Assembly (NCBI GenBank): GCA_021157965.1
Contig: JAGGVO010000059.1
Span: forward strand, 1-64,000
From: Candidatus Neomarinimicrobiota bacterium
Lineage (GTDB): Bacteria; Fidelibacterota; Fidelibacteria; Fidelibacterales; Fidelibacteraceae
Direction of reading: 5' to 3'
DNA length: 64,000 bases
The notes beneath the pieces were generated by a model. It made no database searches. It was given only the letters and a program-made list of their open reading frames with translations, and was not told the DNA's origin. Positions 1-64,000 of this stretch are shown here, in pieces. Both the position numbers and the translations under genes were made by a program. The stretch's first letter is position 1. Each line of letters begins with the position of its first letter.

Positions 1-842
1 ACGTAATAAAGGGCAACGGGGTTATCGTTGTCCACAGGCTCATCGAAACGCTCTGGCCCGGCGGAAGGGAAAAGTCCATATCCGTATTGATACTATGACA
101 TGGAGACTCATTGATTTATTGATCAGAGAAGATTGGTCGCCCGAACAGATCTCCGGGCGTTTGAAACGTGAAATGAACTTTGCTGTAAGCCATGAATGGA
201 TCTATCAACATATCCTGAAAGACAAGAAGCAAGGTGGCGATTTATATGTTCATTTGCGATGCCGTAAAAAACGAAAAAAGTGATATGGGTCCAAGGCATA
301 TCGGGGACAGATCCCCAATATGACAAGTATAGAAGAACGCCCTGCTATTGTAGATACACGTGAACGCCCTGGCGACTGGGAAGTGGATACAATTATTGGT
401 AAGGGCAAAAAGCAGGCCATTGTTTCACTGGTTGAGAGAACGTCACGGTTATCATTGATATACAAAGTGGATCATAAGACAAAACGTCAGGTTACAGAAG
501 CGATCTTCACGCTTTTACTGCCACTGAAAGATTATGTCAATACACTTGCATCAGATCATGGAAAAGAATTTGCAGGACACGAAACGATTGCAGAGAGATT
601 AAAAGCGGAGTTCTACTTTGCCCATCCTTATGCATCGTATGAACGGGGGTTAAATGAAAATATGAATGGACTGATCAGACAATACTTCCCTAAAGACAGG
701 GACTTTGCAAGCATCATACCCCGGGAAATTATCTCAGCTATGAAAAAACTGAATAACAGATTACGAAAATGTCTTGGATTTAAAACGCCAATCAAAGTAT
801 TTTTTTGAGAAAGACATGTTGCACTTAATACTTGAATCCAAG
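1..842 (+). mobile_element. IS30-family insertion sequence, right part (left end outside window)
   Basis: The transposase reading frame runs in from the left edge and ends at 808. About 10-30 bases later, near 818-840, lies a stretch (gttgcacttaatacttgaat) placed and composed like an IS30 terminal inverted repeat, but the matching left end is outside the window so the pairing and any target duplication cannot be checked. The first downstream gene starts at 926. Confidence 0.6.
2..808 (+). pseudogene. IS30-family transposase, 5'-truncated by window edge and interrupted by an in-frame TGA
   Basis: Frame 2 is open from the first codon (R-N-K-G-Q-R-G-Y, typical of the IS30 N-terminal region) to a TGA at 281-283, then continues in the same frame without a shift to the TGA at 806-808. 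The C-terminal part shows the DDE integrase core: D of GDWEVDTIIG, D of ASDHGKEF and E of GLNENMNGLIRQYFPK, and ends NRLRKCLGFKTP as usual for the family. At the stop, family members normally have Arg in R-K-K-R-x-R-Y-G-S, so one C-to-T change (CGA to TGA) explains it. A downstream ATG at 320 would leave the catalytic core without the DNA-binding part. Other genes here use TGA as stop, so recoding is unlikely; the element is probably inactive. Confidence 0.85.
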
Positions 843-925
843 TCATTTTCAAACGGTGCTGGAAATAGGATAAGAAAAGTACCCCTGAAAGCAGCTTTTA
901 AACGTTCTGAAGATGCCGGGGGAAA

Positions 926-3565
926 ATGATGATTACACCCTATGAGGAAAGATATTTCCGGTTTTTACGGTACGGATCAATACATACCCTTAAAATATTA
1001 ATCATCTTGATAATATCCTGTATTTTTGTGCCTCCGTTAATTGCTGAAGATCTCCGGGGGACGGAGACTATCCCCATTATATCCGGTTGTGAGTATGATT
1101 ATCCTCCCTACTGTTATGTCGATGCAGACAGTCAGGCCACCGGTTTTTCCGTAGAACTCATGCAAGCTGCCCTGAAAGTCAAGGGGCGGGATGTCGCATT
1201 TCGCGTAGGTCCCTGGGACGATGTGAAAGGATGGCTGGAAAATGGTGAGGTAGATGTCCTCCCATTGGTCGGCCGTACACCCGAACGGGAAAAGATCTTT
1301 GATTTTACCTTTCCCTATCTGTTTATGCATGGTGCAATTATTGTCCACGAAGAGACCCGGGATGTTGAAGATCTGAGCGATCTCCGTGGACGGAAAGTCG
1401 CCGTGATGAAAGGGGATAATGCAGAAGAGTTTCTCCGCCGTGAAGAATACGGATTGGTTATCAAAACCACCCGGACATACAAAGATGCTTTACTGGGGTT
1501 ATCGGAAAAGAAATATGATGCGGTTGTTGTCCAACGTATTGTAGGCCTGCACCTTATTCAGGAATTAGGACTGAAAAATCTTCGAATTGTGGATAAACCC
1601 ATTTACGGGTTCAGGCAGGACTTCTGTTTTGCCGTCAAAGAGGGGGACCGGGAAACCCTTGCCCTTTTAAATGAAGGATTATCCCTTGTGATTGCCGACG
1701 GGACGTATCGCTATCTTCATGCCAAGTGGTTCTCATCACTGGAATTGACCAGCCGCCGGAAAATCATTGTCGGTGGTGATTACCACTTTCCACCCTTTGA
1801 ATTTCTGGATAAAGAAGGGAATCCCAGCGGCTTTAATGTGGATCTTGTCCATGCAATAGCCAGGGAAATGGATCTGGATGTGGAAATCCATCTGGGCCCA
1901 TGGCCAGAGATCCGGGAAGGATTGCTGAAGGGGAATATTGACCTCATTCAGGGGATGTTTTATTCACATGAACGGGATATTCTTTTTGATTTCACTCAGC
2001 CTCACATGATGAGTCACTATGTGGCGGTAGTCCGGAAAGAGGTGGGAAATCCTCCCCGGTCAGTGCAAGACCTCAAGGCATATCAGATCGCTGTCGAATC
2101 CGAGGACATCATGCATGAATTTGCCGTTGAAAAAGGGTTGAAAAATCAGATTAAAACTTATGATAACCAGGAGAGTTGCCTGGAAGCAGTCCTGAGGGGA
2201 GATGTGGATTGTGCTCTGGTGGCACGGCAGACGGTTTTGTTTTTGATCGATAAGAACAACTGGAAAGATCTGTCTGTAGGACAACAACCCTTTATGACTT
2301 TAGAATACTGTTTTGCCGTGCAACAGAACAACCGGGGCTTGCTGAATCTTTTCAGCGAAGGACTTACAATCATTGAGAAAAGCGGGGAATACAGGGACAT
2401 TTATGAAAAATGGCTGGGGGTTTATCCTGGTATTGCCACAGACTGGAATAAGGTTTTCCGCTATGTAAGTTATGTTGCTATTCCCCTTATTATCCTCATT
2501 CTGGGTGCCGTTCTGTGGGTGTATCTGCTCCGGAAGCAGGTTGCTCTGCGGACCCGGGAACTCCGGGAATCCAAGGAAAACCTTCAGAATATTCTGGATT
2601 CGGTGGTTTTCGGGGTGATGATCATCGGGTTTGATAAGATCATCTATCGCTCAAATCGACGTGCCACAGAATTGTGCGGGTATGAACGGGAAAATGACAT
2701 TGTCGGCAGAAAATGTTATGATGTTTCATGCCCGGACCGGGTGGATAATTGTCCGTTCCTTGATCAGAAAAGGAATTTTTACACATTCGAAGATATTTTA
2801 TTTACCCGCGATGGTCGGCAAATCCCCATTCAAAAGAGTGTCACGACGATCACCCTTCAGGGCAAACCCTACCTCCTGGAGAGTTTTATCGATATTACTG
2901 AACAAAAGAAAGCTAAAGATCAGATCAAGAAGAATCTGGAGGAGAAGGAAATACTCCTCCGGGAGCTCTATCACAGGACAAAGAACAATATGCAGGTGAT
3001 AGCCGCTTTTATGCACCTTCAGGCCCGCCATATCAAGGATGAGTCCATAAAAGACATTTTTCGGACTCTGGAAACCAAAATATTTTCCATGGCTTTGGTT
3101 CATAAAAAACTCTATGAGTCCGAAGATTTGTCAAAAATCAATCTGAAGGATTATTATCACAGTCTGATCGAACTGATTAAAGAGACCTATACCACGCCGG
3201 AAAAAGACATTAATATTTCACTGAGCGGGGATGATGTGCCTGTACTGATTGATGTTGCCATGCCGTTGGGACTCATACTCAATGAATTGGTCACCAATTC
3301 GCTGATGTATGCATTTTCAGAAAGGACCGAAGGACGGATAGACATTCACATTCAAGCCGGAGAGAAAACGCTGATTTTATTATATTCTGATAATGGGACG
3401 GGTCTTCCTGAAGAATTTGATTTAAAAAAAGACAGCAAACTCGGGATTGAAATGGTCCGGGCTCTGGTTGAACAACAACTCATGGGAAAAATGGAAATAG
3501 AAAATATCAACGGATTGTTATTCCGCTTCACTTTTACGGAAGCATTATATCAACGCCGAATTTGA
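926..3565 (+). CDS. Membrane sensor histidine kinase: two periplasmic SBP_bac_3 domains, PAS, HisKA_2, HATPase
   Basis: Senses a small solute and phosphorylates a partner regulator. The N-terminal hydrophobic segment at about residues 22-40 is followed by two tandem amino-acid-binding-protein domains (about 49-270 and 277-500; each opens with a G-x-Y/D-Y/H-x-P-P-F/Y motif), a transmembrane helix at about 513-535, a PAS domain (about 553-660), a HisKA_2 phosphoacceptor region with His683 in YHRTKNN, and a C-terminal ATPase with the N box LILNELVTNSL and G1 box SDNGTGLP. No HAMP domain is seen. ATG at 926 (or 929) follows a G-rich Shine-Dalgarno. It lies 9 bases before a single-domain response regulator, its likely partner. 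The bound ligand cannot be named; the domain family usually binds amino acids. Confidence 0.9.
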   Translation: MMITPYEERYFRFLRYGSIHTLKILIILIISCIFVPPLIAEDLRGTETIPIISGCEYDYPPYCYVDADSQATGFSVELMQAALKVKGRDVAFRVGPWDDVKGWLENGEVDVLPLVGRTPEREKIFDFTFPYLFMHGAIIVHEETRDVEDLSDLRGRKVAVMKGDNAEEFLRREEYGLVIKTTRTYKDALLGLSEKKYDAVVVQRIVGLHLIQELGLKNLRIVDKPIYGFRQDFCFAVKEGDRETLALLNEGLSLVIADGTYRYLHAKWFSSLELTSRRKIIVGGDYHFPPFEFLDKEGNPSGFNVDLVHAIAREMDLDVEIHLGPWPEIREGLLKGNIDLIQGMFYSHERDILFDFTQPHMMSHYVAVVRKEVGNPPRSVQDLKAYQIAVESEDIMHEFAVEKGLKNQIKTYDNQESCLEAVLRGDVDCALVARQTVLFLIDKNNWKDLSVGQQPFMTLEYCFAVQQNNRGLLNLFSEGLTIIEKSGEYRDIYEKWLGVYPGIATDWNKVFRYVSYVAIPLIILILGAVLWVYLLRKQVALRTRELRESKENLQNILDSVVFGVMIIGFDKIIYRSNRRATELCGYERENDIVGRKCYDVSCPDRVDNCPFLDQKRNFYTFEDILFTRDGRQIPIQKSVTTITLQGKPYLLESFIDITEQKKAKDQIKKNLEEKEILLRELYHRTKNNMQVIAAFMHLQARHIKDESIKDIFRTLETKIFSMALVHKKLYESEDLSKINLKDYYHSLIELIKETYTTPEKDINISLSGDDVPVLIDVAMPLGLILNELVTNSLMYAFSERTEGRIDIHIQAGEKTLILLYSDNGTGLPEEFDLKKDSKLGIEMVRALVEQQLMGKMEIENINGLLFRFTFTEALYQRRI

Positions 3566-3574
3566 AGGAATGTT

Positions 3575-3952
3575 ATGAAAGTACTCGTAGTTGAAGATGA
3601 AATTCTGACGGCTATAAGTCTGTGTATGGATCTGGAAGATTTCAATGGGGAGGTGCTGCCACCTGTTGCCAAAGGGGAAGATGCAGTCAGCGTTTACAAA
3701 GAAAAAAAGCCAGAACTGATTTTTATGGATATCTGCCTGGCCGGAGAAATGGATGGTATTGAAGCTGCAGAAATGATCAGACAGTTGAACGGGAACGGGA
3801 CGGAAATTTGTTTTATGACCGGTTATGTCACACCCCTTATTCGTGAAAAAGCCATGAAAGTCAAACCGGTTGCTTTCCTGGAAAAACCCTTTTCCATTGC
3901 CGATATAAAAGCCGTTTACGATTCGGTTGTTAAGAAGATTAAAGGTTCATGA
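3575..3952 (+). CDS. CheY-like single-domain response regulator
   Basis: A 125-residue receiver domain with nothing attached. The acidic pocket is E7-D8-E9, the phosphoacceptor is D52 (FMDICL), the switch residue T82 (FMTGY) and K104 (LEKPF) are all present, so it should be phosphorylatable. It starts 9 bases after the sensor kinase at 926-3565 and is almost certainly cotranscribed with it. With no output domain it must act through protein contact or pass phosphate on. Receivers of this kind next to HisKA_2 kinases are common; what it controls is not visible here. Confidence 0.92.
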   Translation: MKVLVVEDEILTAISLCMDLEDFNGEVLPPVAKGEDAVSVYKEKKPELIFMDICLAGEMDGIEAAEMIRQLNGNGTEICFMTGYVTPLIREKAMKVKPVAFLEKPFSIADIKAVYDSVVKKIKGS

Positions 3953-3969
3953 ATTCACGGGGTCAAGAG

Positions 3970-4080
3970 TTCAAGCGCCTATGGCGTTCAATCGCCGCTG
4001 CGCGACTTTCAAACGCTGCTTTGCAGCATTCAATGATCTCACTTCATTCGATTTTCAACCGCCACTGCATGGCGTTTAAA
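3970..4080. repeat. Array of five TTCAA-spaced mini-hairpins
   Basis: TTCAA recurs at 3970, 3987, 4008, 4029 and 4054, and most intervals hold a short inverted repeat: CGCC-tat-GGCG, GCTGC-ttt-GCAGC, TGA-n-TCA and CGCCA-ctgca-TGGCG. The spacing is about 17-25 bases. The arms differ in sequence from unit to unit while keeping their pairing, which points to structure rather than sequence being kept. It lies just after the stop of the response regulator. Confidence 0.6.
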
Positions 4081-4358
4081 TTGTGATTCATTTTTTGAAC
4101 ACTGCGAAGCAATTGACCGGCATCTCGATATGCCCGCCAGCCGGCGGTCTACTCAGTAACCGGGATTGTTAGATTTTGCCTGGATTCCATCCATTAAACT
4201 ATTCGACACATCATATATACGAATAACAATATTATCTTGCGTTAGGCTCGATATCGGTGTATTTTACCCCCGGGGTGGGGGGCGTCATCTAACTGATATT
4301 ATATATCCAACTACTCTAATAATCTCTGTATCAAACCATGGAAATATCATCCAATCCT

Positions 4359-4387
4359 CCGTGAAATACGCTGCGCTCATTTCACGG
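4359..4387. repeat. 9-bp perfect inverted repeat
   Basis: CCGTGAAAT at 4359-4367 pairs with ATTTCACGG at 4379-4387 across an 11-base loop. There is no following T-run, so it is not a standard terminator. Role unknown. Confidence 0.5.
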
Positions 4388-4540
4388 GGCAGGCCCCAAT
4401 CAAATCAATCCCCAACATCAAATGCCCGTCCAAAACACACAAGCCGCGTAGTGGCATCCCCTCGTCACGCATTACGCGTCATTCCCCCAGACAAACCGGA
4501 TCTCATTTCACAGGGAAGGCAATCCCCTCGCCCTTGTCCC

Positions 4541-4576
4541 GACTGTCCACTGTCGACTGTCCACTGTCCACTGACA
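4541..4576. repeat. Heptanucleotide tandem repeats, CTGTCCA/CTGTCGA
   Basis: Four to five consecutive copies of a 7-base unit CTGTC(C/G)A lie just beyond the 3' end of metA. The reverse complement of the same unit (TCGACAG) is repeated at 60512-60537, also between convergent genes. Confidence 0.65.
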
Positions 4577-4598
4577 ACTTACTCGTCCTCGTTCCTCC

Positions 4599-5507
4599 CT
4601 ATTCCCACACATAAGGTGTTTCCTGATACACATAATAGTTTAGCCAGTTTGAAAAAAGCAGACTGGCATGTGCCCGCCAGGAAATGTGAGGTTTTTTGGA
4701 TGGATCATCCTTCGGAAAGTAGTTTTTTGGGATTTCAGTGGGAAGTTTAGCCGCTTTATCCCGCTCATACTCTTTTTTCAAAGTATTCGCACTGTATTCG
4801 GGATGACCTGTAATAAAAATCTGTTTGCCGTTTTTGCTGGCAATGATACCCGGTCCGGCTTCATTGGATTTCGCCAAAATCTTGAGGTTTTGAACAGATA
4901 ATATGTCCTCTTCCCGGATTTCTGTATGCCGACTGTGGGGCATCATAAAACAATCATCAAATCCACGAAAAAGAGGAGTGGTTTTAGTAAGGACGGTATG
5001 GGGAAATATCCCAAAACACTTTTTTTCGAGAGGATATTTGGGGACATCATAAAAATGATAGAGTCCGGCCTGGGCAGCCCAGCACAGATAAAGTGTAGAG
5101 GTTACATGATTTGTCGTCCAGTCCATAATGGACAGTAACTCCTCCCAGTAAGTTACTTTTTCAAAGGACAGAGTTTCAACAGGTGCGCCTGTAATAATCA
5201 TGCCGTCATAGCGGTGCTCTCGGATATCCTTAAATGTATGATAAAACTGCTCAAGATGTTCACGGGGCGTGTGTTTGGATTCATGGGTGGACATGTGAAG
5301 GAGTTCCAGTTTCACCTGCAGAGGGGTGTTGGAAAGCATCCGGATGAGATCGGTTTCCGTAACAATTTTCAGTGGCATCAGATTCAATATCAAAAGTCGT
5401 AAAGGCCTGATATCCTGATGGCTAGCACGGCTTTCGGTCATGACGAATATATTCTCTTTCCGAAGTGCGGAAATGGCAGGGAGTTTATCGGGGACATTCA
5501 CCGGCAT
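4599..5507 (-). CDS. metA: Homoserine O-acetyltransferase (MetA/HTS family)
   Basis: Acylates the hydroxyl of L-homoserine, first committed step of methionine synthesis, in the cytoplasm. At 302 residues it has the family length and catalytic set: Cys142 (LYLCWAAQ), His235 and Glu237 (ITGHPEYS), and Lys47. Residue 111 is Glu (GAPVE), which in this family marks acetyl-CoA use, whereas Gly111 marks succinyl-CoA, so the enzyme is probably an acetyltransferase despite the name metA. The ATG at 5507 has an AAGGAG site that overlaps the stop of metY, 11 bases upstream; the two form an operon in which MetY would use the O-acetylhomoserine made here. Confidence 0.95.
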   Translation of the reverse strand: MPVNVPDKLPAISALRKENIFVMTESRASHQDIRPLRLLILNLMPLKIVTETDLIRMLSNTPLQVKLELLHMSTHESKHTPREHLEQFYHTFKDIREHRYDGMIITGAPVETLSFEKVTYWEELLSIMDWTTNHVTSTLYLCWAAQAGLYHFYDVPKYPLEKKCFGIFPHTVLTKTTPLFRGFDDCFMMPHSRHTEIREEDILSVQNLKILAKSNEAGPGIIASKNGKQIFITGHPEYSANTLKKEYERDKAAKLPTEIPKNYFPKDDPSKKPHISWRAHASLLFSNWLNYYVYQETPYVWE

Positions 5508-5518
5508 AGCGATCTCCT

Positions 5519-6964
<1,446 letters not shown>

Positions 6965-6979
6965 TCAGGAACGATGTTG

Positions 6980-7174
6980 TTATTGCTCTTCCGGCATCAG
7001 GATCCACAGAATCACGTAAACAAGGATTCCGGGAAATACAGATGATAAGAGGGAAATAATAACGAATGCAATCCGTAGCGCAGTGACATCCCAGCCTAAC
7101 CAGCCTGCAAGTCCTGCCAATACACCGGCAATCATTCGGTCCTGACGGGATCTCTGTAAGGGTCTGTTATTCAT
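6980..7174 (-). CDS. PspC-domain small membrane protein
   Basis: A 64-residue protein made of one PspC domain: a basic N-terminus (NNRPLQRSRQDR), the family motif MIAGVLAGLAGWLGWD, and a hydrophobic C-terminal segment of about 20 residues (residues 40-60). PspC-type proteins sit in the inner membrane and take part in envelope-stress responses; this stand-alone short form is common in many phyla and its role is not defined. Start ATG at 7174 with an AAAGGAG site. It is upstream of metY on the same strand, but 159 bases separate them, so it is probably an independent unit. Confidence 0.85.
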   Translation of the reverse strand: MNNRPLQRSRQDRMIAGVLAGLAGWLGWDVTALRIAFVIISLLSSVFPGILVYVILWILMPEEQ

Positions 7175-7341
7175 AATATCTCCTTTGTCCTGCTCAAAGT
7201 TTAAAATAAAAAAAATCCACCTGCAATCATATTGAAATGCATGAAATGATTCATTTTATAAAATAACTTGCAAATATATGCATGTTTCTGGTAATTTACC
7301 GTAAAGCAATAAACAAGTGTAACACAAACAAGGAGGGAATC

Positions 7342-8853
7342 TTGAAAACACTTATCTTGCTGACCACTGCTGTTTTATGTCTGGTTTCAGTCACGGCTTT
7401 TGCCGGTGGAATCGTCACGAACACAAACCAAAGTGCTCAGTATACGCGGACATTAAACAGAAATGCTTCAACCGATCTGGATGCTGTATACTACAATCCT
7501 GCAGGTTTGTCCAGATTGAATAACGGCCTTTATCTTCATGTGAGCAATCAGGTGATCTTGCAGACCAAGACCGTCATTAATGACCTGCCAACACTGAACA
7601 ATGATGAATTTGTCGGGGATGTCTTTGCTCCCCTGTTTCCAAACCTTTATTTTGCCTACAAAAGTGGTAAAATAGTCGTTTCCGGTGGTTTTGAACCTAT
7701 TGGCGGAGGCGGTAGTGCCGTTTATGAAGACGGACTCCCGTCCTTTGAAATGCCCGTATCCGGACTTGTTCCCCAACTGGGTGTCCAGGGTTATAAACTG
7801 GATACGGAATTTGAAGGATCTTCCGTCTATTATGCCGGACAAGCCGGTTTAACTTACAAGCTGAGTGACATGATCTCACTGGCTGTTGGCGGACGGGCTG
7901 TTGTAGCTAAGAACACCTATGACGGATACCTGAAGGATATTATGGTGACTGCAGATGGAACCAACTGGGTGACACCCGGTACTTATCTGACGGGTGTGGC
8001 CAACACACTTTCTGCCACGGCTTCCAGTCTTCAACCCATTATCGATGCAAATGCAGGAAATTACACACTGCCTGAGCTCCAGACTGCCGGATATTTGACA
8101 GCCGATCAGGTAACCCAACTGCAAGGCGGATTGACAAATCTTGGCTATGATCCCAGCGGTTTGACCGCTGCCCAGGTACAGGGTATTTACAGTGGTGCTG
8201 CCACAGCGACCAGTAATCAGGTCCCCGTTGTGGAAGCGGCAACCGCCGACGTGGAAGTGAAAGCCGCTCAGGATGCTACCGGTTTCAGTCCCATTTTCAG
8301 TGCTTTTATTACTCCCTTTGAAGGACTCGACATTGCCTTGCGGTATGAAATGAAGACTGAGCTAACCCTGGTGAATGATACGGAAGTGGATGGCTCCGGC
8401 ATGTTTACTGACGGAGATGAAACCCATGCCGATATGCCGGCTATGTTTGCCATGGGTCTGGCTTATCAGGTCATGCCTAAACTCCGCGCCGAAGGGAACT
8501 TCAATTATTATTTCAATAAGGATGTGAACTGGGACGGTAAAGAAGAAAAAATCGATAACGGAATTGAATTTGGCGTAGCCCTGGAATTCAATCTCTCTGA
8601 TAAACTTCTTGTCAGTGCCGGATATTCTTACGGAGACCAGAAAGTGACGCCCGAATATCAGACAGATCTCAGTTATAGTCTGCCTTCCAGCACCCTGGCC
8701 GGTGGTTTTGGATATAAATTAAGTCCGAAACTTATACTTAATGTCGGTATCATGAATGCATTCTATGATGAAGGCAAAAAAGTTACCAACTATACCGAAA
8801 CCTATCAGAAAACAACCCTCGGTTTTGGTATGGGGGTTGATTATTCCTTCTAG
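7342..8853 (+). CDS. Outer-membrane protein, OmpP1/FadL/TodX family
   Basis: A 503-residue beta-barrel of the hydrophobic-compound transporter family. I place the start at the TTG codon 7342-7344, because AAGGAGGG lies 5-6 bases before it and the product then opens with a clean signal peptide (KTLILLTTAVLCLVSVTAFA, cut before GGIVTNTNQS); the longer frame from 7282 would put extra charged residues ahead of it. The N-terminal mature part has the family's N-Q-S-A-x-Y/x-R and AVYYNPAGLSRL motifs. Alternating hydrophobic strands run to a C-terminal aromatic residue (VDYSF), the barrel-assembly signal. The middle (about residues 200-330) is a long Ala/Thr-rich insertion. Substrate unknown. Followed by a strong terminator. 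Confidence 0.88.
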   Translation: MKTLILLTTAVLCLVSVTAFAGGIVTNTNQSAQYTRTLNRNASTDLDAVYYNPAGLSRLNNGLYLHVSNQVILQTKTVINDLPTLNNDEFVGDVFAPLFPNLYFAYKSGKIVVSGGFEPIGGGGSAVYEDGLPSFEMPVSGLVPQLGVQGYKLDTEFEGSSVYYAGQAGLTYKLSDMISLAVGGRAVVAKNTYDGYLKDIMVTADGTNWVTPGTYLTGVANTLSATASSLQPIIDANAGNYTLPELQTAGYLTADQVTQLQGGLTNLGYDPSGLTAAQVQGIYSGAATATSNQVPVVEAATADVEVKAAQDATGFSPIFSAFITPFEGLDIALRYEMKTELTLVNDTEVDGSGMFTDGDETHADMPAMFAMGLAYQVMPKLRAEGNFNYYFNKDVNWDGKEEKIDNGIEFGVALEFNLSDKLLVSAGYSYGDQKVTPEYQTDLSYSLPSSTLAGGFGYKLSPKLILNVGIMNAFYDEGKKVTNYTETYQKTTLGFGMGVDYSF

Positions 8854-8946
8854 AGAGTGCTGTACTTTGATACATCTCCCTTGTGGCGGTCTATCCGATA
8901 ACCGTGATAAGTGGTGAGTTAAGAGTTGTGCATTCTTGCATACATT

Positions 8947-8975
8947 AAAAAGGCGCCTGATAAGGCGCCTTTTTT
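8947..8975 (+). terminator. Rho-independent terminator after the FadL-like gene
   Basis: GGCGCC stem (8952-8957 with 8964-8969), 6-base loop, extended by A/T pairing, followed by six T. The A-run on the left means it may also serve the minus-strand fprA gene that converges on it. Confidence 0.88.
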
Positions 8976-9085
8976 AATATGATTGTTTCATGAAGAATAG
9001 AAGAGAGATGTCAGATAGCGAATTTTCCGGATCCGGTATTTAATCCGCTCAACCTCATTCTATAATTTGTAATTCAATTCAGAAT

Positions 9086-10288
9086 TCAAAACTCAGAATT
9101 CAATAATCTAAGAGCCATATTTTGAGCAATCTCCCGGCATATCGTGTAATCATTCTCCAAAGGCCGGTATTTGGCTTCATGAGTAGGATGAATCAGTTCT
9201 AACTTAGTTGTTTCAGCAAAACAGTGCAGATTTTTTACGCCTCCACCACTCCAGGTGGCTGTTCCAAAAAGAGCTAAAAGGCGGTTTTTAATGTGTAACT
9301 GCTCCAGTTTGGTTGTGAGGGCTTCTACTGGGGGAAAAAGCCCGTTATTGTAGGCGGGACTCCCAATAATAAGTCCGCCGTATTTCCAGATATCACTCAG
9401 GATATAGGAAAGATGGGTTTTTGATGCATCGTATACTATTACGTCCCGGATTCCGGCCAGGATAAGTTCCCGGGAAATATACTCCGCCATCCGTTCAGTC
9501 CGTCCGTACATGGATCCATATACAATAACGACCCCTTTGTCTCCTTCAAGACGAGACCACCGGTCATATAAGTTTACAATATGGCCGGGATTCCTTCGCC
9601 AGATGAGTCCGTGAGTAGGCGCAAATATCTTGACATCCACTTTCTTCAGCTTTTCAAGAGCGCGCTGGGTTTGCTTGACATATTTTCCAACGATATTGGA
9701 ATAATAGCGCCGTTGTTCCGGCTCCCAGACGGCAAGATCCGCTTCATCATCAAAGAGCACGCCGTCCAACGTACCAAAACTTCCAAACACATCACCGGTA
9801 AAGAGAATTTGAGTTTTTGTCTCCAGGGTCATCATGGTTTCAGGCCAGTGAAGCATGGGAGTCATGACAAATGTCAGGGAATGGTTACCCAGATTCAGTG
9901 TGTCCCCTTCTTCCACTTCGAGGATATGCTCGAAATCCCCGAAAAATCCCCGGACAAATTTAAAAGTGTTCCTGTTTCCCACTAATGTGATGTCCGGATA
10001 TCGTTGCGTGATGAGTTTCAGGGCGCCGGAATGATCCGGTTCCATGTGGTTAATAATAAGATAATCCACGGTTTCTCCTGAATCCAGGATTTCATCAATG
10101 GCATCAAAATACGATTCCTCATGTCCGATCTCCATCGTATCAATCAGGGCGTTCTTTTTATCCCGGATCAGGTAGGCATTGTAGGATATACCTTTATCCA
10201 GAGGCCATAAATTCTCGAAAAGATGTGTTCGCCGGTCATTGACTCCAACCCAAAAGATGTTTTGAGTCAGTTTGATTCCGTGATTCAT
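9086..10288 (-). CDS. Flavodiiron protein (A-type flavoprotein, FprA)
   Basis: Reduces O2 to water and/or NO to N2O in the cytoplasm, protecting anaerobic metabolism. Residues 1-250 form a metallo-beta-lactamase-like domain with the diiron ligands H81, E83, D85 (NHMEPDHSG), H147 (LHWPE), D166 (FTGDVFG) and H226 (PTHG); residues 255-395 are a flavodoxin domain with the FMN loop YGSMYGRTE. There is no C-terminal rubredoxin or flavin reductase extension, so it is the minimal class A form. ATG at 10288 with GGAGA. Its presence fits an anaerobe meeting occasional oxygen. Confidence 0.95.
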   Translation of the reverse strand: MNHGIKLTQNIFWVGVNDRRTHLFENLWPLDKGISYNAYLIRDKKNALIDTMEIGHEESYFDAIDEILDSGETVDYLIINHMEPDHSGALKLITQRYPDITLVGNRNTFKFVRGFFGDFEHILEVEEGDTLNLGNHSLTFVMTPMLHWPETMMTLETKTQILFTGDVFGSFGTLDGVLFDDEADLAVWEPEQRRYYSNIVGKYVKQTQRALEKLKKVDVKIFAPTHGLIWRRNPGHIVNLYDRWSRLEGDKGVVIVYGSMYGRTERMAEYISRELILAGIRDVIVYDASKTHLSYILSDIWKYGGLIIGSPAYNNGLFPPVEALTTKLEQLHIKNRLLALFGTATWSGGGVKNLHCFAETTKLELIHPTHEAKYRPLENDYTICREIAQNMALRLLNSEF

Positions 10289-10388
10289 GTTCTATCTCCA
10301 TTCGTTTGATGATAAAAGTAACGAAAAAAAGGGAAGGATGGAAGAATGGTATCTCAATACGTCTACTTTACCCTGTAAAATAAAACCC

Positions 10389-10414
10389 GATTGCCCGGGA
10401 AGGGGTGGGCAATC
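10389..10414. repeat. 8-bp perfect inverted repeat
   Basis: GATTGCCC (10389-10396) pairs with GGGCAATC (10407-10414) around a G-rich 10-base loop, in the 245-base divergent spacer between fprA and sufE. No T-run follows. It could be an operator or a remnant; nothing else is recognisable in the spacer. Confidence 0.45.
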
Positions 10415-10533
10415 ATATCATGGAATGCATATATTGTCTGATTCCGAAGTGTCGATGTACAGCATTCAACACTCAGAACTATCCAACCCATTAAATCCTT
10501 TCAATCTCAACCCGAATTGAATAATTTCAATCC

Positions 10534-10962
10534 ATGAGTGAATTACACGAGATGACAGCGGATAACCTTGCAGATTTTTTTTCCATGTTACCCGGCTGGG
10601 AGGAAAAATTCAGGTACATTATCGATTTGGGACAAAAACTTCCTCCTTTTCCCGAAGAATACAAAAAAGATGAATACCGGATTTTTGGTTGTCAGAGCCT
10701 GGTCTGGCTGAAATCGGATTACAATGACGGCCGGATTCACTTTATAGCAGATGCCGATGCAGCGATTGTCCGCGGACTGATTGCAATTCTCATGGTGATT
10801 TACAATCATAAATCACCGGAGGAAATTCTCGATTTTGATATCCACGCCTGGTTGGAATCGGTGGGACTCAGTTCTCAATTGACTCCCACGCGGAGTAACG
10901 GACTCCATGCCATGGTCAAACGTCTGCATGCTTTTGCTGAACAGGCACATTCAGGACACTAG
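10534..10962 (+). CDS. sufE: SufE-type cysteine-desulfurase sulfur acceptor
   Basis: Accepts persulfide sulfur from a cysteine desulfurase for Fe-S cluster assembly. The 142-residue protein has the SufE/CsdE fold landmarks: the N-terminal helix W-E-E-K-F-R-Y-I-I-D-L-G, the active-site loop FGCQSLVWL with the sulfur-accepting cysteine at about residue 53, and the C-terminal LTPTRSNGLHAM motif. No suf or isc genes adjoin it, so its desulfurase partner must be elsewhere. The ribosome-binding site before 10534 is weak. Confidence 0.93.
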   Translation: MSELHEMTADNLADFFSMLPGWEEKFRYIIDLGQKLPPFPEEYKKDEYRIFGCQSLVWLKSDYNDGRIHFIADADAAIVRGLIAILMVIYNHKSPEEILDFDIHAWLESVGLSSQLTPTRSNGLHAMVKRLHAFAEQAHSGH

Positions 10963-11071
10963 TCAGGAAAGGTATGTTTGTAGTTTATCAAACATCCGGC
11001 ATCACCCATATCATGAGTTCTGTTTGTGATTATTTTTTCAATGATAACCTAAAATACGTAAAAGTTTCTGC

Positions 11072-11761
11072 ATGAAATCCGACACATACAATGGATACAT
11101 TATCATTCCGGCTTATAATGCTGAAAAAACCCTTCCTGAGTTGCTGGAACGGATCAGGGCATGTTGTTCTCTGAATATTGTCATTGTAGACGACGGATCG
11201 GACGACCATACAGCCCAAATTGCCACTCAGAAAGGTGTCCACCTGATTCGCCATCCTGAAAATATGGGAAAAGGAAAGGCACTACAAAGCGGTTTTCAGT
11301 TTGTATTGGAAGCCGGAGGGGCGTTTGCAGTGACATTGGATGCCGATTTGCAGCATCCACCGGAAGCTATTCCCGGATTGGTGGTGAAATATGCTGAAAA
11401 CCCGGGGACATTCATTATTGGCCGGCGGCAGAGGGATGATAATATGCCTTTCCATCGCCGCCTGAGCAATTTAATTACCAGCTTTCTTGTCAGTAGGCGG
11501 ATTGGATTGTCAATCCCTGATGTTCAATGCGGTTTCAGGCTGATACCCGGTAAGTATATTCAATATTTGCTCTCCGGAAGCAAAGGTTTCGTTTTCGAAG
11601 CGGAAATGGTTATCCGCCTTACGGATAAAGGGGTTCCTGTGGATTTCTATCCCATTCCCACCATATATATGAAAGGGGGACAAAGCAGCATTGCCCATAT
11701 TCGGGATACCCTCCATTTCATCAGCATGTTCACTCGTTCACTTTTCAGGAGATTTTCATGA
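11072..11761 (+). CDS. Family 2 glycosyltransferase (dolichyl/polyprenyl-phosphate sugar synthase-like)
   Basis: A 229-residue GT-A enzyme without membrane segments. It starts with the nucleotide-binding strand YIIIPAYNAEKTL, has VIVDDGSDDHT, the metal-binding TLDADLQHPPEAI (D-x-D type) and the acceptor-side VQCGFRL motif, all as in the DPM1/DPG synthase-like group that moves a hexose from a nucleotide sugar to polyprenyl phosphate. The donor and acceptor cannot be told from sequence. Its TGA overlaps the ATG of the next gene by 4 bases, so they are translationally coupled. Confidence 0.85.
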   Translation: MKSDTYNGYIIIPAYNAEKTLPELLERIRACCSLNIVIVDDGSDDHTAQIATQKGVHLIRHPENMGKGKALQSGFQFVLEAGGAFAVTLDADLQHPPEAIPGLVVKYAENPGTFIIGRRQRDDNMPFHRRLSNLITSFLVSRRIGLSIPDVQCGFRLIPGKYIQYLLSGSKGFVFEAEMVIRLTDKGVPVDFYPIPTIYMKGGQSSIAHIRDTLHFISMFTRSLFRRFS

Positions 11762-12240
11762 TGTGGCTCAACCTTTGGCAACTGATTCTTGTGACCTTCC
11801 TTCCGTTTCTTGAGCTCCGGGCCAGTATCCCCTATGGAATTCTGAAATTGAATATGCCCTGGTTTGAGGTTTATCTGATCTGCATGCTAATCAATATACT
11901 CCTGGCACCCTTTGTATACTATATGCTTCACTGGTTTGTCGATATTGTGATTAAAATCCCTTTTATCGGCAGACTCTATGATAAAATTGTCCTCCGGACC
12001 CAGCGACGTATCCATGACAAGGTTGAGAAATACGGGGAATGGGGACTCGCTCTCTTTATCGGGGTCCCTCTGCCCGGATCGGGTGTATATACCGGTGCCC
12101 TGGCAGCCTTCCTCCTGGGTGTTCCCCCGCGGAAGTTCATGATTGCTGCCATCGGGGGCGTCCTAATCGCCGGTACAGCCGTTCTCATCGTGACACTCAC
12201 CGGTATCGAATCTCTCCAGTTCTTCCTGAAAAAAGTCTGA
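11758..12240 (+). CDS. Small integral membrane protein, Sm_multidrug_ex (COG2426) family
   Basis: A 160-residue protein with four or five hydrophobic helices. It has the family hallmarks near the N-terminus (LPFLELRASIPYGI) and in the middle (FIGVPLPGSGVYTGALAAFLLG), with a basic cytoplasmic loop R-T-Q-R-R-I-H-D-K between. The family was named for a putative multidrug exporter, but the transport role is unproven. Start at 11758 overlaps the glycosyltransferase stop (ATGA). Confidence 0.82.
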   Translation: MMWLNLWQLILVTFLPFLELRASIPYGILKLNMPWFEVYLICMLINILLAPFVYYMLHWFVDIVIKIPFIGRLYDKIVLRTQRRIHDKVEKYGEWGLALFIGVPLPGSGVYTGALAAFLLGVPPRKFMIAAIGGVLIAGTAVLIVTLTGIESLQFFLKKV

Positions 12241-12344
12241 CATCTGATAAAAACCCAATTTCCAAGTGCAACTTTCTTCTTTCGGTTTGTAAACAAACTT
12301 TATAAACTATAAAGATAAAAACATAATGAGAGAAGGAAGAGGAT

Positions 12345-13013
12345 ATGGAGCTTTTGAAACAGATTGAAGAACTGATTGTTCGTGGGCACATTGATGCGGA
12401 TTCCCGTTATCCCAAAGATTTATCCGGTCAACCCGGTGTCCGCGAAAAAGTAGCAGATGCTCTGGAGAAAGGAATATCCCCTCAGGATATTTTAATGAAC
12501 GGACTCATCAGCGGTATGAAAATCGTAGGCGAGAAATATGAAAAGAATGAGATATTTGTCCCCGAAATGCTTTTCTCAGCAAAAGCGATGAAAAGTGGTC
12601 TGAATCAGATTCGTCCCATGCTGGTGGGCGATGTAAGTGTCCAAGTGGGGACCGTCATTCTGGGAACAGTCCAGGGGGATATGCATGATATCGGAAAAAA
12701 TCTCGTGGGCATGATGCTGGAAGGTGCCGGTTTTGAGGTGATTGATCTGGGGATTAATACACCCGCCTCTAAATTTGTGGAATCAGCCCGTCAGCATCCG
12801 GAAGCGGTTATCGGTATGTCCGCCCTGCTTACCGTGACCATGAAAAATATGAAAACGGTCATCGAGTCCCTTAGGTCCAACGGCCTGGAGAATAAAGTCA
12901 TGATCGGCGGAGCACCCGTCACTCAGTCCTTTGCCGATGAAATTGGGGCTGAAGGATACTCTCTGAATGCCAACCAGTCCGTCTCTCTGGCCAAAAACCT
13001 GATATCAGCCTGA
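12345..13013 (+). CDS. Corrinoid (B12-binding) methyltransferase protein, MtaC/MtbC-like
   Basis: Carries a methyl group on cobalamin between two methyltransferases. Residues 1-90 are the B12-binding methionine-synthase-like cap helix bundle; residues about 100-222 are the Rossmann B12-binding domain with the base-off ligand motif D112-M-H114-D-I-G117, then S-A-L-L-T-V-T and the GGAPVT motif. Good GGAAGAGG site before ATG 12345. It is followed after 11 and then about 180 bases by two UroD-fold methyltransferase genes (13025, 14238), forming a classical three-part methyl-transfer set. The methyl donor is not revealed by this gene. Confidence 0.93.
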   Translation: MELLKQIEELIVRGHIDADSRYPKDLSGQPGVREKVADALEKGISPQDILMNGLISGMKIVGEKYEKNEIFVPEMLFSAKAMKSGLNQIRPMLVGDVSVQVGTVILGTVQGDMHDIGKNLVGMMLEGAGFEVIDLGINTPASKFVESARQHPEAVIGMSALLTVTMKNMKTVIESLRSNGLENKVMIGGAPVTQSFADEIGAEGYSLNANQSVSLAKNLISA

Positions 13014-13024
13014 TAGAGGATATT

Positions 13025-14056
13025 ATGTTTGAAAATATTCGAAAAATTGATTTTGAACGCCTGGATAAAACTCTCCGGAATCAAAAAGCCGATGCCATTC
13101 CTTTGATTGAATTGGGAATTCATCCGGATATAAAAAAGGAAATCGCCGGAAAACCGGTGGTGACGGTACAGGAAGATATTCAGTTTATGCGTTCCCTGGG
13201 GTATGACTTCCTGAAGGTTCAGCCCCGTATCGACCTTGAATTAAACCGCAAAAAGGCTGAGGATGAGTCCAAAGCGACAGACCGGTCCTGGTCGTCGGAA
13301 CATGACAGTCTTGTCAAGGATTGGGAGAGTTTTGAAGCCTACCCTTTTCCAAAACGGGAAGATATCAATTACAGCCGCCTGGAAGAAGCCGGAAAACTTA
13401 TCCCCGATGATATGGGAATCATCGGCCAATATGGGGATATTTACACCACTGTCTGGGAAACTATGGGATTTGAAACTTTTTCCATGCTCATGTATGAAGA
13501 ACCGGAGCTGGTGGCTGAAATGTTTCGACGAATCGGGGATGTGATTTACAGCATGTTTGAAGTGATGGCCCAGATGGATTTTGTGAAGGTCCTGTGGTAT
13601 AGTGACGACATTGCCTATTCTTCCGGACTCATGGTTGATCCCGGTTTTCTCCGGGAACATTTTTTCCCCTGGCTGAAAAAAATCGGGAAATTGGCGACAG
13701 AACGGAATATTCCCTTTATCTATCATTCCGATGGTGTATTGTATGACGTTATGGAGGATATCCTGGATTGCGGCGTCACGGCACTCCACCCACTGGAGCC
13801 TATATCTATGGATATTGGTGAATTGAAGGATTGTTTTGGCGAAAAAATCGCCCTTTGCGGCGGAATAGACGTGGATCAACTGGCCCGGGCTTCCACTGAT
13901 ACCATTCGTGACCTGACCCGGAAATACATACGCATCGCCGGCAAAAACGGAGGCTGGGCTGCCGGCTCTTCTAATTCAATTACTGAATATATGAAGACCG
14001 AAAACGTTTTAACCATGATTGAGACCGTCCTGAAAGAAGGAAAATATCAGGATTGA
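13025..14056 (+). CDS. UroD-fold methyltransferase family protein lacking the H-x-C zinc motif
   Basis: A 343-residue TIM-barrel protein of the uroporphyrinogen-decarboxylase/MtaA superfamily. At the position of the H-x-C zinc motif it has H-S-D (FIYHSDG), although a cysteine is present later (ALCGGIDVD). Loss of the first cysteine argues against a thiol-activating MtaA-type role; UroD-fold proteins next to corrinoid proteins also act as the substrate-demethylating component (for example in O-demethylases). It sits 11 bases after the corrinoid protein and is surely cotranscribed. I infer it is the methyl-donor side of the module, but the substrate is unknown. Confidence 0.82.
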   Translation: MFENIRKIDFERLDKTLRNQKADAIPLIELGIHPDIKKEIAGKPVVTVQEDIQFMRSLGYDFLKVQPRIDLELNRKKAEDESKATDRSWSSEHDSLVKDWESFEAYPFPKREDINYSRLEEAGKLIPDDMGIIGQYGDIYTTVWETMGFETFSMLMYEEPELVAEMFRRIGDVIYSMFEVMAQMDFVKVLWYSDDIAYSSGLMVDPGFLREHFFPWLKKIGKLATERNIPFIYHSDGVLYDVMEDILDCGVTALHPLEPISMDIGELKDCFGEKIALCGGIDVDQLARASTDTIRDLTRKYIRIAGKNGGWAAGSSNSITEYMKTENVLTMIETVLKEGKYQD

Positions 14057-14159
14057 ATGATTGTATAATGGATAACACCGGATTTCAGTCCGGGGGATAT
14101 GTCCAATTGGATTGGATGCCGAAGGCACTTGAACGTTGTGCAACAGCGCCGGAATCTCC

Positions 14160-14222
14160 CATAAGCCCATAACCCGGTGCCGGAGCGCAGCGACGTAAAT
14201 TTTCAACTTTCCACTTCCGGAA
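14160..14222. repeat. Intergenic element shared with 60537-60572
   Basis: The stretch ggagcgcagcgacgtaaatt followed by ttcaacttt closely resembles ggagcgaagcgacgctaact followed by tccaactt near 60537. It lies in the 180-base spacer between the two UroD-fold genes, which also holds a small GTTGtgCAAC hairpin near 14133-14142. Confidence 0.4.
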
Positions 14223-14237
14223 AAATGGAAACATAAA

Positions 14238-15233
14238 ATGAAAATGATTGAAACAGTTCGTGCAAAATACAGGAATAATCAACGCATTCTGGCTCCTTTG
14301 CTTGGGTTTCCGGCAGTGAAAGGGGCTGGTACATCGATCAAGTTGGCACAGCAGAATGCAAGTGAACACATGAAGGTTATGCGCCGGATTGTGGAGAAAT
14401 GGCATCCCGATGTGATTTTTACCCTTATGGATCTTTCCGTGGAAGCCAGTGCCCTGGGACGTGAAACCATTTTTCCGCCGAATGAAGCGGCTACAGTCGT
14501 GAATTTTGATTACAACAAAGAACGGGATTTATCCCTCCTGAAAAGTGTGGATATTTTGGAAGACGGGCGACTCCGGTCCTATGTGGAAACCCACAAACGG
14601 ATGAAGCATGAATTTCCCGGGAATATTCTCCGGGGTGCTTATGTAACGGGGCCTTATACACTGGCCGGTCTTATTATGGGTGCCGAAAATGCTGCCATGG
14701 AAACGATGATGAATCCGGAAGATTTTCACGAACTGTGTACCGTGTGTACGGAAAAGATTTTAGACTATACCCGGGCTATAATAGAAGCCGGAGCACACAT
14801 TGTTGCAGTCCTTGAACCCAGCGCCATGATGCTGGGACCGGAACAATTCCGTGAGTTCTCCATGGATTATACCCGGGAAATTGTGGATGTGTGTCATAAA
14901 CAGGATGTGGCAATGGTCTATCACATTTGCGGTAATACAGAACACCTGCTGGAATCTTTTAATGATTCCGGTGCAGATGCTCTCAGCCTGGATTCGGATG
15001 TGGATTTCCTTCAGGCGGCAAAAATAATCCGGGAAGATATCATTCTCATCGGTAATGTGTGTCCCACTGGCGCCATTATGACGGGAAATCCTGAAAGCAT
15101 ACGGAAAGAAGTTAGAATCCTCCTGGATGAAATGAAGGATATTCCCAATTATATCCTCAGTACCGGGTGTGACCTGCCGGCGGAAGTTCCTGAAGAAAAT
15201 GTGACTGCATTTATGGAAGCAGGCAGAAAATAA
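14238..15233 (+). CDS. Zinc-dependent methylcorrinoid methyltransferase, MtaA/MtbA-like (UroD fold)
   Basis: A 331-residue UroD-fold enzyme with the complete H-x-C-Xn-C zinc site of the MtaA/MtbA class: H229, C231 (VYHICGN) and C311 (STGCDLP). In archaea such enzymes move the methyl group from methyl-corrinoid to coenzyme M; in bacteria relatives pass it to other acceptors. Third gene of the 12345-15233 corrinoid module. Start ATG 14238 after GGAAACAT; the ATG at 14244 is a possible alternative. What thiol or pterin acts as acceptor cannot be seen. Confidence 0.87.
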   Translation: MKMIETVRAKYRNNQRILAPLLGFPAVKGAGTSIKLAQQNASEHMKVMRRIVEKWHPDVIFTLMDLSVEASALGRETIFPPNEAATVVNFDYNKERDLSLLKSVDILEDGRLRSYVETHKRMKHEFPGNILRGAYVTGPYTLAGLIMGAENAAMETMMNPEDFHELCTVCTEKILDYTRAIIEAGAHIVAVLEPSAMMLGPEQFREFSMDYTREIVDVCHKQDVAMVYHICGNTEHLLESFNDSGADALSLDSDVDFLQAAKIIREDIILIGNVCPTGAIMTGNPESIRKEVRILLDEMKDIPNYILSTGCDLPAEVPEENVTAFMEAGRK

Positions 15234-15276
15234 CAGATCCAAGCTAATTTATCTGCACACAATCATGAGCCTGTTT

Positions 15277-16068
15277 TTAATCCTTCAGATTCATTGTAAT
15301 CCAGAATTCCGGTTTTTTTATAGGAGCACTTTTTTGTCTGTAAGCACCGATTATCATGGCCACAAGAGTACCGACTGCCAGCAGAACCGGTATCAATACA
15401 AGCAATCCTGTGCTTTCGAAGAGCACATCCTTTGAGGCCAGAAACAAAGCATTGGAAAGAATATGAACGATCATCACAAGAATGAGTGATTCACTCCAGA
15501 TATAGAGGAGCATATAGGCAATGAAGGTGATAAAGAGGTATCCTGCAGTATAGCTGTGAACAATTTCGGGAAACAGGGCAGGGAAAAGGGCATGGTACAG
15601 GGTAAATAAAACACCGTTGATGAACAATGACCACCAAAGGCCGTAGCGTTCCCGGAATGCTGGAAAAAGCAGCATGGCAAAGAGGGGGTAATAGACGACC
15701 TGAATCAGCAGTGTTTGGCTCAAATGTTCAAGAAAAACACCCCAGTTCAATCCGTTCAATTTGATGAGGGTAAGATTATCGTAGTTCATGAGAACAAACC
15801 ACAGGGCAAGAAAAAAGATAACATGGATGGGATTTTTGTTTTTGGGCCAGTAAGCATATGGGAGTTCCCACCGGGATGCCATTCGGAAAGGCAAATAAAT
15901 CCCGAAAAGACAAATTCCAATACCGGCCAGGAGGATATAAGCCCCGGCCTCATACCAGGTATTCCCAAGGGATAAAGCTTTTTCCAGTCCCAGATTCCCC
16001 AGGTATACCGATAGTCCCGATAATATCAGGACAAACAGAGCCTTGCGGATTTTCTTTTTTTCGTTCAT
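15277..16068 (-). CDS. CPBP-family-like integral membrane protein with degenerate motif 1
   Basis: A 263-residue protein with seven or so hydrophobic helices. It resembles CPBP (Abi/CAAX-type) intramembrane proteases: motif 2 FTLYH (F-x-x-x-H) and motif 3 HILSN (H-x-x-x-N) are present, but where motif 1 should read E-E-x-x-x-R it has Y-Y-P-L-F-A, so the glutamates are missing and proteolysis is doubtful. I choose ATG 16066-16068 because GAGGTG lies just before it; the ATG at 16078-16080, overlapping the upstream stop, is the alternative. It ends an operon with the secreted peptidase and the TPR lipoprotein. Confidence 0.7.
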   Translation of the reverse strand: MNEKKKIRKALFVLILSGLSVYLGNLGLEKALSLGNTWYEAGAYILLAGIGICLFGIYLPFRMASRWELPYAYWPKNKNPIHVIFFLALWFVLMNYDNLTLIKLNGLNWGVFLEHLSQTLLIQVVYYPLFAMLLFPAFRERYGLWWSLFINGVLFTLYHALFPALFPEIVHSYTAGYLFITFIAYMLLYIWSESLILVMIVHILSNALFLASKDVLFESTGLLVLIPVLLAVGTLVAMIIGAYRQKSAPIKKPEFWITMNLKD

Positions 16069-16079
16069 TGTACACCTCA

Positions 16080-18647
16080 TTATTTTAAAAGGGCGAACCG
16101 AATCGTTTTTATGCCCGACGGAGATGTCAATCGGGCAATGTAGATACCGCTCGTAACGGCGTGTCCCGATTTGTCGGTCCCGTCCCAGTTGATTTGATGC
16201 ATCCCGGCAGGGTAGAAACCATCCTCAAGGATTTTAACATGCCGTCCCCGGACATCAAAAAGATCCAGACGGATATTTCCGGATTCCGGCAGGCAGATAT
16301 AAAGCATCCCATGGGGATTGAAAGGATTTGGATATGCCTGAAGGTCAAATACATGCGGATGCGACGCTGCCGGATCTAATGCAGTGGATGTGAGAGTGAA
16401 TTTCCAACTGTATATACTTTCAAAACCTGCCAGATTCCGTACCCGAACCTTGGCCGTATATTCTCCGGGTTCCAGGGGTGTTTCGGAAATCCGGCGGATT
16501 TCACGGGTGTTCCAACTGCAATCGGTATTGATGTTGACACCGTTCAGGCTTAAAAACACTGAATCCGTATCCACTTTGTCAATGGTTTCCCTGAATTTAG
16601 CAAACAGGACCGGTGTTGTGCTGTTCACAGTGGCCCCATTTTCCGGGGCCGTGGCATAAATATGGGGATAACCGATGACTTTTACCTTTTTCTGATACTT
16701 GTTGTTGGAAAGGCGGATCTCGCCGAACCCTGTATCGACAGGGACTTCCACAGTAAACAAATAGGTGTCACTGACCAGAGAGTCCGGAAGTTGTAAATAC
16801 TGTTCAAAGGTATAAAATGATTCGGGAGCAAGAGGATCAACATCCATACTGAACAATACGGTATCTACATTTAGATTATTTACACCGATACTGGTGATAT
16901 GCCATTCAATAGTACCGGGGGATGTGCTTATGTCTCCCAGATTGTAAAGAGTATAATTCAGCGGAATTTTTGACCCGCTTCGGATTGTATCGGCGATTGT
17001 ATTTTGCATCTCCAGCGCCCAGTCCGGACGCGTGGGAATTTCTGCCTGAAAATAGATATAACACCAGACAGTATTCAAATTTTGATACCCGTTGTTGTAA
17101 CCCGGCCAGTCGTAGCGGGACAGGGCCCCGTCGTAACTTGGATAGCCCGGTGTGTTTTTATTTCCGTAGGGATCATTAAAAATGAGGGTTGTTGCAGTAC
17201 TGTTTTCATAACCGATCGTTGTAATGTAATGGCCTGAAGTGGTAAGGAAGTTCAAAAGCACGAAGGGCATTCGCTGGTCAACCTGTTGAATTAACTCGGC
17301 ACGGGTGGGGGTCCAGTCTACGGACTTATTGGCCATCCCGTTTTTCCAGGCAAATTCAGCCATATATCCTTTGGTGTCAGCCCAGTTGTTCTGGGTGATA
17401 TAGCCAAAAGCCCCCCAGCCGTAATTTCCCCGGCTGTATCCGATCCGGTTCATGTGATACCCAAGGATGGTATAGTATTTGTCGCAAATGTACCGGCCGT
17501 AAGGACTTTCATGGGGATAGGGACTGGACGCGGTTGTGGGCCAGGGAGTGATGGTGCCGTAATAGGCCAGGCACATAACCGCGGATGTCCCTCCGCAGGC
17601 GGCATAACCGGCGCCAAACCAGTCCGGCGGATCATAGACTTGATGGACATAGGGGATTTCAAAATAAGCAGTTTCTTTGGAGGAACGGGCGGGGGGATAG
17701 TAAGTCACCGGAAGCGGGTTGTTCAGTGTATAAAGTATGGATTCTCCCTTGGTTTCCGAAAAGGCGGCAATGACGCCATCCCTCTGAGTGTGAAACAGGA
17801 TGCGCCGGTTGTTTTCATCCCAGGAGGGATCCATCTCAAAACGGTCTGCTGTCCGGGTCAGCTTGCTGACGCTCCCTTTCAGGATGTCACAGGTGTATAT
17901 ATCAGCATTGATGGCTTTGCCTTCTTTCACATCAATCCGGTGAAAAAGGATGGTGGAAGAGTTTTTCCAAACAGCCGATTGACCCTCTGTCAGTTCACGC
18001 GCAGTTCCGGTTTCCAGAGAATAAACCCAGAGTGTTCCTCCCACAGAGGAAAAAAGTATGGACTTTCCATCAGGACTCCATTGGGGATTGTAAAAGGCTT
18101 CTTCCAGGATCGGGGATACCCGGATGTGTTTTCCGCTCCCGATATCCGTCAGCCACAGTTGATCCGAATCATCATTGGAAACCACCCATTTTCCATCGGG
18201 AGAGACCGGTGCCAGGTTTGCATACCCGGGGAGATCACAGGAGCGTCCGTCGGACAGATGCAAGCGGTTTCCGGAAGTCCAGGCTGCCACTCCGTTCCGG
18301 GTAAAAGAAACCTGTCCGGCCCGGGAGACAGGTGCCTGTAAACGAATTATCTCATCTTTTTTCAAGTCATACAGAACAGGTACCTGCAGCCCGTTATCCA
18401 AAATGATTTTTGTTCCGATCACATCCCGGACCGGCGATTGGCTTATGTGATACCCAATTCCCCGTCCTTCGGCTATTTTCCGGATATCACCATCTTCCAG
18501 GATATACAATGCTGATATCCGGTCGTCTGTAAAAAGAATCCGCCCCTTAAAAGCACAAGGGCGGCGTATCAGTCCTCCCGTTTCGGTCCCCTGAAGGAAG
18601 ATGTTGCACACAACCAATAGAAAAACACTGTGAATGATTTTTTTCAT
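16080..18647 (-). CDS. Secreted protein: beta-propeller, C39-like peptidase, Ig-like region and T9SS-type C-terminal sorting domain
   Basis: An 855-residue secreted protein. Numbering from the start at 18647: signal peptide 1-20; TolB/WD40-like propeller repeats about 30-310 (SPDGKW, SPDGKSILFS); a papain-like C39_2 peptidase domain about 330-535 with Cys351 (AACGGTSAVM), His473 (SGHYITTIGYE) and Asp492 (FNDPYG); CARDB-like and Ig-like domains 540-755; and a FlgD-like sorting domain 767-855 (AYPNPFNPHG, LFDVRGRHVK, WDGTDKSG, SGIYIARL). The sorting domain implies export by the type IX system. I use the ATG at 18647, giving a clean signal peptide, rather than the longer frame from 18770 that overlaps the upstream gene. 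Starts 7 bases after the TPR lipoprotein. Confidence 0.85.
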   Translation of the reverse strand: MKKIIHSVFLLVVCNIFLQGTETGGLIRRPCAFKGRILFTDDRISALYILEDGDIRKIAEGRGIGYHISQSPVRDVIGTKIILDNGLQVPVLYDLKKDEIIRLQAPVSRAGQVSFTRNGVAAWTSGNRLHLSDGRSCDLPGYANLAPVSPDGKWVVSNDDSDQLWLTDIGSGKHIRVSPILEEAFYNPQWSPDGKSILFSSVGGTLWVYSLETGTARELTEGQSAVWKNSSTILFHRIDVKEGKAINADIYTCDILKGSVSKLTRTADRFEMDPSWDENNRRILFHTQRDGVIAAFSETKGESILYTLNNPLPVTYYPPARSSKETAYFEIPYVHQVYDPPDWFGAGYAACGGTSAVMCLAYYGTITPWPTTASSPYPHESPYGRYICDKYYTILGYHMNRIGYSRGNYGWGAFGYITQNNWADTKGYMAEFAWKNGMANKSVDWTPTRAELIQQVDQRMPFVLLNFLTTSGHYITTIGYENSTATTLIFNDPYGNKNTPGYPSYDGALSRYDWPGYNNGYQNLNTVWCYIYFQAEIPTRPDWALEMQNTIADTIRSGSKIPLNYTLYNLGDISTSPGTIEWHITSIGVNNLNVDTVLFSMDVDPLAPESFYTFEQYLQLPDSLVSDTYLFTVEVPVDTGFGEIRLSNNKYQKKVKVIGYPHIYATAPENGATVNSTTPVLFAKFRETIDKVDTDSVFLSLNGVNINTDCSWNTREIRRISETPLEPGEYTAKVRVRNLAGFESIYSWKFTLTSTALDPAASHPHVFDLQAYPNPFNPHGMLYICLPESGNIRLDLFDVRGRHVKILEDGFYPAGMHQINWDGTDKSGHAVTSGIYIARLTSPSGIKTIRFALLK

Positions 18648-18654
18648 GATAACT

Positions 18655-19776
18655 CTACTTGATTTCCATACCGGGAATGCGATTAAATTTTGTTTCCAGG
18701 GTTGATACATTTTCAAGGTACTGATTTTGGAGGATTTTTTGAATTTCACGGGCTCTGGCTTTGAATGCATCTGCTTTTTCTTTCTGTTTCAGCTGGGTGT
18801 AATAATGGGATAGGTTCAAAAGGAGAGCAGGGTAGAGGGGGGTGGTTTCCGGGATGTCTTTCATAAGTTTTAAAAGAATTTTATACTCTTTTTCCGCTTT
18901 ATCCATGTCCTGCATGGCCCGGTAAATTTCCGCCAGATTGCTGTGAATTTCAGCCTGTTTTATATGGGAATCCTTTTCTTTTTCCCAGATTTTCAGGGCT
19001 TTTTTCAAATGGCTTATAGCTTCTTCCGGACGGTTTGTCATAAAGCATACTGAGGCAAGATTGTTATGAAGGGATGCGGATTGAAGACTGGAAGTCCCCC
19101 GGATGTTCTCCACCGTTCCCAGAGCTTTGCGGTAAAATTTTTCAGCTGTCTCATATTTTTTCCGGGATTCTTTCAATATGCCCAGTCGGGTCTCGATATC
19201 GGCAATCATCACATGGTTGGAATCGGCTTTTTCCACGAGTCCGATGGCTTTAAAATAAAGTGCTTCGGCATCATCTAAGCGTTGAAAAGCCTGGTTGACC
19301 CCGGCGTACCGTGTGTAGATATCTGCCAGCAGCAGATAGTTTTCATGGTGGGCCGTGGCGGCTGCCATCATGGCTTTATCCAGATAATTTTTGGCCAGAC
19401 GGGGCTCCATTAAAGTCATGGCAAAATCGGCAAGCTGTATGTAAACACGGATGGTTTTTTCATCTTTAGGGCCGTAGAGGATTTCCGCCATGGATTGGGC
19501 CCGGAGGCCGGCTTCAAAGGCACGATGTGCATCCCCCATTTCCGTTCCCAAACGGCTTAAATCCATGAGATCTTTCAATACTTCGGGACTCGCTTTTCCC
19601 TTTTGCTGGATCTCAAAGATGAAATCATCAATCCGGCGGAGCAGTTTTTCCTCCTTTGATGTATGAATCCAATCGGCATAACGGTCGTAAAGAGAGGCGG
19701 AACTCTTCTCACATCCCGTAAATATGACAGATAGAAGAACGCTAAAAATGACGGTTGATAATGACAGGCGATTCAT
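18655..19776 (-). CDS. TPR-repeat lipoprotein
   Basis: A 373-residue protein with a lipoprotein signal peptide ending at the lipobox V-I-F-T-G-C, then tetratricopeptide repeats through about residue 350 (for example SLHNNLASVCFMTNRPEEAI and AEIHSNLAEIYRAMQDMDKA). It should be anchored to a membrane on the outer or periplasmic side and act as a docking scaffold. ATG at 19776 has GGGAG upstream; the ATG four codons earlier does not. First gene of the operon with the secreted C39-like protein, which suggests a shared task. A second TPR lipoprotein of the same design lies at 42405-43493. Confidence 0.85.
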   Translation of the reverse strand: MNRLSLSTVIFSVLLSVIFTGCEKSSASLYDRYADWIHTSKEEKLLRRIDDFIFEIQQKGKASPEVLKDLMDLSRLGTEMGDAHRAFEAGLRAQSMAEILYGPKDEKTIRVYIQLADFAMTLMEPRLAKNYLDKAMMAAATAHHENYLLLADIYTRYAGVNQAFQRLDDAEALYFKAIGLVEKADSNHVMIADIETRLGILKESRKKYETAEKFYRKALGTVENIRGTSSLQSASLHNNLASVCFMTNRPEEAISHLKKALKIWEKEKDSHIKQAEIHSNLAEIYRAMQDMDKAEKEYKILLKLMKDIPETTPLYPALLLNLSHYYTQLKQKEKADAFKARAREIQKILQNQYLENVSTLETKFNRIPGMEIK

Positions 19777-19823
19777 AAGCACTCCCATTTATTACAGGTC
19801 AATGATAAAAAATTCTGAGGTAT

Positions 19824-19846
19824 AAAAAAAGCCCCATCCGGGGCTT
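19824..19846 (-). terminator. Rho-independent terminator downstream of tRNA-Gly
   Basis: On the minus strand AAGCCCC-ggat-GGGGCTT followed by seven T, starting a few bases after the tRNA 3' end. Confidence 0.88.
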
Positions 19847-19850
19847 GAAG

Positions 19851-19922
19851 AGCGAGAGACGAGACTCGAACTCGCGACAGCCACGTTGGCAACGTGGGGC
19901 TCTACCACTGAGCTACTCTCGC
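19851..19922 (-). tRNA. tRNA-Gly (GCC anticodon)
   Basis: On the minus strand the cloverleaf is complete: acceptor GCGAGAG/CTCTCGC, D-arm GCTC-agtggtA-GAGC, anticodon stem CCACG/CGTGG around TTGCCAA (anticodon GCC), and T-arm GCGAG-TTCGAGT-CTCGT. The discriminator base is U and no CCA is encoded. It lies just past the 3' end of trpA on the same strand; an AT-rich TATAAC in the 69-base gap could be its own -10 box. Confidence 0.95.
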
Positions 19923-19990
19923 GTATCTCAAAAAACGTGTTATATTAACCTGAATGGAAATAAGAAGCAAGAAAAAATGACTTATTCAGG

Positions 19991-20782
19991 CTATGAAAAG
20001 AGAGTGAGAGATTGGATAAAATCCCGGATTTTTTGGGGCAGTTTTTCTGACGGGGTTTTCTCCAGGTGTTTAATAAAAGCTGTTCCAATAATAACCCCGT
20101 CGGCATATTGCGTATAAAAAGCGATATCTTCCCTGGATCGAATCCCAAAACCCACCAGGAAAGGATGTTGCAGTGATTGTTTCAGACTTTTTAAAAAAGT
20201 TTGAATTTCTGCGTCATGACGGCTTTTTTTTCCGGTAACCCCCTTATAGGCCACGGTATAAATAAAGGAAGTACTGGTCCGGTCAATGGCCTGAATCCGT
20301 TCGGAAGAGGCATTAGGGGGCAGCAGATGAACCAGGTCCAGGTTGAATTTCTCCAGGAGGGGATGTAAAGGCCGGCTTTCTTCCAGGGGTAAATCCGGAA
20401 TAATCAGTCCGTTGGCACCCCACAAACTTGCCTGCTGCAAAAAGGTGTCAATACCATAGCGGTGGACAGGATTGAGATAGGTCATAAGCAGAATGGGGAT
20501 GGAAGAAACCTGGCGGACCTCTTTTAGAATTTCAAAAGTATGTGAGATTCTGAACCCGTTCAGTAAGGCGGTTTGTGATGCCTCCTGGATAACCGGTCCA
20601 TCGGCCATGGGATCGGAAAATGGAATCCCAAGTTCAACAAAATCCACACCGGCTTTATCCAGCTCGATAATGATTTGTGGAGTATCATGAAGATGGGGAT
20701 AACCGGCGGTGATGTAAATGGAGAGTAATGTATCACCGGTGGCTTTTTTTTCACGGATCAGGGTATTCAGTGCTTGATTCAT
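19991..20782 (-). CDS. trpA: Tryptophan synthase alpha chain
   Basis: Cleaves indole-3-glycerol phosphate to indole and glyceraldehyde 3-phosphate; indole passes by tunnel to TrpB. The 263-residue TIM barrel shows the catalytic glutamate in [20 protein letters not shown] and the catalytic aspartate region [10 protein letters not shown], then [11 protein letters not shown] and phosphate-binding [10 protein letters not shown]. The ATG overlaps the trpB stop by 4 bases. Last gene of the trp operon. Confidence 0.96.
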
Positions 20783-21972
20783 ACGTGTCCTTTTTTATTA
20801 AGGTATTGTGTGTAGACCTTCATATCTTTATCTCCCCGGCCACTGAGGTTCACGACAATAATCGTGTTTTTTTTCGTACCGGGAGCCGTTTTTTCCAGGA
20901 AGGCCAGGGCGTGTGCGCTTTCAAGGGCCGGAATAATCCCCTCAAGGCGGCATAAAAGAAAAGCAGCCTTCAAAGCTTCTTCGTCTGTCGCACTTACATA
21001 GCGGACCCGCCGGGTTTCAAATAAATAGCTGTGTTCCGGCCCTACACCAGGATAATCAAGTCCTGCAGAAAGAGAATGGGCCAGCTGGACCTGGCCGTCG
21101 TAATCCTGAAGCAGATAACTTTTCATACCGTGAAAGATGCCGGTATGACCTTTCGTAAGGGTAGCAGCGTGTTTGCCTGTTTCCAGGCCGCATCCTGCTG
21201 CTTCCACACCAACCATCTCTACTTCAGGATGTTTTAACATGGGATAAAAAAGTCCAAGAGCATTGCTTCCGCCACCGACACAGGCCAGCAAAATATCCGG
21301 AAGCCTTTTTTCCTTTTTGTTAACCTGTTTGATAACCTCCTGCCCGATGATTTTCTGAAAATGACGCACAATCACAGGAAAAGGATGAGGTCCTACAACA
21401 GACCCGATAATGTAATGCGTGGTGTCACTGTTGGCGATCCAGTCTCTTAAGGCTTCGTTTGTAGCATCCTTCAGAGTCTTTGTTCCTGTACGTACCGGAA
21501 CAACCTCTGCTCCCAGCATCTGCATTCTGTCTACATTGGGTTTCTGGCGCTCCATATCTTCTATCCCCATGTAAATAGAACATTCCAGTCCTGCTCGTGC
21601 AGCAACAGTGGCTGTGGCAACGCCGTGCTGTCCTGCACCGGTCTCTGCAATAATCCGCCTTTTCTCCATGAATTGTGCTAATAAGATTTGTCCCAGCGTA
21701 TTGTTGATTTTATGAGCACCGGTATGACATAAATCCTCTCTTTTTAAATAGATACGCCCTCCGCCATAATGACGGGTCAGGTTTTCTGCAAAATAGAGAG
21801 GTGTAGGTCTTCCTGCGTATTCTCTCAGGTCGGACAAATAGAGTTTTTGATAATCCCGCTTTTTCCGGAAAGTGTGAAAGGCCTGTTCCAGTTCACTCAA
21901 CGCCGGCCGGAGGACCTCCGGGGCAAAGCAACCACCGTACGGACCAAAATATCCTTTAAGATTGGATGTCAT
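20779..21972 (-). CDS. trpB: Tryptophan synthase beta chain
   Basis: PLP enzyme joining indole and serine to tryptophan. I start it at ATG 21970-21972 ([18 protein letters not shown]), which matches the conserved family N-terminus and has GGAG 8 bases before it; a longer frame runs back into trpF. Features are the PLP lysine in [14 protein letters not shown], the ammonium-tunnel region [14 protein letters not shown], the GGGSNALG phosphate loop and the C-terminal LSGRGDKDM. 397 residues, normal for TrpB1. Overlaps trpF by 17 bases. Confidence 0.96.
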
Positions 21973-22639
21973 AGATGATCTCCGCTTTCTTCTCTGTTTC
22001 TTTTTTTCGAAGTTGTTCCATATTAAAAGCATGAACACTGGTAATCAATGCCCGGATTTTTTGAAAATCTTTTTTACCGGGGACTGATTCTGAACCGCCT
22101 GCAATATCGATGATTGCAGGGTGGACTTCTTCCAGGGCATCCCGGATAGTATCACGGGTTATTCCTCCTGCTAAGATGAGTGCTTCCCGGGGAATTGAAC
22201 CGGGAATTGTTTCCCAGGCAAAAGATTTTCCTGTGCCTCCATAAGTCTTTTTGGAAAAGGTATCGATTAAAATCATATCCGGTGGCTTTAGATCCTGGAT
22301 CATTGCTTTTTTTACATTTTCCACGCCCCGAAAGGCCCAGATAACGGGGAAAGGAAAGGAATGAAAGATTTCAAAATCCTTTGGCTCATATACCTGCATA
22401 ACCCGGCAGCCCGTGCGTTTCTGAAGCGTAACAAGTTCTTTTGCGGTTGGGCGAACTACAATACCCACAGGACTCACGTAGAAGGGAAGATGACGAATCA
22501 TGTCGGCGGCTTTATCCGGTGATATATAGCGGGGACTTTCGGGATAAAAAATGAAACCAAGGATGGATATGCCATGTTCTACGGCCAGAAAAGCATCTGC
22601 ACGGGAGGTAAAACCACAAATTTTTAGTTGGGTCATCAT
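21956..22639 (-). CDS. trpF: Phosphoribosylanthranilate isomerase
   Basis: Amadori rearrangement of phosphoribosylanthranilate. The 227-residue barrel starts TQLKICGFT with the catalytic cysteine of K-I-C-G, has [12 protein letters not shown], the catalytic aspartate in ILIDTF, and the phosphate-binding ILAGGIT. The C-terminal motif is IDIAGGSES instead of the usual VDVSSGVE, a mild divergence. It carries a lysine-rich tail of about 20 residues past the usual end. Overlaps trpC by 4 bases (ATGA). Confidence 0.93.
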
Positions 22640-23460
22640 TGGAGTTTCTCCACAGCGGTTTTAAAATCTTTCAGTAAATGGCCGGGGTTCTGTGCCCGCA
22701 TGAGAGATTCACCGATGAGGGCTCCGCGAAAGCCGTTATTTGCCAGTTTGCGGCATAAGTCTGACGTTCTGATACCACTTTCACTGATGACGGGTACATT
22801 TTTTGGAAGAGCGGATTTCAGTGTGAATGAATTCTCGGGATCAACACGGAAAGTTCGTAAATCCCGGTTATTGATTCCCAGAATCAAATGTTGATGGACC
22901 GGAATTTTTTTTACATCTTCCAGGGTATGCAGTTCAAAAAGAATATCGAGTCCGCATGCAGCGGCTGTGGTACAAAGCTCATGGATTTTATTTTTCGACA
23001 AAAGGGCTGCAATCAACAGAATCACATCTGCTCCGGCGGCTTTAGCTTCGTAAACCTGGTAAGGATCAATGATAAAATCTTTATAAAGAATGGGCAAAGA
23101 AATAGCCTGCCGAACCTGCTGTACATTGTGGGGATTTCCCAGAAAAAAATGTTCTTCCGTGAGAACCGAAACAGCTGAAGCACCGTTCTTTTCATAGAGC
23201 CGGGCCTGGTGGACCGGGTTAAAATTTTTACGGATGATTCCCCGGGATGGAGAGGCCTTTTTTATTTCACAGATAAAATGAAAAGCGGTATCCTTTATCA
23301 TTTGACGGTATAACGACCGGGTTTTACTCGTGGCCAGGGCTGCTTCTTTTAAACGGCTTATGGGAAGTTCGGACTTTTTCCGGCTCAGATCGTGTTGTTT
23401 ACGGCTTAGGATCTCATCCAGAAAATGATGCTTCAGGGATGTTAGATGAGGGGTTGCCAT
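22636..23460 (-). CDS. trpC: Indole-3-glycerol phosphate synthase
   Basis: Closes the indole ring, releasing CO2. The 274-residue barrel has the catalytic lysines in ICEIKKASPSRG and ILYKDFIID, the glutamate in FELHTLEDV, ILGINNRDLRTF and VISESGIRTS. Start ATG 23458-23460 with GGAGG 6 bases upstream; the longer frame overlapping trpD has no such site. Forty bases separate it from trpD, the widest gap between the structural genes of this operon. Confidence 0.95.
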   Translation of the reverse strand: MATPHLTSLKHHFLDEILSRKQHDLSRKKSELPISRLKEAALATSKTRSLYRQMIKDTAFHFICEIKKASPSRGIIRKNFNPVHQARLYEKNGASAVSVLTEEHFFLGNPHNVQQVRQAISLPILYKDFIIDPYQVYEAKAAGADVILLIAALLSKNKIHELCTTAAACGLDILFELHTLEDVKKIPVHQHLILGINNRDLRTFRVDPENSFTLKSALPKNVPVISESGIRTSDLCRKLANNGFRGALIGESLMRAQNPGHLLKDFKTAVEKLQ

Positions 23461-23500
23461 GATGCCTCCAGTGAGTGTATAGGGTGATTTTTCACTTGCT

Positions 23501-24520
23501 TTATACAGAATAGATCCTGCTAAGCTTCCGAAGGGCATGGAGTTTAGCAAGAGCTGCTCCGCTGTCGATCATTTCTTCTGCATGTTCAATGCCTTCGGGG
23601 ATCCCGGATACTTTTCCCGCTACGTAAAAGGCAAAAGCAGCATTCAAGATGATCATGTCCCGGGCGGAATTTTTTTCTCCGGACAATAAGGCCGTGATTT
23701 TGTGGGCATTGTCATGACTGTTTGTTCCATAGAGAGTTTCTCTCCCATTTCCCGGGGGTGTTTCGTGATGATAGGTATATTCACGAATATGACCATTATC
23801 AATTTCATAAATGTAATTGGATGCAAAGGGTGAAACTTCATCGTAACCGTCATCACTGTGGACCGTACAGGCTTTGGTGTGTCCTTTCATAAGCATGACT
23901 TCCGCCAGTTTCTTTGCTGTTTCCCGGTTATAAGTCCCTACTAATTGACGACGTACACCCGCCGGATTCATGAGAGGTCCCAGCATATTGAAAATGGTTC
24001 GCAATCCCAGGTTTTTGCGATGGGGAAGCACGGCTTTCATGACCGGATGATATCGGGGAGCAAAGAGAAAACCAATACCAGTTTCCCTGATACAGGTCAA
24101 TACCTCACTCGGTCCCAGATTAATATTGATTCCAAGAGCTTCTAATACATCGGCCGATCCACACTGGCTTGATACAGACCGGTTACCGTGTTTAGCCACG
24201 GGGACACCTCCGGCAGATACGATAAACGCACTGACCGTGGAGATGTTTAATGAGTGTTTATTATCTCCACCTGTTCCGCAGACATCAATGGCATCATCCA
24301 TGGCGAGCTCGACTCTCACCATGTGTTTCTCCATCGTATCTACAAAACCTAATATTTCCTCTACTGATTCCCCTTTCATACGGAGTCCTATTAACAAGGC
24401 TCCGATTTCTCCAGGAGTGACAGTCCCGTTGATGATTTTTTCCAATACCTGAGCTGCCTCCCGGCGTGATAAATCCTCGCCATTGACGATTTTTTCCAAA
24501 AAGGGTTTTAATGTTTCCAT
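23501..24520 (-). CDS. trpD: Anthranilate phosphoribosyltransferase
   Basis: Transfers phosphoribose from PRPP to anthranilate. Typical 339-residue length with the PRPP loops DVCGTGGDNKHSLNIST, KHGNRSVSSQCGSADVLEALG and the NMLGPLMNPAG motif; D-D of SDDGYDEVSP binds magnesium. It is a stand-alone enzyme, not fused to TrpG. Start overlaps the trpG stop by 13 bases. Confidence 0.96.
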   Translation of the reverse strand: METLKPFLEKIVNGEDLSRREAAQVLEKIINGTVTPGEIGALLIGLRMKGESVEEILGFVDTMEKHMVRVELAMDDAIDVCGTGGDNKHSLNISTVSAFIVSAGGVPVAKHGNRSVSSQCGSADVLEALGININLGPSEVLTCIRETGIGFLFAPRYHPVMKAVLPHRKNLGLRTIFNMLGPLMNPAGVRRQLVGTYNRETAKKLAEVMLMKGHTKACTVHSDDGYDEVSPFASNYIYEIDNGHIREYTYHHETPPGNGRETLYGTNSHDNAHKITALLSGEKNSARDMIILNAAFAFYVAGKVSGIPEGIEHAEEMIDSGAALAKLHALRKLSRIYSV

Positions 24521-25128
24521 GGTTCCTCCGTGTGTTGTTTATTTTCAGATGATTCTTTTATAATAAAGGCATCCAGCCAGTTATGAATCAGGGTTTCTCC
24601 AAAAGAGGTGAGAATGGATTCAGGATGAAACTGGACTCCTGAAACCGGATATTCCCTGTGATGGATTCCCATGATCAAACCGTCTTTTGTCCGGGCATCG
24701 ACGCATAATGAAGGAGGAAGGGAATGAGGATCAGCAACCAGGGAATGATAGCGGGTTGCAAAGAAAGGAGAGGGAATTTGCCGGTACAGGATGTATCCAT
24801 TATGGAAAATTTCCGATGTTTTCCCGTGAACCGGATTCTTTTCCTGAATGATTTTTCCTCCAAAAGCAGCAGCGATACACTGGTGTCCCAGGCAGACGCC
24901 CAGGACAGGAATATCCCGGTAAAATGTTTGGATAACCGCTAGAGAAATTCCTGCTTTTTCCGGATATCCCGGACCAGGAGAAATGACAATGCCATCGGGG
25001 TTAAGTTGGCGGATATAATCAATATCTGCCTCGTTATTGCGGATAACGTGTATCTTTTCACCGCGACTCCCAAATATTTGTACGAGGTTGTAGGTGAAAG
25101 AGTCGAAGTTATCAATGAATAAAATCAT
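24508..25128 (-). CDS. trpG: Anthranilate synthase glutaminase subunit
   Basis: Class I glutamine amidotransferase that supplies ammonia to TrpE. ATG at 25128 follows GGGAGGG and gives the canonical start ILFIDNFDSFTYNLVQ; a longer frame overlaps trpE. Catalytic triad: Cys of VLGVCLGHQCIAAAFGG, His and Glu of VQFHPESILT. 206 residues. Overlaps trpE by 17 bases and trpD by 13. Confidence 0.95.
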   Translation of the reverse strand: MILFIDNFDSFTYNLVQIFGSRGEKIHVIRNNEADIDYIRQLNPDGIVISPGPGYPEKAGISLAVIQTFYRDIPVLGVCLGHQCIAAAFGGKIIQEKNPVHGKTSEIFHNGYILYRQIPSPFFATRYHSLVADPHSLPPSLCVDARTKDGLIMGIHHREYPVSGVQFHPESILTSFGETLIHNWLDAFIIKESSENKQHTEEPWKH

Positions 25129-26590
25129 GAATTCCCTCCCCGGCTTTTTCAATGGCTTTGAGCATGGCTTCGGCTTTATGTCCCGTTTCTTCATATTCCT
25201 TTTCGGGGATACTATCGGCAACAATTCCTGCCCCTGCCTGAATATAGAGCCTGTTATTTTTGGCAATCAGGGTTCGGATGGCGATGCATGTATCGGAATT
25301 TCCTGAATAATCAAAGTAACCGACGGCACCGGAATAAATACCCCGCTTTTCCGGTTCCAGTTCGTGAATGATTTCCATGGCCCGGATTTTTGGCGCTCCG
25401 CTGACGGTACCAGCGGGAAAAGCTGCTTTAAAAGCATCAATGGCGCGAAAATCCTGCCGTAAATGTCCCCGGACCCGGGATATAATATGCATCACATGAG
25501 AATACCGTTCGATTGTTTGAAAATCTTCCACCCGGATACTACCATATTCAGCAATGCGTCCCATATCATTCCTGGCCAGGTCTACCAGCATGACGTGTTC
25601 AGCCTGTTCCTTGGGATCTTTTAACAGGTCCCGGGAATTGGCTTCGTCATCCTCACGGCTCTGTCCCCGGGGACGCGTCCCTGCAATGGGAATGATTTCC
25701 AGTTCGTGATCCTGGCACCGGATCAGGGGCTCGGGAGAAGAACCGATAATCTGGTATCCACCACAATCCAGATAAAAGAGGTAAGGGGAAGGGTTGATAG
25801 TGCGAAGAGAACGATAGATATGAAAGGCATCGCCACTGAAATCCATGTGAAAACGCCGGGATAAGACGGTTTGAAAGATATCACCTGTCCTGATGTATTC
25901 CTTCGCCCTGGAAACTGCCTGTGTAAAATCTTCTTTTTTAAAATTTACCGAAAGACTCTCAGGAATAGCTGTGAATGACGTTTTCAGATCTGTTACAATC
26001 CGGATTTTATCATGCATGACTTCCAGCCGGGATCGGGCATCCTGGTACAAAGAAGGAAGATTGCGCGTATTGTCCACAAAAACATTCGCGATAAGAATGA
26101 CTTCATTTTTTAAATGATCAAAGGCAATCAGGTCTTTATAAAAAGCCATTAGTGCATTGTCTGTTCCGATGGGATCCCTTTTAGGAGTTGGAAGCACTTC
26201 ATATTCCCGGACCATTTCGTATCCGATAAATCCCACTGCGCCACAGGTAAACCGGGGAAGTCCTTCCCGGTGAACCGGCGTATATTGGGATAAAAGTTCG
26301 GATAATCTTTCAAAAAAGGATGTTTTCCCGGATGTATTTTCTTCTCCGGAACCGGTTTCCATAATCCCGGTGCCGGTATCTTTTAAAAGGTGAAAAGGAG
26401 AAAAACCGATAAAAGAATATCGACCCAGGTGTTCACCTTTGAGGACGCTTTCCAATAAGAATGAATGGTGTCCAGGCTGTCTCATTTTTAAATACACCAT
26501 TACGGGAGTTACAAAATCTCCGTTAAACCGTTCAAAGACGGGAATTATTGTTTTAGGAGATGCTATTTGCCTGAATTCTTCAAATGTCAT
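25112..26590 (-). CDS. trpE: Anthranilate synthase component I
   Basis: Converts chorismate and ammonia to anthranilate. The 492-residue protein has the N-terminal feedback domain with LLESVLKGEHLGRYSFIG (the family's tryptophan-binding L-L-E-S region) and the chorismate-binding domain: RTGDIFQTVLSRRF, IAGTRPRGQS, E-H-V-M-L-V-D-L-A-R-N-D, FPAGTVSGAPKIRAMEII and the C-terminal AGAGIVADS. First structural gene of the operon, behind a leader peptide and attenuator (26624-26765). Confidence 0.96.
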   Translation of the reverse strand: MTFEEFRQIASPKTIIPVFERFNGDFVTPVMVYLKMRQPGHHSFLLESVLKGEHLGRYSFIGFSPFHLLKDTGTGIMETGSGEENTSGKTSFFERLSELLSQYTPVHREGLPRFTCGAVGFIGYEMVREYEVLPTPKRDPIGTDNALMAFYKDLIAFDHLKNEVILIANVFVDNTRNLPSLYQDARSRLEVMHDKIRIVTDLKTSFTAIPESLSVNFKKEDFTQAVSRAKEYIRTGDIFQTVLSRRFHMDFSGDAFHIYRSLRTINPSPYLFYLDCGGYQIIGSSPEPLIRCQDHELEIIPIAGTRPRGQSREDDEANSRDLLKDPKEQAEHVMLVDLARNDMGRIAEYGSIRVEDFQTIERYSHVMHIISRVRGHLRQDFRAIDAFKAAFPAGTVSGAPKIRAMEIIHELEPEKRGIYSGAVGYFDYSGNSDTCIAIRTLIAKNNRLYIQAGAGIVADSIPEKEYEETGHKAEAMLKAIEKAGEGIHDFIH

Positions 26591-26623
26591 GTAATACCTG
26601 TCCTAATTTTTTTGTACCCATGT

Positions 26624-26730
26624 AAAAAGCCCACTTATTCCTAAGTGGGCCGGGTAAGTGTTTGTTTTTCTTTAACAGTTATGTTTTACAAAAACACACC
26701 CCTCCCACGATGGTATTTTTCCACCACCGG
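26624..26730 (-). promoter_or_regulatory. Transcription attenuator of the trp operon
   Basis: Minus strand. Terminator: GCCCACTTA-ggaa-TAAGTGGGC plus five T (26650 down to 26624). Antiterminator: GTGGGAGGG (26708-26700) can pair with CCCGGCCCAC (26654-26645), which contains the 5' arm of the terminator. Protector hairpin: GGTGGT (26728-26723), inside the tandem Trp codons, pairs with ACCATC (26714-26709), next to the antiterminator arm. This is the standard four-segment layout, so ribosome stalling at Trp codons would favour the antiterminator. Confidence 0.85.
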
Positions 26731-26765
26731 TTTATATTGAGTATGATGTGTGTTCTGTTTTTCAT
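26679..26765 (-). CDS. trpL: trp operon leader peptide with tandem Trp codons
   Basis: A 28-residue open frame, ATG 26765 to TAA 26679, whose codons 14 and 15 are both TGG (M-K-N-R-T-H-I-I-L-N-I-N-R-W-W-K...). Trp is rare, and two adjacent Trp codons immediately before a terminator/antiterminator structure upstream of trpE define a leader peptide. Its ribosome-binding site is weak (GAGAAAAA). It senses charged tRNA-Trp through ribosome stalling. Confidence 0.85.
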   Translation of the reverse strand: MKNRTHIILNINRWWKNTIVGGVCFCKT

Positions 26766-26794
26766 AAAATTTTTCTCAATATCTGTTGGAGTAA

Positions 26795-26822
26795 TTTATA
26801 ACGTTTCTATTTATAGAATCAA
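26795..26822 (-). promoter_or_regulatory. Candidate trp promoter
   Basis: On the minus strand TTGATT (26822-26817), 16 bases, TATAAA (26800-26795), placing the start of transcription about 20 bases before the trpL ATG. Match to the sigma-70 consensus is fair; lineages of the FCB group may use a different -10/-7 pattern. Confidence 0.4.
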
Positions 26823-26942
26823 GGAGAATGATTTGACCTCATTTGTGGGAATCGATGAGATTATTTTTTATTGTTATTTTTCTTTTGAGCCAATAACTTA
26901 ATTTCCAATTGCAAATTACATAAAAGTAAAAGATGAAATGTG

Positions 26943-27332
26943 ATGATTAAAATTTTTTTCCTTATGGCAGGTGGAGCATTGGGAACCCTGGCTCGCTACG
27001 GGGTGTCCGGTATTTCCTACCGGTTGTTTAATACGACATTCCCTTATGGCACACTGGTCGTTAACTTGATTGGATCTCTTTTAATAGGTTTTCTTTGGGG
27101 ATTCTGGGAGTTGGAGCATATTCCGGTAAATATTAAAGTTTTTGTTTTTATTGGTATCCTGGGAGGTTTTACGACCTTTTCATCCTTTATGCTGGAAACC
27201 TTGAATTTGTTGAGAGAAGGGGAAATTAAATTTGTGCTGATAAATATTTTATTAAACAATATGTTAGGCTTATTGTTTGTATTTTGGGGGTACTTTTTTG
27301 CTAAATTTTTTGTACAGGGAGTCAGGCCATGA
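26943..27332 (+). CDS. crcB: Fluoride channel CrcB/Fluc
   Basis: Small membrane protein that exports fluoride as a dual-topology dimer. Four hydrophobic helices, family motifs GGALGTLARYGVS, FPYGTLVVNLIGSLLIGF and the G-F-T-T-F-S-S-F stretch with the phenylalanines that line the pore. A GTG directly upstream (26940) is an alternative start. It overlaps the DUF190 gene by 4 bases. No fluoride riboswitch is recognisable before it. Confidence 0.94.
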   Translation: MIKIFFLMAGGALGTLARYGVSGISYRLFNTTFPYGTLVVNLIGSLLIGFLWGFWELEHIPVNIKVFVFIGILGGFTTFSSFMLETLNLLREGEIKFVLINILLNNMLGLLFVFWGYFFAKFFVQGVRP

Positions 27333-27667
27333 AACTACCGGATGAGGGTATTTTATTACGCGTATTTATTGGTGAAGGAGATACATATCATGGCAAACCT
27401 CTTTATGAGGCCATTGTCATGAAAGCCCGTGAACTCAATATTGCAGGCGCCACGGTGACCCGGGGTATCATGGGTTACGGCGCGGACAGCCGTATTCATT
27501 CGTCTAAATTTCTCAGATTGTCTGAAGATTTGCCGGTGATTATTGAAATTGTAGACCACGAGGAGAGAATTAAACAAATCATCCCTTTTCTCGATGAAAC
27601 GGTTAAGGACGGTTTGATTACCCGGGAAAAAGTGTCTGTTATGTTTTACAGGCACCGATCCTCCTGA
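27329..27667 (+). CDS. DUF190 family protein (COG1993)
   Basis: A 112-residue PII-like small protein: L-L-R-V-F-I-G-E at the start, ARELNIAGATVTRGIMGYG in the middle and a beta-strand VMFYRH at the end. DUF190 proteins are often encoded right after crcB, as here with a 4-base overlap, and are thought to be accessory or regulatory to fluoride export; their biochemistry is not settled. A weak hairpin followed by six T overlaps the stop codon. Confidence 0.88.
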   Translation: MKLPDEGILLRVFIGEGDTYHGKPLYEAIVMKARELNIAGATVTRGIMGYGADSRIHSSKFLRLSEDLPVIIEIVDHEERIKQIIPFLDETVKDGLITREKVSVMFYRHRSS

Positions 27668-27824
27668 AGGAATCGTTTTTTGAAATAGCACTTTTGATTA
27701 TTTAATAGGTTAACCGTTTGTTTTACGCAAAAAAATATGTTACATCTCAATATACTATGTAAAAATCTTGACAAATGCTTTGATTGAACCCGAAATTTAT
27801 TAACATTATTCCCAGATTTATCTT

Positions 27825-29597
27825 ATGGAAACAAAAGAAATAAAAAGATTACGTGCCAGTGAAGCCAAATTCCGGCAGATATGGGAATCCGCCCGGGACG
27901 GGATGCGGCTCACAGATGCCGAGGGAATTGTACGGGATGTCAATACTGCATTCTGCGAGATGATTCATTTACCCCGGGAAGCCCTGATCGGGAAGCCCCT
28001 GTCAGTGATATATCAACAAGATGCATCCCGTATCATACGGAAGCACTGTGAACGCTTTAAAGCCCGGACCATTCCGCCGCATGTACTGAATCAATATATT
28101 TTGCATGACGGGACCGTTCGATGGTTTGAGGTTTATAATACTTATGTAAAGATCCCGGGTGAACCGGAGCAGGTTTTAGCCGTTTTCCGGGATAAAACAG
28201 AACTGGTTGAAGCGACAGACAAGCTAAAAGAGAGCGAAAGCCGTCTGAATATTGCCGTTAAGAGTGCCCGTATTGGATTGTGGGACCAGGATTTCAGGTC
28301 AGGAACCATTGTCCGGAATAAAACCTGGGCTGAAATGCTGGGATATGCCCCTTCAGATATTGAAACCCATAAAAATGCCTTTTTAGATCTGATTCACCCC
28401 GAGGATAAAGATGAAACCAACCGGATTATTCAGGAACATGAGGAGGGAAAAACAGATTATTTCAGGATTGAACACAGACTCCGGTGTGCCGACGGCTCCT
28501 GGAAATGGATTCTCAATGTAGGACAAATTGTGGAAAGGGACAAATCCGGAAAGCCCCTGAGAGCGGCTGGTGTCCATATTGACATCGATGAACAGAAAAA
28601 GACACAAGAATCCCTAAAACAATCAGAACAGCTCCTTCACTCCGTTTGGGACCAGTCCAAAGACGGTATGCGACTAACCGATGCCGAAGGACGTATTGTC
28701 ATGGTCAATGATGCATTCTGTACAATGATGGGCATGCCAAAGAATGAAATGGAAGGACAGTCCCTTGGAATAATCTATTTCCCGGAAGAACAGCATAGAA
28801 TAGTAAAACGGTATAAAGAGAACTTTTTAAATAAAACCGTCCAGCCCTATATCGAACGCCCTTTCACCCTGTGGAACGGGGAACAGAAATGGTTTGGTGT
28901 TTCTATCGCCTTTATCAGTGACACTTTGTTGCTGAGTGTTTTCAGAGATATCACCCAGAGGGTTCGGAATAAGGAGTCCCTCAAGGAGCTCGTTCACCAG
29001 AAAGAAATGTTCATGCGTGAACTCCAGCACCGGGTAAAAAACAATATGAATATTTTAGCAAGTATTATCAGTTTGGAAATGCGCCAGGTCCAGGATCCTG
29101 AAATGCGGGATATCTTTCAGAATATCCGAAGCCGCATCCATTCTGTGGCTGCGATTTATAAGCGTTTGAACCTTACAAGTGATATGGAATCGATTGAACT
29201 GAGCCAATACATCAAAACCCTGGCAGAAAATATTCTGGAAACCTTTACGGCAGGGTCCAACCGCTTGCATCTGGAGACCCGTCTGGATCCTGTCAGACTC
29301 GTTACAAAACGGGCGGCAAGTCTTGGGCTGATTCTAAATGAGTTATTGACAAATTCTTTAAAATATGCTTATCCCCACAATGAAAAAGGGACGATTACAA
29401 TAGAAATCCACCAGGAAGGAAATCAGCTGTATTTTACAGTAAAAGATGATGGAGTAGGGCTCCCGGATGATTTTTCTATCGGAAGTCAGAAAAGTATGGG
29501 ATTTATGCTGATTGATATACTTGTCAAAGAACTCAAGGGGAAAATGAGCATTGACGGGAAACAGGGGACTCAAACAACAATTGAATTCTGCTTATAG
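27825..29597 (+). CDS. Soluble sensor histidine kinase with three PAS domains and HisKA_2
   Basis: A 590-residue cytoplasmic kinase with no signal peptide or membrane helix. Three PAS/PAC modules (about 10-130, 135-260, 265-385) are followed by a HisKA_2 phosphoacceptor with His402 in LQHRVKNN and an ATPase with N box LILNELLTNSL and G1 box KDDGVGLP. PAS1 and PAS3 are close copies (both contain D-G-M-R-L-T-D-A-E-G), suggesting an internal duplication. The kinase core resembles that of 926-3565, but no regulator adjoins this gene, so it may feed the CheY-like protein at 3575 or others elsewhere. Confidence 0.9.
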   Translation: METKEIKRLRASEAKFRQIWESARDGMRLTDAEGIVRDVNTAFCEMIHLPREALIGKPLSVIYQQDASRIIRKHCERFKARTIPPHVLNQYILHDGTVRWFEVYNTYVKIPGEPEQVLAVFRDKTELVEATDKLKESESRLNIAVKSARIGLWDQDFRSGTIVRNKTWAEMLGYAPSDIETHKNAFLDLIHPEDKDETNRIIQEHEEGKTDYFRIEHRLRCADGSWKWILNVGQIVERDKSGKPLRAAGVHIDIDEQKKTQESLKQSEQLLHSVWDQSKDGMRLTDAEGRIVMVNDAFCTMMGMPKNEMEGQSLGIIYFPEEQHRIVKRYKENFLNKTVQPYIERPFTLWNGEQKWFGVSIAFISDTLLLSVFRDITQRVRNKESLKELVHQKEMFMRELQHRVKNNMNILASIISLEMRQVQDPEMRDIFQNIRSRIHSVAAIYKRLNLTSDMESIELSQYIKTLAENILETFTAGSNRLHLETRLDPVRLVTKRAASLGLILNELLTNSLKYAYPHNEKGTITIEIHQEGNQLYFTVKDDGVGLPDDFSIGSQKSMGFMLIDILVKELKGKMSIDGKQGTQTTIEFCL

Positions 29598-29699
29598 CCC
29601 GATTTTGTAAAAATGCGTATAGATATTGGAACTCATGGCTGTCTTGTTTAGTATCAGGAGAAACGGTATATTTATCAGAAAATGATGTGAAAGAGAATT

Positions 29700-30758
29700 A
29701 TGGAAAGTAATGAAATTACAATAGCTCTGGATGTCATGGGCGGTGACGATGCGCCGGCGGTTACTGTTCAGGGTGCTGCAGAAGCAACTCTTGAATCTTC
29801 CCTGAAGGTCTTGCTGATAGGTGATGAAAAAGCCATTCAGAAAGAACTGAAAAAGCATAAATATCATGCGAACCAACTTGAAATTATCCATACGACACAC
29901 CAGATTTCAATGGGAGAAAATCCAAAAATCGCCATAAATCAGAAACCGGATGCATCCATTGTGCTTGCAACCCAAAAGGTCTCAGAGGGGAGTGCTCATG
30001 CTTTGGTATCAGCCGGGAGTACAGGTGCCGTGATTTTATCTGCAGCAAAAAATATTCCCAGAATTCTGGGCGTCCATAAGGCAGCCCTGGCGGCAAGTTA
30101 TCCCACCCATAACATTCAAAAAAGAGACGATATCTTTTCACTTCTCCTGGATGTGGGGGCCAACATACACAATTCTCACCACGATTTGGTCCATTTTGCT
30201 TTCATGGGGGCGACCTATGCACGGGAGATTAAGAAAATTGACAATCCCACCGTGGGACTTCTGAACATTGGAGCTGAGGAGTATAAAGGGGGAGAGAAAC
30301 TGGCCAGGACCCATGCGATTTTAAAAACCCTGCCGGATATTAATTTTATCGGCAATATTGAGGGAAATCAGATTATGCAGGGACTGGCAGATGTGGTTGT
30401 CACCGAGGGACTTACGGGAAACATTGCCCTGAAGGTGATGGAGGGAATGGCAAGCTCCGTGAAACACCTCGGTAAACAGGCCTTTCGCCAGAATGTGTTG
30501 TGGAAAATGGGTATCATTATGTTATCCGGCGGTATTCGCAAATTGAAAGATGTGACAGATTATCAGGAATACGGCGGAGCACCCATTTTCGGCTTTGATA
30601 AAATGATTATCAAGTGCCACGGCCGGTCAACGGCTAAAGCGATTAAAAATGCCCTGAAACTGGCGGCAAAGTCTGTTCGGGATGATATCACCGGGCAAAT
30701 CAGCAGGTATATCACCGATTATGAGTATCACCATGCAGATTATGATGTGGAAGTCTAA
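29700..30758 (+). CDS. plsX: Phosphate acyltransferase PlsX
   Basis: Makes acyl-phosphate from acyl-ACP for PlsY in phospholipid synthesis; peripheral membrane enzyme. The 352-residue protein begins ITIALDVMGGDDAP and contains SAGSTGAVILSA, LLDVGAN, LLNIGAEEYKGG, FIGNIEGNQIMQG and VVTEGLTGNIALKVMEG, all family signatures. The usual rpmF neighbour is absent upstream, and fab genes do not follow; hrcA comes next after 142 bases. Confidence 0.95.
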   Translation: MESNEITIALDVMGGDDAPAVTVQGAAEATLESSLKVLLIGDEKAIQKELKKHKYHANQLEIIHTTHQISMGENPKIAINQKPDASIVLATQKVSEGSAHALVSAGSTGAVILSAAKNIPRILGVHKAALAASYPTHNIQKRDDIFSLLLDVGANIHNSHHDLVHFAFMGATYAREIKKIDNPTVGLLNIGAEEYKGGEKLARTHAILKTLPDINFIGNIEGNQIMQGLADVVVTEGLTGNIALKVMEGMASSVKHLGKQAFRQNVLWKMGIIMLSGGIRKLKDVTDYQEYGGAPIFGFDKMIIKCHGRSTAKAIKNALKLAAKSVRDDITGQISRYITDYEYHHADYDVEV

Positions 30759-30900
30759 GTCTGCCGTAAAATAAGTCAGGACTTTTAAAATCAACAATAT
30801 CATAAACTTACACCCATTTTTCAGGAGGGATGCGTATACTTTTACAGCTTGAAAAAAAACAATGAATTTGTTAACATCTACGATGATTGTGAGATAAAAG

Positions 30901-31935
30901 ATGGCACGTACAAAAGAATTGGAAAATAAAGTGTTGGCCTGCGTGATCCGGGAGTATATAGCCTCGGCAGAGCCTGTTTCTTCCAGGGTGATTGTGGAAA
31001 AGTATATCCCGACCATATCGGCCGCAACGGTCCGGAATATCATGGTGGGACTTGAAAATCAGGGGGTTTTGACCCATCCTTTTACATCTTCGGGACGCAT
31101 TCCCACGAACAGGGGATATAAGTACTATGTTGACACTCTCTTGGTCTCACCGGAACCGGAGGATTCAATCAAGCATGCCATTCATGAAGCGCTGAATCGC
31201 ACCCCTTCCGATATTGAAATGCTGTTGAATCTCACCTCACGGCTGTTGGGAACCATGACGGATGAAATCGGTGTGGCCATGGCTCCGGTGTTTATGAAAG
31301 GCGTTGTGAATGATATTCAGCTCCTTGAATTGTCAGGAGACCGGCTTCTCTTAGTTTTTCAGATTGAAAACGGACTGGTGAAGACGGTTATGGTGGAAAC
31401 ACGTCAGGTATTGAATAAATCCCGGTTACATTTTATCCAGTCCTTGTTTAAGGAACTTTTCGTGGGTGTTAACCTCTACACCATGAAACGGAAGCTGGAA
31501 CGGATTCTGAATGATATTCCCAAAGGCGAGCGGGGACTGGTGGAACTGATTTGCGATCAGATTGAACAGCAGATGATGCCCCGGATCCATACCAGTGAAA
31601 ATTACTCTTTCCTGGCAAAACCGGAATTCCGGGAACCTGCGAAATCTGCCGTCGTGCACCTGTTGATGACAGACGGGTGGATGTTCAGACTCCGGGAAAA
31701 AATTTCAGGCACAATTCAGACAAACTCTCTGACACTCCTGACAGGTGACGATATCGATTTTGTATCCGGTACAAACTGCAGTGTGCTGATGTCCGGCTTT
31801 ACACTGGGGAATCTGGAAGGCACCCTCGCTGTTGTCGGTCCTTCCAGAATGGATTACGATTTTATCGTTCCCCTGTTGGGATTTGTCCGCCGTAAAATCA
31901 ACGAGAAAATCAATAACATTAAGGAAGGTATATAG
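30901..31935 (+). CDS. hrcA: Heat-inducible transcription repressor HrcA
   Basis: Represses chaperone genes by binding the CIRCE operator. The 344-residue protein has the N-terminal winged helix (YIASAEPVSSRVI, ISAATVRNIM) and the family signature TSSGRIPTNRGYKYYVD, then the GAF-like dimer domain. Followed by grpE (10-base gap) and dnaJ. I see no CIRCE inverted repeat (TTAGCACTC-N9-GAGTGCTAA) in the 142 bases before it, so the operon may not be self-repressed by that operator. Confidence 0.95.
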   Translation: MARTKELENKVLACVIREYIASAEPVSSRVIVEKYIPTISAATVRNIMVGLENQGVLTHPFTSSGRIPTNRGYKYYVDTLLVSPEPEDSIKHAIHEALNRTPSDIEMLLNLTSRLLGTMTDEIGVAMAPVFMKGVVNDIQLLELSGDRLLLVFQIENGLVKTVMVETRQVLNKSRLHFIQSLFKELFVGVNLYTMKRKLERILNDIPKGERGLVELICDQIEQQMMPRIHTSENYSFLAKPEFREPAKSAVVHLLMTDGWMFRLREKISGTIQTNSLTLLTGDDIDFVSGTNCSVLMSGFTLGNLEGTLAVVGPSRMDYDFIVPLLGFVRRKINEKINNIKEGI

Positions 31936-31945
31936 GATACTCTTT

Positions 31946-32611
31946 ATGAAAAAAGATGAGACCGTAAAAGACACTCAAGATCATGAGATATTGGATAAGG
32001 AAAAATCCCGTGATGTGAACAAAGGGGAAACAAAATCCAAAGAAAAAGAGAAACGGGAAAAAACTGAGGAAAAATCCAAAAAGAAAGAAGAGACAAAACA
32101 ACCTGAAGCGGAAGGGATTGAACCGGTTGAGGAGAAAGAGACAGATCCTTTACAGGTGCTGATGGATCAGCTTGCTCAGACAGAAGAGCAGAAGAAGGAT
32201 GTGGAAGATAAATTTGTCCGCCTGGTTGCGGAGTTTGACAATTATAAAAAGCGCATGACCCGGGATTTTGACAGACAATCGGAAATGGTCCGGGAAAAGA
32301 TACTTCTCAGTCTGTTGCCGGTTATGGATGATCTGGACCGGCTTCTACAGCACGAAGGCGAAAATGGGACAGTCTCGCTGGAAGGGATTAAACTCATACG
32401 TAACAATTTTGAACGGATATTGAACAGTTATGGTGTCAAAGCTTTTGAGTCAGTTGGACAACCCTTTGATCCTGAAAAGCATGATGCCATGATGACCCGT
32501 GAAAGTAAAGAGCACGATGTCCCGACTGTAATTGAAGAATTCGAAAAGGGATATGAAATAAACAATAAGGTCCTTCGGCATGCCCGTGTTGTGGTAAGTG
32601 CCGCGGAATAA
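31946..32611 (+). CDS. grpE: Nucleotide exchange factor GrpE
   Basis: Exchanges ADP for ATP on DnaK. ATG 31946 is chosen because the frame upstream overlaps hrcA. Of 221 residues the first 85 are a highly charged Lys/Glu-rich region, then a coiled coil, and the family core [19 protein letters not shown] followed by [12 protein letters not shown] and FDPEKHDAM...[17 protein letters not shown]. The charged N-terminus is longer than usual. Confidence 0.94.
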
Positions 32612-32615
32612 AAAT

Positions 32616-33734
32616 ATGGCAAAAAATTATTATGACATACTGGGCGTCAGTAAAGATGCCACACAGGAAGAACTGAAAAAAGCATATCGTAAAATTGCCC
32701 TGAAATACCATCCGGATAAGAATCCGGGTAATAAGGAAGCGGAAGAGAAATTCAAGGAAGCCGCGGAAGCCTATGCGGTTTTATCCGATAAAGAGAAAAG
32801 GGCCCGGTATGATCAATATGGTGAAGACGGGTTGAAAAATTCCGGATTTAGCGGATTTGGCGGTGGAGGCATGTCCATGGAGGATATTTTCTCCCAGTTC
32901 AGCGATATCTTCGGTGGAGCTTTTGGGGGGAGTCCCTTCAGTGACTTTTTCGGCGGAGGATCACGTCAGCGCGTTAGGAAAGGTTCGGATCTCCGGGTAC
33001 GGATTTCCCTGACACTGGAAGAGATTTATAAAGGGACAAAAAAAAGTATCAAAGTCCGCCATTATGAGGAGTGTCCCGTCTGTCACGGCTCCGGGGCCGA
33101 ACCGGGATATGGCAGCAGTACCTGTTCCCTGTGTCATGGAAGCGGTGAAATTCGCGAACGGGTTGGTTCTTTTCTGGGGCAGATGGTAAATATCCGGCCT
33201 TGCCCCAATTGCCACGGTGAAGGTACGGTCATTGATAAGCCCTGCCGGAACTGTCGCGGAGATGGCCGGGTAAAAACGGAAAGCAAAGTGGATATTGATA
33301 TTCCCCAGGGTGTATCCACGGGGAATTACATGACCCTGAAAGGCAAGGGAAATGCAGCGGTAAGGGGAGGAATCCCCGGGGATCTGATTGTTGAATTCTA
33401 TGAACAGGAACACCCCCTCTTTACCCGTCATGATAATGATATTTATATCAGTATTGTGATTACCTGGCCACAGGCAGTACTTGGGGATAAAATCACCGTT
33501 CCCACTCTTTCCGGAAATGTCAGCCTGAAGATTCCTCCCGGTATTCGTTCCGGTAAAATGCTGAGATTACGGAAAAAAGGGATGCCCGGACTCCATGGCG
33601 GCCATTACGGAGATCAATTAATTCGTATACAGGTTGAAACACCAACGGATTTGTCCAAAGAAGAGAAAGAATTAATCACCCGCCTGAAGGATTTATACCG
33701 AAATAGAAAAATAAAAATCGAAAAGTATAAATGA
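32616..33734 (+). CDS. dnaJ: Chaperone DnaJ
   Basis: Co-chaperone that stimulates DnaK. ATG 32616 gives the standard [13 protein letters not shown] start. Layout: J domain with HPD (KYHPDKNPG), Gly/Phe-rich linker (about 75-115), four zinc motifs [32 protein letters not shown], then the client-binding C-terminal domains. 372 residues. dnaK, normally between grpE and dnaJ, is missing here; only 4 bases separate grpE and dnaJ. Confidence 0.96.
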
Positions 33735-33770
33735 AATTATTAGATTAGACTGATTAAAAAGGGAAAAGCC

Positions 33771-34130
33771 ATGTTAAACAATATTCATAAAAAAATAGTG
33801 TCTGTCTTATCCTGGACACTACTGGCAGTAGGTGTTCTTGCTTTGCTGAAAAGGATTTTTCATGGTACATCTGTTTATGGAAAGGCAAAAAAAACTGATT
33901 ATCAGGGAGATGAGAAACCGGTTTACGATATGGACAAGAAGGTGAATATCAACAGTGCCGATGGCCATGAACTGGCCACTATTCCTTATGTCAGTCTGCC
34001 TGTGGCACAGAATATCGTGAACTATCGTGAACTCAACGGTCCTTTTACTCAAAAGGATGAATTGCTGAATGTGAAAGGAATTGGACCCAAATTACTGGGA
34101 TTAATTGAAGAATATATTTGTGTAGAATAA
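33771..34130 (+). CDS. ComEA-like helix-hairpin-helix DNA-binding protein
   Basis: A 119-residue protein: N-terminal hydrophobic anchor (about residues 9-28), a short linker, and a ComEA-type double helix-hairpin-helix (VNINSADGHELATIPYVS and LNVKGIGPKLLGLIEEYI). ComEA holds incoming DNA at the membrane during natural transformation, but small HhH proteins have other uses too. The next three genes look like parts of a pilus platform and dprA is 6 kb downstream, which favours a DNA-uptake role. Confidence 0.82.
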   Translation: MLNNIHKKIVSVLSWTLLAVGVLALLKRIFHGTSVYGKAKKTDYQGDEKPVYDMDKKVNINSADGHELATIPYVSLPVAQNIVNYRELNGPFTQKDELLNVKGIGPKLLGLIEEYICVE

Positions 34131-34140
34131 GGGAGGTCTT

Positions 34141-34896
34141 GTGGAACAACAGGCATATAATGAAAAGTGGTCTTTTGTGGTTAAATGGGTGACTATCATC
34201 CTTTTGATTGTTTTGGCGTTGGTAATTCTGATTCCCTGGTCCATCTGGCAAGAAGAAGAGTATTACCGGAAAATGTGTCACTGGAAAATGTCGAATCTGT
34301 GGAATGCAGAGCGGCTCTATCATAGTTTACGCAATGAATACAATCCCAACCTCCGGGAAACATTGCAGTTTATTGATCAGGTTCGGGATTCGATTCTTGC
34401 GGACAGCATGTACGTGAAAAACCAAAAAATATATTTTAATAATAAATGGATTGACATCAAGGTCCCGGAGTACTGGCATGAGGATTTTGATACAACCTTC
34501 GCCTATGCCTACAATGCCCAGGACACTTCGGAGGAGATTATTTATACGGCCCTGGTTCCCAATGATGAAACAGGAATGATCGACACGCTCTTTTTGAACA
34601 GGGAACGTGATCGCTGGATGTACAGCGATACTCTTTGGGAAGGGGAAATTATAGATACCAATTCAGAAATGCGTATCGAAAAGGTGGTTAAATACGACCG
34701 TTACAATCTGGTGGATTCCCTCCTTGTATGTCCCCTTGTGAATGAGTTATATCAATCCGAACTCTCTGAAGACAGCGTTCTGACTATTTTTTGTCCCACC
34801 CGGGGTGGTGTGGAATTTAAACGTTATTATTTCTTTACATTCAGTGATACAGGACACGGATCCATACGGGACGGTGAACGAAGCTGGCTAAAGTAA
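34141..34896 (+). CDS. Membrane-anchored protein with pseudopilin-like features
   Basis: Not a recognised family. GTG start at 34141 after GGGAGG, 10 bases past the ComEA-like gene. A single N-terminal helix (about 15-36) runs into an amphipathic helix rich in aromatic residues, as in pilins. The C-terminus has a Cys-Pro-x-x-Gly-Gly pattern followed by GHGSIRDGERSW, reminiscent of the C-terminal C-P-x-G-G...HG motif of type II/IV pseudopilins. There is no prepilin peptidase G-F-x-x-x-E site. The rest is Tyr/Asp/Trp-rich and extracytoplasmic. Function inferred only from this and its neighbours. Confidence 0.5.
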   Translation: MEQQAYNEKWSFVVKWVTIILLIVLALVILIPWSIWQEEEYYRKMCHWKMSNLWNAERLYHSLRNEYNPNLRETLQFIDQVRDSILADSMYVKNQKIYFNNKWIDIKVPEYWHEDFDTTFAYAYNAQDTSEEIIYTALVPNDETGMIDTLFLNRERDRWMYSDTLWEGEIIDTNSEMRIEKVVKYDRYNLVDSLLVCPLVNELYQSELSEDSVLTIFCPTRGGVEFKRYYFFTFSDTGHGSIRDGERSWLK

Positions 34897-34907
34897 CAGG
34901 GTAAAAC

Positions 34908-35786
34908 ATGTTGTATCTTTCATTGAACCCCGGATTATGTACTTTTATTTCTTCCAATGAAATAAACGGAAATCAGGTTGTGGAAGATGCAGGAAAAATT
35001 CCCGTTCCTTTTGATTTGAACCGGGCCTTTTTTTATGATAAGGATGCATTGTCACAATTTACTTCCCTGTTCAAAACTTTGAAAGGGACTCAGAATTTTC
35101 CACAGAATGAAATCGCCCTGAGTCTGCCCCCCAATATCCTTACATATTCTGTCAATGAGAACCCGGTACCGGATTGGCTGGATACTCTCCGATTCGGGAA
35201 GGATTATTCTGAAAAACTTAAAAAAAAATCTTATCCGCTGGAAAAGGGTCACTTAACGGTTTGGCATGATCCTCATATTACGGATATGATCGTTCGGGCA
35301 GCACAAAATACCGGATATACCGTTAAAAAAATCACTCCGGGTATTGTGAATGCAATTAACAGTGTCTACATGATTTATGCTACCGGCGATTATGACAAAT
35401 TCACCATTTTGAAATGGGATTCCCGGTTTTCGGAACTTGTCGTTTTTAAGGAAGATAACCTGGCAGGCTATCTGTGTTTCACAAATCAGGGATCTCCATG
35501 CGTATTGCAGAGCAGCGGCGATGTGGATTCAGCCATCCCGGAAAATCTGAAACAGGAAAAAATAACAGAACATTTGTATGATATGACAGGTCCTCTCTTC
35601 TTGTATTCAGTCCTTGAACCCGATTCAGATCCCCTGTTGCCTTTTAAGAAATTTGGGTTCTGTGAAATTATAAATCCATGGGCAGGGCTGGATGTCAGCC
35701 AATCCGGGAATGAAATTCTCAAGGATTTGTCTGACACCGGATTGTCTTTATGGACTGAATCCGCAGGATTTATAAACCGGGAATAA
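34908..35786 (+). CDS. Hypothetical protein, possibly PilM-like (actin-fold) platform protein
   Basis: A 292-residue soluble protein without a recognisable motif set. Several stretches look like actin-fold strands (LYLSLNPGLCTFISS; FTILKWDSRFSELVVF), as in PilM/GspL cytoplasmic domains, and it is followed after 2 bases by a single-pass protein with a PilO-like C-terminus, mirroring the pilM-pilN-pilO order. Nucleotide-binding residues are not evident. Structure prediction would decide. Confidence 0.45.
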   Translation: MLYLSLNPGLCTFISSNEINGNQVVEDAGKIPVPFDLNRAFFYDKDALSQFTSLFKTLKGTQNFPQNEIALSLPPNILTYSVNENPVPDWLDTLRFGKDYSEKLKKKSYPLEKGHLTVWHDPHITDMIVRAAQNTGYTVKKITPGIVNAINSVYMIYATGDYDKFTILKWDSRFSELVVFKEDNLAGYLCFTNQGSPCVLQSSGDVDSAIPENLKQEKITEHLYDMTGPLFLYSVLEPDSDPLLPFKKFGFCEIINPWAGLDVSQSGNEILKDLSDTGLSLWTESAGFINRE

Positions 35787-35788
35787 TT

Positions 35789-36955
35789 ATGAAAAAAATT
35801 GATGTGAACATTTTGGAAAAGGATGAAGAATCTGACGTCATTGCGCCAGAATCTGAATCTCCGGCAGAAGAAACACCTGAAGAAAAGGTAGCTGCTGGTC
35901 AGGAAACCTTGCCGAAGGATGTCGCTGAACCCGCGAAAAAAGAACCGGAAGAAGCCGTTATTATGGAAGCAGAAGAGACGGAAACAATTGAAGAAGTTCC
36001 TGCAGGCAAAGACGAAGAACTGGCTGAGTCCGCGACAGAAGAAGAGGAAAAAACCGATACGGCTGGCGGTGGTAACGGCTCCAAACCGCCTGTCAAAAAG
36101 AAAGCAGGCCGTAACATTATCCTGTTTCTCCTTTTTCTCATCGTCCTGGCAGTTGTTTTTATGTTAACCAAACCTGAATTTGTCCCGGGTTTCTTCAAGT
36201 TAAACAAGGATACCGTTCTTGTGGTTGAAAAGGCTATCCCTTCAGATACCCAGGAATTTTCCATTGTTCCCGCCGAAGACGAGAAGGCTGGTGAAACCCT
36301 GGCTCGAATTCAAAAAGCTATGAACGGTACGGAAAAAACTTCACCTGAAAATATTCAGATTCTAAAAAAGCAGATGGCCGAATCCGCAGAAAGACTCAAT
36401 CGTTTTTTCCTTCTCTCCCGGCATTTCCCCAGCGGACTCTTCTGGTCCTATTACTCCAGCAGCTCCGGTCTTGAATTGCTGGAAATGAAAGCCTCTGAAA
36501 TAGGACTTTTTGAAGAATATTTTAACCGTGTCATGAAAAATAAGCTTTTTGACTCACTGGAATTTTTCTCTTATGACGGGAAGTACTGGGATTCCCTGGA
36601 GGGCGTTTTTGTCGGTTCTTATCAATCTTCGGAAAAAACAGAAGAAGGGCCTCTCTACACCATGAGTTCCGGGGATTTTCTCGATTATACAGGATATGCA
36701 GCACAAAAAGCCGGTGTCAATTTTACGGACAGAGATTCAAGGACGGGAAAGTCAGTTATTCCCGGAACCAAACAAACAGTGTTTGAACTGACATTTTACG
36801 GTACTGTGAGCCAGTTGTCGGATTTTGCAGAAGAATTTCTCTCAATCCCGGCGACGTTTATTATAACAAAGGTGATTGCAGGCCGCAGACCTTCGGACAT
36901 TTATCCGGCACCGCTGAAACTGACGCTGTTTGTCTCGTTATATGAAAAAGAGTGA
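35789..36955 (+). CDS. Single-pass membrane protein with PilN/PilO-like periplasmic domain
   Basis: A 388-residue protein: an acidic, Glu/Pro/Ala-rich cytoplasmic region (about 1-105), a transmembrane helix at about 109-128 (NIILFLLFLIVLAVVFML), an alpha-helical stretch, and a C-terminal alpha/beta domain whose end (VFELTFYGTVSQLSDFAEEF then FIITKVIAG and LKLTLFVSLY) follows the PilO ferredoxin-like pattern. The N-terminus KKIDVNILEKD resembles the short cytoplasmic PilM-binding segment of PilN. The long acidic insertion is unusual. Its stop overlaps the start of rsmD. Confidence 0.5.
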   Translation: MKKIDVNILEKDEESDVIAPESESPAEETPEEKVAAGQETLPKDVAEPAKKEPEEAVIMEAEETETIEEVPAGKDEELAESATEEEEKTDTAGGGNGSKPPVKKKAGRNIILFLLFLIVLAVVFMLTKPEFVPGFFKLNKDTVLVVEKAIPSDTQEFSIVPAEDEKAGETLARIQKAMNGTEKTSPENIQILKKQMAESAERLNRFFLLSRHFPSGLFWSYYSSSSGLELLEMKASEIGLFEEYFNRVMKNKLFDSLEFFSYDGKYWDSLEGVFVGSYQSSEKTEEGPLYTMSSGDFLDYTGYAAQKAGVNFTDRDSRTGKSVIPGTKQTVFELTFYGTVSQLSDFAEEFLSIPATFIITKVIAGRRPSDIYPAPLKLTLFVSLYEKE

Positions 36956-37485
36956 TGCCCAGAATTATTTCCGGAGAATTTGGCGGTTTGGTGATCAAAA
37001 CACCGGGGTATGATCTCCGTCCTACATCCGATAAAGTGAAAGAATATATTTTTAATGTCATTCGGGATTGGGAAGGGATGACGGTGGTGGATCTTTTTGC
37101 CGGTAGCGGCTCTCTCGGACTGGAAGCATTATCCCGGGGAGCAACAGTTGTGGATTTCGTGGATAAACATCCTCTCTCTATCCGGATGATTACCGAAAAT
37201 ATGGAAAAATTAGCTCTTGAAAAAAAAGAAATCCGTCGTTTCAAAACGAATGCCCGAACCTTTTGCTCAAATTATACCGACTATTATGATCGAATCCTTG
37301 CGGATCCGCCTTACAAACTCAGACTGGATAAAATATTCTTCCAGAGTGTTTCCACAGCTCTTAAAAAAGGGGGGATGTTTATACTGGAGTACTCTGTTCG
37401 TGAAACAGAACAGATTCTGACGGATCTGATCCTGGTTAAAGAGAAAGTATTTGGTGAAACAGGAGTCAGGATTTATGAAAAATGA
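36955..37485 (+). CDS. rsmD: 16S rRNA (guanine966-N2)-methyltransferase RsmD
   Basis: Methylates G966 of 16S rRNA. The 176-residue protein opens PRIISGEFGGLVIKTP, has the S-adenosylmethionine site VVDLFAGSGSLGLEALSRGA and the N6/N2-methylase motif DPPY (ILADPPYKL). ATG 36955 overlaps the preceding stop (TGATG); GTG 36952 is an alternative. Overlaps coaD by 11 bases, as in many genomes where rsmD-coaD are paired. Confidence 0.95.
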   Translation: MPRIISGEFGGLVIKTPGYDLRPTSDKVKEYIFNVIRDWEGMTVVDLFAGSGSLGLEALSRGATVVDFVDKHPLSIRMITENMEKLALEKKEIRRFKTNARTFCSNYTDYYDRILADPPYKLRLDKIFFQSVSTALKKGGMFILEYSVRETEQILTDLILVKEKVFGETGVRIYEK

Positions 37486-37963
37486 ACGAATTGCTGTTTA
37501 TCCCGGGACCTTTGATCCCATCACCTATGGTCATCTGGATATTATTGAAAGAGCTGTAAACCTTTTTGATAAGGTGATTATAGCTATTGCTTTGAATAAA
37601 AATAAAACAGCTCTTTTCAGTGTGGATGAACGGAAAGAGATGGTAGAAAAATCCACAGAACATCTGAAACAGGTGGAAGTGGTGACTTTTCAGGGACTCA
37701 GTGTCCGTTTTTCAGAAAAAATGAATGCAATTGCTTTGATTCGTGGCCTAAGGGCTGTTTCCGACTTTGAATATGAATTTCAGATGGCGCTGATCAACCG
37801 AAAAATCGGTAAAAATACCGAAACGGTTTTTTTAATGCCGACTGAAAAAAATACCTATCTCAGTTCTTCCGTTGTCCGGGAAATTGCCTCTTTTCAGGGT
37901 GATGTATCCCCCTTTGTTCCGAAATATGTCAAACAGAAACTAGAGGAGAAATTCAAAAAATGA
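37475..37963 (+). CDS. coaD: Phosphopantetheine adenylyltransferase
   Basis: Penultimate step of coenzyme A synthesis. ATG 37475 after AGGAGTCAGG gives the standard [19 protein letters not shown] start with the T/HxGH nucleotidyltransferase motif; later [18 protein letters not shown] and [10 protein letters not shown] (S-S-x-V-R-E) are typical. 162 residues, hexamer-forming family. It overlaps rsmD and, by 4 bases, pta. Confidence 0.96.
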
Positions 37964-38951
37964 ATCCACTTGAACACATTAGAAAACGTGCCATAGAAGA
38001 AACTGATATTCATCTTGTTCTTCCTGAAGGGAATGATCCCCGTGTTTTACAGGCTGCTGTAACCATTGAATCTGAGCATATTGCCCGGGTTACGGTTTTA
38101 GGAGATGAAAATCAGATATTAAAAAGCGCTTACGAAGCAGGTATCCAACCCAAATCACTACGCGTGATTAATCCATTGAATAGTGATTATCTTGAGGATT
38201 TCGGCCGGGAATATTATGAGCTGAGGAAGAAAAAAGGTATAAGTACTGATGTTGCTCTGGATGCAGTGAAGGATACTACATATTTTGGCGCCATGATGCT
38301 GCGGAAAGATCTGGCAGATGCCTGTATCAGTGGGGCGGTCAATGCAACATCCCATGTGGTAAGAGCTGCTGTCACCATCGTTAAAACCAAGCCCGGAATT
38401 TCCCTCATGTCCAGCGATTTTCTCATGTTCTCACCAGACGGAGATAAAATCTATTCCTTTGCGGATTGTGCCGTTAATCCCGATCCGAACAGTGAACAAT
38501 TAGCAGATATTGCTTATGCCACTGCCATGACTCATCAGCAAATTTTCAACGTGGAACCCATTGTATCTCTTTTGAGTTTCTCCACAAAAGGCAGTGCAGC
38601 CCACGATCTGGTTTACAAAGTTGAACGGGCCCTGAAAATCGCCCGGGAAAAATATCCTGATCTGAAAATTGATGGTGAATTGCAGCTGGATGCATCCATT
38701 GTTCCGGCTATCGGTGAAAAAAAAGCACCGGGCAGTCCTGTGGCCGGCTATGCCAATGTTCTTATTTTTCCGGATCTCAATGCTGGAAATATCGGTTATA
38801 AGCTGGTTCAGCGATTGGCAGGTTACAAAGCTGTTGGTCCTGTACTGCAGGGATTAAAGAAACCGATGCATGACCTGTCCAGGGGTTGCAGTGCGGAGGA
38901 TATTGTTAATCTGGCAGCGGTTACGGCTCTTCAGACATTGAGCAGGAGGTT

Positions 38952-38955
<4 letters not shown>
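37960..38955 (+). CDS. pta: Phosphate acetyltransferase
   Basis: Interconverts acetyl-CoA and acetyl phosphate; in a fermenter it leads to ATP via acetate kinase. The 331-residue short form (no N-terminal DRTGG regulatory domain) has IRVI-type substrate motifs, [34 protein letters not shown] and a C-terminal [20 protein letters not shown] then [15 protein letters not shown]. No ackA adjoins it. Confidence 0.95.
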
Positions 38956-40186
<1,231 letters not shown>

Positions 40187-40254
40187 ATATAGTAATATAT
40201 ATTGTAAATACTGAATTATATTTTAATTAAAAAGATGTTTCATTAGATTTCTTC

Positions 40255-41346
40255 ATGTTTGATCCTGAAAGCATTCTGAAAGTCATGTGTGTTGAAGGGA
40301 TGGGGCCACGGCTTTTTAGGACTCTCATAGAGCGATGGAAAACGCCCGAGGCAATCCTTTCTAATTTGGAAGGTGAAGAGGACACACTGCCTGGCCAGAT
40401 TATTCATTCCGTCCGGAAAAGAAACCATGAAAAGTTTTATGATATGCATCAGCAATGGATGAAAAAAAGTGGTGCAAAGATCATATCCTATGAAGATCCT
40501 GTATATCCGGACATATTGAAACATATATATGATCCGCCGCCGGTTCTGACCTGTTTAGGTAAATGGGATTCGTCAGACCGGAATGCCCTTGCCATTGTCG
40601 GGACCCGTCATCCTGATGTTTACGGTAAGCGGATCACCCGGGAACTGGCCCAGGCTGCCGTGGATTTGAATATCACTGTTGTCAGTGGTTTGGCAAAAGG
40701 TGTGGATTCCATTGCCCATTACACGGCGGTCCGCGCTAAAAAAAGAACCATTGCCGTATTGGGAACGCCGCCGCATATTATTTACCCGGCAGAAAACAAA
40801 GCTTTAGCCCGTCAGATTTGGCAAAACGGAGTTGTGTTGTCGGAATTTATCGTGGGGCATAAAACCACACCGGGGTGTTTTGTCCGGAGAAACCGCCTGA
40901 TCAGCGGATTATGCAGGGGTGTTATTGTTACCCAGGCCGGAGATTCCAGCGGTGCCCTTGCCACAGCCTATAGTGCCAATGAACAAAATCGCGAGGTGTT
41001 TGCTGTTCCGGGCAATGTTTTATCAGGTCATCATGAAGGATGTCACCGGCTTATAAAAAGCGGAGCAAAACTGGTGGAAAGATTCGAGGATATTTTGGAT
41101 GAACTTCCAGTCTTGAAATCCAAAGCATCCCAAATGAATCTCCTCGTGGAAGCTGCAGAAATGAAAAATATGACGGATACAGGCAAAGCCATTATGGATT
41201 GCTTAAGCCGTGAACCGGTCCACGTGGATCAAATCCTTGAAAAAACCCGACTAAATCATGGAAAATTGATGAGTGTTCTTCTTCAATTGGAATTAAAAGG
41301 ATATATTCAACAATTACCGGGTAAATTTTATATCCGGAAAATATAG
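40255..41346 (+). CDS. dprA: DNA-processing protein DprA
   Basis: Loads RecA on incoming single-stranded DNA during natural transformation. The 363-residue protein has an N-terminal HhH/SAM-like region, the Rossmann core (AIVGTRHPDVYGKRITREL, VVSGLAKGVDSIAHYTAV, GCFVRRNRLISGL, VFAVPGN, GCHRLIKSGAKLV) and a C-terminal winged helix (DQILEKTRLNHGKLMSVLLQ). Together with the ComEA-like gene upstream it argues for transformability, although dprA is also kept by many non-transformable bacteria. Confidence 0.95.
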   Translation: MFDPESILKVMCVEGMGPRLFRTLIERWKTPEAILSNLEGEEDTLPGQIIHSVRKRNHEKFYDMHQQWMKKSGAKIISYEDPVYPDILKHIYDPPPVLTCLGKWDSSDRNALAIVGTRHPDVYGKRITRELAQAAVDLNITVVSGLAKGVDSIAHYTAVRAKKRTIAVLGTPPHIIYPAENKALARQIWQNGVVLSEFIVGHKTTPGCFVRRNRLISGLCRGVIVTQAGDSSGALATAYSANEQNREVFAVPGNVLSGHHEGCHRLIKSGAKLVERFEDILDELPVLKSKASQMNLLVEAAEMKNMTDTGKAIMDCLSREPVHVDQILEKTRLNHGKLMSVLLQLELKGYIQQLPGKFYIRKI

Positions 41347-41358
41347 GGAAGAGATGTC

Positions 41359-42432
41359 ATGATATCACGACGAAAAACCCGTCTTGTACATGTTGGCAGT
41401 GTTGGGATTGGTGGTGATTCGCCCATTTCGGTTCAGAGTATGGTGAATACCCTTACAACCAATATAGACGAAACAGTATTTCAAATACACCGCCTTGAAG
41501 AAGCGGGATGTGCTCTTGTGCGTGTAACGGTCCCGGACAAAGCCTCAGCAAAAGCTTTACCTGCCATTTTGAAACGCATTTCCATTCCACTGGTGGCTGA
41601 TATCCATTTTGATTATCATTTGGCCCTTATGGCTGTAGATGCCGGTGTACAAAAAATCCGGATAAATCCCGGAAATATCGGATCCGGAAAACGAATCCGG
41701 GAAGTCCTGAGGGCGTGTGAATCGGCAAAAATCCCCATCCGGATTGGAGTAAATTCCGGTTCCCTTGAACGGGAGATTATGGAGAAATATGGTGAACCCA
41801 CAGCCCGGGGGATGGTTGAAAGCGGTGAAAAACATCTGAAGATTTGTTATGACTATGGATTTAAGGATGTGATTGTAGCCCTGAAATCATCGAATGTTTC
41901 CATGATGATTGAAGCAAACCGCTTATTTGCCGGGAAATATGATGTCCCCCTGCATCTGGGTGTTACAGAAGCGGGACCTAAGGGAAGTGGAACAATCAAA
42001 TCGGCCGTTGGCATAGGAACCCTTTTGGCGGAAGGTATTGGAGATACTCTCCGGGTATCCCTCTCTTCCGATCCTCTGGATGAAGTAAAAGCCGGTTATC
42101 AGATCTTAAAAGCGTTGGGACTTCAACGGCAGGGTGTTAATCTCATCAGTTGTCCGACCTGTGGCCGGATGAGTTTTGATCTTGTCCACATAGCATCTGA
42201 AATAGAAGCCCGCACATCACATATTAAAGATGCGATAAAAGTTGCAATCATGGGCTGTGTGGTAAACGGTCCGGGTGAAGCCCGTGAAGCGGATATCGGA
42301 ATAGCAGGTCTTGGCAGGGGGAAAGCCAGACTCTTCATTAAAGGAATTGAAAATGAAATAATTGATGAAGAGGATATTATACCCCGTGTGTTAGACGAAA
42401 TTGATCAGTTGATCAATGATGATATGCGTTGA
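41359..42432 (+). CDS. ispG: 4-hydroxy-3-methylbut-2-enyl diphosphate synthase (IspG/GcpE)
   Basis: Iron-sulfur enzyme of the non-mevalonate isoprenoid pathway. The 357-residue protein shows PISVQSMVNTLTTNIDET, VADIHFDYHLAL, KIRINPGNIG, and the 4Fe-4S cysteines in SCPTCGR and MGCVVNGPGEAREADIG. It is the two-domain bacterial form without the plant-type insert. Its 3' end overlaps the convergent TPR lipoprotein by 28 bases. Confidence 0.96.
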   Translation: MISRRKTRLVHVGSVGIGGDSPISVQSMVNTLTTNIDETVFQIHRLEEAGCALVRVTVPDKASAKALPAILKRISIPLVADIHFDYHLALMAVDAGVQKIRINPGNIGSGKRIREVLRACESAKIPIRIGVNSGSLEREIMEKYGEPTARGMVESGEKHLKICYDYGFKDVIVALKSSNVSMMIEANRLFAGKYDVPLHLGVTEAGPKGSGTIKSAVGIGTLLAEGIGDTLRVSLSSDPLDEVKAGYQILKALGLQRQGVNLISCPTCGRMSFDLVHIASEIEARTSHIKDAIKVAIMGCVVNGPGEAREADIGIAGLGRGKARLFIKGIENEIIDEEDIIPRVLDEIDQLINDDMR

Positions 42433-43493
42433 CGGACTTCATATTCGATACGAAGTGCTTTTTCTTCATCTCCGGTATGACGATATAAGTCGGATAATTT
42501 AACAAGCTGACGCAGTGTGTTGCTGTGTGTTTTTCCCCATAATGCTTCGCTGGTATTTACTGCCAGGATTTGGTAACTGACGGCTTTGAGTGGTTCATTC
42601 AATATCAGACTTAATTCCGATAATCCACTGTAAATTTTCTCCAGTTCCGGTGTATACACACCTGTTGTCGGGTCTAAAAGTCTTAAAGCCGATTCATAAT
42701 GGTTTCGGGCCGTGAGGACCGCTTTTTGTCCGCGCATGTTCCTGGCAGCAATCATGAGGAGTCTTGCCTGTTTCTGATTGGAAACTTCCTGCCCGTTTCG
42801 TGCAATTTCTAATCCCAGCTCAGCCGTTTGACGGCCCAAATGATATTCTCCCAGGTGAAAATAGACGGTTGACAGCAGATAGAGAGGATCCACCAACCGT
42901 GGAGAGGTGCTGCCGTAATGATTTTCCAGGATTCTGACAGCCCATTGGATATAATTCAGGGCGCTTTCATATTTTTCATACGACGTATAATATACAGCCT
43001 GATCAAAATAGAGCATTCCCAATTTGTCTGGTGCTAAATCCCCTTCATGTTTATGGATTTTCAGGTATTCCAGTAATTCGGCATTCATGGCAAGGGCTCC
43101 CCGGATATCATTCAGCCGGTGCAAAAAACGGCTGTAATCCCTGTAAATTGGATAAACCTGTTGAATATCTGCCCGGTCTGAATTCCGAATCAGGGACAGG
43201 CACCGGGAGTAAAAATGATCGGCAGTCTCATGCTTCTTCAATTGATCATTGATGGATGCCAGCAAATAGAGAGATTGTAAAATTCTGTATTGATCCACAT
43301 CTTTAAAATGCCTTGTGGCGTTTAGAGAAACCGAAGCATTATGTAATGCTTCCTGATACCGGTTTTGACGGTATAATATCTGTCCGCGGGCATAGGATTC
43401 ATCCCAGGATTCACGGGTATCACATCCGAACATAAGAAAAAGCAAAGTAAAAACGGTGAATCTACGTATCAGACTGTATTGTGTGTTTACCAT
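42405..43493 (-). CDS. TPR-repeat lipoprotein (second copy of this type)
   Basis: A 362-residue protein with a lipoprotein signal (hydrophobic stretch then lipobox L-M-F-G-C) followed by tetratricopeptide repeats from about residue 35 (YARGQILYRQNRYQEALHNA) to the C-terminus. Same plan and length as the protein at 18655-19776, including repeats matching the Nephrocystin/kinesin-light-chain spacing, so the two are likely paralogues. It is a lone gene; its 3' end overlaps ispG by 28 bases on the opposite strand. Confidence 0.82.
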   Translation of the reverse strand: MVNTQYSLIRRFTVFTLLFLMFGCDTRESWDESYARGQILYRQNRYQEALHNASVSLNATRHFKDVDQYRILQSLYLLASINDQLKKHETADHFYSRCLSLIRNSDRADIQQVYPIYRDYSRFLHRLNDIRGALAMNAELLEYLKIHKHEGDLAPDKLGMLYFDQAVYYTSYEKYESALNYIQWAVRILENHYGSTSPRLVDPLYLLSTVYFHLGEYHLGRQTAELGLEIARNGQEVSNQKQARLLMIAARNMRGQKAVLTARNHYESALRLLDPTTGVYTPELEKIYSGLSELSLILNEPLKAVSYQILAVNTSEALWGKTHSNTLRQLVKLSDLYRHTGDEEKALRIEYEVRQRISSLIN

Positions 43494-43670
43494 ACCAAAA
43501 TCCGGTAAATGTAATGGGTTCCGGGATTTGTCTTCATTGTTGAAATTTTCCTGAAAAGGATAGCCCCGGAAAGACAGTGTTTTTTATCCATAGGAACTGG
43601 TTCATGTGTGTAACTTTCAAAACAGGTTTTTTGCTGTTATATTTTAACCAATTTATTTACATTCATCACT

Positions 43671-43910
43671 ATGAAAAACGAACGTAAAAAACCGGAAATA
43701 ATTGAACGGATGGGGTTAACCCGGAAAAACCTGGCTATTTTTACTGCGGGTATTGTCAGCATTATTTTGGGCTATCTTTTCCTGGCCACCGGTAAAACCA
43801 ATGATGTGTGGTCTCTGACTGTCGGCCCGGTTTTGCTGGTTCTGGGATATGTTGTGCTCCTGCCTATTGCCCTTGCCTTTAAGGATAAAAGGCACCTTCC
43901 GGGGAAATAA
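43671..43910 (+). CDS. DUF3098-like small membrane protein
   Basis: A 79-residue protein with a basic N-terminus (KNERKKPEIIERMGLTRKN) and two hydrophobic helices (about 22-43 and 50-70), the plan of DUF3098 proteins common in Bacteroidota and relatives. Function unknown. Single-gene unit, with a terminator 15 bases after the stop. Confidence 0.7.
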   Translation: MKNERKKPEIIERMGLTRKNLAIFTAGIVSIILGYLFLATGKTNDVWSLTVGPVLLVLGYVVLLPIALAFKDKRHLPGK

Positions 43911-43923
43911 CTTTTTTCATGAA

Positions 43924-43958
43924 AAGAATCCGTTTTTACTGACACTACGGGTTCTTTT
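43924..43958 (+). terminator. Rho-independent terminator after the DUF3098-like gene
   Basis: AAGAATCCG pairs with CGGGTTCTT (one G-U pair) around a 15-base loop, followed by T-run. Confidence 0.65.
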
Positions 43959-44053
43959 TATGTTATCCCGTTTTTTTAGGGACAAATGGGTAAGACTGAT
44001 TTTGTCAAAACGTTCAGGATGCCGAATCAGATGGAACAGGAAACTGAAAATTC

Positions 44054-44710
44054 ATGTCTCAATCACAGCAAAAAAAGGCCATATTGTTCGATTTTGACGG
44101 GGTCGTTGTCAATTCCGAACAAATATATGAAGAATATACCCGGGATCGTTTTTTGCAGTATGGTATCCAGATTCCCCCGTCTGAATGGTCTCTCTTTAAG
44201 GGAATCAGTACGGATGTATTTTTCCAATTGGTGAAAAGCCGCTTCCTGCCTGATATTGATATTCAGGAGCTCAAGGATGAGTGGCAGGTTGGTTTGCGTG
44301 AAACCATGCGGAAAAAACTGGCTTATACACCCTATTTTTGTCATTTTTACCAGAAAATTTCTTCCTATTTTAAAACAGCACTTGTGACATCCTCTAAGCG
44401 GGAAATGATAGACTGGATTTTTCAGAACACCCTGATTGAAAATGTCTTTTCCCTCATTATCACGTCAGATGATGTGAAAAATACGAAACCTCATGCAGAA
44501 CCTTATTTGAGAGCATCAGAAAAACTCGGGGTAGCCATTCAGGACTGTATTGTGATTGAAGACAGCCTTCGGGGAATAAAAAGCGGGAAAGAATCCGGTG
44601 CTTTTGTTATTGCTATCACTACAACTCATTCCCGTTATGAAATACAGGATGCCGATTTGGTGATTGATTCATGGAACGATCTGAATCTGGAAAAATTATG
44701 GACTATATGA
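44054..44710 (+). CDS. HAD-superfamily hydrolase, beta-phosphoglucomutase-like
   Basis: A 218-residue HAD phosphatase/mutase: motif I ILFDFDGVVVNSE (nucleophile and acid/base aspartates), motif II LVTSSKREM, motif III lysine in KNTKPHAEPY, motif IV IEDSLRGIKSG. The helical cap sits between motifs I and II (subclass IA), as in beta-phosphoglucomutase and small sugar-phosphate phosphatases. Substrate not predictable. It overlaps the GNAT gene. Confidence 0.88.
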   Translation: MSQSQQKKAILFDFDGVVVNSEQIYEEYTRDRFLQYGIQIPPSEWSLFKGISTDVFFQLVKSRFLPDIDIQELKDEWQVGLRETMRKKLAYTPYFCHFYQKISSYFKTALVTSSKREMIDWIFQNTLIENVFSLIITSDDVKNTKPHAEPYLRASEKLGVAIQDCIVIEDSLRGIKSGKESGAFVIAITTTHSRYEIQDADLVIDSWNDLNLEKLWTI

Positions 44711-45273
44711 CAGATCAGACAATTGTTCTGACAGGTGATTTGGTTATCCTGACGAATCCTGACGACAGTCATGCCTCTTTCTTTTATGAGCTTGCCTCGA
44801 ATGAACAACTGAGGTATTACAGTTCTGACGAACCTTTTCAAAAACTGGAACCGGAAGAGTTTATCTACTATTATTTAACCCGCCTGATGTCGGCAACCAG
44901 GCACTATTTGCCCTTTGTTGTTATGGACAAAGATACCGGGCATCCAGTCGGGCAGATTCATGCAGGCCGGATTGATTGCGACAACAAGAACTGCATGATC
45001 GGCTTTGAAATTCATCCCCGGTACCAGCAGCGCGGTTATGGAAGCGATGCGGTGGAAACCATTCTGGATTATCTCTTTTTCGATTTGAAACTCCACCGTG
45101 TTGGAGCTGAAGTTTACGAATACAATATTGCCAGCCGGAAAGTTCTGGAGAAGCTCGGATTTTCCCGGGAAGGCAAACTGACAGAATGGCTTTACAGAAA
45201 GGAGAAATACTGGGATAAACTCCTCTATGGTATTCTCCGGCATGAATGGATAAATTCTGTTAATGATGAATAA
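44698..45273 (+). CDS. GNAT-family N-acetyltransferase (RimJ/RimL-like)
   Basis: A 191-residue acetyltransferase. Acetyl-CoA site region IGFEIHPRYQQRGYGSDAVE (Q/R-x-x-G-x-G/A) followed by LDYLFFDLKLHRVGAEVYEYN and KVLEKLGFSREGKL, which is the RimJ/RimL pattern; substrate unknown. ATG 44698 follows GGAAAAATT; ATG 44707 (overlapping the HAD stop as ATGA) is equally possible. Overlaps the MFS gene downstream. Confidence 0.87.
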   Translation: MDYMTDQTIVLTGDLVILTNPDDSHASFFYELASNEQLRYYSSDEPFQKLEPEEFIYYYLTRLMSATRHYLPFVVMDKDTGHPVGQIHAGRIDCDNKNCMIGFEIHPRYQQRGYGSDAVETILDYLFFDLKLHRVGAEVYEYNIASRKVLEKLGFSREGKLTEWLYRKEKYWDKLLYGILRHEWINSVNDE

Positions 45274-46495
45274 TAAGCTGTCCAGATATCTATTTTCATT
45301 CGATCGCCGTTTATGGATTCTCATGCTTGGCTGGTTTATCAGTTCTTTGGGATTTGGTGCGGTTGTCCCCTTTGTAAGTATCTACTTTCACACTGAACTG
45401 GGTGTCCCCATGAGTCTCATCGGCTCTTTTTTTCTGATTGCGGCGGTTTTACGGAGCAGTTCTCAAATTATAGGTGGTGAGTTATCGGACCGGATCGGAA
45501 GGCGTCGTTTGTTGATTATATCCCAGGTAAATCGGGCGGCGGTTTTTATTGCTACAGGTGTGGCCATCGCTCTCCAGGCAGGATTCTGGGTGATTGCCGG
45601 AATATTAATGATGAATTACTTGCTCTCATCCTATTTTCAGCCTGTAGCAAGTGCCATGATTGTGGACCTGGTTCCAAAAGAAAAAAGGGTGGAAGGGTAC
45701 TCCGTGCTCAGGACAGCAGGCAATGCCGGCTGGGGAACAGGCCCTGCCATTGGTGGATTTTTGGCTTATTACGGTTATGAGTACCTTTTTTATTTTTGCG
45801 GTATCAGTGCGCTGATCTCAGGTATCCTTATCTGGACTTTTGTCGGTGAAACTTTTCGGAAATCCGAAACTTCATCTACAGAATCTTTCATGGCCTCTTT
45901 CAGCGTCCTGAAGAATAATCCGACATTCAACATTTTTATGATATCCATACTACTCCTTTTCCTCACAATGGGACAGCTGGTTTCGACACTTTCGGTCTAT
46001 ATGAGCAAGATTCTGGAATTTTCTTCCCGGAATATCGGCTGGGTTTATACCTATAATGCTCTGCTTGTCATTCTTTTCCAGATTCCTGTCAGCCGAATGA
46101 TCCGGAAAATCAATATGTTCAAACTCATGATCGTCGCTTCGTTTCTTTATTTTATAGCTTATGCCCTGATGGGCTGGGTCCACACCTATTCGATGATCCT
46201 GCTGATGATTACAATTATTACAACCGGTGAAATTATTGGTGTCCCTACGGGAAACACAATTGTCAGTTATATGTCTCCCGAAGGAAAACACGGCCGATAT
46301 CAGGGCATATACAGTCTGGCGACAACGCTGGGCTGGTCTGTAGGCCCCTTTATCGGCGGTGTTAGCATGGATTTACTCCGGGATTCCAGAGTTTTGTGGT
46401 TTGTTCTATCCCTTTTCAGTTTTATGGCTATCTGGGGATTCTTATGGCTAAAAAGACATGAAAAAGCCTGCTGCGGGTCTGCTGAACCGTTATAA
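45263..46495 (+). CDS. Major facilitator superfamily transporter
   Basis: A 410-residue protein with twelve predicted helices. The MFS loop 2-3 signature is GGELSDRIGRRRLL, and the loop 8-9 region reads SRMIRKINMFKLM. Helix 5 has G-N-A-G-W-G-T-G-P-A-I-G-G-F, like the drug:H+ antiporter motif C region. Likely a drug or sugar exporter; substrate unknown. Start overlaps the GNAT stop; its own stop overlaps the convergent uspA by 6 bases. Confidence 0.88.
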   Translation: MMNNKLSRYLFSFDRRLWILMLGWFISSLGFGAVVPFVSIYFHTELGVPMSLIGSFFLIAAVLRSSSQIIGGELSDRIGRRRLLIISQVNRAAVFIATGVAIALQAGFWVIAGILMMNYLLSSYFQPVASAMIVDLVPKEKRVEGYSVLRTAGNAGWGTGPAIGGFLAYYGYEYLFYFCGISALISGILIWTFVGETFRKSETSSTESFMASFSVLKNNPTFNIFMISILLLFLTMGQLVSTLSVYMSKILEFSSRNIGWVYTYNALLVILFQIPVSRMIRKINMFKLMIVASFLYFIAYALMGWVHTYSMILLMITIITTGEIIGVPTGNTIVSYMSPEGKHGRYQGIYSLATTLGWSVGPFIGGVSMDLLRDSRVLWFVLSLFSFMAIWGFLWLKRHEKACCGSAEPL

Positions 46496-46951
46496 CATTT
46501 CAAATTTATGTTCCGGATCCCGAACCGTTAAAACCGGTACCGGTGATTTTCGAACCACTTTTTCTGTTGTTGATCCGAATAAAATATGTGAAATGCCTGT
46601 CAATCCGTGGGTTGACATGATAATGATATCAAATTTCTCCTCTTTGACACAGCGGATAATTTCTTCAAAGGACCGTCCATACCGGATGATAGGTGTCGCT
46701 TTTATCTTATCCGGAATTTTGTCCCGGATGATTTTATTCAGGGATTCCTGAGCGTATTCTCTGGACTTTTTTTCCAATTCTGCAATATCATAACTCTCCC
46801 AGGTGAAATCAGTTGGTACAATGATTGGTTCAATGACGTGCAGAAGACCGATTTCAGCTTTGAATTTTCCGGCAAATTCCACAGCATAAGTCAGGGCATA
46901 GCGGGCGTAATCGGAAAAATCAGTTGTTAAAAGGATTTTTTTTATTTTCAT
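46490..46951 (-). CDS. Universal stress protein UspA family
   Basis: A 153-residue single-domain Usp: N-terminal KILLTTDFSDYARYALTYAV, IIMSTHGLTG and the ATP-binding pattern G-x2-G-x9-S (HGLTGISHILFGSTTEKVV) then SPVPVLTV. It probably binds ATP. Strong AGGAGG upstream. Monocistronic. Confidence 0.92.
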   Translation of the reverse strand: MKIKKILLTTDFSDYARYALTYAVEFAGKFKAEIGLLHVIEPIIVPTDFTWESYDIAELEKKSREYAQESLNKIIRDKIPDKIKATPIIRYGRSFEEIIRCVKEEKFDIIIMSTHGLTGISHILFGSTTEKVVRKSPVPVLTVRDPEHKFEML

Positions 46952-47023
46952 GTTTATGTCCTCCTTTTAAAATTATAATATTAATAATTCTCTTTTAAAT
47001 CAACACGGAGTTTACAGAATAAT

Positions 47024-47060
47024 AAAAACACCCCGGCCGGAGAATGGTCGGGGTGCTTTT
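47024..47060 (-). terminator. Rho-independent terminator of the 2-oxoacid oxidoreductase operon
   Basis: CACCCCGGCC/GGTCGGGGTG stem (one G-U pair) around ggagaat; on the minus strand followed by TTTTT, on the plus strand by TTTT, so it may work both ways. Confidence 0.85.
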
Positions 47061-47094
47061 GAGAACGAAATGAAATAAATCACTTCGTCAGAAT

Positions 47095-48537
47095 TCACGC
47101 ATGTTTTTCCGGATATTCAAAGCCTGTTTTAAACGCTTTTTGATTAACATCATGAAATGCTTTGTTTTTCAGAATCAGGGGAAGAGCCCAACAGATATAA
47201 TTATCACTCAGGATCTTCTTTTTAAGATTTGCATAGATTCCCAGGACTATCATATTTGCGGCTTTTGTACTTCCAAGTTTATCTGCTATTTCAGTCGCCG
47301 GCAAGCCGATCACCGTCACATCATCCCGGGAGGGAGGTGTGTCTATCAGTCCACTATCGTATATAATCGTCCCGCCACTCACTACATCATTTTCAAATTT
47401 ATCGAGTGAAGGCTTATTCATGGCGATTAGAGTTGTTGGATTAGCAACCAGAGGGGCTCCGATTCGTTTATCGGAGATTTTTACGCTGCAATTAGCTGTT
47501 CCTCCCCGCATTTCAGGACCGTAGCTGGGGAGCCAGCTGACTTCGTATTGATGGCCCATGGCAACGTTGGCAATGACGTATCCCAAACTCAGAACTCCCT
47601 GACCGCCAAATCCGGCAATTTTCAATTCCTCATGAAAATTTGTTTTTTCCGGTGTGGGAACAGCATCTTCCTTTTCGGAAAAATGACTGATATCCATCAA
47701 TTTGTGGTAATCTTTGGGAGAGGGGTTCTCCTGTTTGATTATGATGGGTTCCCGTTCTTCGATGACATCTTTGAAAACCCCGGGGACGAAGTATTTAGAC
47801 AAAACTGAATCAATCCAGTTTTTAGCTTCCTGGGGCGTCATTTTCCATCCGGTGGGACATCCTGACAGGACTTCCACAAAAGAAAAGCCCTTATGGTCGA
47901 TTTGGGCTTTCAGGGCTTTTCTGACAGCCTTCCGGGTTTTGGCAATATTCCTGGCATCGGTCAGCATGCAGCGTTCAACATAGACTGGTGCTTCAAGGGT
48001 GGCGATGATTTCGGACATCCGGAGAGGAAATCCTTCACTGTTACTGTTTCTGCCATAAGGGGTGGTTGTTGTTTTCTGTCCAATCAATGTAGTCGGCGCC
48101 ATCTGCCCCCCGGTCATTCCATAAATCGCATTGTTGATGAAAAAGACGGTCATGGCTTCACCCCGGTTTGCCGCCTGGATGATTTCATTGGCACCGATGG
48201 CCGCCAGATCACCATCTCCCTGATACGAAATAAGAATGGAATCCGGGTTTGCCCGCTTGTAACCTGTCCCGACCGCCGGCGCCCGGCCATGGGCACTCTG
48301 AATGTTACCTGTATCAAAATAGTAATATGCAAAAACAGAACATCCTACAGGACTTACAACCACTGTTTTATCCTGGATACCGAAATCGGAAACAGCTTCG
48401 GCAATAAGTTTATGGAGAATTCCATGACCACAGCCCGGACAATAGTGGGTTGATTTTAATTCCGAACCCCCTTTTCGGGCAAAGGTGTCGTAAAAGGTCT
48501 CGGGTTTCTGCAGAACTTTATTGTGTTGAGTTGTCAT
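47095..48537 (-). CDS. 2-oxoacid:ferredoxin oxidoreductase, fused TPP (beta) and gamma subunits
   Basis: Residues 1-255 are the thiamine-diphosphate subunit: YCPGCGHG (32-39), [10 protein letters not shown], the TPP/Mg motif GDGDLAAIG...NN (107-136) and [13 protein letters not shown]. Residues about 304-480 are the gamma (acyl-CoA-side) domain starting [15 protein letters not shown] and containing [15 protein letters not shown]. In most organisms these are separate genes. With VorB-like alpha (48534) and the ferredoxin subunit (49600) it oxidises branched-chain or related 2-oxoacids to acyl-CoA, reducing ferredoxin. Overlaps the alpha gene by 4 bases. Confidence 0.92.
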
Positions 48538-49592
48538 AATTGCCTCATATTTTTCATAATTTCCGCACTGATCTCTTTTATTGTGGGAAGATTTCCACCC
48601 ATCCTTCCATAAAAGAGGACAGGTTTCCGTCCGTTAACGGCTAACTTCACATCATCCACCATCTGTCCGTTATTCAGTTCGAAGACGTTAAAGAAGCGTA
48701 CGTTCTTTTTTGATGCATAAGCAGCTATGATTTTTTTGGGAAAGGGGAAGAGGGTGATGGGTCGGATCAATCCCACAGGAATACCTTCCGCCCTCAATTC
48801 GTCCACTACAGATTGAAGCAGGCGGCTTACAATCCCAAACCCCAAAAGAAGTATTTCCGCATCATCACTCCGGTACTCTTCACACCGAACCTCTTTTTCC
48901 TCGATGATGGCATATTTTTTCTGAAGCTTCTGATTATGAAGTTCCAGCCGGTCCGGATCGAGTTCAATGGAAGAGATCAGGTTTTCACGGGTTTCTGCCG
49001 TGGCTTTTACAGCCCAGTCTTTTTTGGGGAATGAGGTCACCGGCTGGGGAAATTCAACAGGTTCCATCATTTGACCGATAGTCCCGTCTGCCATGACCAC
49101 GGTGGGATTCCGGTATTTATCGGCCAGTTCAAATGCCAGCATGGTAAGATCGCACATTTCCTGAGCACTGTTGGGAGCCAGAACGATCAATTTGTAATTC
49201 CCGTGACCGCCCCCTTTGACAATCTGATTGTAATCCCCCTGTTCCGGTGCAATATTTCCGAGTCCTGGTCCACCCCGGGTGATATCTACAATAACACAGG
49301 GCAATTCAGAACCGGCCAGATATGAGATGCCTTCCATCTTCAGGCTGATGCCCGGACTGGAACTGGCGGTCATACACCGGATTCCGCTGGAAGCGGCTCC
49401 GTAAACCATATTGACAGCTCCGATTTCACTCTCAGCCTGAAGGAAGGTGCCCCCGACCTTCGGGAACAACAGAGCCGATCCTTCGGCAATTTCACTGGCA
49501 GGTGTAATGGGATATCCGAAATAATTCCGGCATCCTGCAAGCAATGCTCCTCTTACAACGGCATCGTTTCCTTTTATGAGTACTTTTTTCAT
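48534..49592 (-). CDS. vorB: 2-oxoacid:ferredoxin oxidoreductase alpha subunit, VorB type
   Basis: Pyrimidine-binding subunit that completes the TPP site. The 352-residue sequence matches the VorB pattern: [97 protein letters not shown]. VorB enzymes favour 2-oxoisovalerate, but substrate range overlaps with 2-oxoglutarate enzymes. Seven bases after the ferredoxin gene. Confidence 0.93.
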
Positions 49593-49599
49593 TGAAACC

Positions 49600-49935
49600 T
49601 CACGATATGGGATTTAAACATTCGGTACAAAGAACGATATCTTTTCCATTCTTTGCGTGATATACTTTTGTCTCTTTTTTACAAACCGGACATACGGCTT
49701 TTTCCGGCCAGGTATCCCAGCCTTTAAAGACAGTAATTGCTCCCGGTTCAGGACAGGTGTAATAACAAATTCCACATCCCGTACACCCTTCTCCGGTGTA
49801 AGTTGCCGGTTTGTATCCCATGTGGTTCAGTTTTTCGGCCAGTTTGAGCACGTGAACCGGACAGGCTTCTATACATAACTGACAACCCTTACATTCTGAT
49901 GTTTTAATGATCACATGGCCTTTTGATACGCTCAT
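49600..49935 (-). CDS. 2-oxoacid oxidoreductase ferredoxin-like subunit (two 4Fe-4S plus Cys4 tail)
   Basis: A 111-residue electron-transfer subunit. Two 4Fe-4S motifs: C-x2-C-x2-C-x3-CP ([12 protein letters not shown]) and [14 protein letters not shown]. The last 35 residues add CPVCKK...CTEC, a zinc-ribbon-like knuckle not usual in VorD/KorD. AAGGAG site before ATG 49935; directly upstream is an 8-base tandem repeat tract. Confidence 0.92.
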
Positions 49936-49948
49936 TTTATCTCCTTAG

Positions 49949-50092
49949 GTTTAGACGTTGAGACGTTTAGACGTTGAGACGTTCAGAGGTTGAGACGTTG
50001 AGACGATTAGACGTTTAGAGGTTGAGACGTTTAGAGGTTGAGACGTTTAGACGTTCAGAGGTTGAGAGGTTGAGAGGTTTATGGGTTCATAG
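49949..50092. repeat. Octanucleotide tandem tract, about 18 copies of GTT(T/G)AGA(C/G)
   Basis: Starting 14 bases upstream of the ferredoxin-subunit start, 8-base units such as GTTTAGAC, GTTGAGAC, GTTCAGAG and GTTGAGAG follow one another without spacers to about 50092. The copies differ mainly at positions 4 and 8. It fills most of the 203-base gap between the CoA-transferase and the oxidoreductase operon. Confidence 0.85.
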
Positions 50093-50138
50093 GTCTCTTA
50101 TCCCCGTCTTTTCCTCTCCCGGTCTCACCGTTTCTCAC

Positions 50139-51437
50139 TCATATCCTCAAATTCCTCTCCCACGCGGCTTTTTCGAGTTTTTCCCGGAATTTTGGATGGG
50201 CAATGTTGATCAGGGCTCTTGCCCGTTCCCGGAATGATTTGCCGTGTACATAAGCCACGCCGTATTCCGTGACGATATAGTGGACATCAGCACGGGTTGT
50301 GGTGACGGATGCCCCCTGTTTCAGAAAAGGGACAATTCGGCTGATTTCTCCACATTTGGCTGTTGATGTCAGGGCAAGGATTGCTTTACCGCCGGGACTC
50401 ATTTTTGCCCCGCGAAAAAAATCCACCTGACCGCCGATCCCACTATAATTCATGGTTCCGATGCTGTCCGAACAAATCTGTCCCGTTATATCAACTTCAA
50501 TCGCTGAATTAATAGACACCATTTTCGGGTTTTGGGCAATAACACGGGGATCGTTGATATATTCCTGAACATGGAATTCAACCAGGGGGTTGTCATCGAT
50601 AAAATCAAAAAGACGCCGCGTACCCAGGACAAATCCGGCAGTCATTTTCCCCCTGTGAATCGTTTTTTGTGAGTTGTTGATGATACCTTTCTCAACCAGT
50701 TCAATTACTCCGTCGGAAAACATTTCGGTGTGAATACCCAGGTTCTTTTTATCATGAAGGTGATTCAAAACCGCATCGGGTATTCCGCCGATACCCGTCT
50801 GCATGGTGGCGCCGTCATCGATGAGTTCAGAAATATACTGTCCGATTTTAGAGAATTCCTCTGTGGCAACAGCCTTGGGCATCTCATGGATCTCTGCATC
50901 GGCTTCTACAATGAAATCCAGTTCATCTATATGGATAAAATTGTCTCCATGAACCCGCGGCATCCGGGAATTTACCTGGGCTATAACAATATCGGCTGTT
51001 TTTGTAACAGCCCGGGTGTGATCCAGGGACACTCCAAAACTGCAGAAACCATGCCGGTCCGGAGGTGATACCTGAATCAGGGCCACATTCACTTTTATTT
51101 GTCCGGACCAAAACAGACCGGACACTTCATGCAGAAAAATGGGGACAAAATCACCACGGCCTTCCTTGATTGCCTGCCGGGTGTTGGCTCCGGAAAATAA
51201 ACTCAGGGTTCTGAAGTGCCCCTCCATTTCCGGCTTGGTATAGGCGGCTTTACCGAAGGTCAATATATGGGCCATGGTTACATTTTCCAGTTCAGGGGCA
51301 CGAGCCACAAGAGCATCAATCAGATGTTCCGGGACGGCACAGTTCGAATGAACATAAACAGTATCACCCGATTTTACGACTTTTACAGCATCTTCTGCCG
51401 TTGTAATTTTTGCTTTATAACGTGTCTTCCAAGTCAT
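50139..51437 (-). CDS. Acetyl-CoA hydrolase/transferase family CoA-transferase
   Basis: A 432-residue CoA-transferase of the 4-hydroxybutyrate/butyryl-CoA:acetate group. Features: VHSNCAVPEHLIDAL at the start, VSPPDRHGFCSFGVS, the catalytic-glutamate loop LGIHTEMFSDGV, MVSINSAIEVDITGQICSDS and GIGGQVDFFRGAKMSPGGKAI. It would exchange CoA between acyl-CoA and acetate at the end of amino-acid fermentation, fitting the neighbouring ferredoxin oxidoreductase. Upstream are a sigma-54-like site and a 23-bp element shared with the lyase gene at 56550. Confidence 0.92.
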   Translation of the reverse strand: MTWKTRYKAKITTAEDAVKVVKSGDTVYVHSNCAVPEHLIDALVARAPELENVTMAHILTFGKAAYTKPEMEGHFRTLSLFSGANTRQAIKEGRGDFVPIFLHEVSGLFWSGQIKVNVALIQVSPPDRHGFCSFGVSLDHTRAVTKTADIVIAQVNSRMPRVHGDNFIHIDELDFIVEADAEIHEMPKAVATEEFSKIGQYISELIDDGATMQTGIGGIPDAVLNHLHDKKNLGIHTEMFSDGVIELVEKGIINNSQKTIHRGKMTAGFVLGTRRLFDFIDDNPLVEFHVQEYINDPRVIAQNPKMVSINSAIEVDITGQICSDSIGTMNYSGIGGQVDFFRGAKMSPGGKAILALTSTAKCGEISRIVPFLKQGASVTTTRADVHYIVTEYGVAYVHGKSFRERARALINIAHPKFREKLEKAAWERNLRI

Positions 51438-51500
51438 GGGCTCTCCGAAAGCATATTGTGTTTAGGGTTTGAACATGAGAAATCAGATATCATAATAGCT

Positions 51501-51515
51501 TCAAATTTCATGCCA
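51501..51515 (-). promoter_or_regulatory. Candidate sigma-54 promoter of the CoA-transferase gene
   Basis: Minus strand TGGCATG-aaat-TTGA: the -24 GG and the TTG of the -12 element have the right 10-base separation, but the -12 GC is GA. About 64 bases before the ATG. Confidence 0.4.
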
Positions 51516-51572
51516 AAAATTCATTCGGGATAAATGCTTCTGTTTACGGCTTTCATCAAGATATCCACAAAC

Positions 51573-51595
51573 AGAAAATTCTCAAAAATGATAAA
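51573..51595 (-). promoter_or_regulatory. 23-bp element identical to 56704-56726
   Basis: agaaaattctcaaaaatgat plus aaa occurs identically here and at 56704, in both cases about 135-155 bases upstream of a minus-strand start codon and upstream of a sigma-54-like site, where an enhancer-binding protein would bind. The core GAAAATTCTC is an imperfect palindrome. Confidence 0.55.
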
Positions 51596-51628
51596 AACAC
51601 ACGCATGGTTAAGAATGGTTTTCCAACT

Positions 51629-53941
51629 TCAGGAATGATCTTCAGGGGAAATGAATCCCAGAGATTTTTGATTATCCCGGTCCATATAGATATGAAAGTA
51701 TTGTGCCGGAAAACATCGGGGGATTTGATAGACTTTTAGTACGTGTTTAAACCGTTCATAGGCCGGCGCCAACTTTCCCAGTATGTTGTCACAGGTTTTG
51801 AAAACGTCGGGATTAAAATAGGTGCTGCTTAAATCGGGATACAAGGGCATATAAAAAATATTTGCTTCAACCAGATCCTGAAAAAAGTGGGTTCCGTAGG
51901 AGACTTCCGGTGTGTAACCGCCGGATTCCCGGGCAATTTCAAAAATCATTTTGGTTTTATTGATATCCGAGTACCGTGCCGGGATTCCCAGTTTGATATT
52001 ACTGCTTCCCCATCGTCCGGGGCCCAGAAGGATGAAACGTTTTTCTTCCAGAAGCCGGTTTATTTTGCTGATGACCCGTGCCAGGAGTGTCTTGTCATTA
52101 TCCGGGATTTTATTATAATCCAGGGGATCACAATAGATGATATATTCAATGTTTTTCAATACACCGCATGGCACATCCCGTTCAGTCCGAAAGAAAATCT
52201 TTTTTTCGGGTACATTGTCCGGTAATTGAATCTTCTTTTCCTCCAGCCTGTGAGCCAGAGGACGGCACTGAAGAAGGTAGAATTTTTTGTTTGCGTAAGC
52301 AAATTCCAGATCTACGGGGCAGTTGTAGGCTTTTTCAAGTTTTTTCAGTATACGGCTGATGAGTTTGGGAAATTTCTTGTTTTTCAGCAGATTGTTGAAA
52401 GTGATCACCGGTTGGCCATCTTCCTGATATGAAATGTTTCCGATGGGATCCGTTATATGATTGTCTTTGAAAGTGCTGATAATTTTTGAAAGTTCGGGAG
52501 TTTTGATTTTATCCAGGATTTCATCCAGGGTCATTGTAACAAAGGTATTGGATTTCAGGTCAATCACATCCACTTTTTTCTGAGAGTAAAATTTGATTTC
52601 CCGGGGTGTGGCTTCAGGTCTGAGCAGTGGTTTTGTGAGTCCGATCATTCGGGGATAATCACTCACACGGTCCACCGCCCGGGTGCCCATGCCGAAAACA
52701 AGGCGGACTAAACCGTCTTCATATTTAAGCTGTTTGGTCCACCGGTATTCATTCCGCCCAAAAGCGACTCCGGCCCAGAGAGGCATGAAATAATCTCCAA
52801 ACCGCTCACCCACTACCTTTTGAATCAGGATGGCGACACTCTCAAAATAATCCAGCAGGTCGTGTTCTTTCCGGTATTCCAGCGGATCTGGTCCGAGTCC
52901 TGAACTGTACACTTCTCCAATAGCTGCGATTAAAGCTGAAAGCCGATCATCCAAAGATCCCTGATTGGCCAGAAAAATGCTGTCGTATTTCCCCGAAAAA
53001 GAGGTTCCGAAGTTATCTTCCAGCAGGGAACTGCTCCGGACAATAAGGGGGACTTCTCCGATTTTTTCCAGCAGATGCCTTAACTGCCGTTTAATGGCAG
53101 GTTGAAAATCAGCATTTTTAAAAAGTTCACGGATAAGGGGATATTCATCTTGGATTTCATCAATGTTCTTGTATTTCTGGTTTTGATATTCCACCAATCC
53201 GTTATATGCCAGAAAATCTTCAAAAACATCGGTTCGCAGGTAATAGGATTCGGGGACATGAACATTTTTCTTAAAATACTCATAATCCGTATCTCCGGAA
53301 TATTCATCTGTCAGGATTTTATAAGCAAGAATGAGTCCGGCCGCTTTACCACCGATTTTTCCTGTCCCCGTTTCCGACCCCAGGGTTCGTTTGATGATGG
53401 GATCAAGGTCTGTAATCCGGATATGTTTGCGGGCAATACGAATAAACTGCAGATTGTCACTGATAAAATTTTTCAGCAAGGCCACACGAATACCCGTTGC
53501 CATGGACAGAGGAATGGGCTCTGCCTCCGGGAGATTGCAGAATTCGTGGACCTTTTCCGCTAGAAGCCAGAACGAGACTCCCGGAAGGTTGGCGATATTT
53601 TCCAGGGCAAAGGCTTTTTCCGTCTTTGCCACGTAATTCACAATCCGGTCAATTTCTTCGATAGAAAAATTCTCTGAAGCATGTTTGATGACCATTTTCC
53701 GGATGTATTCTTTTTCCTTTTTTCCCCACTGGTGTACTTTGCCTGCATTGGGATTATACTTTTTCTTTTCACCGACACCGGGAAAGGAGCCCGCCATTTC
53801 ACGGCTGTGCTGATATATTTTATCGATGGAAACAATTTTACGGTTGTGAAGCTGAATCAGGAGGTTCTGGATGATTTTTTCCGTCATATTGGGGTGTTTT
53901 TGAAAGACGTTTTTCAGATGTTCATAGGTTTTATTTTTCAC
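51629..53941 (-). CDS. PEP/pyruvate-binding (PPDK_N) domain protein without PEP-synthase catalytic domains
   Basis: A 770-residue protein. Residues about 1-180 are helical and unassigned; about 195-570 match the ATP-grasp pyruvate/PEP-binding domain of PEP synthase and PPDK (IGGKAAGLILAYKIL, PLIVRSSSLLEDNFGTSFSGKY, VDLEFAYANKKFYLLQCRPL); the last 200 are an unassigned conserved region (LLGPGRWGSSNIKLGIP, SYGTHFFQDLVEANI). The phospho-histidine swivel domain (G-G-x-T-S-H) and the PEP-binding barrel are both absent, so it cannot be a normal PEP synthase. GTG start at 53941 with GAGGAAG. Role unknown; it sits between glutamate dehydrogenase and the CoA-transferase. Confidence 0.78.
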   Translation of the reverse strand: MKNKTYEHLKNVFQKHPNMTEKIIQNLLIQLHNRKIVSIDKIYQHSREMAGSFPGVGEKKKYNPNAGKVHQWGKKEKEYIRKMVIKHASENFSIEEIDRIVNYVAKTEKAFALENIANLPGVSFWLLAEKVHEFCNLPEAEPIPLSMATGIRVALLKNFISDNLQFIRIARKHIRITDLDPIIKRTLGSETGTGKIGGKAAGLILAYKILTDEYSGDTDYEYFKKNVHVPESYYLRTDVFEDFLAYNGLVEYQNQKYKNIDEIQDEYPLIRELFKNADFQPAIKRQLRHLLEKIGEVPLIVRSSSLLEDNFGTSFSGKYDSIFLANQGSLDDRLSALIAAIGEVYSSGLGPDPLEYRKEHDLLDYFESVAILIQKVVGERFGDYFMPLWAGVAFGRNEYRWTKQLKYEDGLVRLVFGMGTRAVDRVSDYPRMIGLTKPLLRPEATPREIKFYSQKKVDVIDLKSNTFVTMTLDEILDKIKTPELSKIISTFKDNHITDPIGNISYQEDGQPVITFNNLLKNKKFPKLISRILKKLEKAYNCPVDLEFAYANKKFYLLQCRPLAHRLEEKKIQLPDNVPEKKIFFRTERDVPCGVLKNIEYIIYCDPLDYNKIPDNDKTLLARVISKINRLLEEKRFILLGPGRWGSSNIKLGIPARYSDINKTKMIFEIARESGGYTPEVSYGTHFFQDLVEANIFYMPLYPDLSSTYFNPDVFKTCDNILGKLAPAYERFKHVLKVYQIPRCFPAQYFHIYMDRDNQKSLGFISPEDHS

Positions 53942-53998
53942 AGCTTCCTCATCTTCTTTCTGTAATATAACGATAATCCGGTCATGAAAAACAGGTGT

Positions 53999-54026
53999 AA
54001 AAAAAAGAGGGTGCGTTTACACCCTC
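53999..54026 (-). terminator. Rho-independent terminator after glutamate dehydrogenase
   Basis: GAGGGTG-cgttta-CACCCTC stem; on the minus strand it is followed by eight T. Confidence 0.88.
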
Positions 54027-54045
54027 TTAATGAATCCAGCAGGGA

Positions 54046-55308
54046 TCAGATCCATCCCCGCAATTTTGCCGCCCTGGCAACCCTGGCGACGGCAACCATA
54101 TAAGCCGCTTTGCGCATATCGATTTTTTTATCGTATTTGCAATACATGTCGTAAACGGCTTTAAACGCCGCCGTCATTTTCTGATCCAGCCGTTCATTGA
54201 CTTCAGCCTCTTCCCAGTAGAAATTGTAGGCATTTTGAACCTGTTCGAAATAGGAGACCGTCACTCCGCCGGAATTGGCCAGAAAGTCAGGGACTAAAAA
54301 CTTTTTATTCTTGAAAAGAATGGTATCGGCTTCAGGGGTTGTCGGCCCGTTAGCCAGCTCAACAATCACATCGGCTTTAATGCGTTCGGCATTTTCAGCT
54401 GTTATCTGACTTTCCAGGGCTGCGGGGATCAGGATATCAACATTCATTTCCAGAACATCCATGGGGTTATCAAAAGATTTCATGCCTTCTTCCGTATAAC
54501 CCTCGAGTGTTTCGTGCTGTCCGACGTACTCAAACATAGCATCGGTATCAAATCCCTTCATATTGTAATAGGCACCGCTGATATCGGAAATACCCACGAT
54601 TTTACAGCCGGCTTCTTTAAAGAGGACACCGGCCCAGCCGCCGACATTGCCGAAACCCTGAATGGCAACGGTTTTTCCGGCCAGGGATTCACCGCGTGCT
54701 TTAATGGCTTCACGGGCAATAAACAAGCCTCCCCGGGCAGTTGCAGAAGCACGGCCTTTGGAACCGCCGATATCAATGGGTTTGCCGGTGATTACTCCCG
54801 GCATGCATTCACCTTTGATCTTTTCGTATTCATCCATCATCCAGCTCATAATCTGGGGTGTGGTGTATACATCCGGTGCAGGGACATCCACCGTTGGACC
54901 GATATCTTTTGCGATGGCGCCAATAAAGGCACGGGCCAACCGTTCTTTTTCAGTATCGGACAATTCCTGTGGATTGCAGGTTATGCCGCCTTTGCCTCCG
55001 CCGAGAGGGATATCAACGACAGCTGTTTTCCACGTCATCCAGGCAGCTAAAGCCCTTACCGTGTCGATTGTTTCGTCAGGATGCCAGCGAAGTCCGCCCT
55101 TTGTTGGACCCAGGGCCCGGTTGTACTGAACGCGGTAACCCTTGAAAACTTTTATGCTTCCGTCATCCATGCGGATAGGGAGCGTGATCACAATCTCTTT
55201 TTGGGGCCACCGTAAAAACTCCCGTGTGGACTGATCAAATCCCAACAGTTCACACGCTTCATCAAGCTGCTGCTGAGCCATCTCAAAGATGTTCTGCGAT
55301 TTAGACAT
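54046..55308 (-). CDS. Glutamate dehydrogenase (Glu/Leu/Phe/Val dehydrogenase family)
   Basis: A 420-residue hexameric-type enzyme that oxidatively deaminates glutamate. Motifs: [20 protein letters not shown], the catalytic-lysine region [39 protein letters not shown], the NAD(P) site [13 protein letters not shown], and [14 protein letters not shown] with [19 protein letters not shown] start it at ATG 55306-55308 after GGAGGAAAG; the ATG at 55320 is itself part of that site. Fifty-seven bases after the PLP enzyme at 55366, in the same likely operon, ended by a strong terminator. Confidence 0.95.
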
Positions 55309-55365
55309 TCTTTCCTCCATTCATGTTTCTCCGTCCGAAATATAATCCGGACTTTTTAAAGTGCT

Positions 55366-56550
55366 TTATGCTTTTAAAGCCTGTTCAAGGTCTTCAATTA
55401 AATCATCGGCGTTTTCAAGTCCAATGGACAGGCGTATCAGCCCGGGATTGATGCCGGCAGCTTTCAACTCGCGATCACTCAGGCCGGAATGGGTGATGGA
55501 AGCGGGATGCTGAATCAGTGAATCACATTCGCCAATGGAAACAGCCCGGGTAAACAATTGAACCCGGTTGATAACCCGGATACCAGTCTCTTTATCTCCC
55601 ACATCAAAGGAAACCACCCCGCCGAAACCGGACATCTGTCGCCGGGCGATGTCATGTCCGGGATGATCAGGCAGACCGGGATAGTATACTCTTTTAACCC
55701 CGGGATGCTTATGGAGGAATTGGGCCACTTTCATGGCGTTTTTCTCATGCCGCTCCATCCGGACCGATAAGGTTTTGAGTCCACGCAGTAAAAGCCAGGC
55801 GTCAAAGGGACTGATAATGGGACCGTAACGGCATAAAATCTCATCACGGATGATCTTTATCATTTCTTTTTTTCCGGTGACGATTCCGGCAATGACATCT
55901 CCATGTCCGCAAATGTATTTTGTGGCACTGTGTACTACAATATCCACACCCATATCTGCCGGCCGCTGGAAAATTGGCGTGGCAAAAGTATTGTCAATCA
56001 TAACCGGTACATTTTTCTCATGGGCAATAAAACAAACAGCCTGAATATCCACCAGACTCAGAGTTGGGTTGGAGGGTGTTTCCAGGAAAATCATCTGAAA
56101 TTCATCTTCTTCCAGATGATGTCTGTATGTATCCGGATCATCATTTTCCACGATAACAGTTTCAATATCCCGGCCGGGAAGTGAACGGGTGAACAGACAA
56201 TGAGTTCCGCCGTATAGTGTGTGACTGGCCAGAACTTTCCCTTTTTTAGGAATCAAGGCCATGATGACGGCTGCGATGGCGGCCATCCCCGATGCAAAGG
56301 CCAGAGATGCCTCCGTGTTTTCCAACCGGGCTACCTGCCGGCATAATGCATTCACCGTGGGATTCCCCATACGGGAATAGAAATATCCCTCTTTCTGATC
56401 AGTAAAAAGGGCTGAACCCTCTTCTGTCGATTCAAAGGCAAAAGCTGTTGTCTGATACAAAGGGGGAATGACTGCATGGTAAGACGGATCCGATTCACCC
56501 TTACCATGGACACATATTGTCTCAATACGATTGCTCTTTTTCAAATCCAT
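55366..56550 (-). CDS. PLP-dependent transsulfuration-family enzyme (cystathionine gamma-synthase/lyase or methionine gamma-lyase-like)
   Basis: A 394-residue Cys/Met metabolism PLP enzyme. PLP lysine K211 (HSATKYICGHGD), ring aspartate in MIDNTFATPIF, phosphate site FASGMAAI and Y-S-R of YFYSRMGNPT. Overall similarity is to methionine gamma-lyases (L-L-R-G-L-K-T-L, RMERHEKNAM), but at the position of the catalytic Cys116 of known methionine gamma-lyases it has Gly (LYGGTH), so cystathionine lyase/synthase activity is equally possible. It heads an operon with glutamate dehydrogenase, which favours catabolism. Upstream lies a sigma-54-like promoter. Confidence 0.85.
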   Translation of the reverse strand: MDLKKSNRIETICVHGKGESDPSYHAVIPPLYQTTAFAFESTEEGSALFTDQKEGYFYSRMGNPTVNALCRQVARLENTEASLAFASGMAAIAAVIMALIPKKGKVLASHTLYGGTHCLFTRSLPGRDIETVIVENDDPDTYRHHLEEDEFQMIFLETPSNPTLSLVDIQAVCFIAHEKNVPVMIDNTFATPIFQRPADMGVDIVVHSATKYICGHGDVIAGIVTGKKEMIKIIRDEILCRYGPIISPFDAWLLLRGLKTLSVRMERHEKNAMKVAQFLHKHPGVKRVYYPGLPDHPGHDIARRQMSGFGGVVSFDVGDKETGIRVINRVQLFTRAVSIGECDSLIQHPASITHSGLSDRELKAAGINPGLIRLSIGLENADDLIEDLEQALKA

Positions 56551-56578
56551 ACCTGCTTAGCTTCTTATTTTGTTTATG

Positions 56579-56594
56579 GCAATTTATATGCCAG
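56579..56594 (-). promoter_or_regulatory. Candidate sigma-54 (-24/-12) promoter of the lyase-GDH operon
   Basis: Minus strand CTGGCATATAAATTGC: GG and GC are 10 bases apart as in TGGCAcg-N4-TTGC. Transcription would start near 56567, 17 bases before the ATG at 56550, leaving room for the AAGCAGG ribosome-binding site. Confidence 0.6.
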
Positions 56595-56703
56595 TTCTCA
56601 ACCGGTGTAAAACTTATCCTTTTTTTTCTTAAAAAACCTGTGATTTTGAGAAAAAAAAGGAAAAAACCGACACATTCTTATAAAATAAATTTCACTTTCA
56701 CAA

Positions 56704-56726
56704 AGAAAATTCTCAAAAATGATAAA
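56704..56726 (-). promoter_or_regulatory. 23-bp element identical to 51573-51595
   Basis: Second copy of the element, about 110-135 bases upstream of the -24 box at 56591-56592, the distance typical of enhancer-binding-protein sites. The identity extends weakly on the left (CACAAA in both, with a 2-base indel). Confidence 0.55.
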
Positions 56727-56872
56727 GACCACATCCAACCCTGTCTGAAAGACAAAACTTATTCTGTTTTTTAAAAAAGATTTCATGATAAATGAATGAA
56801 TTTTGTTGTTTTAATGGATGTAGAAAATTAATAGTTTAACATGATGGGAATAAAAAGAACAGGTGGGATATC

Positions 56873-58591
56873 ATGAAACGTTCAAATGTGTTATTGATGG
56901 GTTTCTTTATCCTGGGTTCCTTTCTTTCGGGACAGGATATTGATGTCATGGATGGAATTCAGAGACTGGATACCACCCGCGCGCTGGCTCCATTGGATTT
57001 GGATGAAATTCCCGATAAAATCGAGAACACATCCGGCCAGGAATCCGCGGAGGATGATGCATGGCAAAAGGCATTGATTGACAGTCTTGAATACCGGTTC
57101 AATCTTGAAAAAGAACGGATGGCAGCCAATTTCAAAACCTCCTACCGATACAAGCTGAATCAGGCCGTGGATTCTATCCGATTGAGTATCGCAGAACAGA
57201 TTAAAGCCCTGGAAGAAGAAATTGAAGCCCTGCGACAGCAGGAGAGGGATCGTGCAGGTCAGGTGAGTCCAGACTATCAGAGTGAAAAGGATTCTCTTCT
57301 TACTGTGATTCGGCATCTCAGGGAGTCCCTTTCTACAGTCAAAGACCAAACCGATGACCCTTTTATTCCCGAGGAGATCAAAAGGGAACAGGCATTCTAT
57401 CAGTATTTGTTACAACTCATGGAAGAGAAGAGTTCCGGATCATTATTTTTTCTAAAAAATACCGAACTTCCTGAACTGCAGAAGAGAGAACTTTCCCTTT
57501 ATCTGGATATGTATTTGCCGGTATTGAACAGCAGTGAGGTTTTAATCAGGCTCAGCAGAGTCTATGAAGATCAGAAAGAACCCCGGTTAGCTAAACTGAC
57601 CTATTTGAAGTATCTCTTTTATTTTCCTGAATCCGCAAATCTTACATACATCAAAGAACAGATAAAACTGTTGATGGAGACATATCCGGATCCCCGCGAC
57701 ACTCTTTTGTCGGCTTATCTGAAAGATGAAACACGGGAATCCATGGAAGGGAGTACCCTTTTCAAATATATACGTGCGATAGCAGATATCGGATATCCCG
57801 GATGTGAACCTTTGTTTGAAAAGGAAATCCTCCGTTTCCAGAAAGAATCGCAGGTTGGGGACAGAGTAGACCGTGCATTGATTTGGTATGCAGATATCCT
57901 GAAAAATCAAAAACGGTACAAATCAGCCGTCAGTCAGTTACAAAAAGTTGTCACTGTGTATCCCGAGAGTCCTGAAGTGCCTGTAGCCATCTATAATATG
58001 GCTGAAATTTACAGGAATTATTTGAAAGAAAGCGGGACGGCTTTTGAAAAATTTCGCGGAATCAGCATAAAATATCCGGAAAGCAAACTTGCTCCGAGGG
58101 CAATACTGATGAGTGGGGAAATTCAGGAAAAGGACCTTAAGGATCCGGTTGCTGCGCTCACCGAATATGAGAAAATTCCCACAGCTTATCCCGGTAACAG
58201 ATATGCCGTAACGGCTCTGAAAAATATGGGCAGGATTTACCAGACTCTTTCTAAAAGTTCTGAACTCGCTTTCAAGCAGTACGAAATTATAAAAAACGAG
58301 TATGCTTCTTTTTACTCAGATGCGGCGGAAGCTATGATTACTATCGCCGGTTTGCATGTAGCCGGTGGTGAATACCGTAAAGCCGTGGAAGAAATCCGGG
58401 AACTTTATGAACGGTATCCCGAATATGATAAAACACCGGATCAGCTGATAAAAGCCGGGAGATTTCTGGAAAAAGAACTGGCAGACAGGGAAGGAGCCAT
58501 AGAAATATACACAATTCTCATCACACAATATCCGGAAACAAAAGCTTCAGAAAAGGCCCGGAAGGCATTGGCCAAATTGCAGAAAGAATAA
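56873..58591 (+). CDS. Secreted coiled-coil and TPR protein
   Basis: A 572-residue exported protein. Signal peptide about 1-20 (VLLMGFFILGSFLSGQ), a charged coiled coil about 65-160 (LNQAVDSIRLSIAEQIKALE), and tetratricopeptide repeats from about 320 to the end in the spacing of YbgF/BamD-type proteins (YPESPEVPVAIYNMAEIYRN, AYPGNRYAVTALKNMGRIYQ). Probably a periplasmic scaffold near the outer membrane. GGTGGGAT site before the ATG. It lies 14 bases before moxR, so may share its transcript. Confidence 0.8.
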   Translation: MKRSNVLLMGFFILGSFLSGQDIDVMDGIQRLDTTRALAPLDLDEIPDKIENTSGQESAEDDAWQKALIDSLEYRFNLEKERMAANFKTSYRYKLNQAVDSIRLSIAEQIKALEEEIEALRQQERDRAGQVSPDYQSEKDSLLTVIRHLRESLSTVKDQTDDPFIPEEIKREQAFYQYLLQLMEEKSSGSLFFLKNTELPELQKRELSLYLDMYLPVLNSSEVLIRLSRVYEDQKEPRLAKLTYLKYLFYFPESANLTYIKEQIKLLMETYPDPRDTLLSAYLKDETRESMEGSTLFKYIRAIADIGYPGCEPLFEKEILRFQKESQVGDRVDRALIWYADILKNQKRYKSAVSQLQKVVTVYPESPEVPVAIYNMAEIYRNYLKESGTAFEKFRGISIKYPESKLAPRAILMSGEIQEKDLKDPVAALTEYEKIPTAYPGNRYAVTALKNMGRIYQTLSKSSELAFKQYEIIKNEYASFYSDAAEAMITIAGLHVAGGEYRKAVEEIRELYERYPEYDKTPDQLIKAGRFLEKELADREGAIEIYTILITQYPETKASEKARKALAKLQKE

Positions 58592-58605
58592 CGAAAAGGA
58601 CATTC

Positions 58606-59586
58606 ATGGCATCATCACCCCTGAAACTACTGGACGAGACAGCACACTTCTACCAATCAGCCACGCAGGAAATCGGCAAAATCATTATCGGCCAGCATGA
58701 GATCATCGAAAATCTTCTTATTTCTCTCTTATCCGGAGGACACTGTTTATTGGTGGGTGTACCCGGGCTTGCGAAAACCCTTCTGGTCAAATCATTGGCG
58801 AGTATACTGGATCTCTCTTTCAGCCGGATTCAGTTTACTCCCGATCTGATGCCGTCGGATATTACCGGGACGGAGGTTATTGAAGAAGACAGGGAGACGG
58901 GTAAACGGATTTTTCGTTTTATACCGGGACCTGTTTTTGCAAATATTATTTTAGCCGATGAAATCAACCGGACTCCCCCGAAAACCCAGTCTGCCCTCTT
59001 GGAGGCCATGCAGGAACATCAGGTGACATCGGCAGGAAGAACCCTCCCCCTTGAAGAGCCTTTTTTTGTCCTTGCTACACAAAATCCCATTGAGCAGGAG
59101 GGGACATATCCCTTGCCTGAAGCCCAGCAAGATCGTTTTATGTTTCAACTGAATCTGGATTACCCCTCTTTGGAAGAAGAAAAGGTGATTGTGGAACAGA
59201 CTGTCCGGATTAATAATACTCATTTATTTCCCGTCGTTGAAAAAAAACGAATTCTGAATATTATTGCATTCATCCGGGAAATTCCTGTATCAGAACACGT
59301 GATAGATTATGCTGTGAATCTGATTCGGAAAACCCGTCCCTCTGAAGAAAATGATGCCTTTATCCGCAAATATGTTCGATGGGGCGCCGGCCCACGGGCT
59401 GCCCAATACCTTATTGCCACGGCAAAGACACGGGCCGCCATTCATGGGAAACCCACGCCTGATGAAGAGGATATTGATGCCCTGATCCTGCCGGTCCTGC
59501 AGCACCGGGTACTCCGGACATTTGCGGCTGAAGCTGAACAAGTGAGCATTGAAGCGATTATCCGGCACATTGTGCATAAGTCATGA
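58606..59586 (+). CDS. MoxR-family AAA ATPase
   Basis: A 326-residue chaperone-like ATPase. Walker A GVPGLAKT (51-58), Walker B IILADEINRTPPKTQSALLEAM, sensor 1 ATQNPIEQEGTYPLPEAQQDRF, and a C-terminal lid with G-A-G-P-R-A-A-Q-Y-L. MoxR proteins usually work with DUF58/VWA partners on periplasmic or metal-enzyme maturation; here a DUF58 gene follows with a 4-base overlap. Confidence 0.95.
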   Translation: MASSPLKLLDETAHFYQSATQEIGKIIIGQHEIIENLLISLLSGGHCLLVGVPGLAKTLLVKSLASILDLSFSRIQFTPDLMPSDITGTEVIEEDRETGKRIFRFIPGPVFANIILADEINRTPPKTQSALLEAMQEHQVTSAGRTLPLEEPFFVLATQNPIEQEGTYPLPEAQQDRFMFQLNLDYPSLEEEKVIVEQTVRINNTHLFPVVEKKRILNIIAFIREIPVSEHVIDYAVNLIRKTRPSEENDAFIRKYVRWGAGPRAAQYLIATAKTRAAIHGKPTPDEEDIDALILPVLQHRVLRTFAAEAEQVSIEAIIRHIVHKS

Positions 59587-60482
59587 TGCAGGAAACGGTA
59601 CGTTCAAAACCCATTACTTTATCTGATTTAGTTTTATTTGATACCCTGGATCTGAAAGTTCGCCAGGTTGTGGAAGGATTTCTTCTCGGACTTCACAGTT
59701 CTCCTTATCATGGATTCAGTGTGGAATTTTCCCGCCATCGTGCCTACAATCCCGGTGATGATATTCGTCATTTGGACTGGAAGGTCTATGGCCGGACCAA
59801 CCGGTATTATATTCGTCAGTATGAACAGGATACCAATTTGTCTGCTTATCTTCTTGTAGACAGCAGTCGTTCCATGGGATTTGGCAAACCCTTTAGCAAA
59901 TTCACGGCTGCTTCCGTGATTGCTGCATCCCTGGCAACTCTGCTGGTCCGTCAGAATGATGCAGCCGGACTCTGTCTTTTTCAGGATACATTGGTGACCG
60001 TCATGCCACCCAAAGCCATTCCGTCCTATCCTGTTGAAATGATGAAAATCCTGTCCGGGACAGCCGTTCAGGGCACCACATCCACGGCATCTGCCCTCCA
60101 CCAGCTTGCTGAAACCGTTAAACACCGCGGACTTATGATTTTGATATCCGATCTTTGGGATGATCAGGAGGCAGTTCTCAACGGGATCCGGCATTTCCGC
60201 CATTACGGACATGAAGTCATTGTGATTCATGTCTGGAATCCGGAAGAGATGGAATTGAAAGCACACAGGAAAACGGAATTTATTGATATGGAAACGGGAG
60301 AGAGGATTAAAGCAGATAACCGGCAAATTAAAGAGGAATATGAACGAACCCGGTCCGTCTTGCAGAGGACGTATCTGGAAACCCTTGGGAATATGGGAGT
60401 GGATTATCTCTTTTTCAGGACAGACGACGATTTGCGGACGGTACTGATGACGTATCTTCTGAAACGAATGGAATTGCCATAA
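59583..60482 (+). CDS. DUF58 domain protein
   Basis: A 299-residue cytoplasmic-type DUF58 protein with the family signature FSRHRAYNPGDDIRHLDWKVYGRTNRYY (split here: motif around residues 45-75) and a VWA-like fold with LLVDSSRSMGFG (MIDAS-like D-x-S-x-S). Partner of the preceding MoxR ATPase. The BatA/BatB-type VWA membrane genes that often follow are not here; the unit stops at convergent oppF. Confidence 0.93.
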   Translation: MMQETVRSKPITLSDLVLFDTLDLKVRQVVEGFLLGLHSSPYHGFSVEFSRHRAYNPGDDIRHLDWKVYGRTNRYYIRQYEQDTNLSAYLLVDSSRSMGFGKPFSKFTAASVIAASLATLLVRQNDAAGLCLFQDTLVTVMPPKAIPSYPVEMMKILSGTAVQGTTSTASALHQLAETVKHRGLMILISDLWDDQEAVLNGIRHFRHYGHEVIVIHVWNPEEMELKAHRKTEFIDMETGERIKADNRQIKEEYERTRSVLQRTYLETLGNMGVDYLFFRTDDDLRTVLMTYLLKRMELP

Positions 60483-60511
60483 AGGGGTAATGTCTTTTTT
60501 TAGTCGTTAGT

Positions 60512-60537
60512 CGACAGTCGACAGTCGACAGCCGACA
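60512..60537. repeat. Heptanucleotide tandem repeat TCGACAG
   Basis: Three and a half copies of TCGACAG (last copy CCGACAG) between convergent genes; reverse complement of the unit at 4541-4576. Followed directly by the element shared with 14160-14222. Confidence 0.65.
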
Positions 60538-60572
60538 GGAGCGAAGCGACGCTAACTTCCAACTTCTTAAAA
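60537..60572. repeat. Intergenic element shared with 14160-14222
   Basis: ggagcgaagcgacgctaact then tccaacttc; see the entry at 14160. Between convergent DUF58 and oppF genes. Confidence 0.4.
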
Positions 60573-60587
60573 ATCAGTCGTCAATCG

Positions 60588-61604
60588 TCATTTAACTACC
60601 GGGCACGCCACAAAGTGTCCATCTGCATGTTCTTCAAGCGGGGGTACCGCTTCGGCGCAGGAGGGGAGTGCCAGGGGACAACGGGTGCGGAAAGGGCAAC
60701 CTGAGGGTTTGTTCAGGGGATTGGGGACATCGCCTTCAAGAACAATCCGTTTCCGGTTTTTTCGTGATGGATCCGGCAGAGGAACAGCAGATAACAAGGC
60801 CTTACTATATGGATGCCTGGGGTGATGATACACGTCCCTGGCTTTGCCCATCTCAACAATATTACCCAGATACATAACAATAATTCGGTCCGATATGTGT
60901 TCGACGACAGATAGGTCGTGGGCGATAAAGAGATAGGACATGTTGAATTCGTCCTGAAGTTCCTGCATCAGGTTGATAACCTGTGCCTGTATGGAAACAT
61001 CCAGGGCAGAGACCGGTTCATCGCAGATAATCAGTTCGGGATTTGTTGCCAGAGCCCGGGCAATCCCAACCCTCTGGCGTTGACCACCGGAAAATTCGTG
61101 GGGATAACGCCGTGATTGTTCCGGTTGCAATCCCACCTTGTCCAGCAACCATCCGACACGCTCCTTTTGCTCAGTCTTGCTCATGGTCGTGTGCAATTGC
61201 AACGGTTCACTGATGATTTGAGCCACGGTCATCCGAGGGTTGAGGGAGGCATAGGGATCCTGAAAAATCATCTGGACATCGGAACGGTAGGGGCGGATTT
61301 TTTTCGGGCTGTTTTTGATAAAATTGACTTTTTTTCCTTTTATATGATAGATAATGTCACCGGAAAGCTCTACATCCGGCGCCACATGCTTCAGGATATT
61401 GATCAGTGCCCTTCCGACTGTTGTTTTGCCGCATCCCGATTCTCCTACCATGCCCACGATTTCACGTTTCCCAATAGAGAAAGAGATGTCATCAACAGCT
61501 TTAACCGTAGCGACCTTGTGGGATAAGACACCCCCAAAGACGGGGAAATGGACTTTCAGATGTTGAACATCAACCAGTGGGGATGTATGCATAGTATTTT
61601 TCAT
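60588..61604 (-). CDS. Oligopeptide ABC transporter ATP-binding protein OppF/DppF
   Basis: A 338-residue ATPase energising peptide import. Walker A GESGCGKT (54-61), Q-loop MIFQDPYASLNPRMTV, signature FSGGQRQR, Walker B LIICDEPVSALD, H-loop FIAHDLSVVEHISD, and the C-terminal oligo_HPY region with NPSGCPFRTRCPLA. Starts with a 4-base overlap on the oppD stop. Unlike its partner it has no insertions and is of normal length. Confidence 0.95.
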   Translation of the reverse strand: MKNTMHTSPLVDVQHLKVHFPVFGGVLSHKVATVKAVDDISFSIGKREIVGMVGESGCGKTTVGRALINILKHVAPDVELSGDIIYHIKGKKVNFIKNSPKKIRPYRSDVQMIFQDPYASLNPRMTVAQIISEPLQLHTTMSKTEQKERVGWLLDKVGLQPEQSRRYPHEFSGGQRQRVGIARALATNPELIICDEPVSALDVSIQAQVINLMQELQDEFNMSYLFIAHDLSVVEHISDRIIVMYLGNIVEMGKARDVYHHPRHPYSKALLSAVPLPDPSRKNRKRIVLEGDVPNPLNKPSGCPFRTRCPLALPSCAEAVPPLEEHADGHFVACPVVK

Positions 61605-63082
61605 AACTTAGATTCCATATTCTGTTGAACCACGTGACAACGAACAAAGTGGCGGGGACGGATTTCCCGGAGCTTGGGTTCAATTGTATCACAGATGTCA
61701 ATTTTATGATCGCAGCGGGTGCAGAATTTACATCCTTCCGGCAATTTTAAAATACTGGGGACCATTCCCCGGATTGTTTTCAGTTTTTCCTTTTTTCCCG
61801 TATCCAGAGGATTGGGAATGGACCGGAGGAGTCCCAATGTGTAGGGATGTAAGGGATGATTAAAAAGTTCTTCCACCGGTGCCTCTTCCTGGATCATGCC
61901 GCCGTACATTACGATTACCCGTTCACAGGTTTCCGCTACCACTGCAAGGTCATGGGTAATCAGGACAATGGCGGAATCACTTTTCTTGTTTTTTATTTCC
62001 AGCATCAAATCCAGAATCTGGGCCTGAATGGTTACATCCAGCGCTGTTGTCGGTTCGTCGGCAATCAGGAGGGAGGGATTTTTGGCCAGTGCCATGGCAA
62101 TCATGACCCGTTGCCGCATACCACCGGAAAACTGGTGCGGATAATCTTTCATGCGGGATGCCGGATCGGGGATTCCCACCAGTTCAAGGAGTCGGACTCC
62201 TTTGGTGAACAGCTCTGCCTTTTTCTTTTTATAGGATTCGGGGATGGCTTTATCCCAGAGGATGATACCTCCGGCAAAGACTGACGGAATCAGTATCCCG
62301 CCAAGCAGTGAGCCGGCAAAGGCGGAAAGCTGAAAAGTCCATCCGGCGGCAAGCTGGCTGAAAAAGAGAAAAATTGCGGCAAAAATACCCATTAGAGAGA
62401 AGCGAAATTTCCAGGAATGTCCCCGAAAGGATTCTGCCAGATTAATGACACGGTCCCGGATAAATTCTTTAAAAGATTTGGGCTCCAGGGATTCTTCAAT
62501 CTGCATTCCGATGGTATAGACAGGATTCAGGGATGTCATGGGTTCCTGAAAGATCATGGCGATATTCCGGCCCCGGTAATCTCTCATCCTGGAATAGAGT
62601 TTTTCCATATACTTTCTGAGAGCTTTTTTCCGGGGAGAATTGTAGAACATCCGAATAGTAACCCAGATATCCAGAATAAAAGATAAAACAAGGGGAAGAA
62701 GTCCCGGGACAGGCAATAAAGCATAGAGAACAAGCCAGAGAATTAAGAAGGCTACGGCTGCCCATTTCCTTTGTTTTTCGGAAAGTGAATTGAAAAATCG
62801 GTATTCGGGCACATCATAGACCTTCCGGTATTCGGTGCCGTCAAAAATGAGTTTATCCCGGAAACGGATAGTTCCTTCTATCACTTCTCCGGGAGGATTG
62901 GGGATGAGTTGGATCAGAGAGAGGACCGAGACCGATTTCCCGGATCCGGATTCACCTACAATACCCAGTGTTTCCCCTTCATAGATATTGAAATCAATCC
63001 CGTTTACGGCTGTTGCCCAGTCGTCTCCTACTTTAAACCGGGTTTTGAGTCCTTTTATTTCAACCAGTTTTTTTCTGTTCAT
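61601..63082 (-). CDS. OppD/DppD-like ATPase with two membrane-hairpin insertions in the nucleotide-binding domain
   Basis: A 493-residue member of a family normally near 330. The ATPase core is complete: Walker A GESGSGKS (43-50), Q-loop Gln179 ([13 protein letters not shown]), signature SGGMRQR (319-325), Walker B LLIADEPT (338-345), H377 (ITHDLAVV), and the C-terminal GCKFCTRC motif. Two stretches absent from relatives interrupt it: residues about 78-168, with hydrophobic segments about 107-123 and 126-146, between Walker A and Q-loop; and about 200-288, with segments about 228-247 and 252-275, between Q-loop and signature. The reading frame is continuous, so this is not a frameshift artefact. 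Overlaps oppC and oppF by 4 bases each. Confidence 0.88.
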
Positions 63083-64000
63083 CGCAACCTCGAATAGACT
63101 TTGGGGTCAAAGGCTTCCCGGACACCTTCCCCAATGAAAACAATACAGAGAAGGGTGAGAAATTGTGCTGTAACCGGAGCAAAAACCATCCACCATTTCG
63201 TAATATTGGAAAGACCCACATCCAGCATTTGTCCCCAACTGGGTGTCGGCGGCGGCATGCCGAATCCCAGATAATCAAGCCCCACAAGAGCCAGAATACC
63301 CATAACGACGGCAAAAGGAAAATAAGTGATCACAGGTACCAGGGAATTGGGCAGGATATGCTTGAACATGACTTTGAAATTACTTTGTCCCATGGACAGG
63401 GCTGCCGCCACGTAATCCTTGGCCTTTTCCCTGTAAAATTCAGCCCGCATCAGGTAGGTCATACTGATCCAGTTCACAATGGTATAGATTCCGATCAAAA
63501 GGAGAAAGGAAGGTTTCATGATGGAAACCAGGATAATAATGACATACAAAATGGGCATGCTGGACCAGATTTCAATAATCCGCTGAAAGAAAAGATCAAA
63601 TTTTCCGCCGAAATATCCCATGGAACCGCCGATCAGAATGCCGATAATGTAATTCACGACCGTCAATAACAAAGCAAATGAGATGGAGATATTAAAAGCA
63701 TAGCAAAGGCGTGCGAATACATCCCGCCCGGTATTGTCCGTACCCAGCCAGTGTTCGGAATTTGGCGGTTCAAACATTTTATTCCCCTCGACGGTAATAT
63801 CCTCATAGGGGCTATAGGGGTAAGGGGGCATGATGAGCCAGTTCGGACTGCCTGTTTCGTTCCAGGTTTCTTTCAGAAGCCTGTAATTGGTTTCTCCGGG
63901 GACATCCTGACCAAAGGTTGTGCCGTGAATATATCCCTGGATGACAGGAAAATAGAGCTGGTCATCGTATTTTACCACCAGAGCTCGATTGTTAATGAGA
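63079..64000 (-). CDS. Oligopeptide ABC transporter permease, OppC/YejE-like (5' end outside window)
   Basis: Inner-membrane permease. The reading frame continues past the ATG at 63978 to the window edge (L-I-N-N-R-A-L-V upstream), and the YejE-type periplasmic region (KYDDQLYFPVIQGYIHGTTFG, NWLIMPPYPYSPYED, WLGTDNTGRDVFARLCY) shows the true start lies further upstream. Five or so helices follow, with the EAA-type loop YVAAALSMGQSNFKVMFKHILPNSL that contacts the ATPases and the terminal GEGVREAFDPK. With the OppD- and OppF-like proteins it forms a peptide importer. Confidence 0.92.
   Translation of the reverse strand, partial: LINNRALVVKYDDQLYFPVIQGYIHGTTFGQDVPGETNYRLLKETWNETGSPNWLIMPPYPYSPYEDITVEGNKMFEPPNSEHWLGTDNTGRDVFARLCYAFNISISFALLLTVVNYIIGILIGGSMGYFGGKFDLFFQRIIEIWSSMPILYVIIILVSIMKPSFLLLIGIYTIVNWISMTYLMRAEFYREKAKDYVAAALSMGQSNFKVMFKHILPNSLVPVITYFPFAVVMGILALVGLDYLGFGMPPPTPSWGQMLDVGLSNITKWWMVFAPVTAQFLTLLCIVFIGEGVREAFDPKVYSRLR

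Follow-up and report, generated by a model that had tools for sequence, protein, structure and literature searches.

In Escherichia coli, the trp leader (trpL, Rfam RF00513) combines a short open reading frame (ORF) containing tandem Trp codons with alternative 1:2, 2:3 and 3:4 pairings and a T-tailed terminator before trpE. Multivalent leaders also exist for branched-chain amino acids, as in ilvGMEDA with its Ile, Val and Leu codons. According to a published survey, amino-acid leader attenuators are, a few exceptions aside, proteobacterial or actinobacterial (PMC2965389), and the attenuator motifs of Rfam have been suggested to arise in gamma-proteobacteria with few transfers (PMC3766115). 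The trp attenuators of Corynebacterium and Streptomyces carry two or three UGG codons in their leader peptides and have GC-rich poly-U terminators (PMC1262725). On the basis of terminator structures in Merino's database, attenuators have also been predicted before tyrA-containing aromatic supra-operons (PMC1173090, Table 7).

By every feature that can be tested in sequence, the element preceding trpE in a 64,000-nucleotide stretch of Marinimicrobia DNA (the window) qualifies as a trp attenuator of the classical kind, with the same set of elements as E. coli trpL. A sequence-only reading had proposed it as a case in an FCB-type genome that would widen the range of the mechanism, best known in Proteobacteria and some Actinobacteria. 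The host is a member of Marinimicrobia, a phylum placed in the FCB superphylum, and the case would extend the range to Marinimicrobia; occurrence outside Proteobacteria alone is not new, since actinobacterial attenuators and a his case in Firmicutes have been published.

The trp leader and its alternative structures

The leader precedes an operon of the order trpEGDCFBA, which is followed by a gene for a TPR protein. No aro, phe or tyr gene was found after trpA in the window, making the operon trp-only. The features are as follows.

26817-26822, minus strand: putative -35 element, TTGATT
26795-26800, minus strand: putative -10 element, TATAAA, 16-nt spacer
26679-26765, minus strand: trpL leader peptide ORF, MKNRTHIILNINRWWKNTIVGGVCFCKT, 28 codons plus TAA
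26721-26726, minus strand: tandem Trp control codons TGG TGG, codons 14-15
26688-26758, minus strand: 1:2 protector, 26758-26753/26693-26688, 26751-26745/26700-26694, 26741-26738/26707-26704 and tip hairpin 26729-26722/26715-26708 (8 bp) on the Trp codons
26645-26708, minus strand: 2:3 antiterminator, 26708-26704/26649-26645 (5 pairs), 26701-26697/26656-26652 (5) and 26696-26690/26669-26663 (7)
26624-26651, minus strand: 3:4 intrinsic terminator, hairpin 26651-26628 (10 bp, 4-nt loop), T-run 26628-26624 (five T), -16.4 kcal/mol
25112-26590, minus strand: trpE, anthranilate synthase component I (PF04715 and PF00425)
24508-25131, minus strand: trpG (PF00117), start inferred at MILFIDNF inside ORF 25266-24508
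23501-24520, minus strand: trpD (PF00591)
22636-23550, minus strand: trpC (PF00218), true start probably further inside
21956-22639, minus strand: trpF (PF00697)
20779-22038, minus strand: trpB (PF00291 and TrpB match), true start probably further inside
19991-20782, minus strand: trpA (PF00290), final trp gene

Translation confirmed the 28-codon leader with Trp codons 14 and 15 described earlier, ahead of trpE with its start at 26590, and the frame and Trp codons are retained in the relatives L083 and L084. The window leader is a short ORF with clustered Trp codons behind a putative promoter. The proposed -35 element reads TTGATT or TTGACT in the alignment with L083 and L084, and TAAA of the -10 element is conserved in relatives; a consensus scan did not report the TTGATT.

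The 181-nt leader folds with -48.7 kcal/mol (z = -4.6), and 0 of 200 shuffles were equally good. The folding that had been proposed as a check yielded both alternative structures. The T-tailed terminator was confirmed at 26651-26624, between leader ORF and trpE. An antiterminator exists as well, larger than the 8 pairs first assigned to it (5 + 5 + 7); in a fold of 26713-26640, with a ribosome on Trp14 and the 3' arm of the terminator not yet made, it reaches -22.7 kcal/mol and sequesters CCCAC of the terminator 5' arm. When the ribosome is placed at the stop codon, the terminator alone remains in the fold (-16.4 kcal/mol). A mutually exclusive antiterminator that is freed by a ribosome on the Trp codons was thus found in the folds and in relatives: its consensus fold with L083 and L084 has -21.2 kcal/mol, and segment 2 of the window pairs with the terminator arm better than shuffles do (p = 0.02). 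The 8-bp hairpin on the Trp codons, the one part of the protector noticed at the outset, is present and caps a more extensive 1:2 structure of 25 pairs (-25.0 kcal/mol) that holds all of segment 2 when there is no translation and so favours termination. The protector consensus of three relatives comprises 29 pairs, two of them changed on both sides, and the antiterminator consensus likewise has two pairs with two-sided changes; this covariation is thin because it comes from only three close-clade sequences.

The element is very probably a classical ribosome-mediated transcription attenuator of trpEGDCFBA, and from its anatomy a promoter, translation of the leader, stalling and a response to tryptophan are predicted. 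Transcripts would begin ahead of the leader ORF, whose 28 codons would be translated by a ribosome. At low supply of Trp-tRNA, the ribosome would stop at codons 14-15 and cover protector segment 1, so that segment 2 (26708-26690, inside the ORF) could pair with 26669-26645, including part of the terminator 5' arm, and RNA polymerase would continue into trpE. With plentiful Trp-tRNA, the ribosome would reach the stop codon at 26679 and cover segment 2, whereupon the terminator 26651-26624 would form and transcription would end. Untranslated leader RNA would keep segment 2 in the 1:2 protector, which should also favour termination. Once the complete terminator is transcribed, the minimum-energy fold contains it even with a stalled ribosome; antitermination must therefore be kinetic and require the antiterminator to fold before the terminator does, as is usual for such attenuators.

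Across the window, tRNA is the sole Rfam match at gathering score. RF00513 (Trp_leader) is the best weak match in a 341-base search (25.2 bits, E = 0.0043) and stays below its gathering threshold of 41 bits, which speaks against filing the leader in that RNA family and not against the mechanism. The next gene upstream is crcB (PF02537; 26940-27332, plus strand), followed by a short DUF190-like ORF (both within 26940-27667, plus strand); no fluoride riboswitch at Rfam gathering score was found near crcB in the window search. As crcB is divergent, the terminator can act on the trp transcript only.

Conservation within and beyond Marinimicrobia

The search for TrpE covered 245 phylum genomes, and the upstream DNA was read for 65 genomes from 15 families. 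A leader call required a terminator behind an ORF in which either two Trp lie within four residues or one Trp lies among at least three Tyr/Phe. Leader plus terminator were called in 56 of the 65 genomes and in 14 of the 15 families, compared to 0 of 1400 dinucleotide shuffles (20 per sequence). AT-rich DNA often contains short ORFs and hairpins, and one could imagine that the terminator ends an upstream transcript and that the ORF arose by chance. The probability of this is practically negligible given the divergent upstream gene and the failure of shuffles to reproduce ORF and terminator together, and conservation across families already contradicts it.

Tandem Trp codons are present in all three family f1 genomes with full-length TrpE, as the comparison of trpE upstream regions suggested at the outset revealed. 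No relative was seen to keep the terminator while losing the Trp codons or the frame, the case named beforehand as one that would refute attenuation. Nine genomes have no called leader: two each of f6 and f14, one of f9 and four of f15, where one sequence is truncated by the end of its contig. A Trp-rich short ORF is present in at least G050 and G232 among these nine. Leaders read by hand comprise L112 (MMKMKNQKLNQNWWWEKLRKWHFPGHDDE), where the automatic call took the wrong ORF, that of G213 (L336) and six that the automatic call missed. Among named relatives, 'Marinimicrobia bacterium 46_43' (L002) is the closest, with a TrpE that is 87% identical, as is that of G005 from the same genus. Three other genomes of this genus (G001, G003 and G004) gave no TrpE match at E<=0.001, while G001 and G004 keep hisG; they are possibly Trp auxotrophs or affected by assembly gaps. 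TrpE matches extend past an in-frame stop in L094 (G030), L139 (G213) and several loci of the phylum of G289, where they probably overshoot the true C terminus by a few residues.

The duplex between the segment after the Trp codons and the terminator 5' arm is better than in shuffled spacers (Fisher's method on family medians, p = 8e-7), with p<0.05 for 27 of 57 individual leaders; in families f3 and f9 it was not above shuffled spacers. All anatomical elements of the attenuator are kept in relatives whose leader peptides have otherwise diverged. This bears on a further explanation, in which the short ORF encodes a functional small peptide acting in trans and the terminator merely separates it from trpE. 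Leader peptides can have such a role, as described for peTrpL of Sinorhizobium (PMC7298713), and a role in trans could coexist with attenuation. Outside the Trp cluster, however, the peptides are not conserved across families, whereas the alternative pairings are, and we regard a peptide function in place of attenuation as very unlikely.

Attenuation probably operates at two or more operons in the clade of the window, since the same genome (G000) has a His leader (MKKTLRHHHHHLHTSVGGTG; L260:1207-1269 on contig C51) with a T-tailed hairpin before hisG in addition to the trp leader. Similar hisG leaders occur in G001, G004 and G005 of the same genus and in G033, G047 and G050. A near-repeat array of AACGTCTGAACGTCTAAACG lies just upstream of the his leader (L260:1030-1160). 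The regions upstream of ilvB and pheA in this genome adjoin coding sequence and contain no leader.

Among 79 named trpE upstream regions from outside the phylum, leaders were called in three: an Ignavibacteriales metagenome-assembled genome (L003, the single example from that order), 'bacterium JZ-2' (L004) and the Paenibacillus locus L017, which was judged a spurious, probable chance match. The call at L205, too, is doubtful. A domain-wide sample gave calls in 3 of 60 trpE upstream regions, and two of these led to additional phyla. In that of G317 (40 genomes) leaders were found at 9 of 18 loci, for example with WWWW. The phylum of G289 has leader and terminator at 13 of 19 loci; at five further ones there is an ORF that is aromatic or rich in Trp, and no terminator was called. 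A tree built from TrpE, D, B and A does not place the trp operon of the window's family with most Marinimicrobia. The operon falls instead with the phylum of G317 and with f186 from the phylum of G289, a placement that suggests operon transfer or deep divergence.

Control codons and operon content

Most leaders outside the window's family contain mixtures of aromatic codons (YYSWYWFF, NYWWYY, YYWWFF, YWFWYWYYY). In 77 leaders, Tyr or Phe occupy 236 of the 560 positions that lie up to three residues from a Trp, compared to 97 of the other 1093 (permutation p = 5e-4, the lowest value that the test could give), and the enrichment holds with one leader per family. Parsing the downstream DNA of about 70 operons with Pfam revealed that many relatives' operons run past trpA into pheA, tyrA, DAHP synthase, aroA and aroE, with Tyr and Phe codons amid the Trp codons of their leaders. 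Supra-operons trpEGDCFBA-pheA-tyrA-DAHPS-aroA-aroE stand behind mixed leaders at L261, L263, L265, L267, L262 and L312-L338; the leader of G034 (MNNMNTKIYYSWYWFFSREGVL) is an example. A second attenuator was considered for the gap before DAHP synthase and rejected, as this position is mostly taken by a chorismate mutase gene, which lies between trpA and DAHPS in several Marinimicrobia supra-operons.

For 54 operons with a leader and sufficient downstream DNA, the residues within three of a Trp are 63% Tyr/Phe in the 37 trp+aro operons versus 13% in the 17 trp-only operons (p = 7e-9). Contrasts on the tree of TrpE, D, B and A, along which operon class changes five times, gave r = 0.60 (p = 1.4e-6). 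The peptides had been seen before the measure (a distance of up to three or four residues from a Trp) was fixed, some leaders were hand-picked and the tree was a quick one, so that the size of these effects matters more than the exact p values. The difference also appears within families: trp-only G504 has MCWWRQWWRTPG and G511 of the same family, with aro genes, RFYWSYWYWRQ, and trp-only G150 has YLIWFWRSIL compared to YYSWYWFF in the rest of its family; family f16 showed no leader contrast between operon classes. Operons with tyrA and without pheA have Tyr-dominated clusters with a Phe share of 0.22 versus 0.46 (p = 2e-5, uncorrected for relatedness). The window fits the rule, as its operon is trp-only and no Tyr or Phe occurs within three residues of a Trp.

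The Tyr/Phe codons are confined to the leader frame (62% versus 12% and 11% in the other frames), which rules out that they are a by-product of AT-rich DNA. The same confinement in supra-operons is left unexplained if a TRAP-like RNA-binding protein or T-box tRNA binding controlled the terminator and the short ORF were incidental, and so are the in-frame Trp codons in 56 of 65 genomes. Such mechanisms do control trp operons elsewhere, also with a terminator before trpE, and many control loci in Firmicutes have a terminator without a Trp ORF. Yet no T-box was found at gathering score in the window or among the weak matches on the leader, and the leader contains only about four scattered GAG/UAG triplets instead of the regular series that TRAP needs. 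Control of the window operon by either of these mechanisms is extremely unlikely.

Returning to attenuation by a translating ribosome, we infer from the leader sequences of the supra-operon relatives that the attenuator there senses Tyr and Phe in addition to Trp and would be a multivalent aromatic attenuator. It seems likely that in Marinimicrobia and in at least one of the phyla of G317 and G289, the control codons of one kind of leader-peptide attenuator have been adjusted to what the operon behind it makes: Trp alone for trp-only operons, Trp and Tyr for trp-tyrA-aro operons, and Trp, Tyr and Phe for trp-pheA-tyrA-aro operons. Slow translation of a Trp, Tyr or Phe codon would then each time switch on the whole aromatic pathway.

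Comparison with known attenuators

Our literature search, which covered few subscription journals, found neither a report of a leader peptide in Marinimicrobia nor a leader reading Trp, Tyr and Phe together. A trp attenuator that is nearly phylum-wide in Marinimicrobia, together with those elsewhere, indicates that the mechanism is much wider than assumed or evolved several times, and that attenuators of the Marinimicrobia type are overlooked by motif libraries. The correspondence between control codons and operon genes could serve as a predictive code, in which the leader peptide is read as a list of operon products. The attenuators predicted before tyrA-containing supra-operons concern other gene orders and organisms than those studied here, and a leader peptide is not mentioned for them (PMC1173090). 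The trp attenuators of Corynebacterium and Streptomyces are like that of the window in kind; they belong to another phylum, no shared sequence has been shown, and mixed aromatic codons are not reported in the accessible part of that source (PMC1262725). Compared to E. coli trpL, the window has a longer leader of 28 codons, its segment 2 lies inside the ORF and not after the stop codon, and its host belongs to a different phylum. The closest parallel to the supra-operon relatives is ilvGMEDA, where one leader likewise serves several products, as it presumably does in the relatives, with branched-chain in place of aromatic amino acids; the window itself differs from ilvGMEDA in that its leader would read Trp only.
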